The position numbers were made by a program, and so were the translations under genes. A DNA stretch of 34,614 nucleotides from Patescibacteria group bacterium (GTDB taxonomy: Bacteria; Patescibacteriota; Microgenomatia; UBA1400; MFAQ01), in the NCBI GenBank assembly GCA_018819325.1, contig JAHJQJ010000021.1, forward strand, positions 1-34,614. Direction: 5' to 3'. The notes below the pieces were generated by a model. That model was not told the origin of the DNA. It did no database searches and was given only the letters and a program-made list of their open reading frames with translations. The number at the start of each line of letters is the position of its first letter. Position 1 is the first letter of the stretch. Shown one piece after another: positions 1 to 34,614 of the stretch.

Positions 1-2
1 GA

Positions 3-302
3 GTAATTGGTATCCCAGGGGACACCGTTATGGTTAAAGGAGGGTATGTTTATGTAGATGGAGAATTGCTTGATGAATCATATTTACCCAGTGATTATAG
101 AACCTCTGCGGGGCAGTTTTTACAAGAAGGAGTGGGGTACGTTGTTCAAGAATCGTCTGTCATGGCTTTTGGGGATAATCGCAATCATTCTTCAGATAGT
201 AGAGAATGGGGGCCTGTGCCTTACGAAAACATTGTGGGTAGGGCGTTTTTTAGATATTGGCCTTCTGATAGTGTTGGGGTGGTTACGAATCCGAACCTTT
301 AG
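3..302 (+). CDS. lepB: Signal peptidase I, C-terminal part (truncated by window start)
   Basis: Open from the window edge: VIGIPGDTVMVKGGYVYVDGELLDESYLP...VPYENIVGRAFFRYWPSD, typical of type I signal peptidase C-terminal boxes (GDNRNHSSDSREWGPV). Confidence 0.93.
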   Translation, partial: VIGIPGDTVMVKGGYVYVDGELLDESYLPSDYRTSAGQFLQEGVGYVVQESSVMAFGDNRNHSSDSREWGPVPYENIVGRAFFRYWPSDSVGVVTNPNL

Positions 303-1279
303 TAATCGGTGGGATTAAATGGTTCAAAGGGGTTGGAGTATTCGGGGGGTTTTGCTGGTTTGGTGACGGATCCCACCTCGGAGGAGACCTCCGCTTCGCT
401 CCGGCCACCATCCGAGGAGGTATCCTCCGCCGAAAGTTCCGAACCTTCTTTGGTCTCTCCGTTGGAGAGGGATTTGTAGATTTTTTCTAGCTGGCCTTCT
501 GTTTCTTCTGGTGTACCTTTTAAGACGATTTGAATAGCTGTTTCTATCCTAGATCTACGCATTTTAACGCTGGTGTTTTTACCCAAAGATGACTGCAGGC
601 TACTGGCCATTTCGGCGATCAGCTCGTTTATTATTTTGGCCTTAGAGGAGTCTTGAAGCTCGTTTGGTTTTGCTAACTTATTCTTAAATATTCTAGCCAG
701 TGCTTCTGCTCTTCTTACAGAACCACCCTCCTTTAAAATCATTTTGTAGGCTTCTATCATTGGCTGGGTTTCTGGAATAGCGGCCAGGGCTCTGGCGTGA
801 CCTTCTGATATTACACCTGAAATTAAACCGTCTTTTAAGGCGTCTGGTAAGTCCAGTAGTCTTAGGGAGTTGCTTACAAAAGCAGGGCTTTTGGAGATAC
901 GGGCGGCGATTTCTGAGTTTGAAAGATGAAACTCGCTAATTAAACGGTCAAAAGACTTACCTCTGTCAATTGGATTTAGATCTGTTCTTTGAACGTTTTC
1001 AACAATGGCCATTTCTAACATGCCCTGAGGTGTAGTCTCTACGATGTTTACCGGTATCTCTACTAGACCAGCTAGTTTAGCGGCTCGCCACCTTCTTTCA
1101 CCGGCGATGATTTGGTAGCCAGCTGGAGTATGAGCTATGGTTAAAGGTTGGAGTACGCCGTGTTTTTTTATGGAGTCTACTAGCTCGGACAAAGAATCTG
1201 GGGTGATTACACCGCGCGGTTGTAAAGGATTTGGTTGAAGATTGTTTATGGGTAAGTGGGTTATGTCCTTGTCTGTCAT
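299..1279 (-). CDS. parB: ParB/Spo0J-like chromosome partitioning protein
   Basis: LPINNLQPNPLQPR, GERRWRAAKLAG, ENVQRTDLNPID and HTH region SNSEIAARISKSPAFVSNSLRLLDLP. Confidence 0.93.
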   Translation of the reverse strand: MTDKDITHLPINNLQPNPLQPRGVITPDSLSELVDSIKKHGVLQPLTIAHTPAGYQIIAGERRWRAAKLAGLVEIPVNIVETTPQGMLEMAIVENVQRTDLNPIDRGKSFDRLISEFHLSNSEIAARISKSPAFVSNSLRLLDLPDALKDGLISGVISEGHARALAAIPETQPMIEAYKMILKEGGSVRRAEALARIFKNKLAKPNELQDSSKAKIINELIAEMASSLQSSLGKNTSVKMRRSRIETAIQIVLKGTPEETEGQLEKIYKSLSNGETKEGSELSAEDTSSDGGRSEAEVSSEVGSVTKPAKPPEYSNPFEPFNPTDY

Positions 1280-1536
1280 TGTTTAACAATTACGTCAACA
1301 TAATTTCTTCCGTGATGTTTTTTAAACTTGACTAAACCGTCTTGCATGGCGAACAGGGTGAAGTCCTTAGCTAAACGAGTGTTTTTACCAGCATGGAATT
1401 GGGCCCCTCGCTGACGAGCAATTATTTGGCCTGTTTTTACTGCTTGTCCACCAAAAAGTTTGACGCCCAGACTTTTACCCCTTCGTTTCTTTTGTGAGTG
1501 TTGTGTGGTTGCTCCACCTGATTTAACGTGTGACAT
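1276..1536 (-). CDS. rpmA: 50S ribosomal protein L27
   Basis: SGGATTQHSQKKRRGKSLGVKLFGGQAVKTGQIIARQRGAQFHAGKNTRLAKDFTLFA. Confidence 0.95.
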   Translation of the reverse strand: MSHVKSGGATTQHSQKKRRGKSLGVKLFGGQAVKTGQIIARQRGAQFHAGKNTRLAKDFTLFAMQDGLVKFKKHHGRNYVDVIVKQ

Positions 1537-1548
1537 ATTTTTTTAAAA

Positions 1549-2460
1549 TTATTTTTTCTTAAGAACTACTATTTCTCGTTTTAATTTAGAGTTGGGACGA
1601 GAGTAAATTAATCCTCTAGTTTTTATATTGTAACCTACTAAGGATTTATCGTCAATCACTTCGCTTAGTTGGTAAGTTTTTTTACCGTCTGAATAAATTG
1701 GGAAAACCATGCAAACCGTGCCGCCCACATCGAGAACTTTTAGCCAATTTTTAAGGGAACCAAGATATAGTTTGTGTAAGCCCTTAGTAACAAATTTTAT
1801 CTGGTCAGGTCTTAAATTGGGTTTGCCCATGAAGGGTTCGGTGACTATGTAGTTAACCTGGGTATCAATGTTTTTGGAAATTTGAGTGGCGTCAAAATTA
1901 TGAAGTTTAAAATTTTTTACACCCAACCAGCTTAGGTTTTTTCTGGTTCCTTCTAGTTGTTTGGTGTCAATGTCTGTACCCAAAAGAGACAGACCTAATA
2001 CACCGGCTTCCATTAGTATGTTGCCAGAGCCACAAAATGGATCTAATAAGACTCTGTCATTCCCGCGCAGGCGGGAATCTATATCAATGGATCCCGGCTC
2101 AAGGCCGGGATGACGATGATTTTGTTGGGTCTTGGTGTAGTTTTTGCCCAAGGCAAGGTTGACCATGATGCGGGCAATTTTAGGGGGCAACATGCCTTTT
2201 CTGCCGTCTGCAAAGGGTTTTAAGCGGTCCCTTTTGTACCACTCTTTGGCTTGATGGCGCCAAACAAGTTTATCGTTGGACTTACCTCTTATTTCTACTA
2301 AACCACCTAAGCGGTGGGCCACGGTGTTAAGGTCAGAAAAATTGTCTAGTTCAACCAAATATTTACGAGGGGATATTTTGGTAATGACTTTGCCCAAAAC
2401 TGTTTCTAGCTCTAGCTTGGCCAGGTCTTCGTTGAAGCCCAGGTGAAAAACGAAGTCCAT
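1549..2460 (-). CDS. Trm11/TrmG10-like tRNA (guanine-N2) methyltransferase / UPF0020 family, with an in-frame repeat insertion
   Basis: DPFCGSGNILMEAG SAM-binding motif and TEPFMGKP catalytic-type motif; the peptide HPGLEPGSIDIDSRLRGNDR is encoded by a dispersed repeat. Confidence 0.8.
   Translation of the reverse strand: MDFVFHLGFNEDLAKLELETVLGKVITKISPRKYLVELDNFSDLNTVAHRLGGLVEIRGKSNDKLVWRHQAKEWYKRDRLKPFADGRKGMLPPKIARIMVNLALGKNYTKTQQNHRHPGLEPGSIDIDSRLRGNDRVLLDPFCGSGNILMEAGVLGLSLLGTDIDTKQLEGTRKNLSWLGVKNFKLHNFDATQISKNIDTQVNYIVTEPFMGKPNLRPDQIKFVTKGLHKLYLGSLKNWLKVLDVGGTVCMVFPIYSDGKKTYQLSEVIDDKSLVGYNIKTRGLIYSRPNSKLKREIVVLKKK
2056..2114. repeat. REPIN-like 59-bp double-hairpin repeat inside the methyltransferase CDS
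   Basis: gtcATTCCCGCgcagGCGGGAATctatatcaatggATCCCGGCtcaagGCCGGGATgac: two hairpins bounded by gtcat...atgac; near-copies at 3033-3091 and 12834-12891. Confidence 0.9.
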
Positions 2461-2465
2461 TTTAT

Positions 2466-2795
2466 TTAAATTTTTATGCTTTTGACCTTTAGGTGTGTTT
2501 CTAGTTGTCTGTGGCCTTTTACTCTTCTGTATCGAGACTTGGCCTTGAACTTGGCCACTCTGATCTTGAGACCTTTTTTGGTTTCAAGGTGTTCTAGTCT
2601 GACCACCGCACCCTTGACAAAGGGTTGGCCTATTTTGGTTTTTTCACCATCGTGGGTTAGGAGAACATTTGGTGTAATTATCTCCTTATCCTTAAGATTA
2701 AGGTTATTTACCACTAAAATGTCACCCTCTTTGACTAGAAACTGCCTTGGGGTTATTTCTATTACTGCGATTGATTCTGGTTTTTTAGTTGCCAT
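2466..2795 (-). CDS. rplU: 50S ribosomal protein L21
   Basis: AVIEITPRQFLVKEGDILVV...KFKAKSRYRRVKGHRQLETHLKVKSI; upstream of the methyltransferase and rpmA. Confidence 0.93.
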   Translation of the reverse strand: MATKKPESIAVIEITPRQFLVKEGDILVVNNLNLKDKEIITPNVLLTHDGEKTKIGQPFVKGAVVRLEHLETKKGLKIRVAKFKAKSRYRRVKGHRQLETHLKVKSIKI

Positions 2796-2803
2796 GATGC
2801 TTG

Positions 2804-2812
2804 ATTATATCA
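2804..2812 (-). promoter_or_regulatory. Extended -10 (TGA-TATAAT) of rplU, 8 nt upstream of ATG
   Basis: Minus strand TGATATAATcaagcatcATG. Confidence 0.7.
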
Positions 2813-2831
2813 TTTTTTTTAGGCACCTCTT

Positions 2832-2979
2832 GTCATCCTGAGCGGAGCGTAAGCGGAGTCGAATGGATCTCTCGCGAATGCGAGTCTCAAACAAGTTGAG
2901 AGATTCTTCTCCCGATTCTACGAATCGAGGATCAGAATGACACGAGGAGGATGGATCCCGGCTCGGAGGCCGGGATGAC
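2832..2979. repeat. Tandem palindromic repeat elements (gtcatcctgag...cagaatgac followed by a ggatcccggc hairpin)
   Basis: Outer gtcat/atgac boundaries, internal tctcgcgaatgcgag hairpin, then ATCCCGGCtcggagGCCGGGAT. Confidence 0.8.
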
Positions 2980-3032
2980 GAAGAGGGTGCGGGCTGACAG
3001 GGACGGTCCTTGTCATTTCAACCTTCCAGCAC

Positions 3033-3091
3033 GTCATTCCCGCGCAGGCGGGAATCTATTCAAATGGATCCCGCACTAAATGCGGGATGAC
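3033..3091. repeat. REPIN-like 59-bp double hairpin
   Basis: gtcATTCCCGCgcagGCGGGAATctattcaaatggATCCCGCActaaaTGCGGGATgac. Confidence 0.9.
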
Positions 3092-3097
3092 GGGGGG

Positions 3098-3155
3098 GTA
3101 GGCACGACCCGCGGGGTCGTGCCTGGGGGTTGTGCCTAAAATTGATATAGTTGAG
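3098..3155 (+). repeat. About 58-bp structured element (GTAGGC-ACGACCCGCGGGGTCGT-GCC...TTGATATAGTTG), copy 1
   Basis: Homologous to 15984-16040 (minus) and 20106-20162 (plus); stem bases covary between copies. Confidence 0.8.
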
Positions 3156-4193
3156 TTAGGTGGAGTCGGTGAGGTTGAGCTGGAGGCCGAGGATGGCGAG
3201 GGAACTGATAAGTGAGCTGCCACCGTAGGAGAATAGAGGCAGAGTTATGCCAGTCACTGGTGCCAGCCCCAAGTTCATGCCAATATTTATGAAACTCTGA
3301 AATACGAACAGGGTAAAAATGGCAATTTGGGTTAGATATAGTCCCCGATCCTTAAGCTTGGAAGCGGTATCTAGCATAACGTGAAGTAGCAAGAAAAAAC
3401 TAGCTAAGACCAAAAGGCTACCCAAAAGACCAAATTCTTCTACAAAAGAGGCAAAGATAAAGTCCGTGTGTCTTTCTGGCAAAAAGTTCAAGTGGGACTG
3501 AGTACCCAAACTTACCCCTTTACCCATAAACCTACCCGAGCCAACGGCAATAGTAGACTGGATTACGTTGTATCCCCCACTGGCCGTGTCTGCGTATGGA
3601 TTAATAAAACTTTCTACTCTCTTTAACTGATACGGCTTGGCAAGTTTAAGGCCAAGAGGAGTTAGTACGGCCAATAACAAAAATAAGACCAAAAGGTTTT
3701 TAAGTTTAAAGTAACTTGCAATGTACAAAACCAGCGGAATAACAAATAGTGCAAGGGCTGACCCCAGATCCGGCTGTTTCACCACCAGGATAAAAGGTAT
3801 CAGAGAAAGAAGACCAAAGAATAAAAGATTTTTAGGTTTAAGATTTTTTTTACTTAAGAAATTAGCATAAAACAAAATTAAAAGTGGTTTGATAATTTCA
3901 GAGGTTTGCGGTGAGAAAAGACCCAAATTTAACCAGCGAGTTGAACCCCTAACGTTTTCACCGAACAATAAAGTAATCAACAACAGTAGAACCGATATGA
4001 TATATAGAGGTGTTGATAAACTTAAAACCAATCGCAGGTCAAGCTTTGAAAAATAGTACATGATGATTAATCCGGTAATCAAAAAAGCAAGCTGATAAAA
4101 AAACAGATTGGGGACGGTGCTCCAGATAGTGAGCAAACTAAAAATAAGAATTATACCTATGGATATAAAAATCTTAAAACGAGAGTTTGACAT
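3156..4193 (-). CDS. rodA: RodA/FtsW/SpoVE-family SEDS peptidoglycan polymerase (RodA-like)
   Basis: VKQPDLGSAL, LPERHTDFIFASFVEEFGLLG, NIGMNLGLAPVTGITLPLFSYGGSSL. Confidence 0.9.
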   Translation of the reverse strand: MSNSRFKIFISIGIILIFSLLTIWSTVPNLFFYQLAFLITGLIIMYYFSKLDLRLVLSLSTPLYIISVLLLLITLLFGENVRGSTRWLNLGLFSPQTSEIIKPLLILFYANFLSKKNLKPKNLLFFGLLSLIPFILVVKQPDLGSALALFVIPLVLYIASYFKLKNLLVLFLLLAVLTPLGLKLAKPYQLKRVESFINPYADTASGGYNVIQSTIAVGSGRFMGKGVSLGTQSHLNFLPERHTDFIFASFVEEFGLLGSLLVLASFFLLLHVMLDTASKLKDRGLYLTQIAIFTLFVFQSFINIGMNLGLAPVTGITLPLFSYGGSSLISSLAILGLQLNLTDST

Positions 4194-7071
4194 GTTTGCC
4201 TTTGGTGATGGTTTTAACTAGAGTTTTTTGCTTAATCTGTGCCTCATATTTCTTGGGCCAATCTGGCAAGGTAATGTTTACCACTTGGTCTAGTTTGCAA
4301 TTGGCTTCCTTTCGGGCTTGTTGAATTAACCTAATTGTTTCTCTGGCTTGACGTTTCTTGATAAGATCTGGGGTGAGCGTTGTGTCAAGCTCTACAGAAA
4401 ATTGATTATCTTGTTTAAAAATTACTTTTTCTATGTTTAACTCCTCTTTAATTAATTGAAGTAGAGCTTTACTGTCTTCTAGGGCGAGTGAGTCATTTAT
4501 TTTTATGGTTAAACTGCTTAGGGGTTGTTTAACGGCTAGTTGATGAACTTTTCTTTGAGCATGGCCTTGTTCACAAATTTTTCTGATTAAAATCATTTGG
4601 TCTAGAAGTTTTTTATTTATATTTTTTATTACTGGTTTGCTGGGCCAATCGGCAAGATTAACTGATTCTTGACCAGTAAGATTGGTATAAATTGAGTCAG
4701 CCAAAAATGGAGTGTAAGGCATTAAAAGACGGGATAGTGTTTCCAAGACCGTAAAGAACGTTTGATAACAAGTATTTTTATCTGCTTGGTTTTGAGCATT
4801 TGGACCAACTCTGTCTCTACTGCGACGGATATACCAAGTAGAAAAATCAGTAACAAATTCTTCTATGGCCTTAGCCCCGGAAAAAGCGTTGAACTTATCA
4901 AGATTTGCGGTTGTTTTAAGTACTACTTGATCCAGACGAGTTAGTATCCACTGATCTAGAACAGTTGGGTTATTTATATATTCTTCTTTTGGTTGCCAGT
5001 TTTCTAAGGCGGCGTAGTTTACAAAGAAACGATATGAGTTCCAAAGAAACATATGGAATTGCCGTTTTGTTTGGTTGGCTTCTTTTTCGCCGAAACAAAT
5101 TTCACGAGCTGGATTTTGTAGAGCACAGTACCAACGAATTACGTCTGCCGAAAAACGATTGGCCCCGTCTATAAATTCAATGGAGTTACCAGCACTTTTG
5201 TGAAAGGTCTTGCCGTGACTGTCTAACATATTTGCGTGCCCCAAAACATTTTTGAAAGATGGTTTATTTTCAAGCACGGCGCTGGTGGCAATTAGAGAAT
5301 AAAACCAGTTTTTGAACTGACCAGGGAATGATTCTGTAATAAAATCTGCTGGGAACCATTTTTTAAAGTATTGAGGGTCTTGGGTATAGTTGAGAGTTGA
5401 GAAAGGAACGATACCGGCGTCTAACCAAGGGTTGCCAACTGGTTCTACCCTAAAAGCCAACTTGCCACATTTGGTGCACTTGATTTTAATTTTATCGATG
5501 TGTGGTTTATGGGGAGTGTGGCCTTTAAATTGATCCCAGCCTTTAACCGCTTTTGTTTCCAGTTCTTCTTTTCCACCTATTACTTCAAAGTTGCCACATT
5601 CGCATTCCCAGATTGGTAGGCAAAGACCCCAGTAGCGATTTTTCTTGGATATTAACCAGTCGTGCATGTTGGTTAACCAATCTAGTTCTCTTTTTAAACC
5701 AAATTTAGGAATCCAGTTTATTTTCTTGGTAACTGCTTGCATGCGCTGGCGAAGACTTGGTTCGCCCCTATCCATAGCTATGTACCACTCGTCGGTGACT
5801 TTCCAAACGAGCTCTGTTTTACAACGCCAACAAACGGGGTATCTGTGTTTAAAGGGAGAGATTTTAAATACCCAGTTTAAACCCTTTTTATCTTGCTCCT
5901 TCAAGTAGTTCAAAATTATTTCTGGATGTTTTTTGGCATTTTGACCGGTTAGAAATCCAAGGTCTTCTAAATAGCTGGCGTCATCTGCTATTATGGGCAC
6001 CATGGGCAGATTGTATTTTTTACCCAACTTAAAGTCTTCGGTGCCGGCAGAAACTGCGGTGTGAACCAAACCTGTACCGTCTGTCATGGTTATGGGCATA
6101 ATTAGGGGGTCGGTGGCGATTACTGTGTGAAAAGTAGCCTTATTTGCATTTGCTACTTTTTTGACTGCTGGTAAGGAATCAAAAGGTGCTTGGTACTGTA
6201 GACCTACCAAGTCCTTACCCAAAACAGTTCTTACGACCTTGTCTTTATTGTCAAAGATTTTGTCTTTTAAGTCCTTGGCTATCCAGTAACGATTTTTTTC
6301 TTTTTGAACCAAGATATATTTTATTTTGGGATCAATGGCCACCGCGATGTTGGCGGGAATGGTCCAAGGAGTAGTGGTCCAAATAAGCAGAAATTCATTA
6401 TCATGATCTACCAGAGGTAAACTTAAGTAAATTGAGTCATGGATAACTTCTTTGTAGTCTTCTGTTAACATTTCGTGCTGACTGATAGCTGTTTGACAGC
6501 GTGGGCACCAAGGGACGGAGTCGTTGCCTTTGTACAACCAGCCGTTTTTATGGCAAATTTTAAGAAAGTTCCAGATCATGTAGTTGTTGGCGTCTGACAT
6601 GGTGTAGTAAGAGTTATCCCAGTCCATTAAGTAACCCAGGCGTTTGCTTTGTTCTGTTTGAATTTTGGCGTATTTTATGACCCTGTCTTTACATTTTTGA
6701 ACAAACTTTTCTACCCCGTAATCTTCTATGTCTTTTTTGGTTTTAAATTTTAAGTCTTTTTCTACCTCTACTTCCACCCAGAGACCTTGGCAATCAAAAC
6801 CGTTTTGGAAGCGTTGTTTGTAACCCTGCATATTTTTGTAGCGCTGCCACAGATCTTTGTAGGTACGCCCCCAGGCATGATGAACCCCCATGGGGTTGTT
6901 GGCGGTAATTGGTCCGTCTATAAAGGAAAAGGTTTTGGTTTTATTGTTGTTTTTGTTTAAGTATTTTTCTGTTATTCCATTTTTGTACCATTTATCTAGC
7001 AATTCATTTTCTTGCTTAACGAAGTCTGGTCTTGAATCTACCGGTTTTATACTGTGTTGTTTACTGGCCAT
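4174..7071 (-). CDS. ileS: Isoleucyl-tRNA synthetase
   Basis: Class Ia aaRS: WTTTPWTIPANIAVAI, ANNPMGVHHAWGRTYKD, HKSAGNSIEF, DWLISKKNRYWG. The tracked ORF begins at 7161, but residues 1-30 come from a repeat; MASKQHS at 7071 is the likely start. Confidence 0.93.
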   Translation of the reverse strand: MASKQHSIKPVDSRPDFVKQENELLDKWYKNGITEKYLNKNNNKTKTFSFIDGPITANNPMGVHHAWGRTYKDLWQRYKNMQGYKQRFQNGFDCQGLWVEVEVEKDLKFKTKKDIEDYGVEKFVQKCKDRVIKYAKIQTEQSKRLGYLMDWDNSYYTMSDANNYMIWNFLKICHKNGWLYKGNDSVPWCPRCQTAISQHEMLTEDYKEVIHDSIYLSLPLVDHDNEFLLIWTTTPWTIPANIAVAIDPKIKYILVQKEKNRYWIAKDLKDKIFDNKDKVVRTVLGKDLVGLQYQAPFDSLPAVKKVANANKATFHTVIATDPLIMPITMTDGTGLVHTAVSAGTEDFKLGKKYNLPMVPIIADDASYLEDLGFLTGQNAKKHPEIILNYLKEQDKKGLNWVFKISPFKHRYPVCWRCKTELVWKVTDEWYIAMDRGEPSLRQRMQAVTKKINWIPKFGLKRELDWLTNMHDWLISKKNRYWGLCLPIWECECGNFEVIGGKEELETKAVKGWDQFKGHTPHKPHIDKIKIKCTKCGKLAFRVEPVGNPWLDAGIVPFSTLNYTQDPQYFKKWFPADFITESFPGQFKNWFYSLIATSAVLENKPSFKNVLGHANMLDSHGKTFHKSAGNSIEFIDGANRFSADVIRWYCALQNPAREICFGEKEANQTKRQFHMFLWNSYRFFVNYAALENWQPKEEYINNPTVLDQWILTRLDQVVLKTTANLDKFNAFSGAKAIEEFVTDFSTWYIRRSRDRVGPNAQNQADKNTCYQTFFTVLETLSRLLMPYTPFLADSIYTNLTGQESVNLADWPSKPVIKNINKKLLDQMILIRKICEQGHAQRKVHQLAVKQPLSSLTIKINDSLALEDSKALLQLIKEELNIEKVIFKQDNQFSVELDTTLTPDLIKKRQARETIRLIQQARKEANCKLDQVVNITLPDWPKKYEAQIKQKTLVKTITKGKHVKLSF

Positions 7072-7077
7072 TGGTAA

Positions 7078-7086
7078 ATTATAACA
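7078..7086 (-). promoter_or_regulatory. Extended -10 (TGT-TATAAT) of ileS, 6 nt upstream of ATG
   Basis: Minus strand TGTTATAATttaccaATG. Confidence 0.75.
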
Positions 7087-7110
7087 AACAAGAATGGCTA
7101 AATCATACCT

Positions 7111-7172
7111 GTCATTCTGGTAAGTGAGTCTTCGAACGCATCCAGAATCGATTCTGGGCAAGCCAGAATGAC
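7111..7172. repeat. Palindromic repeat (gtcattctgg...ccagaatgac)
   Basis: gtcattctggtaagtgagtcttcgaacgcatccagaatcgattctgggcaagccagaatgac; close relative at 8421-8506. Confidence 0.85.
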
Positions 7173-7179
7173 GAATGGG

Positions 7180-8355
7180 TTATTTATTGCGAAGGAAGGC
7201 GGGGATGTCTAGGTCGTCTTCTATGGTTACCTCGTCGTGTTCGATTTCCATTTTTTTACCTGCAGATCTCACAGAAGGTTCGGAACTATCCTTCGCTGTG
7301 CTGCGGACCGCCGAAAGTTCCGAACCTTCCGCTCCCGCCGGGGAGAGATCCTTTGGAGGGTGATTAATCTGACCCATTATGTTTTGGAGTCTTTTTCTAG
7401 ATTGATCGAAACCGGTGGCAATGACAGAAATTTTAATGCTGTCTTTCATTTCTTTATTAATAGTGGCCCCAAAAATGATGTTGGCGTCTGGATCGGCGGC
7501 GTTGGTTATTAAATTGGCGGCTTTGTTGACCTCACCCATGGTTAAGTCTTTACTACCCGTAATATTGAAAAGAATTCCTCTGGCGCCTTCTATGTTTACC
7601 TCTAGTAAGGGTGAATTTATGGCTGCTTCGGCGGCTTTTTGAGCTCGGTGTTCACCAGAGGCGGTGCCAATACCCATTAGAGCGGTGCCGGCGTTGGTCA
7701 TGATGGCTTTTACATCGGCAAAGTCAACGTTTATTAAACCTGGAATAGTGATTAGATCCGAGATACTTTGAACACCTTGGGCCAAAACAGAGTCGGCCAC
7801 AATGAAGGCTTCGGTAAGTGGTAAGTCTTTGTTGGTAACTTCTAGTAGTTTTTCATTGGGAATAACAATAAGCGTGTCGACCGAGTTTTTTAGCTGATCT
7901 ACCCCTTCTTCGGCGTTGATCATACGTCTGGCACCTTCAAAAGGGAATGGTTTGGTAACCACGGCAACTGTTAGGGCTCCTACATCTTTAGCGATCTTGG
8001 CTATTACCGGAGCTGCACCCGTACCTGTTCCCCCACCCTCTCCGCAGGTAATAAAGACCATGTCTGTGCCGGTAAGTAAATTTTTGATTTTTTCGCTTGA
8101 TTCTTCGGCGGCGGCTTGACCCATGTCTGGATTGGAACCTGACCCCAAACCTTTGGTTAGTTTTTCACCAATTTGCAGTTTAATGTCTGCATTGCTTGCT
8201 AATAGGGCCTGCATGTCTGTGTTTATGGCAATGAACTCCACACCTTTTATTTCACCGTCGGTGACCATGTAGTTAACGGCGTTGTTTCCGCCTCCGCCAA
8301 CACCCACGACCTTGATTTTTGCAAAAGAATTGATGTCTGGTCTAACTAATGCCAT
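7180..8355 (-). CDS. ftsZ: Cell division protein FtsZ
   Basis: [26 protein letters not shown], conserved C-terminal tail [11 protein letters not shown]. Confidence 0.97.
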
Positions 8356-8396
8356 GAGTGGATGTTACAAGATGTGTAAACAAAAGACAACTGCCT

Positions 8397-8415
8397 GGAA
8401 GTATCGCATACTTCC
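8397..8415. repeat. Dispersed perfect hairpin GGAAGTAT-CGC-ATACTTCC
   Basis: Same core at 19551-19569; related core at 29954-29974. Confidence 0.85.
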
Positions 8416-8420
8416 TATTC

Positions 8421-8506
8421 GTCATTCTGGTAAGTGAGTCTTCGAACGCATCCGGAATCTGTTCGGTTCGATTCTGGAGTCCTCGCAGACTCGTCCCCAG
8501 AATGAC
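8421..8506. repeat. Palindromic repeat (gtcattctgg...ccagaatgac), 86 bp
   Basis: gtcat/atgac boundaries; shares gtcattctggtaagtgagtcttcgaacgcatcc with 7111-7172. Confidence 0.85.
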
Positions 8507-8564
8507 GGAGAGGAAAGGATTCGGCATCAGAATGCCTAGATTCTTCACTATCGTTCAGAATGAC

Positions 8565-8587
8565 TATTGCACTTCGGAAGTGCAATA
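8565..8587 (-). terminator. Perfect 10-bp stem, 3-nt loop hairpin just downstream of the ftsA stop (possible terminator or processing site)
   Basis: TATTGCACTTcggAAGTGCAATA; ftsA stop at 8592. No clear U-tract. Confidence 0.45.
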
Positions 8588-8591
8588 TACT

Positions 8592-9875
8592 TTACGGCAT
8601 GAGGGATTTGAAGAAGTCGGTGGCTTTTTTTGACATCTGTTTGAAAGGAAGTTTTTTTAAGAGGTTATCAATTTTAAAGCTGGTGGGTATGTGTGAGTCG
8701 CTGTGTTGATAACCATAAAGTATTAAACCTACGGCGGTGGCGTATTCTGGGGAGTCAATTTCTTCTGTTAGTCCAGAGAGTCCGGTGGGGCTGCCAAGGT
8801 GCGCAGGTAACTGCAGTACGCGCTTGCATGACTCAACCGCGCCGACGGTCAAGGATCCACCACCAGAAAGAACGATACCGGCTGGCATTTGACCGGCGTA
8901 ACCTGATTTTCTAATTACACCACCCACCAAAGTAAATATCTCGTTTAATCTTGGTCTAATAATACCTTCTGATACGGCCTTCTTAGATACGTTTTTAATT
9001 TCCTCTCTTACTCCGATCTTGGCTAGATTAATTTCGTCTGAATTACCAAGTTCTTTTTTTATTTTATTGGTGGTCGAGACGTGATGTTTTATTTTTTCGG
9101 CGCTGTCTAGACTTATCATTAGACCCAAGGCCAGATCGTCTGTGATTTTTCTGGCACCTAAAGGAATAACGCTGGAGTAACTACAGGCAGAGTCCACAAA
9201 AGCAGTAACGTTGGTGACGCCGGCCCCGATGTCAACACTAACAACCCCCAGTTCTTTTTCTGTGTCTGTAAGAGTAGACATGGCAGAAGCTAAGCCTGAA
9301 TAAACGGTATTTTGAACACTGACCCCGATTTCGTTAACGACTTTGGCTGTGTTTTTTACAGCTGTGGTTGAACTGGTGATTATGTGAGCCTCTGTTTCTA
9401 GCCTGATGCCAGACATGCCGACAGGATCCTTGATGCCTTTTTGGGAGTCCACACTGAATTCACGAGGTAGTACATGCATGATGTCACGGGAAGAAGGTAA
9501 AGAGACTGCTCTGGCAGCCTCTATGGCTCTATAGATGTCTTCTGGGCTGATCTCACCCTCTGGTTCGGTAACGGCTACCACCCCTTGACTGTTTTGAGAC
9601 TTGATATGGGAGCCGGAAATAGAGACTTGAGCAGAGCTGATGTTAAAACCGGCCATACGTTCGGCCGCCTCTACACAGTCGGTAACCGAACCAACAACTT
9701 CTTCTATGTTTACTATTGTTCCAGCGTTGTTTCTACTTCTACCCATTCCCCTACTGGGCAGAGTGGCCACACCAACCACGTTTATATTGTCCGAGTCAGA
9801 TGAGGGTTTGGTAATAAGACAAGTAATTTTGCTTGTGCCAATGTCTATTGCGTTTACTCCGGTGTTTTTACTCAT
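8592..9875 (-). CDS. ftsA: Cell division protein FtsA
   Basis: NAIDIGTSKITCLI, SVDIGAGVTNVTAF, IVLSGGGSLTVGA. Confidence 0.95.
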   Translation of the reverse strand: MSKNTGVNAIDIGTSKITCLITKPSSDSDNINVVGVATLPSRGMGRSRNNAGTIVNIEEVVGSVTDCVEAAERMAGFNISSAQVSISGSHIKSQNSQGVVAVTEPEGEISPEDIYRAIEAARAVSLPSSRDIMHVLPREFSVDSQKGIKDPVGMSGIRLETEAHIITSSTTAVKNTAKVVNEIGVSVQNTVYSGLASAMSTLTDTEKELGVVSVDIGAGVTNVTAFVDSACSYSSVIPLGARKITDDLALGLMISLDSAEKIKHHVSTTNKIKKELGNSDEINLAKIGVREEIKNVSKKAVSEGIIRPRLNEIFTLVGGVIRKSGYAGQMPAGIVLSGGGSLTVGAVESCKRVLQLPAHLGSPTGLSGLTEEIDSPEYATAVGLILYGYQHSDSHIPTSFKIDNLLKKLPFKQMSKKATDFFKSLMP

Positions 9876-9877
9876 AG

Positions 9878-10441
9878 TTATTGAATTATTGGATGGTTAA
9901 ATCTTAGGTCAATTGTTTTAATACCTTCTTTGATTTTAGCTATTGAAGGGATAGCTTGTAAAGTATCTGATAATTCTTCAGCCGAGAGACTTAAGGGAAT
10001 TATTATATTTGGCAAGTTAGAGCTTGCAAAATAAAAATTGTCTTCCAATAAGTAACCCTTTGTTACGGGCAGAGTGTAAACGATACTGGTAGTTAGTATA
10101 AAGATTTGTTCAAGCTTTTGCTGGGGTGGTTTTTGGGAGAATATTAAACTAATACTAGAGTCGTCTGTACCAGGAGCTATTTCCCCGTTGGGAAATAGGT
10201 CATACGGCTGAGCAGACACGGAGCTAGCAAAATCGTCTAGTTCGTTAATGGGTAAACCATTGGGTGATAGCGTGGGCTGGAGATAGCTTAAAAATACTGA
10301 AACGGCCAGTGGCCGGTCTTGCTTTGTGTCTATGGTAGGTTTTTGGCCCCAGTGAGACCTAGTGATTAGCTGACCAATAACAAAGATTAGGCTTAAAAAT
10401 ACGATAACCAAGACTAGTCGTTTACGCTTAAACCATTTCAT
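9878..10441 (-). CDS. ftsQ: FtsQ/DivIB-like protein (short, one N-terminal TM)
   Basis: N-terminal KRKRLVLVIVFLSLIFVIGQL TM, position murG-ftsQ-ftsA, C-terminal KEGIKTIDLRFNHPIIQ resembling the FtsQ 'iDLR' end. Confidence 0.7.
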   Translation of the reverse strand: MKWFKRKRLVLVIVFLSLIFVIGQLITRSHWGQKPTIDTKQDRPLAVSVFLSYLQPTLSPNGLPINELDDFASSVSAQPYDLFPNGEIAPGTDDSSISLIFSQKPPQQKLEQIFILTTSIVYTLPVTKGYLLEDNFYFASSNLPNIIIPLSLSAEELSDTLQAIPSIAKIKEGIKTIDLRFNHPIIQ

Positions 10442-11501
10442 TTATTATTGTCATTATTCTTTGGGTGGCATTGGTAATTACTGTGCCCGAAACTGGTTTA
10501 AGTTTTTTTGGAGACAGTTTTTTTATAGCGAGCATTAGAGCTTGAGGGTTTAAGTCCTTTTCTTTAAGAGTTAAGCTGGTGGTGCTAGTGGCGGCCAGTT
10601 TGGCGTTTAAAAATTGCTCATTGTGAGAGACCCAGGAAATGGGGATAAATATAACTCTTTTTCCCAAAAGACAAAGTTCGTAGGTGGTATGGGCTCCCGC
10701 TCGGCTAATAACCAGGTGGGCTGATCTTAGATAATCGGTGGCTTGATCGGCAAAAAAGTATGGGGCATGAATATAACGGTCTGAGTATTCACCCAGTGAT
10801 TTTTTTACCCTTCTGGCCTTGCTAATGTCTTTGGTTTTACTGTTGGAACCTGTTTGGTGAACTACGGTGTATTTTTTTACCAACTGTGGAATTAAAGGAA
10901 AAAGACTAGAGTTGATGACGTGTGAACCCTGCTTACCACAGGTTATATAAAGAAGCTTGGGTTTAAAATGGGTCACTGGAGTTTTTTCTAGAAGTTTTTT
11001 TCTAATAGGTAGACCAACCACGACTGTTTTTTTGCTGGGAAAATTTTTCTTGGAAGACTGATGGGTAAGCAAGATCTTTTTTACAAATGGAGACAAGGCT
11101 TTGTTAGCCCAACCGGCGGTGACGGTCTGTTCGTGGGTAATCGATGGAATACCAAGAATCCAACCGGTAATAACCACCGGCACGGATATAAAGCCACCGG
11201 ATGAGAAAATTAGTGAAGGCTTAAATTTTATTAGATAAGAAAACGACTGAATAAAGCCTAGAAAGATTTTTAAGTACTCTAGGGGGTTGCTTTGTTTATA
11301 GACCTTGCCTGTTTTGAGCTCTAGAAATTTAATATTGTTTTTGGTTATTTCTTTGAATTCTGCCGAGAGGCTTTTATCTTCCCTACTAGTAAATTTATGG
11401 CCTATCCAGATTACTTGATAGCCTTTCTTTCTGGCGGCCAGAGCTACTTCTAAGGTTGAGTTGTGGTGTCCGCCGGTAAATATAATGGTAAGTTTTTTCA
11501 T
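10428..11501 (-). CDS. murG: MurG-like UDP-GlcNAc:undecaprenyl-PP-MurNAc GlcNAc transferase
   Basis: SSGGFISVPVVITGWILGIPSITHEQTVTAGWANK, RAGAHTTYELCLLGKRVIFIPISWVSHNEQ; lies between ftsW and ftsQ. Confidence 0.85.
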   Translation of the reverse strand: MKKLTIIFTGGHHNSTLEVALAARKKGYQVIWIGHKFTSREDKSLSAEFKEITKNNIKFLELKTGKVYKQSNPLEYLKIFLGFIQSFSYLIKFKPSLIFSSGGFISVPVVITGWILGIPSITHEQTVTAGWANKALSPFVKKILLTHQSSKKNFPSKKTVVVGLPIRKKLLEKTPVTHFKPKLLYITCGKQGSHVINSSLFPLIPQLVKKYTVVHQTGSNSKTKDISKARRVKKSLGEYSDRYIHAPYFFADQATDYLRSAHLVISRAGAHTTYELCLLGKRVIFIPISWVSHNEQFLNAKLAATSTTSLTLKEKDLNPQALMLAIKKLSPKKLKPVSGTVITNATQRIMTIINEMV

Positions 11502-12565
11502 TTTGTTTTGGCTATGTTGGCTAAAATTCCTAATGAGATATAGGTGGTAATTAACGAAGAACCACCGTAAGAGATAAATGGTAGAGGCATGCCGGTTAAG
11601 GGGATCAGTGCTACCATAGCTCCTAGGTTAACAAAAACTTGGGTCAAGAGCAACAAAGTCAAGCCTGAAGCCAGTAAACGCCGGTAGTGATTGCTGGCCT
11701 TTTTGGCTATGTTAAAGGCAGATAGTATGAAGGCTGCGAATAAACCGATTAAGATTGTACCGCCTATGAAGCCCAGCTCTTCTCCTACTACAACAAAAAT
11801 CGAGTCGGTGGTAGATTCTGGCAGATAGGCGTATTTTTGCCTGGATTTACCCAATCCAACCCCGGAAAAACCGCCTGAACCTAAACCAAGTAGGACTTGG
11901 TTGATATGATACGAGGAGCCCAGGGGGTCTTGGGTTGGATCCATAAAGGTCTGTAAACGGCGAAGGCGGTATGGGGAAACGATGATTAGCAGTGCTATAA
12001 GGGAAGAAAGTAAAATAAAAAAGAAAGACATATCCTTAAGTTTGGCGCCTGATAAATAGTAAAGAGTGAAGGCTGAAGCGGTGATGACCACGGCCGTACC
12101 CAGGTCTGGCTGGAGCATGACCAAGGTCAGGCAAGATAGGGTAAGAAATAGGAATGCTTTTAAAGGCTTGGCTGTTTCTAACCACGAAGCTAGATAGATA
12201 ATAATTGAGAGTTTAAAAAATTCAGAAGGTTGCATGCCTACTAAGCCTAAACTTAACCATCTTCTGGCTCCTTGCAGTTTACTGCCAACCCCGGGGATTA
12301 AGACCAAGACCATAAGAATTAAGGAGGTAAAAAACACGGCCGGTGTGGCCTTTTTAATTAGATCTAGGCTAATATTTTGTATTATAAAAAATAGACTGAT
12401 TCCCAGTGCCAACCAGATAAGTTGGTTTTTAACAAAATGATATTTGTTGCCAAAATCGGTGTATCCTTCGATGGCTGAAGAATTATATATAGCGGTTAAA
12501 CCAATTATAGAAATACCTAAACCTAAAAGAAAAATCCGAGCAGAAAGGTTTTTACTTGTCTGCAT
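11498..12565 (-). CDS. ftsW: FtsW-like SEDS glycosyltransferase
   Basis: LQPDLGTAVVI, LPESTTDSIFVVVGEELGFIGG, VALIPLTGMPLPFISYGGSSL. Confidence 0.93.
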   Translation of the reverse strand: MQTSKNLSARIFLLGLGISIIGLTAIYNSSAIEGYTDFGNKYHFVKNQLIWLALGISLFFIIQNISLDLIKKATPAVFFTSLILMVLVLIPGVGSKLQGARRWLSLGLVGMQPSEFFKLSIIIYLASWLETAKPLKAFLFLTLSCLTLVMLQPDLGTAVVITASAFTLYYLSGAKLKDMSFFFILLSSLIALLIIVSPYRLRRLQTFMDPTQDPLGSSYHINQVLLGLGSGGFSGVGLGKSRQKYAYLPESTTDSIFVVVGEELGFIGGTILIGLFAAFILSAFNIAKKASNHYRRLLASGLTLLLLTQVFVNLGAMVALIPLTGMPLPFISYGGSSLITTYISLGILANIAKTK

Positions 12566-12782
12566 AATGGCCGATTACCGTGTCTAGTTTTCTTTCTATA
12601 TTGCCAAGGCCAACTTCGAAGTTGTCGAACCTACCTTCGAGATTGTCAATTTTTTCAGCATTCTTGTCGATCTTTCCGTCTAATCTTTCTAAGGCTGGCA
12701 TAATAACCTCGTGTATTCCTTCCAGAACTCCATTCATTATTTCGCCCTTGATCCATTTTTTATCCACCAACGTTAACGCCAT
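12552..12782 (-). CDS. Small coiled-coil protein of unknown function, overlapping the ftsW start
   Basis: Heptad-like LERLDGKIDKNAEKIDNLEGRFDNFEVGLGNIERKLDTVIGHY; 14-nt overlap with ftsW; extended -10 directly upstream. Confidence 0.7.
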   Translation of the reverse strand: MALTLVDKKWIKGEIMNGVLEGIHEVIMPALERLDGKIDKNAEKIDNLEGRFDNFEVGLGNIERKLDTVIGHYADK

Positions 12783-12788
12783 ATATTA

Positions 12789-12797
12789 AATATATCA
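12789..12797 (-). promoter_or_regulatory. Extended -10 (TGA-TATATT), 6 nt upstream of ATG
   Basis: Minus strand TGATATATTtaatatATG. Confidence 0.65.
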
Positions 12798-12833
12798 CAC
12801 CAATCAATATCGTCATCCTGAACTCCCCCCCCC

Positions 12834-12927
12834 GTCATTCCTGCGTAGGCAGGAATCTATCCAAATGGATCCCCGCCTGCGCGGGGATGACGTTGGAGGA
12901 TGGATCCCGTACTAAATGCGGGATGAC
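12834..12927. repeat. REPIN-like double hairpin plus an extra REP hairpin
   Basis: ATTCCTGCgtagGCAGGAAT (compensatory variant), ATCCCCGCctgcGCGGGGAT, then ATCCCGTActaaaTGCGGGAT. Confidence 0.85.
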
Positions 12928-13085
12928 AGGGGGGTGTGAAATGATAGGGACGGTCCTTGTCATTCCGATTGGAGTCCCGACCCTGCGGTCGAGGACGGAA
13001 TAGAGGAATCCCTTTCAACTGGAAATCATACAATAAAGTAGTTAGTTTGTTTACTGGTAGGCTGTACTTTTGAAAGGGGTTGAGC

Positions 13086-14111
13086 CTAGGAGAGGGCGAG
13101 CCAGAGGCCGACGACTACTAACATGATGTTGGTCAACCAGGCTCTTTGGACTATTTTTGGTTCTGACCAGCCTTTTTTTAGTAACCAATAATGAATTGGG
13201 GCAATAGGTAGAAGTCTTCTACCAAGAATCTTGACCCCCATTATTTGGATAACGCTGGAAAGACCGTTTATTAAAAATGGTAAACCAATAACCAAGAGGG
13301 CAAAGACCTTGCCGGTTAGAAGACCCACGGTAGCAAAGGTGGCCCCAAAAGCCAAGGCGCCAACGTCACCCATAAAGATACGGGCAGGAAAGACGTTGAA
13401 GTAGAGAAAAGCAATTAATCCACCCAACAATAGGGCAATAAAGATAGAAAGAGGTACGTCTAAAATGGATGCGGATAATAATAAAAGGCCAAATAAGGAG
13501 ATCATTAGTAGTCCACCGGCAAGGCCGTCCATGCCGTCGGTAATGTTAACAGAGTTGGCAAAAACTACCACCAAAAAAGCGGCTAGAGGAATGAACCAGT
13601 GGCCAAAAGCGACTACACCAAAAAAGGGAATGTTAATTATATCTATACCTAAGTTTATGTTGAGCAAGGTTCCTATTGTTAATCCTAGGACCACCTGGAT
13701 AATTAATTTATAGCTAGTGCGTAGGCCTGAGTAACCATGCTGTCTGTCTAGTTCAAAAAAACCAACCACGTCGTCGTATAAACCTAGTAAGCCAAAGGTG
13801 ATAAAAGTGAAAAAGATTACGTTTATTTCTTCGTTTAATGGATATACGTGGGTAATTTCTATGCCTGCAAGTTTAAGAAGAGGAATTGATAAAGCAAAAA
13901 GAAGACTGACTAAGACCAAAATGAGAAAACCACCACCCTCTGGTGTCTTGGCTTTTGAGCGGATATGTTCAGAAGCGGCGTCTTTTTTATCAGCTGCTAT
14001 GGCTGACTTTTTTTTGTAAAACTTTAATCTGTAAAGATAATTAATAAAAGGAACTATAGCCAGCGAATGAATGGTGAAGGAGAATATTAATATTCCTAGA
14101 AGAAGGGCCAT
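13086..14111 (-). CDS. mraY: Phospho-N-acetylmuramoyl-pentapeptide transferase
   Basis: KTPEGGGFLIL, NSVNITDGMDGLAGGL, FMGDVGALAFGA, APIHYWLLKKGWSEPKIVQRAW. Confidence 0.95.
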   Translation of the reverse strand: MALLLGILIFSFTIHSLAIVPFINYLYRLKFYKKKSAIAADKKDAASEHIRSKAKTPEGGGFLILVLVSLLFALSIPLLKLAGIEITHVYPLNEEINVIFFTFITFGLLGLYDDVVGFFELDRQHGYSGLRTSYKLIIQVVLGLTIGTLLNINLGIDIINIPFFGVVAFGHWFIPLAAFLVVVFANSVNITDGMDGLAGGLLMISLFGLLLLSASILDVPLSIFIALLLGGLIAFLYFNVFPARIFMGDVGALAFGATFATVGLLTGKVFALLVIGLPFLINGLSSVIQIMGVKILGRRLLPIAPIHYWLLKKGWSEPKIVQRAWLTNIMLVVVGLWLALS

Positions 14112-14461
14112 AGGTATTTACCAAAAATAATAAAAGCAATTATGACGGAAGAAATGGCGGATAACAAAACCATGCCAGAGGAGACGTCTTTGGCGATTTT
14201 TGCTTGCTGGTGAAACTTGTCTGTTAGTAGGTCTACAACCGACTCTATGGATGTGTTTATCATTTCTGCTATTAAAACCAGAGAGATTGTAAAAACGATA
14301 ACTATTTTTTCTGCTTGAGAGATGTTTAGAATAAAGCTGGCGGTAAGAGCGATTAAGGCGGCTAGGGCGTGAATTTTGAAGTTGGGCTGGGTTTTGAATG
14401 TATAAATAATGCCGCTAAAGGCATTTTTAAAGGAAATGGTGTGTTTTTTTATGATGGACAC
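14096..14461 (-). CDS. dgkA: DgkA-family diacylglycerol/undecaprenol kinase
   Basis: SFKNAFSGIIYTFKTQPNFKIHALAAL...AEMINTSIESVVDLLTDKFHQQAKIAKDVSSGMVLLSAI; GTG start; overlaps the mraY start. Confidence 0.9.
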   Translation of the reverse strand: MSIIKKHTISFKNAFSGIIYTFKTQPNFKIHALAALIALTASFILNISQAEKIVIVFTISLVLIAEMINTSIESVVDLLTDKFHQQAKIAKDVSSGMVLLSAISSVIIAFIIFGKYLWPFF

Positions 14462-14467
14462 AGGTTT

Positions 14468-14476
14468 ATTTTACCA
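14468..14476 (-). promoter_or_regulatory. Extended -10 (TGG-TAAAAT) of dgkA, 6 nt upstream of GTG
   Basis: Minus strand TGGTAAAATaaacctGTG. Confidence 0.65.
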
Positions 14477-14480
14477 CTCT

Positions 14481-14489
14481 TGCTATAAT
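14481..14489 (+). promoter_or_regulatory. Extended -10 (TGC-TATAAT) of the M42 peptidase gene, 8 nt upstream of ATG
   Basis: TGCTATAATttgagacaATG. Confidence 0.75.
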
Positions 14490-14497
14490 TTGAGACA

Positions 14498-15760
14498 ATG
14501 AGACTAAATCAACATTTGCTGGAACTACTTCAAGAAATTCAGGAAATTCCAAGTTCACCTTTTTTATCCAAACCTTCAAAAGAATATATCATCTCCCTTC
14601 TTACAAAATATAATGTCCCCTTTAGCTTTAATCACTATTCTATTATTGCCCGTCCCGTTCAAAATCCCGGGGCAACTAAGTTAGTTTTTCTTACCCATAC
14701 AGACCATCCTGGCGCCGTATTGAAAAATAATCGAATAGGTATTTTGTTTGGTTCGGTTGGACTGGGGAGGCTTGGAAAACAACTACCCATTCCCATGAAG
14801 GTGTTTTCCCCCCAGGGAAAGTACTTGGGCAAAGGCGAGATAACACACATTGAAAAGAGCCGGAAAATTGGAACCAAGATAGATTTTGACGTTCCTAAAA
14901 ATTCCTTTGCTCAGTATGATTTCCCCTACCTCAAGAATACTCCAACTCATATAAAGCTCTATAACGCAGATAACGGTATTGATACGGCAGTTATGTTGCA
15001 CCTTCTTAGTAAAAGAATTGAATCTGGGTTTGACCTTTACTTTGTTTTTAATTTCCATGAAGAAGTCCACCAAATAAGTGCTTGGCATTTATCCAGACAC
15101 AACCCTATTAATATTGGTTCTAGAGATATAGTTATTAATCTTGAGGCCCCAATTATTGAAAACCAAAAAAATAAGTTCTGCCCGCCGGTTAATTACGAAA
15201 ATGGACCAGTTCTTGAGTTAAGCAATCTTAATATGGTCCATGGTTATAAAAATCCAGGTAAAAATCTTGCAGAGGTTTTGCTTAAGACGACAGCTCACAG
15301 GTACAAACTTGACCTACAAATTGGTGCTACCAAAGGCTCGGATGAGGCCCGCGCGATCACCAATTTTGGTCTTACCCCCAATATTGTTACCCTGGCCATA
15401 CCCAACCGTTACAAGCACAACCGGGGTAGTGATGGTCAGGTTGTGCCAGAAGAAATTCTAAAAAAAGATGTTGTTATTTTTTCCAAACTATTGTCAAAGG
15501 CCATACTTTTTGACCCAAAAAAACTAAATAAAATAAGCACCAAGATGACTAACTTATCTTTGCAAATTAAGAAGAATGATTGCATTACAGATAAAGATGT
15601 CCAATTACAGAAGGCAAAACTAAATGACAGACTTGATGTTTATTACAAGGCCATTATTAAACGAGGGTACTACTTCCCCGAGTCACTTAAGGACAGCTTT
15701 CAAGATTTTGCTTTAAAATTACTCTTTTATTTCATGTTTCTAATACAGAAACTATATTAG
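14498..15760 (+). CDS. M42/M20-type metallopeptidase (aminopeptidase-like)
   Basis: LTHTDHPGAVL, YNADNGIDTAVML, FNFHEEVHQISAW, INLEAPI, GATKGSDEARAITNFG. Confidence 0.75.
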   Translation: MRLNQHLLELLQEIQEIPSSPFLSKPSKEYIISLLTKYNVPFSFNHYSIIARPVQNPGATKLVFLTHTDHPGAVLKNNRIGILFGSVGLGRLGKQLPIPMKVFSPQGKYLGKGEITHIEKSRKIGTKIDFDVPKNSFAQYDFPYLKNTPTHIKLYNADNGIDTAVMLHLLSKRIESGFDLYFVFNFHEEVHQISAWHLSRHNPINIGSRDIVINLEAPIIENQKNKFCPPVNYENGPVLELSNLNMVHGYKNPGKNLAEVLLKTTAHRYKLDLQIGATKGSDEARAITNFGLTPNIVTLAIPNRYKHNRGSDGQVVPEEILKKDVVIFSKLLSKAILFDPKKLNKISTKMTNLSLQIKKNDCITDKDVQLQKAKLNDRLDVYYKAIIKRGYYFPESLKDSFQDFALKLLFYFMFLIQKLY

Positions 15761-15769
15761 ATTATAAAG

Positions 15770-15880
15770 TTAGAGGAGGAGTTGGTTGAGGATTTTGAAG
15801 TTAGGCTGGGTTTTGAAGGTGTAGATTATGCCACTAAAGGCATGCCTAAAAGAGATGGTGTGCTTTTTTATAATAGACAC
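15770..15880 (-). pseudogene. Chimeric 36-aa ORF: dgkA N-terminus fused in frame to the ftsI C-terminus (recombination scar)
   Basis: Minus strand: (GTG)VSIIKKHTISFRHAFSGIIYTFKTQPNFK-ILNQLLL*. Compare DgkA MSIIKKHTISFKNAFSGIIYTFKTQPNFKI and FtsI ...FKILNQLLL*. Confidence 0.93.
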
Positions 15881-15901
15881 AAGGTTATTTTAACACTTTA
15901 G

Positions 15902-15944
15902 ATTCTGGACAAGCCCCCGCTGAGCGGGACTCTGGCAGAATGAC
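15902..15944. repeat. Palindromic repeat (attctggacaagcc...cagaatgac)
   Basis: Inverted relative of part of 20195-20275 (cagagtcccgctcagcgggggcttgtccagaat). Confidence 0.75.
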
Positions 15945-15949
15945 AAGAT

Positions 15950-15971
15950 TCCGATGGTTCGAACCATCGGA
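15950..15971. repeat. 22-bp perfect palindrome TCCGATGGTTCGAACCATCGGA, copy 1
   Basis: Identical copies at 19577-19598 and 20168-20189. Confidence 0.95.
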
Positions 15972-15983
15972 ATAACGAGTTTC

Positions 15984-16040
15984 CCAACCATATCAGTTTC
16001 AAGGCTAACCCCCAGCCTCAACCCCGCGGGTTGAGCCTAC
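15984..16040 (-). repeat. About 58-bp structured element, copy 2 (inverted)
   Basis: Reverse complement GTAGGCTCAACCCGCGGGGTTGAGGCTGGGGGTTAGCCTTGAAACTGATATGGTTGG. Confidence 0.85.
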
Positions 16041-16132
16041 TCGCGAATGCGAGTCTGAAACAAGTTCAGAGATTCTTCACTATCGTTCAGAATGACCCGA
16101 GGGGGATGGATCCCCGCCTGCGCGGGGATGAC
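16040..16132. repeat. REP/REPIN-type hairpins
   Basis: ctcgcgaatgcgag...gttcagaatgac, then ggATCCCCGCctgcGCGGGGATgac. Confidence 0.8.
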
Positions 16133-16193
16133 GGAGGGGGTGCGGGATGACAGTGAGAGTGGGACGGAGTAATGACAAAGGAGAAATTGAAGG

Positions 16194-17906
16194 TCAGAGG
16201 AGGAGTTGGTTGAGGATTTTGAACCAGAGAGGGGCGGCGGTTTCTGAACCCCAAGGAGAGGCTGTGGGTTCGGTTAAGGTAACCAGCATGGTGTATTTGG
16301 GGTTGTAGGCTGGGAAGTAACCAATAAAGCTGGCGATTGTTTTGTTTTGATCGTATTTTCCGTCCACGGGGATCTGAGCGGTTCCTGTTTTGCCGGCTAT
16401 TGACAATCCTTGCGGTCTTTTCCAATTTAGCTTGCTTTGATTAACCACCTCCATTAACATTTGAGTTATTTGCTTAGTTGTATTTTCTTCTAATACTTTA
16501 CGTGAGGGGGGTTGGTCTTCTTTTTCAATTAAGGTGGGTTGAACAAGTAAACCTTTGTTAGCCAATGCGTTGAATGCTGTTAAAAGCTGAATTCTGGTTA
16601 TAGCAATTCCCTGGCCAAATGCGTTGGTGGCTAGGTCTATTTCTCTAAAACTGCTACCTGTTTTTAGTTTGCTGGTGACCTCTTCTTGAAGTTCTATGCC
16701 TGTTATGGCGTTAAAGCCAAAATTATCTAGGGTTTTTAAAAAATTTTCTGATCCAAGCTTTCTTGACACGTAGACCATACCTATATTGTCCGAGTTAACC
16801 AGAATATCTGTCATATTTGAGTCTGGGTGGTAGACCTCATCCCAGGTCTTGATGCTGAACTGGCCGATTTCAATAGGGCCTGTGCAAATGTCACAGGTTG
16901 AGTCCTGGTTAATTACCCCTTTTTCTAAAGCCGAGGCCATAATGATTGGTTTAAAAACCGAACCTGGTTCAAACAAACTGGCAACCACGGGGTTTTTGTA
17001 CCAATCTTTGTTGTAGTCTGGATAATTACCCAGATCATAATTGGGAAAACTGGCCATGACTCTAATTTTCCCGGTTGAGGTTTCCATTACGGTAACGGTT
17101 CCGGAGCGGGCACCGTAACGAGCCATGCCTTCTATAAGTAGGTTTTCTATTAGAAACTGCTTGGGTTTGTCTATAGTTAGTTTAAGTGAATCACCATTTT
17201 GGCTTTGTAATAACTGATAATTACCAATTAAAATTGGGTTGCCATAGGCGTCTTGCTCACCCCTTACCTTGCCAGAACGACCTTTTAGCTGACGATCAAA
17301 AAAGCCTTCGATACCAAAATAGCCTTGTTCTTGACCGGCAAGGTCTTTGCCAACAAAACCCAGAATATGGGCTGACAATGAACTTTCTGGATAGTAACGT
17401 AGATACTCTGGCTCAAAATCTAACCCCTCCAGCTCCTGATTGTCTATTAATTCTTTTTGTTCAGGAGTCAGATAGTGCTTTATTGAGATCCAGTTTGAAG
17501 ATAAAGTTACTCTTCCCGTAAGGAAGTCTTTTGTTTCTTGCAACATTTGCTCTGGGGTAATAATTTCAGCCCCCGGACTGGCTGGTGGAGGATCTTCAAC
17601 CAAGATTGGTGCTAACATGTCTACAATTTTTTCAGTTGAGTCTTTCATCTGCGGTTTGTAAATATATAAATGATAGAGGTTCTTAATACCGGCCAAAAGC
17701 TCACCATTGGTATCGTAAATATTTCCTCTACGGGCCTGTAAGACACTTACTGAACTATGTTGACGGCTGGCTTGTATGCTTAATTGTGGTCCCTTAATTA
17801 CTTGCCAGTAAAAAAGTCGAATTAGAATAGCAATAAACAATAGGGGGGAAAGGTTGGTGATTAGCTTAAGGCGAAAGCGGGTGAGCTTTTGATCATCATG
17901 GATCAT
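16194..17906 (-). CDS. ftsI: FtsI/PBP2B-class penicillin-binding transpeptidase
   Basis: ARRGNIYDTNGELLA, FEPGSVFKPIIMASAL, NSDNIGMVYVS (SxN), GKTGTAQIPVDG (KTGT). Confidence 0.95.
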   Translation of the reverse strand: MIHDDQKLTRFRLKLITNLSPLLFIAILIRLFYWQVIKGPQLSIQASRQHSSVSVLQARRGNIYDTNGELLAGIKNLYHLYIYKPQMKDSTEKIVDMLAPILVEDPPPASPGAEIITPEQMLQETKDFLTGRVTLSSNWISIKHYLTPEQKELIDNQELEGLDFEPEYLRYYPESSLSAHILGFVGKDLAGQEQGYFGIEGFFDRQLKGRSGKVRGEQDAYGNPILIGNYQLLQSQNGDSLKLTIDKPKQFLIENLLIEGMARYGARSGTVTVMETSTGKIRVMASFPNYDLGNYPDYNKDWYKNPVVASLFEPGSVFKPIIMASALEKGVINQDSTCDICTGPIEIGQFSIKTWDEVYHPDSNMTDILVNSDNIGMVYVSRKLGSENFLKTLDNFGFNAITGIELQEEVTSKLKTGSSFREIDLATNAFGQGIAITRIQLLTAFNALANKGLLVQPTLIEKEDQPPSRKVLEENTTKQITQMLMEVVNQSKLNWKRPQGLSIAGKTGTAQIPVDGKYDQNKTIASFIGYFPAYNPKYTMLVTLTEPTASPWGSETAAPLWFKILNQLLL

Positions 17907-18177
17907 AAGATAATAAGCTAGTGGTAGATACTAGACCAATCTCGCTTATCCGTTTATACCCTTGACCAATGGCAATTTCTTGGATGTATGAAAGCCTATT
18001 ATGTTTGTTTATTTCGCCCTCTAGCTCCTGATTGGTTTTTTCTAAAACCTGAGAGTGTTGATAAAGACCATTGATTTCCACACCCTGTGTGGCTAGGGCG
18101 TTGGTACAGAATAGATTGACAATAGCCATAATACCTATACAAAGATATAGTGCTAAGTTTATTTTTATTATATTCAT
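17896..18177 (-). CDS. ftsL: FtsL/DivIC-like bitopic division protein
   Basis: N-terminal TM, short coiled coil, position between rsmH and ftsI; likely start MNIIKIN overlaps the rsmH stop as ATGA. Confidence 0.7.
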   Translation of the reverse strand: MNIIKINLALYLCIGIMAIVNLFCTNALATQGVEINGLYQHSQVLEKTNQELEGEINKHNRLSYIQEIAIGQGYKRISEIGLVSTTSLLSYDP

Positions 18178-19040
18178 ATTTTTTTGAAGAGTCTTAAGCA
18201 AGCGCTTCTAACTCTTGGATTATTATTAATCTCTTCAGCCGTAGGCTTTAGAGGTTTCTTGTAAATAACGCTTAAGGTTTCTGGCTGGTCCTTGCCAAAT
18301 TGCTTAACTAGTTTGTCTTCACCAGAGTGGAAAGATATTATTCCCAGGATTCCGTTTGTTTTTAGTAAGTCTGGGAGTTGGGGAAGGGTTTTTTGAATTA
18401 CTTCTCTTTCTAGATTCACAGCCATTCTTAGGCCTAGAAAAACCTGGGTAGCGGGGTGGGTTTTTTTATAACTTCCCTTTAGCTTGGTAACTAGATTGGC
18501 TAGCTGTTGACCAGTTGTTATTGGAGATATTTTCCTGTTGCTAACGATTGCTTGGGCAATTTGTTTTGCTCTTGGCTCGTCTGCTAGTCTAAAAACCTGC
18601 TCTAGTTCTTTTTGACCTAAAGCGGCTAAAAAGTCTTTGGCTGTTACACCTAGATTCTTATCTAGTCTCATGTCTAGTGCTTGGTTAGATGAGAAACTAA
18701 AACCTCGATTAGGAGATAGTATCTGATACTGTGAGGGTCCTAGGTCAATTAAAATGCCGTTGAACCGTTGATTAGTTAGTCGCTGGCTAACTTGGGTCAT
18801 GTTGGAGTTTACCACCGTCCAGTTTTTGTGAAGGTTTTGAGGGATAAACTGTTTGGCTCTTTGAATTGACTCTGGATCGATGTCGAAGCTTATTACCTTG
18901 GCTCCCGCTTGTAAAGCTTCTTGGGTATGCCCTCCGTCTCCTAAGGTAAGGTCTAAAAACAGACTGCCTGACTTTAGATTGAACAGCTTGGCTATTAAGC
19001 CAGAGTAGGCTGGATTATGTCTTGGTATTTTGGTTGTCAT
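18174..19040 (-). CDS. rsmH: 16S rRNA (cytosine-1402-N4) methyltransferase RsmH
   Basis: DLTLGDGGHTQEAL, LIDLGPSQYQ, RGFSFSSNQALDMRLD, ISFHSGEDKLVKQF. Confidence 0.96.
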   Translation of the reverse strand: MTTKIPRHNPAYSGLIAKLFNLKSGSLFLDLTLGDGGHTQEALQAGAKVISFDIDPESIQRAKQFIPQNLHKNWTVVNSNMTQVSQRLTNQRFNGILIDLGPSQYQILSPNRGFSFSSNQALDMRLDKNLGVTAKDFLAALGQKELEQVFRLADEPRAKQIAQAIVSNRKISPITTGQQLANLVTKLKGSYKKTHPATQVFLGLRMAVNLEREVIQKTLPQLPDLLKTNGILGIISFHSGEDKLVKQFGKDQPETLSVIYKKPLKPTAEEINNNPRVRSACLRLFKKI

Positions 19041-19465
19041 ATGCCTAAATTAGCTAGTTCCTGATCTACTGGAACCTGACGCGTTATTTTTTCAAGGTGC
19101 TTGTGGTAGAGGTCTTTATCCCAGATTTCTGCCCGGGTCAGAGCTCCAGCTACCACGACTTGTTTTTTTAACTTGGCTTGTATTCTTAGGTGTTCCGGAA
19201 TTAAGGTCCGGCCCTGTTTGTCTAGATTCAGCTCTGTAGCTGACTGAACTAAAAGACGGGTGAACTGCCTGGCCGATGGATTGGTCAACGGAAGGCCTGC
19301 TAATTTGCTGGAGAGCTCTTGCCAGTATGATGCGGGGAAAAGAAATAGGCAGCCATCTAGCCCCCAAGTTATCACGCCACCAGACTTGAGACTGTGTCTG
19401 AATTTTTGCGGAATAGCCAGTCTGCCTTTGGCTTCTAATTGATGGTAATATCGTCCTATAAACAT
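19037..19465 (-). CDS. mraZ: Transcriptional regulator MraZ
   Basis: MFIGRYYHQLEAKGRLAIPQKFR and a second half ELNLDKQGRTLIPEHLR (two SpoVT/AbrB-like repeats). Confidence 0.95.
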   Translation of the reverse strand: MFIGRYYHQLEAKGRLAIPQKFRHSLKSGGVITWGLDGCLFLFPASYWQELSSKLAGLPLTNPSARQFTRLLVQSATELNLDKQGRTLIPEHLRIQAKLKKQVVVAGALTRAEIWDKDLYHKHLEKITRQVPVDQELANLGI

Positions 19466-19480
19466 AATGCATAAGTTGTT

Positions 19481-19497
19481 TCACCACTTGTCACCAC
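19481..19497 (-). promoter_or_regulatory. Candidate MraZ boxes: direct repeat GTGGTGA-caa-GTGGTGA, 10-bp period
   Basis: Plus strand tcaccacttgtcaccac in the mraZ leader. Confidence 0.6.
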
Positions 19498-19502
19498 TAC
19501 TA

Positions 19503-19531
19503 AGTATCGTGAAAAGAAACAACATTGTCAA
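19503..19531 (-). promoter_or_regulatory. mraZ promoter: TTGACA - 17 bp - GATACT
   Basis: Minus strand TTGACAatgttgtttcttttcacGATACT; predicted TSS about 30 nt upstream of ATG. Confidence 0.7.
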
Positions 19532-19550
19532 GGACCAATTTCACGAACAT

Positions 19551-19569
19551 GGAAGTATCGCATACTTCC
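19551..19569. repeat. Dispersed hairpin GGAAGTATCGCATACTTCC
   Basis: Identical to 8397-8415. Confidence 0.85.
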
Positions 19570-19576
19570 CACTCAG

Positions 19577-19598
19577 TCCGATGGTTCGAACCATCGGA
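19577..19598. repeat. 22-bp palindrome TCCGATGGTTCGAACCATCGGA, copy 2
   Basis: Exact copy. Confidence 0.95.
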
Positions 19599-19603
19599 AT
19601 CTT

Positions 19604-19667
19604 GTTATTCCGTGCTTGACACGGAATCCATACAAATTAAATGGATCCCCGCCTGCGCGGGGATGAC
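19604..19667. repeat. REPIN-like double hairpin
   Basis: ATTCCGTGcttgaCACGGAATccatacaaattaaatggATCCCCGCctgcGCGGGGATgac. Confidence 0.85.
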
Positions 19668-19695
19668 GGAGAGATATTGGGAAAATTTATTTTAG

Positions 19696-20109
19696 CTTGG
19701 AGCGTATTGTCATATTTTAGTAGACAAAGAAAGAGAAAATGTTTTGCAGCGACTTGGGCTTTTTGATTTAATACCAAAGGAAGGATTGGTTCCACAGGTT
19801 GTTAAGTTTTTAGAAGATCAGATAACCTACCCAGGGGTAAAAAATTGGCCTGAGATTATTTCATATCTTGACTCTGTGCTTGACGAAGAGACTGAACTAG
19901 TTTCTAGAAACACTGTGATCAAGTGGCACAAATTACTGCAAAATCTTTTTACCCAACCACCAACTGAGGGGACGGTTGCAAAATTTGCGGAAGGTCTGGG
20001 TACGAAAGATGATGTAATTAAACCAGCAATTGAGATGGTGGGTGAAATCAAGAAAAACAAAGAGGCTATGAGGTTAATAGAAATTACCCAGGAAAAGTTA
20101 TTTGAGTAG
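19696..20109 (+). pseudogene. Probable truncated gene fragment of unknown family
   Basis: Coding-looking frame continues upstream of the TTG at 19744 (LGAYCHILVDKERENVLQRLGLFDLIPKEG...) to a stop at 19693 without a good start; the stop codon at 20107 lies inside a repeat element. Confidence 0.5.
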
Positions 20110-20162
20110 GCATGACCCGCGGGGTTGAGGCTGGGGATTAGCCTTGAAACTGATATAGTTGG
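20106..20162 (+). repeat. About 58-bp structured element, copy 3
   Basis: GTAGGCATGACCCGCGGGGTTGAGGCTGGGGATTAGCCTTGAAACTGATATAGTTGG. Confidence 0.85.
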
Positions 20163-20167
20163 ATTAG

Positions 20168-20189
20168 TCCGATGGTTCGAACCATCGGA
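20168..20189. repeat. 22-bp palindrome TCCGATGGTTCGAACCATCGGA, copy 3
   Basis: Exact copy. Confidence 0.95.
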
Positions 20190-20194
20190 CCATT

Positions 20195-20275
20195 GTCATT
20201 CTGCCAGAGTCCCGCTCAGCGGGGGCTTGTCCAGAATTGATTCTGGAGTCCTCGCCGACTCGTCCCCAGAATGAC
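20195..20275. repeat. Palindromic repeat (gtcattctgcc...cccagaatgac)
   Basis: gtcat/atgac boundaries; inner ccagaattgattctgg palindrome. Confidence 0.8.
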
Positions 20276-20361
20276 GGAGGGGGTTAGGTGACAGGGACGG
20301 TCCTTGTCACTCCAATTGAAATCCTGACCGCTTCGGTCGAGGACGAAAAAAAAGGGGTGGA

Positions 20362-21033
20362 TTATTTGAGCTTTGAGGAGAGTTCGGTCCACTGTTTAAG
20401 GCGGATGGTTAGGCGAGGATCGGAGTCGATGATTTCTTTGGCTTTAATTAAGTGATCCTTTGATTTAAGTAACTCGGCAAGCCTCATGTAGGCACCGGAT
20501 AGCCAAGCGTTTCTTTCGTATGAAAGATCTGAACTTTCCAATACCTTAATAGCGTTGTAGATAGTACTGGTAACGGAGGTATCCCCTGCTTTATACTGGC
20601 TGACGGCTAAGTGAACTTTCATGTCTGCCAAGACCTCTGGTTTATCGTGTTCTACTGGTGGCTGATTCTCCATTATCTCTATGGCCTCTTGATAAGAGAT
20701 GATGGCAGATTTGTGATCCTCGGCCTCAGCTTGAGTTTTGGCAAGACCAAAAAGAGGAATAGCTAGACTGGATTTTTCGCCGTGGTGTCTGGCCACACTG
20801 ACTGCGGTAGAAGCAGCAGAGGTAGCCAAGACAAGAAAGAGCTTGTCGTGGGTTTGCCTGTATAAAAGCTTGAAGGTAATTGATCTGGCAGCAAAAGACT
20901 CTGCCACTCTGAGAAGATTTTTTTCTTGTTGAAAAGCCAAAATGGCTTTATCTGCAAACAACAATGACTCAAGATATTGTTCAGCCTCTCTTTGAGTATT
21001 GGAATCTATTAGAAACTCTATCGCTTTAGACAT
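20362..21033 (-). CDS. Helical/TPR-like repeat protein, unknown function
   Basis: All-helical, TPR-like stretches (IPLFGLAKTQAEAEDHKSAIISYQEAIEIME). Confidence 0.6.
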   Translation of the reverse strand: MSKAIEFLIDSNTQREAEQYLESLLFADKAILAFQQEKNLLRVAESFAARSITFKLLYRQTHDKLFLVLATSAASTAVSVARHHGEKSSLAIPLFGLAKTQAEAEDHKSAIISYQEAIEIMENQPPVEHDKPEVLADMKVHLAVSQYKAGDTSVTSTIYNAIKVLESSDLSYERNAWLSGAYMRLAELLKSKDHLIKAKEIIDSDPRLTIRLKQWTELSSKLK

Positions 21034-21037
21034 GTGT

Positions 21038-21883
21038 TTATTTTAACATAACGATGGGGCCGAGGATGTAGAAGGTGTGGGTTTCTTCTGCTCCCTTGAG
21101 ATCGTCTCTTATTATTTCCACCGTCTCCTTTCTGGGGGTATGATTTAGGTCAATGGTAACCGTGTCTTCGGTAATTACTGCGTCTAGTTCTTGGTAACCT
21201 GAAGCGGTGTAGATCAATACCCTGGTTATGCCTGTTTTCCTGATTTCCAACTTACCCTTAATTGCTTGCGAACCCGTAGAGGTTATGGCTAATGGATAAA
21301 GTTCTATATTGCTTTCTGGTTTTTCTGGTAGGCCTAAGGTATTAAGTAAGATTTCACCAGTTGGATTTCCAGTTGGGGTATAGGTGACTCTGCCGTCGGT
21401 AGTGGTGGTTTTACCGTCTACAAATGAATAGTCTCCCTTTAATACATGAATATCTGATTCCTCTTGGACCCTTAGTTTTAATTTAAGAGAACCCGAGATT
21501 AGATCTTTGTCGAAACTGCACTTGCCACCGGCCGAGCAACTGCCCAATAGAAACGCCTTGGCAAAAGGGTCGCTTATGGGAGACTCTAAAGTGCTTCTTG
21601 CCCCTTTAAGTAAGTCACCAGAGAGGTATTCCAGATCTATGGTGGCTCCTTCAATATATGAAGTATTCTCTAAATAAAAGGCAAGTAGCTTGCCAGTTGA
21701 GTGTTGAGATAGGATAGTAAATGGTCTTTTGTCTTGATCTAGCTGGTTAATTACCAAACGGGCGCCGGCTGCTTCTTGATCATCGATTGAGACTGGATCG
21801 TTTGATTTTTTTTTGAGTACCAGAACTGTGATAATCGATAATAGAACCAGTGCAAATATGATTACGGGGGCTAGCTTTTTCAT
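21038..21883 (-). CDS. Hypothetical membrane-anchored extracellular protein
   Basis: N-terminal TM KKLAPVIIFALVLLSIITVLVL followed by a beta-rich ectodomain. Confidence 0.6.
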   Translation of the reverse strand: MKKLAPVIIFALVLLSIITVLVLKKKSNDPVSIDDQEAAGARLVINQLDQDKRPFTILSQHSTGKLLAFYLENTSYIEGATIDLEYLSGDLLKGARSTLESPISDPFAKAFLLGSCSAGGKCSFDKDLISGSLKLKLRVQEESDIHVLKGDYSFVDGKTTTTDGRVTYTPTGNPTGEILLNTLGLPEKPESNIELYPLAITSTGSQAIKGKLEIRKTGITRVLIYTASGYQELDAVITEDTVTIDLNHTPRKETVEIIRDDLKGAEETHTFYILGPIVMLK

Positions 21884-23175
21884 TATTTTTTCAGATACTT
21901 AACTAGTTTATCAATACTTACTTTTTCTTGGATGGCGGTGTCTCTGTCTCTTACTGTGACTTCGTTTTTTTCTAGTGTATCAAAGTCTATGGTGACGCAG
22001 TGAGGAGTGCCAATCTCGTCTTGGGAGTAGTAGCGTTTGCCTATATTACCCCTATCGTCCCATTCTGCTATAAAGCCTTGTTTGACTAAGTTGTCAAAGA
22101 CCTCTTTGGCTTTTGATATAAGTTCCAGTTTGTTGCCCAAGAGAGGAAAAACGGCTACCTGAACTGGAACTAGTGATTTATGGAGACTGAGGTAGATACG
22201 GTTTTTATCCTTATCGTGTTTATATGAATCTAATAAAAACATTAAAAAGGCTCTGTCTACACCGGCGGAGGTTTCTATGATCCAAGGAATTACTCTGGTA
22301 CCGTCTGGTTCTAGATAGCCTAAATCTTTGCCAGAGTACTTGCTGTGGCGGGATAAGTCCCAGTCTCCCCTGTTGTGGATTCCCTCGAACTCTTTCCAGC
22401 CCCCAAATGGGGTGTTGTACTCTATGTCTTCTGCGGCTAAAGCATAGTGAGCTCTTTCATCGTTTGTATGTTCCCTAAAACGAAGTTTTTTAGAATCAAT
22501 ACCAAGATTTAAATACCAGTTTAATCTTTCTTGTTTCCAGTAATCAAAGGTTTCTTGGGCTAGCTTTTTGTCTGGTGGAATAAAAAACTGCATTTCCATT
22601 TGCTCGAACTCACGGGTTCGAAAAATAAAGTTTTTGGGGGTAATTTCGTTTCTAAAGGCTTTACCTATTTGGGCTATACCAAAGGGAATTTTTTGTCTGG
22701 TGGAGTTTAAAACGTTTTGAAAGTTTAAATAAATTCCTTGACAGGTTTCACCTCTTAAATATGCCTTGGATTTAGCTTCGTCTGTTACACCCATTTTAGC
22801 TTCTACTAACAGATTAAAGTTTTTTTCTTCGGTTAGTTCTCCACCACAGTCGGGGCAGGTTTTTTGGTTGTCTGATTTGAAGCGATGGTGGCATTTTTTA
22901 CATTCAACTAGAGAGTCTGAAAAACCTTCTACGTGACCGGATGCTTCCCAAGTTTTGGGGTGCATGAATATGGCGGAGTCTAAACCCACCACATCTGCCC
23001 TTTTGTAAACCATTTCATTCCACCAAGATTTCTTGATGTTGTTTTTTAACTCTACCCCTCTTGGACCGTAGTCATAGACGCTGGCGTAACCGCCGTATAT
23101 TTCTGACGAGGGGTAAACAAAACCCCTGCGTTTGGCTAGGGAAATAATTTTTTCTAGTTTATTTTCGTCTGCCAT
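21883..23175 (-). CDS. glyS: Glycyl-tRNA synthetase (homodimeric type)
   Basis: KRRGFVYPSSEIYGGYASVYDYGPRGVELKNNIKKSWW, FRTREFEQMEMQFF, PWIIETSAGVDRAFL. Start set at MADENK (23175); the extra MLQYSN contains the -10 box. Confidence 0.95.
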   Translation of the reverse strand: MADENKLEKIISLAKRRGFVYPSSEIYGGYASVYDYGPRGVELKNNIKKSWWNEMVYKRADVVGLDSAIFMHPKTWEASGHVEGFSDSLVECKKCHHRFKSDNQKTCPDCGGELTEEKNFNLLVEAKMGVTDEAKSKAYLRGETCQGIYLNFQNVLNSTRQKIPFGIAQIGKAFRNEITPKNFIFRTREFEQMEMQFFIPPDKKLAQETFDYWKQERLNWYLNLGIDSKKLRFREHTNDERAHYALAAEDIEYNTPFGGWKEFEGIHNRGDWDLSRHSKYSGKDLGYLEPDGTRVIPWIIETSAGVDRAFLMFLLDSYKHDKDKNRIYLSLHKSLVPVQVAVFPLLGNKLELISKAKEVFDNLVKQGFIAEWDDRGNIGKRYYSQDEIGTPHCVTIDFDTLEKNEVTVRDRDTAIQEKVSIDKLVKYLKK

Positions 23176-23196
23176 ATTAGAATATTGTAACATTAT

Positions 23197-23221
23197 GGAT
23201 CCCCGCCTGCGCGGGGATGAC
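23197..23221. repeat. Single REP hairpin (ggATCCCCGCctgcGCGGGGATgac)
   Basis: Exact match to the half-REPIN at 16108-16132. Confidence 0.85.
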
Positions 23222-23273
23222 GGGGGGTAGGGTTATAAAAAGCTTGTTGTTTGAAAGCTGATAAAATTAAAGT

Positions 23274-23738
23274 ATGGGGATATTAAAAGATACACACGAG
23301 CAATTTATTGAGGGGTCGGCAAAAGAGGCAATTGTTCAAGATAAAACTGTTTACCTGTGCTATCTAACCAACATTGTCAGAAAAGAGATTAGAACAAAAG
23401 TATCAAAAGTTTATGTAACAACTAGAATGCTGAAACATATTTATGATAAAAGACCCGCAGAAGAATATGAATATTTGATTAACAATTTACATACAATTGT
23501 GAAATACCCAGATTCTATCTACTGCAACTTGAACTCAAAGAGGGGAGACTATTGTATGGTAAAGAAAATTGGGTCATATACATATTTTTCCTCAATTGAA
23601 ATTTTAGACAAACATGTTGGAAACCAAATATCAAAAAGTGGTGTTTATGTAGCAACAGCTTTTAGACTGTATAAAGAAAATTATCTCAAGAAATATAACT
23701 TCGTGTGGAGCTGGAAGGGCGACATTCCTTCATCGTAA
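23274..23738 (+). CDS. PBECR/BECR-fold-like nuclease domain protein (putative toxin-like RNase)
   Basis: LKHIYDKRPAEEYEYLINNLHTIVKYPDSIYCNLNSKRGDYCMVKKIGSYTYFSSIEI...VATAFRLYKENYLKKYNFVWSWK resembles phage-associated BECR-type domains. Confidence 0.5.
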   Translation: MGILKDTHEQFIEGSAKEAIVQDKTVYLCYLTNIVRKEIRTKVSKVYVTTRMLKHIYDKRPAEEYEYLINNLHTIVKYPDSIYCNLNSKRGDYCMVKKIGSYTYFSSIEILDKHVGNQISKSGVYVATAFRLYKENYLKKYNFVWSWKGDIPSS

Positions 23739-23854
23739 TGCTTTCATTGCCAGACGAATCTGGATTAATCACATTCTGCAGTAGAGCCTTTCTGACTTTC
23801 AGCCCCACACCAAATTACATTTTAAACTGCGATATCAACTAACCCGTATGTATA

Positions 23855-23883
23855 TTTATACCTTCACAAATATGCCTTGTCAA
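23855..23883 (-). promoter_or_regulatory. Near-consensus promoter TTGACA - 17 bp - TATAAA directed antisense to the BECR-like gene
   Basis: Minus strand TTGACAaggcatatttgtgaaggTATAAA. Confidence 0.5.
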
Positions 23884-23929
23884 CACGCGTATATCATATT
23901 ATATCAATAATATTCATATTGTATCAGAA

Positions 23930-24478
23930 TTATGTCAAGAGATTTAATGTTCGGGAGTGGATTTTTCTACTGGTGATTTCTTCAAAGTGATTCATGATTG
24001 CTTCTGGGCTGGTTGCTTTGGGTTCTGGGAAACCCAGGTGGCGCAAAAGGTAGAGTTGAAAGTCTGTTGATAGCTGACGGGAGTCGTTCTTATCACCTAA
24101 TTGATTAAGGCGGTTAAGATAGTTTTTTAAAGATATGAAAAGTTCTGTATCTGGTTGCTCTGGTGCTAAAAGCGAGTTTAGTATTTCTGCCAAATAAAAG
24201 GAAGTGCGGGCCATTTTAAGATTATTTTTTAAGTCAAGGTGGGGCTCTATTAGTTCTGCTTGAATTAATATTTGTGGGCTGCGACCCCTGGCTACCTGGA
24301 ACTTGACTAGATTTAACAAATCTAAATGAGAGGCTTTTCTTGAGGTTATTCGTCTGGCGCCCTTGGCTATTAAGTTAACAAGACCGTGGTCTTTGCTAAC
24401 CAAGTCTACAAAACGATCGGCTTCACCAAAGTCTGTGATTTTGATAACAATGCCAGTGTCTGAAAAAGCTTTGTTCAT
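23930..24478 (-). CDS. recO: DNA repair protein RecO (short)
   Basis: DTGIVIKITDFGEADRFVDLVSKDHGLVNLIAKGARR...; OB-fold N-terminus, 182 aa. Confidence 0.85.
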   Translation of the reverse strand: MNKAFSDTGIVIKITDFGEADRFVDLVSKDHGLVNLIAKGARRITSRKASHLDLLNLVKFQVARGRSPQILIQAELIEPHLDLKNNLKMARTSFYLAEILNSLLAPEQPDTELFISLKNYLNRLNQLGDKNDSRQLSTDFQLYLLRHLGFPEPKATSPEAIMNHFEEITSRKIHSRTLNLLT

Positions 24479-24479
24479 C

Positions 24480-26441
24480 CTATAGAGAGAGGGTGGTGTC
24501 GGTTGAGAGGTCTATTTCTTGTTCTAAACCGTTGTAAATTATGTGGTGTTTAATGGCTGGTTTACCAGGCTGTTTTTGGATAAGTAGTTGATAAGAGTCT
24601 GTGTTTAAATTTGGCAACTGATACTTAAAAACCAGCTTACTTGACGACTCTGGTCGCATGGTAAAGTAGGCGGTAAAATATGTTTTATCTAACTCCTCAC
24701 CCGTTACTGATTCGTCTTCTGAACCAACCACGCTTATTAACTCACTCCCTAAAGGAACATAGATTCTGACCCAGTCTTTGTAGACTCCGTTTAAGCAGAG
24801 CTGGCCGGCTTCTAGATTACAGTTAGAACCGGGATGGGGGTTGTTGTAGTTTAGGGTGACGGTTTTGACAACTTTACCTGCCGTAGCTTCAATTTCTTGC
24901 TCTACACTACGGGTGATATACATATCTGTTTTGGCACCACCAAAATTACTGTCGTTTACGTGAAGATAATCTCCTTCAAAGTCCTTGATTCTGCCGGCAG
25001 AGTTGAAGTCCTCGGCTATTTTTTGGGTGTCTTCGTCAATAAAATACAAGAGCATGTGTTTTTCTTGAATCGAGGTCAATAGGGAGTTTAGTAGTTTCGG
25101 CCACATATGTTTAGGGCTACCCATGGCGTTGGCCATTAAAGAGTGCATTAAGGGGCCCAAAACCGCTTTTCTGTCTAGTCTGATTTCATAGGTGGGTCTG
25201 TCTGCAATTTCTTCTAGTGCGTAGACCACCTGGGGGCAGTCGCAACGAGGATCAATTTCAGAAGAGAAGTTGCCCCAGCCACCTACCCCGATTGGGCCAA
25301 TGATGTCTAGGAGTTTTACTGGAACGCTGGTGTCTATGGCAATAATACCGTCGATTTGCCTAGTACCTGGTATGTCTCTGTAGATCTCTAAAAACTGATC
25401 CATGGATACCTTGAAGTCTGGTGACAAATTAATATTTCTTAAGTTCCACATGGACTCGTTTAGGTATTTCTTGATTGGATCAGGAGCTTTAAGGTTGCTG
25501 TGCCAACGGGCGTCTAGGTTATAAATATCGTATGAGTTGCCGGGGACCATTTTGCCCTGGTTCATGTCTAGATAGGCGTAGGCTGTTAGAAATCCACCGG
25601 TGGCTCTTAACTCAGCGTCGTTTTGGAATAATAATAGATATGTTTTTGAGTCTGGATTACCAAGAAGCGTGGGTAGTAATTTGATTAATGGTTTGGCTTG
25701 GGTAAAAAGTTGGACGGATTCATCTAGTGTAGTTTGTATTGAAATAAGCTTGCCCCTGATTTCCTTGCCTGCAATTTTCTTAGGATATCTTTTTGGGTTT
25801 ATGGAGGATAATTCTTCACCGGCCTTGGCTAGTTCTTTGGTGATACCTTCTAGTTCTGGAGAGATTTTGTCAAGCGTTCCGGCCATAAAGACAATTCTGT
25901 TTTCGATTGATTCAGCCTCTGGTTTTTCTAACACCGACTCTGTATCTGACTTAAATCCTAAAAGATCCGAGTATGGTTCTAGGGCAATTATGGTTAGATC
26001 TATGGCGTTAACTAGTGATTTTGAGGCAATAATAGCGCTTTGACCGTCTTTGGTGTAACCCCCCAAGAAAGGGATTACTTTTGTCCAGGCGATTATTTTG
26101 TATTTGCCTTCTAGGGTTTCTATGTCTGCTTTTAAGGTCTCTAGGGTTTGCTTGGCTGTTACCAGATCTTTGTTTTGAAAGTCGGTAGTTAGCTTGGTTG
26201 CAGAACCTAGAGCTACCTTGACCGGAGATTTTAGGGTGAAACCGGCGATGGCACCCAGAGCAGATAGAAGTAATAAAAAACCAAGAAAAATTAAAACGAC
26301 TCTCGTCATCCTGAACTTTGTGAAGGATCTAGCGAAGCGCGATGCGGTTGCTTTCGGCAACCTAGATTCTTCGCCTTGCTCAGAATGACCAGGATTATTC
26401 AATGGTTTTTGATCGAGGTTTGATTTTTTAGGTAGGTCCAT
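24480..26441 (-). CDS. DUF4012 domain membrane protein, with an in-frame repeat in the N-terminal cytoplasmic tail
   Basis: LLLFQNDAELRATGGFLTAYAYLDMNQGKMVPGNSYDIYNLD and ...YNNPHPGSNCN... typical of DUF4012. Confidence 0.8.
   Translation of the reverse strand: MDLPKKSNLDQKPLNNPGHSEQGEESRLPKATASRFARSFTKFRMTRVVLIFLGFLLLLSALGAIAGFTLKSPVKVALGSATKLTTDFQNKDLVTAKQTLETLKADIETLEGKYKIIAWTKVIPFLGGYTKDGQSAIIASKSLVNAIDLTIIALEPYSDLLGFKSDTESVLEKPEAESIENRIVFMAGTLDKISPELEGITKELAKAGEELSSINPKRYPKKIAGKEIRGKLISIQTTLDESVQLFTQAKPLIKLLPTLLGNPDSKTYLLLFQNDAELRATGGFLTAYAYLDMNQGKMVPGNSYDIYNLDARWHSNLKAPDPIKKYLNESMWNLRNINLSPDFKVSMDQFLEIYRDIPGTRQIDGIIAIDTSVPVKLLDIIGPIGVGGWGNFSSEIDPRCDCPQVVYALEEIADRPTYEIRLDRKAVLGPLMHSLMANAMGSPKHMWPKLLNSLLTSIQEKHMLLYFIDEDTQKIAEDFNSAGRIKDFEGDYLHVNDSNFGGAKTDMYITRSVEQEIEATAGKVVKTVTLNYNNPHPGSNCNLEAGQLCLNGVYKDWVRIYVPLGSELISVVGSEDESVTGEELDKTYFTAYFTMRPESSSKLVFKYQLPNLNTDSYQLLIQKQPGKPAIKHHIIYNGLEQEIDLSTDTTLSL
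26305..26389. repeat. 85-bp palindromic repeat inside the DUF4012 CDS
   Basis: gtcatcctgaactttgtgaaggatct...agattcttcgccttgctcagaatgac; arms are imperfect inverted repeats. Confidence 0.85.
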
Positions 26442-26453
26442 GTTTATTTTAGT

Positions 26454-27125
26454 TTACCATTTACTGATCATGGCAAATGGGGTTTTGATTATTATTGCAA
26501 TATCTTCTAGAATTGACTGTCTTTTGGCGTAGGCGGCGTCCATTTTTACCCGTTCATCCCAATCAACATCATTTCGACCAGAAACCTGCCAGAGACCAGT
26601 AAGGCCCGGTTTAACGCTTTGAGATAAATCTATGTATTTTTTTATACCTTTACCGTAACGCTTAACGGCGTCGGTCATTTCTGGTTCAGCTTCTGTTTGG
26701 ATGTAAGCCCGTGGACCCACAAGACTCATGTCGCCTTTTAGAATGTTAAACACCTGTGGCATTTCATCGATTGAAGTTTGTCGAATAAATCTGCCAATTT
26801 TAGTAATGCGCGGATCCTTGTCTAAGGGTAACTTCCAACCCGCTTTTTTGTATTTCTCGAAAAGTTTTGGATTGTCTCTCCAAAAGTTAAAGGCATGACC
26901 AGGTTTACCATTTTTATCTTTAAACATCCTCATTGATCTAAATTTCAAGAGACCAAACGTCCTACCGTATTTACCAATTCTTTTGGGTGCGTATATTATT
27001 GGAGCACTTGGTTCTTCAAGTTTCATTAGCAAGGGAATAATTATCCAGATGGGTAAAAAAAGAACTGCTAGAACCAGTGAGGCGGTGATGTCTATTAGCC
27101 GCTTAATTGGTTCGTAAAAAATCAT
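26454..27125 (-). CDS. Polyprenyl-phosphate sugar-1-phosphate transferase (short, PglC/WcaJ catalytic-domain type)
   Basis: KRLIDITASLVLAVLFLPIWIIIPLLMKLE, LKFRSMRMFKD, DPRITKIGRFIRQTSIDEMPQVFNILKGDMSLVGPRAY, GLTGLWQVSGRN. Confidence 0.92.
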   Translation of the reverse strand: MIFYEPIKRLIDITASLVLAVLFLPIWIIIPLLMKLEEPSAPIIYAPKRIGKYGRTFGLLKFRSMRMFKDKNGKPGHAFNFWRDNPKLFEKYKKAGWKLPLDKDPRITKIGRFIRQTSIDEMPQVFNILKGDMSLVGPRAYIQTEAEPEMTDAVKRYGKGIKKYIDLSQSVKPGLTGLWQVSGRNDVDWDERVKMDAAYAKRQSILEDIAIIIKTPFAMISKW

Positions 27126-28237
27126 ATATATTGAGTCAGCTTTTTTTCCTTGAGCAGATTGATAAATTGCTTGATTTTGTCTGATTCGTGCATATTACAG
27201 ACCACAAGACCGTCCTGTGTGTCGACTACTACAACGTCATTCAAACCAATGACCGAAACGATTTTGTCTTTGACGTTTGAGTAAATTATTGACCTTTTAA
27301 CACCAGAGGTCTCTACCTGCCCCTTGATTAGATTATCTGTCTTTTTATCTTCGGCTAAACTTTCGAAAAGCAGTTCCCAGGTTCCCACGTCACTCCAACC
27401 GATATCTACCGGAATCACTACTGTGTCTTTTTTGCTTAGTTTTTCAAAAATTCCGTAGTCTATGGATGTTTTCTCAAATTTAGGGTAGATTTTTCTAATG
27501 ACTTTGTTTTGCCTAAATTTACCTAAGGCTGGACGAATTTCTTCTAAAAGTTTGTATGCTTTGGGCTGATGTGTCTTGAACAAAGAATGCATTAACTCAG
27601 CGGGCCAGACGAGATAACCGGTGTTAATTAAGTACTGGCGAGATTCAAACAGTTTCTTGGCTTTTTCTTCGTTTGGTTTCTCAATAAACTTAACAAATTC
27701 GTGAATGTCTAGGCCGTCAATTTTCGAGATGCGACTACCTATCTTGACCCAACCGTTATGTTCACTGGGGAAGGTTGGTCGAACGTCTATTTTTACTAGT
27801 TTTTTGGTTTTGTTTGAGTACTCGGCGGCTTTTTTCACGGCATGGTTAAAACCTTTGACGTCTCTTACTATATGATCTGCACCCCAAATGGCGGCCACGA
27901 TGGCATTGGGGAACTTGTGATAAACAAATAAGTTAGCTAATCCTACGGCGCCCAAGGTATCCTTTCTTACTGGCTCGGCAATAATATTTTTCTTGGGTAT
28001 CATGGGGGCCTGTTTTTTAACAAAGTCGATATATTCCTCTCCGGTAGAAACGTAGATATCTTCTGGTTCAAAACCTTTAAGTACGCGGCTTACCGTGGTT
28101 TGGAACATGGACTTATTGCCAATCAGCTCTTGAAATTGTTTGGGGGATTTTTTACGACTCATTGGCCACATTCTTGTCCCCACGCCTCCACAAAATATTA
28201 TTGCTTTTGTTGGAGTTGGAGTTTGTGTTTTTGCCAT
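27122..28237 (-). CDS. manC: Mannose-1-phosphate guanylyltransferase
   Basis: FCGGVGTRMWPMSRKKSPKQF, EPVRKDTLGAVGLA, WGADHIV, SIDYGIFEK, DIGWSDVGTWE. Confidence 0.9.
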   Translation of the reverse strand: MAKTQTPTPTKAIIFCGGVGTRMWPMSRKKSPKQFQELIGNKSMFQTTVSRVLKGFEPEDIYVSTGEEYIDFVKKQAPMIPKKNIIAEPVRKDTLGAVGLANLFVYHKFPNAIVAAIWGADHIVRDVKGFNHAVKKAAEYSNKTKKLVKIDVRPTFPSEHNGWVKIGSRISKIDGLDIHEFVKFIEKPNEEKAKKLFESRQYLINTGYLVWPAELMHSLFKTHQPKAYKLLEEIRPALGKFRQNKVIRKIYPKFEKTSIDYGIFEKLSKKDTVVIPVDIGWSDVGTWELLFESLAEDKKTDNLIKGQVETSGVKRSIIYSNVKDKIVSVIGLNDVVVVDTQDGLVVCNMHESDKIKQFINLLKEKKLTQYI

Positions 28238-29334
28238 AGTTTATTTACTTTATCACGAAAGTTAATGATAAATCTATCTTGGGTAAATTTTAAAGCATTT
28301 TGCTGACATTTTGCAGGGGTGATTTGGTGCTTGCCAGATTCAAATTTTTTAATCGCTTTGGTCAGACTAGAAACGGTCTGGTGGTTAAATAATATACCTG
28401 TGTGGTTATTTATTACCGTTTCTTTAGCTCCACCCTTATTAAAAGCTATAACCGGAGTACCAGAGGCTTGGGCTTCTAGTGGCACCAGACCAAAGTCTTC
28501 GATTTGGGGAAAAATAACGGCCTTGGCGTTGGCGTAGAGTTTAATAAGTTCTTGATCGGACACTTGACCCAAGAAACTTGTATTGCCTTGGGCGAGCTTT
28601 TTTAGATTTTTAAGTTGAGAGCCTGTACCTACCACCTTCAAGGTCTCACCTTGTAGGTAATTGAAGGTGTTAATTACTAGGTTGGTTTTTTTGTATGGCT
28701 CGAGACGGCTGACCACTAGATAGTATTTTCGTTTATTTGGTGAATTTGGTTTAGATTTTGAGTAAAACTTGTCTTCAGTTGGAGGGTAGACTACATCCGA
28801 ATCTTGATTGTAATAAGTTTTTATTCTGTCTTTAACCTCTTTAGAAATGGCTATATACCGGTCTGGTCGTTTAGAAATGAGTAAGTCTGTATTTCTAAAA
28901 TATTTTTTGATTGAATTGGGGATAAGTTTCATTTTTATGTCTTGGTTGTATTCCATGATATCCCCCCAGAGATACCTGGTTGGGGTTAAACAGTAGCAAA
29001 TGTGCAAGGTTTCTGGCTTAGTGATGACTGCTTTAGCGTTATCTCTGGTTATACTTATTACTACGTCAAATTTGTTTAGGTTAAATGTCTCAAACATCAT
29101 GGGGGCTATTGGTGAAAGCCACTGATGACGGGTTCTTAAGGGCTTAAATATATTAATAGGACTAGGAATGACCTTGAAACTAGAGGCCCAACTAGCCGAT
29201 TTTGGACTATGAACCAGTGTGTAGATTGGAGCTTGAGGATATATTTTCTGTAAGGCTGACAAAAGCCGCTCGGCTCCACCAAACTTGTTGACTTGGTCGT
29301 AAACCAGAGCAATCTTTAAATTACTGGTGTCCAT
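28198..29334 (-). CDS. GT4-family glycosyltransferase
   Basis: KFGGAERLLSAL, VSRLEPYKKTNLVI, IFPQIEDFGLVPLEAQASGTPVIAFNKGGAKETV. Start set at MDTSNLK (29334), outside the adjoining repeat. Confidence 0.9.
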   Translation of the reverse strand: MDTSNLKIALVYDQVNKFGGAERLLSALQKIYPQAPIYTLVHSPKSASWASSFKVIPSPINIFKPLRTRHQWLSPIAPMMFETFNLNKFDVVISITRDNAKAVITKPETLHICYCLTPTRYLWGDIMEYNQDIKMKLIPNSIKKYFRNTDLLISKRPDRYIAISKEVKDRIKTYYNQDSDVVYPPTEDKFYSKSKPNSPNKRKYYLVVSRLEPYKKTNLVINTFNYLQGETLKVVGTGSQLKNLKKLAQGNTSFLGQVSDQELIKLYANAKAVIFPQIEDFGLVPLEAQASGTPVIAFNKGGAKETVINNHTGILFNHQTVSSLTKAIKKFESGKHQITPAKCQQNALKFTQDRFIINFRDKVNKLWQKHKLQLQQKQ

Positions 29335-29356
29335 GTAGGTAGTATACTTTTTTCCC

Positions 29357-29420
29357 GTCATTCTGGCTTGTCCAGGAGAATCTTTTTATTCTTAGGTAAC
29401 CTTTTTGCTTTTAGGTTTTA
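29357..29420 (-). pseudogene. Remnant of a GT4 3' coding end fused to a REP half-site
   Basis: 29371-29420 aligns to the 3' part of the GT gene at 30015-30065 (tccaggagaatctttttattcttaggtaacctttttgcttttaggtttt vs tccaggagaatctttttacccttaaaaaaccttttgcttttaggtttt). Confidence 0.85.
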
Positions 29421-29630
29421 AGAAATTCTTTTATGGTTACTTCACTCTGCCTTAAGATGGCTCGCAAGGTACCTTTTGGTAAGTCGCGGTTATGCATAGC
29501 GACTGTAGGTAGCTCTGCCGTCGGGATGAATTAGTCGAGCATGACTGCCAGTTTGTCTGGCAACCTTGAATCCTAGCTTGGTGAGTTTTTTTATCACGTT
29601 TTTGGGTCTGACGGCAGGGAGTTTAGCCAT
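29411..29630 (-). pseudogene. hicA: HicA toxin with a 1-nt frameshift
   Basis: MAKLPAVRPKNVIKKLTKLGFKVARQTGSHARLIHPDGRAT then, after a 1-nt shift near 29507, TVAMHNRDLPKGTLRAILRQSEVTIKEFLKT*. Confidence 0.9.
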
Positions 29631-29632
29631 AT

Positions 29633-29923
29633 CTAGACGGCAAACTGGGTGGATGGATTGAAAAAGAAAGGTACTTGAGTATTGGTGATCATTTCTTCGT
29701 TGGGGTGATCGACAGGAATTTCTTTATGTTCTTTTTGTAGAGACTCTAAATGAAAACTAATTGTGCCTTGGATATTTTTTAAGGCTTCTTGAGGACTACC
29801 TCCATCATCAACCACACCTAGGGTCGGACAAAAAGCAACGTAACATGGTTTTTTGCTACCGGTTCGTGTATCGGGTCTTAAGATTACTCGATAGTCAAGA
29901 ACGGTTTTCTTTTGTGTTTTCAT
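29633..29923 (-). CDS. hicB: HicB-family antitoxin
   Basis: YVAFCPTLGVVDDGGSPQEALKNIQGTISFHLESLQKEHKEIP; immediately precedes hicA. Confidence 0.85.
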   Translation of the reverse strand: MKTQKKTVLDYRVILRPDTRTGSKKPCYVAFCPTLGVVDDGGSPQEALKNIQGTISFHLESLQKEHKEIPVDHPNEEMITNTQVPFFFNPSTQFAV

Positions 29924-29953
29924 ATTGAGTTAAGTATAGCAAAGTTGGGGCGT

Positions 29954-29974
29954 GTAAAGTATGCGATACTTTAC
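29954..29974. repeat. Hairpin GTAAAGTAT-GCG-ATACTTTAC overlapping the GT stop codon
   Basis: Related to GGAAGTATCGCATACTTCC at 8397 and 19551. Confidence 0.7.
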
Positions 29975-31074
29975 AGTGATTTGTAGGCTTTAATGGTTTC
30001 TCTGGCTGTTTTGGTCCAGGAGAATCTTTTTACCCTTAAAAAACCTTTTGCTTTTAGGTTTTTTAATACTTCTCTGTCCCCCATTATTTGCTCTAGCCTC
30101 AATATGAGACTTTTTTGATTATATGGATCAAAATAAAGAGCGGCGTTGCTATAGACCTCTGGTAAGCAGGTGGCGTCTGAAGAGAGAACTGGTAAGCCGG
30201 CCGCCATGGCTTCTAGACCGGTGAGACCAAAACCTTCAATAAGAGAGGGATGAACTAAGGCTAAGGCTTGAGAGTAAAGAACGGCCAGATCGTTATCCGG
30301 AACAAACCCTAAATAGTGAACATGGTTGTTTTTATTTATTTTATTTTCGAAAACACTGCGTGCACAAACAATAGCCAGAGTTAATTGGTGCTTATGGATT
30401 TTGTTAAAGTTTTTAATGGCTGAAACTAAAAAGTTGATGTTCTTGTGGGGATACAGATTGCCTGTGTAAATAACGAATGGTTTACGAAGATTGTATTTTT
30501 TGAATATATGACTAGGTTTGATTTTTACATCCACCTTAAGAGCCTTATCCACGGCTTCGTAGGTTACGTGAACCTTCTGGGGGTTTAAGTTGTAGTTGTT
30601 AACTAAATTATCCTTCCAAAATTTACTTGGGGTAATTATAATTTTGGCTTTACGGATATTTATAGCAACAGCGAAACGATAAGCCAGTTGCTTAATCCAG
30701 TAAACTTGGGGTGATCTAGTGGTGGATTCCTTGCCTGTGGAGATGTGTTTTATGAGATCGTGAATTGTAATAACAAGTTTGCCAGGGTAAAAAATGGGGG
30801 CGTTAAAATGGGGAACGTGCAAAAGATCAAGCTTGGCACGAGCAAATATAAATGGGTTTATTATTTGTTCGGCGAATGAATAAATTGGGGTGTTTAACTT
30901 AACAAACTTAAATTTTTTTAGAGATTCGATCTCTGATTTAATATCTTGGTTGCCAAAAATGACGTAGGTATTTTTGCGATCCGCTTGAGCTAGGGCCAGA
31001 ATTAGATTTCTGGTGTATCGGCCTATACCAGTATGTTTATTGCCATATAATCTGGCGTCGATACCTATTTGCAT
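29971..31074 (-). CDS. GT4-family glycosyltransferase
   Basis: MQIGIDARLYGNKHTGIGRYTRNL, YTGNLYPHKNINFLV, VHPSLIEGFGLTGLEAMAAGLPVLSSDATCLPEV. Confidence 0.93.
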   Translation of the reverse strand: MQIGIDARLYGNKHTGIGRYTRNLILALAQADRKNTYVIFGNQDIKSEIESLKKFKFVKLNTPIYSFAEQIINPFIFARAKLDLLHVPHFNAPIFYPGKLVITIHDLIKHISTGKESTTRSPQVYWIKQLAYRFAVAINIRKAKIIITPSKFWKDNLVNNYNLNPQKVHVTYEAVDKALKVDVKIKPSHIFKKYNLRKPFVIYTGNLYPHKNINFLVSAIKNFNKIHKHQLTLAIVCARSVFENKINKNNHVHYLGFVPDNDLAVLYSQALALVHPSLIEGFGLTGLEAMAAGLPVLSSDATCLPEVYSNAALYFDPYNQKSLILRLEQIMGDREVLKNLKAKGFLRVKRFSWTKTARETIKAYKSL

Positions 31075-31075
31075 A

Positions 31076-31987
31076 TTAACTTAGTTGCCATTTGAGTAAT
31101 CTAAGAGATCCTTTTATTTTAATTCCCAACATCATAAACCAAATAAAGGGTGCTGGGTATTTTTTAGAGTAGTGTTTTTTAATAAATATTTCCCACGCCC
31201 TGATTGACGCTCTGGCTATTTTTATTTTTATTTTTTTGCTGGCTTGGGTAATTTTTTTAGTTTCTTGTCTAATGCCAGAAGAAGCCCCTTTTAAATGAAG
31301 AGTGCTAACTTTGGGGTAATAGATTATTTTGTAACCAGCCTGTTGTAGTCTGTAGCAGATGTCTATGTCTTCTCCGTAGAAAAAATAGTCTTCGTCCCAA
31401 CCGCCTATTTGATTAAACAGTTTTAAAGATATTAAAAAATATGAACCGGCTATTACAGGAACTGCTGTAGGGCGTTTGATTTGCCTAAAACCTAGGTGGT
31501 ATAAATTGAAGACTAAAGATTTGGGGAATATTTTTGATAGGCCAAAAAGACGGCAAAAAGTATTCCAGGGTGTGGGGAAGCCACGACGATTGTCATAGTC
31601 TGTGGTGCCATCTGCTAGAAGCAGTTTAATGGTTAGAGCACCAACTTTGGGGTGTTTTTTAAGATACTTTAGGGGTTTAACCAGGCTGAACTTTTTTAAA
31701 ACGGTGTCGGAGTTTAAAAAAAGTAAGTAATTAGAGTTTGCCAGCTTGGCCCCTATATTATTGGCTTTGGCAAAACCTAGATTTTTATTATTTTGAATTA
31801 ATTGAACTTGAGGATATTTTTTGTTGACCATGTGAACACTGCCGTCTGTAGATTTATTGTCAACCACAATAACCTCTATACCTTGCTTGGGGTGGATAGC
31901 TTTGTAAACGGAGACTAAACAGTCGTCAAGAAGCTTACGGGTATTGTAAGTAACAATGATAATGGCCAGATCTTTTTTGGGGAGCAT
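31076..31987 (-). CDS. GT2-family (rhamnosyltransferase-like) glycosyltransferase
   Basis: [75 protein letters not shown]. Confidence 0.93.
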
Positions 31988-33186
31988 TATTTTTTGTTTA
32001 ATTGATGATAAATAGAGCTTAATTTAGTGGCAATATTTTTGTAATTGTAGTTTTTTTCTACATGGGCTCGTGCGTTTTTGGCTAGTTTTTCTGCTAACTG
32101 GGGAGATTTTATCAGCTTAACAATGTGTTTGCTAAGGGTGAGCGGGGTGTTACCTATTAAAACATGGACGCCGTGCTTGGCGCCCAAACCCTGGATACCA
32201 ACTTTGGTGGAGACAATTGGTTGCTGACTAGCCATGGCGGCTAGGTTTTTTAAACGTGTTCCACCAGGACCCCTAATGGTAGAGGCGAAAACAGTGTCTT
32301 GATTCCAGGCTTTTACCAAGCTATTAGTGTCGTCTTCTGGCAGATTTTCAATGTTAATTGAGTGGCTTGACAAATCAATTATGTTTTTGGGGATATGTTG
32401 GCCAACAATATGTAATTTGACATTAGGAATTTCCTTTTTTACCAGGGGAAAGACTTGTCCAATCAGAAGATGGGCGGCTTCTTTGTTTTGCAACCACTTA
32501 AAATTAGAAACAAAAAGAATAACAGGGTTTTTACCAGTCCAAGATGTTTTTTTCTTGAATAGATTTAGATTGACTCCGTTGGGTACTATTTTAACGTCGA
32601 GGTCTGGTAAAAGTTTTTTCATTTCTTGACTGTCTTGATGAGATACGGCTACCACTTGATCAGCTTTTTGCCAGTAATATTTTTCCCAGTATTTAAGCTT
32701 AGCAAGATCGATGTTAAATAACGGTCTAATAAAGATGGAGGCCGTGTTGTTTATATAATGCTGGTATACCAAGTACTCGATTGTTTGGTCTACCAAGACA
32801 ATGGGGGTGGTTGTTTCTGGAATACTAGGCATGACGTAAAAAGTTTCGGCGTGGATGATGTCATAATTTCCTGTATCAAGTTCTTTTTTTACGGCTGCTT
32901 TTACACCAGGAGCGGAGTTTCTAACAATTAAAAATGGCTGACTGGTAAAGCCGGTACGAATTATGTTTTTAAGAGTAAAGGGGTTGGGACTTCTTTGGAA
33001 GGTAAGTATTTTGTGGCAGTATTTTAAAAGATGCTTTTTGTATTTATTCTCACTTTTATTTTTTATTAAAGAAACTAAAGTTATTTGATGATTTTTATAT
33101 AGGTGCTTGAGCAGATTTAGAGTTCTAATTTGACCACCAGAGGAATCGGGATAAGGCAGATATGGGGTGAGCATTAAAATCTTCAT
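31987..33186 (-). CDS. GT4-family glycosyltransferase
   Basis: [82 protein letters not shown]. Confidence 0.9.
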
Positions 33187-33187
33187 A

Positions 33188-34567
33188 TTAAAGTTTCAAA
33201 ATTACAAATTGATCGGTTTTCTCTAGGACTTCAAAATTGGGATTTTGCATTAATTTGTTGGTGTCTGTATCAAAATTAACCGAGACGTAATGGGTGGCAC
33301 CCAAAGAAACCATTTGGTCTATGTCGTGGGTTAAAAGCGGCCAACCATAACGGTTGGTTTGGTATAGAAAGGCCGTGTCGCCCATGTAGGGAGCGATGAC
33401 TCTGGCGTCTTTGGGGAGTAATTTATCTACAGCTTGACCGGCCACGATAATGCTGGGGTTGTTTATCTGGTAGAGACCTTTAATTTCGTACCAAGAGAAA
33501 GCCGAGCTTAAGATAAAAATTACAATGGCTGTGGCCCAGAGAAGGGGTCTTGAAAATAAAGTTTTGGGTAGGGAGGTAAGGGTGGCTACTCCCCTGCCTA
33601 GCAACAAACTAATAAATGGCATGGTTATGCTTTGGTAGTAGTCGTGGGTAATGTTGCCACTAGCTAAAACGCTAAAGTAGGCAAGGATGCCGACTGCAAA
33701 TAGTGCATAGCTCCAGTTTAAGGTTTTAATGGGTTTTTTAAGAAGCCCAAGGACTAAGAAAATACTGCCCCAATAGCCCAAGATTAATTTACCCAAGCGT
33801 TCGGCAAATAACCACCTAAACCAAGCGGGTCTAAACCTAATACCGTTTTGGTTAAAAAGCCAGTCGGAAGCAGGGATCCCTGCTGGGAAGTGGCTGATCC
33901 AAGACCGCCAAAGAATAAAGGGGGTTAAGGCAAGTATTCCGTAGATGATAAATTTCTTAAAATTATTTTTATTTATTAAAAGCAGGTACGGAAGAATAAA
34001 AAACACGGCATAGGGTTTAACTAAAAGGGCAAGGCTAAAAAATATGGCAGAAAATAATAATTTTGATTGGATGGCTAGAAAAAATGAGGCTAGAAAAAGT
34101 GTAATCATTAACGGTTCTGGCAGAATTACTCTGGAGTAAAATATATTAAATGGTAAAAGGGCAAAAAATATAGATGAATAAAGGGCGGTTTTTTTGCCTG
34201 ATATCTTATTGGCAATTAAATAAATAAAGGTTAAGGAAATAAGAGATAAGATAACGGAGGTTAATCTGCCGGCGGTTTCTAGATTTAGGTTCCCCAGACG
34301 AAAAACCCCCAGATGCATTAAGTTATATAAAGGAAACTCTACCATTCTGTAGCCATTGGGATTTTCTAGGCCGGAAGGGATGTTGGAAATATCTTGGTAA
34401 CGAGGGATAAATAGATTAACGCCTTCTTGACTGAAAACTCTAGTAACTGAAGCGGTATCTGCCTGACGCCAGGAATGCCAATCGGCTACGGGGCTATCTA
34501 TTTTATAAAGCCTGACCATAAGGGCCATGACTAGTATTAAGAAAAATGCAAGATGCTTTTTGATCAT
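33188..34567 (-). CDS. GT39/PMT-like polytopic membrane glycosyltransferase
   Basis: DWHSWRQADTASVTRVF near the N-terminus and many TM helices. Start likely MIKKHLAF (34567) rather than the TTG at 34603. Confidence 0.8.
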   Translation of the reverse strand: MIKKHLAFFLILVMALMVRLYKIDSPVADWHSWRQADTASVTRVFSQEGVNLFIPRYQDISNIPSGLENPNGYRMVEFPLYNLMHLGVFRLGNLNLETAGRLTSVILSLISLTFIYLIANKISGKKTALYSSIFFALLPFNIFYSRVILPEPLMITLFLASFFLAIQSKLLFSAIFFSLALLVKPYAVFFILPYLLLINKNNFKKFIIYGILALTPFILWRSWISHFPAGIPASDWLFNQNGIRFRPAWFRWLFAERLGKLILGYWGSIFLVLGLLKKPIKTLNWSYALFAVGILAYFSVLASGNITHDYYQSITMPFISLLLGRGVATLTSLPKTLFSRPLLWATAIVIFILSSAFSWYEIKGLYQINNPSIIVAGQAVDKLLPKDARVIAPYMGDTAFLYQTNRYGWPLLTHDIDQMVSLGATHYVSVNFDTDTNKLMQNPNFEVLEKTDQFVILKL

Positions 34568-34614
34568 GATTTGGTGCTTAGTGATAGACCCATTATGCTC
34601 CAAAACATAATGGC

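Follow-up and report, generated by a model that had tools for sequence, protein, structure and literature searches.

The window, by which we mean the whole 34,614-nt stretch of DNA analysed here, is one contig (C8) of an 873-kb draft genome that comprises 86 contigs and is 86% complete with 2.4% contamination. Candidatus Collierbacteria and other Microgenomates are among its relatives, placing it within the Patescibacteria. Read along the minus strand, the locus consists of an intact ftsI, a spacer, a short stub (15897-15770), an M42-family peptidase gene located on the opposite strand, an intact dgkA and then mraY (Table 1). In the stub, the promoter box of dgkA and the first 29-30 codons of that gene are present a second time (D') and continue in frame into a duplicate of the ftsI tail (F'). 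Dispersed palindromic repeats make up the spacer (15899-16189) and also fill other gaps between genes of the window, at about 2050-3100, 7100-7180, 8420-8515, 12810-13080 and 20190-20350; they are likewise found on many contigs of a sibling genome from the same genus. In the ftsI-dgkA gap itself the two genomes carry different dispersed repeats.

Table 1. Features of the ftsI-dgkA region of the window.
Feature	Position	Strand	Remarks
Intact ftsI (PBP transpeptidase)	16194-17906	-	Protein 97% identical in the sibling
Spacer between ftsI and D', dispersed palindromic repeats	15899-16189		Repeats recur on many sibling contigs; 15899-15944 matches at 100%
D', copy of part of dgkA comprising its promoter box and 5' end	15792-15897	-	84% to 14373-14478; ~84% to sibling dgkA
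Chimeric mini-ORF (dgkA codons 1-29/30 and last ftsI codons, in frame)	15770-15880	-	36 aa, stop TAA
Microhomology where the dgkA copy passes to the ftsI copy	15792-15799	-	TTCAAAAT, exactly 8 nt
F', copy of the ftsI 3' end	15766-15799	-	Stop TAA, compared with TGA in ftsI
M42-family aminopeptidase-like gene, inserted	14498-15760	+	Absent from the sibling; PF05343, weak match
TATAAT box of M42, 8 nt before its ATG and divergent to dgkA	14484-14489	+	Read from sequence only; not called by the consensus promoter scan
TAAAAT box of dgkA, ending 6 nt before its GTG	14468-14473	-	Retained by D' (15887-15892) and by the sibling
Intact dgkA (prokaryotic diacylglycerol kinase family, PF01219), copy adjoining mraY	14096-14461	-	

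The mini-ORF starts with GTG, and its predicted 36-aa product is VSIIKKHTISFRHAFSGIIYTFKTQPNFKILNQLLL. An in-frame stop lies four codons upstream of the GTG and the frame is, therefore, not part of a longer one. In a whole-genome self-comparison the two parental segments were recovered as direct repeats, the first extending over 106 nt at 84% identity (14373-14478 and 15792-15897, E ~1e-24) and the second over 34 nt at 94% (15766-15799 and 16190-16223). The last nine codons of ftsI are copied in the mini-ORF, the 27 coding nt at 15773-15799 being identical to 16197-16223. At the point where the copies meet, TTCAAAAT is common to both parents and has the same frame in dgkA and ftsI, and so the fusion is in frame; the probability of a match run of at least 8 nt at a random dgkA/ftsI junction is about 3e-4. 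No further copies of the ftsI tail or the dgkA head were found elsewhere in the draft bin. The first-pass annotation had described a DgkA N-terminus fused in frame to an FtsI C-terminus, with an identical 27-nt tail and an 8-nt microhomology between the parents, and in each of these respects it was correct, as the repeats are real and the 36-aa frame is intact. The minus-strand ORF that it placed at 15770-15892 also exists, although it runs only from 15880 to 15770, the larger span taking in the TAAAAT box. That box, put forward as a retained extended -10 element 6 nt before the GTG, is indeed kept with the same spacing as at the intact dgkA. A scan for consensus promoters and terminators, however, found nothing above shuffled sequences and did not call the box.

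The M42 protein matches PF05343 at 24.4 bits, just above the Pfam gathering score of 23.2; among the sequences found, its nearest relatives share only 33-34% identity with it. The gene of the nearest other M42 relative (33% identity) is at another place in its genome, and a PDB sequence search with the window protein returned no match. His67, Asp69, Asp158, Glu188/Glu189 and His307, which are shared with two relatives of the same class, are candidate metal-binding or catalytic residues. The gene itself looks intact. The M42 protein occurs in 4 of the 94 genomes of the order and in 6 of the 384 sampled from the class. The GC content of the gene is 37.5%, compared with 38-45% in neighbouring genes, and its base composition is thus not strongly foreign.

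The same-genus sibling (G001; JAHITH010000015.1, L005/L039) displays the uninserted state, in which single copies of ftsI and dgkA are separated by a 104-bp gap, mraY follows and no M42 gene is present. In the three family members examined ftsI is followed directly by dgkA and mraY, again with neither a duplication nor M42. As these four genomes lack both elements and M42 is rare in the order, comparison of gene order indicates that the duplicated, M42-containing arrangement is derived; M42 and the duplication were probably gained together. The inserted DNA is foreign to the recipient in that neither the sibling nor 90 of the 94 genomes of the order carry M42. The comparison of the ftsI-dgkA interval in siblings, proposed earlier as a check, consequently shows that the arrangement is not ancestral, and the derived state together with the real 8-nt microhomology upholds the original description of a recombination scar next to the M42 gene.

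The relationship between the two dgkA heads was explored over the first 87 coding nt (29 codons) of the intact gene (D), the stub (D') and the sibling dgkA (S), a comparison in which the counts are small. The alleles differ at 14 (D-D'), 14 (D-S) and 12 (D'-S) sites, with 7, 5 and 5 private changes in D, D' and S, respectively, and are therefore about equidistant. In this alignment, suggested earlier as a way of finding the lineage that D' matches, D' is about as distant from S as from D. Third codon positions hold 12 of the 14 D-D' differences (P = 8e-5 against one third each), while only 2 of 29 residues are changed. The resulting third-position divergence (12/29, 41%) exceeds the ~10% observed in ftsI between window and sibling (Fisher P = 3e-5), and D and D' therefore seem to have separated no later than the two species did, and to have diverged as constrained coding sequence. 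In D' four of the five private coding changes are at third positions and there is no stop or indel; against the sibling it differs at 9 of 29 third positions, more than ftsI does (P = 0.003). Across dgkA and the start of mraY, 25% of third positions differ from the sibling, compared with about 10% in neighbouring division genes (P = 1e-7). A pair of alleles that each evolved as a functional gene in a separate lineage, and were united later, fits these data better than a decaying fragment does. A caveat to this comparison is that third-position divergence ranges from 0 to 42% across the genes of the window, which in itself suggests exchange between lineages. The sugar-transferase gene at 26454-27125 is, in the alignment as computed, only ~76% identical to its sibling counterpart (L074) in a region that is otherwise 89-97% identical, and may have been locally replaced by recombination.

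We consider it fairly probable that the mini-ORF marks an illegitimate junction created when M42 was acquired horizontally. The donor would have been a related lineage in which M42 lies between ftsI and dgkA, and the incoming segment would have comprised the last bases of the donor ftsI, M42 and a full dgkA. On one side the segment would have entered by homologous recombination at dgkA/mraY, and on the other by a join at the 8-nt microhomology to the recipient's dgkA after ~30 codons. Upstream of the join the recipient would retain its ftsI, the spacer, the dgkA promoter box and the first 29-30 dgkA codons, now a dead stub that reads into the donor ftsI tail, while the donor dgkA would replace the resident gene in function. 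A single event of this kind would account for F', M42, D' and the 8-nt overlap. The raised divergence of dgkA and the mraY start is expected if the dgkA-mraY side came from elsewhere; this side displays colinear homology up to window position 14008, where the sibling contig ends, and the crossover point was not located. No net loss of resident sequence is visible, since past codon 30 the donor's dgkA would now stand in place of the recipient's. Against acquisition, D', too, is further from the sibling than ftsI is and is thus not cleanly 'resident', and the base composition of M42 does not mark it strongly as foreign. In addition, a search of GTDB contigs by ftsI for a donor with the order ftsI-M42-dgkA recovered only the sibling and more distant relatives.

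DNA uptake is a plausible entry route in this organism. In its favour, 31 of 38 relatives carry ComEC and the window genome encodes DprA; counting against it, no ComEC was detected in the latter, which is 86% complete. A Saccharibacterium, also a member of the Patescibacteria, is transformable through ComEC (PMC10633639). While most of the family has ComEC, the sibling copy (G001:C98:9422-9682) is a broken fragment with stop codons.

The order ftsI-spacer-dgkA'|ftsI'-M42-dgkA would also arise if ~225 bp (ftsI tail, gap and dgkA head) had been duplicated in tandem in this lineage and joined at the 8-nt microhomology, M42 then having entered the second gap while the first copy, now dead, drifted. 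Bacteria commonly undergo tandem duplications joined at microhomologies, and the ftsI-dgkA gap of the sibling is short enough for such an event. This explanation, which requires two events, is nonetheless unlikely. A dead D' should decay at all codon positions, which is not the pattern of its private changes, and the third-position divergence of D from D' is greater than that between the species. The 87 coding nt compared, a small sample, thus display neither copies as young as the lineage nor neutral drift of the dead one, and a simple recent duplication appears disfavoured. The tandem duplication that was originally put forward as one possibility is, if placed within this lineage, accordingly not supported, as the dgkA heads are too diverged, and in a coding-constrained manner; the joining of two alleles fits better.

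Insertion of an ftsI tail-M42 segment with a long target duplication (~100 bp of dgkA) is improbable. It is consistent with a target that is single-copy in the uninserted relative and present as direct copies on both sides of the insert (104-nt overlap), and this class of insertion has been described for restriction-modification (R-M) genes of Helicobacter pylori (Nobusato et al. 2000, as cited in PMC3154945). Copies derived from one target sequence should, however, start identical, whereas those in the window have a coding-constrained divergence (41% versus 10% at third positions) that exceeds that of the species. The insert, moreover, carries an ftsI tail, pointing to the same locus of a relative, there is no R-M system, and 11 other indels between the two genomes are without long target duplication.

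At least as improbable is an assembly or library chimera of two co-occurring strains, one with ftsI-spacer-dgkA and the other with ftsI-M42-dgkA. Such a chimera would likewise combine diverged dgkA alleles on a single contig of a draft genome with this degree of fragmentation and contamination. Assemblers normally use k-mers much longer than the 8-nt overlap, however, which means that the join must be in the reads, and no stray ftsI tail or dgkA head occurs elsewhere in the bin.

The stub is probably without function, although a short transcript from it towards the 3' end of M42, antisense to that gene, is possible from the arrangement of the elements. The claim that it is expressed as a membrane-targeted micropeptide finds no support beyond the retained -10-like box. 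That the stub was kept because its promoter and 36-aa product act, for example as a small membrane peptide or in antisense transcription into M42, is scarcely credible: the TAAAAT box, the GTG and the frame are intact and the changes mostly synonymous, but the sibling lacks the stub, allelic descent explains the synonymous bias and the promoter scan was no better than shuffles. Very improbable, too, is the combined proposal of interspecies homology-facilitated illegitimate recombination (HFIR) in the division gene cluster with a stub kept for its own use, its promoter box driving a 36-aa membrane-targeted peptide or an M42-tuning antisense transcript.

In a self-comparison of 870 kb of the window genome, 17 direct repeats of 45-188 nt proved to be local and to have a single partner, a density of 19.5 per Mb; the part of the sibling examined gave 22.6 per Mb and a 250-kb sample of E. 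coli gave 4 per Mb. The density is thus ~20 per Mb in the two congeneric genomes. These diverged pairs enclose a single gene or a few and are in many cases at gene ends. Examples from the window genome (G000) are L107:1-61/1671-1731, L119:11348-11535/12492-12679, L156:3829-3919/4822-4911, L178:9892-9942/11974-12024, L182:2905-2963/4497-4555 and L186:9048-9188/10115-10255. In the window, 29370-29419 is a 50-nt copy (88%) of 30014-30062, the 3' end of a glycosyltransferase gene (29971-31074), and lies beyond a 96-aa ORF (29633-29923) that looks as if it was inserted with target duplication. As the sibling (L074) has the same layout, this arrangement is older. The repeat census suggested that the genome contains many similar scars. 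A less biased test, which took every indel of 250-6000 nt separating the two genomes across the sequence compared, revealed a long target duplication at 1 of 12, the locus described here, and we therefore do not claim that such scars recur. At three other repeat loci no clean empty site was found.

The recombination scar is real and tidy. In this streamlined, uncultured lineage the stub lets a gene gain be read from its seam, with both junction parents and the uninserted state visible, and the locus points to exchange between diverged relatives amid the cell-division gene cluster. The scar is of a known kind and reveals no new mechanism or system. As in the H. pylori insertions, long direct copies of a single-copy target flank the insert, but here the copies are diverged by 16% and the insert bears an ftsI tail and no R-M system. 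In the Vibrio cholerae T6SS immunity arrays, for which HFIR gene displacement that leaves old genes behind has been proposed (PMC5361080), an incoming module similarly displaces a resident gene and the remnant stays beside the new one; the present case, in contrast, involves a single housekeeping locus and a peptidase gene rather than an array. HFIR as known from S. pneumoniae, A. baylyi and P. stutzeri would differ in that it is coupled to deletion of resident DNA of similar size, whereas here the recipient retains a truncated stub. HFIR is characterised by dependence on RecA and on DNA uptake, the latter a plausible but presumptive capacity of this organism, and the event here is read from one fossil junction with a putative donor. 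The likeness lies at the illegitimate end of the junction: HFIR combines homology on one side with, in most cases, 3-10 bp of microhomology at the other end (PMC3240628), a range that includes the 8 nt of TTCAAAAT.
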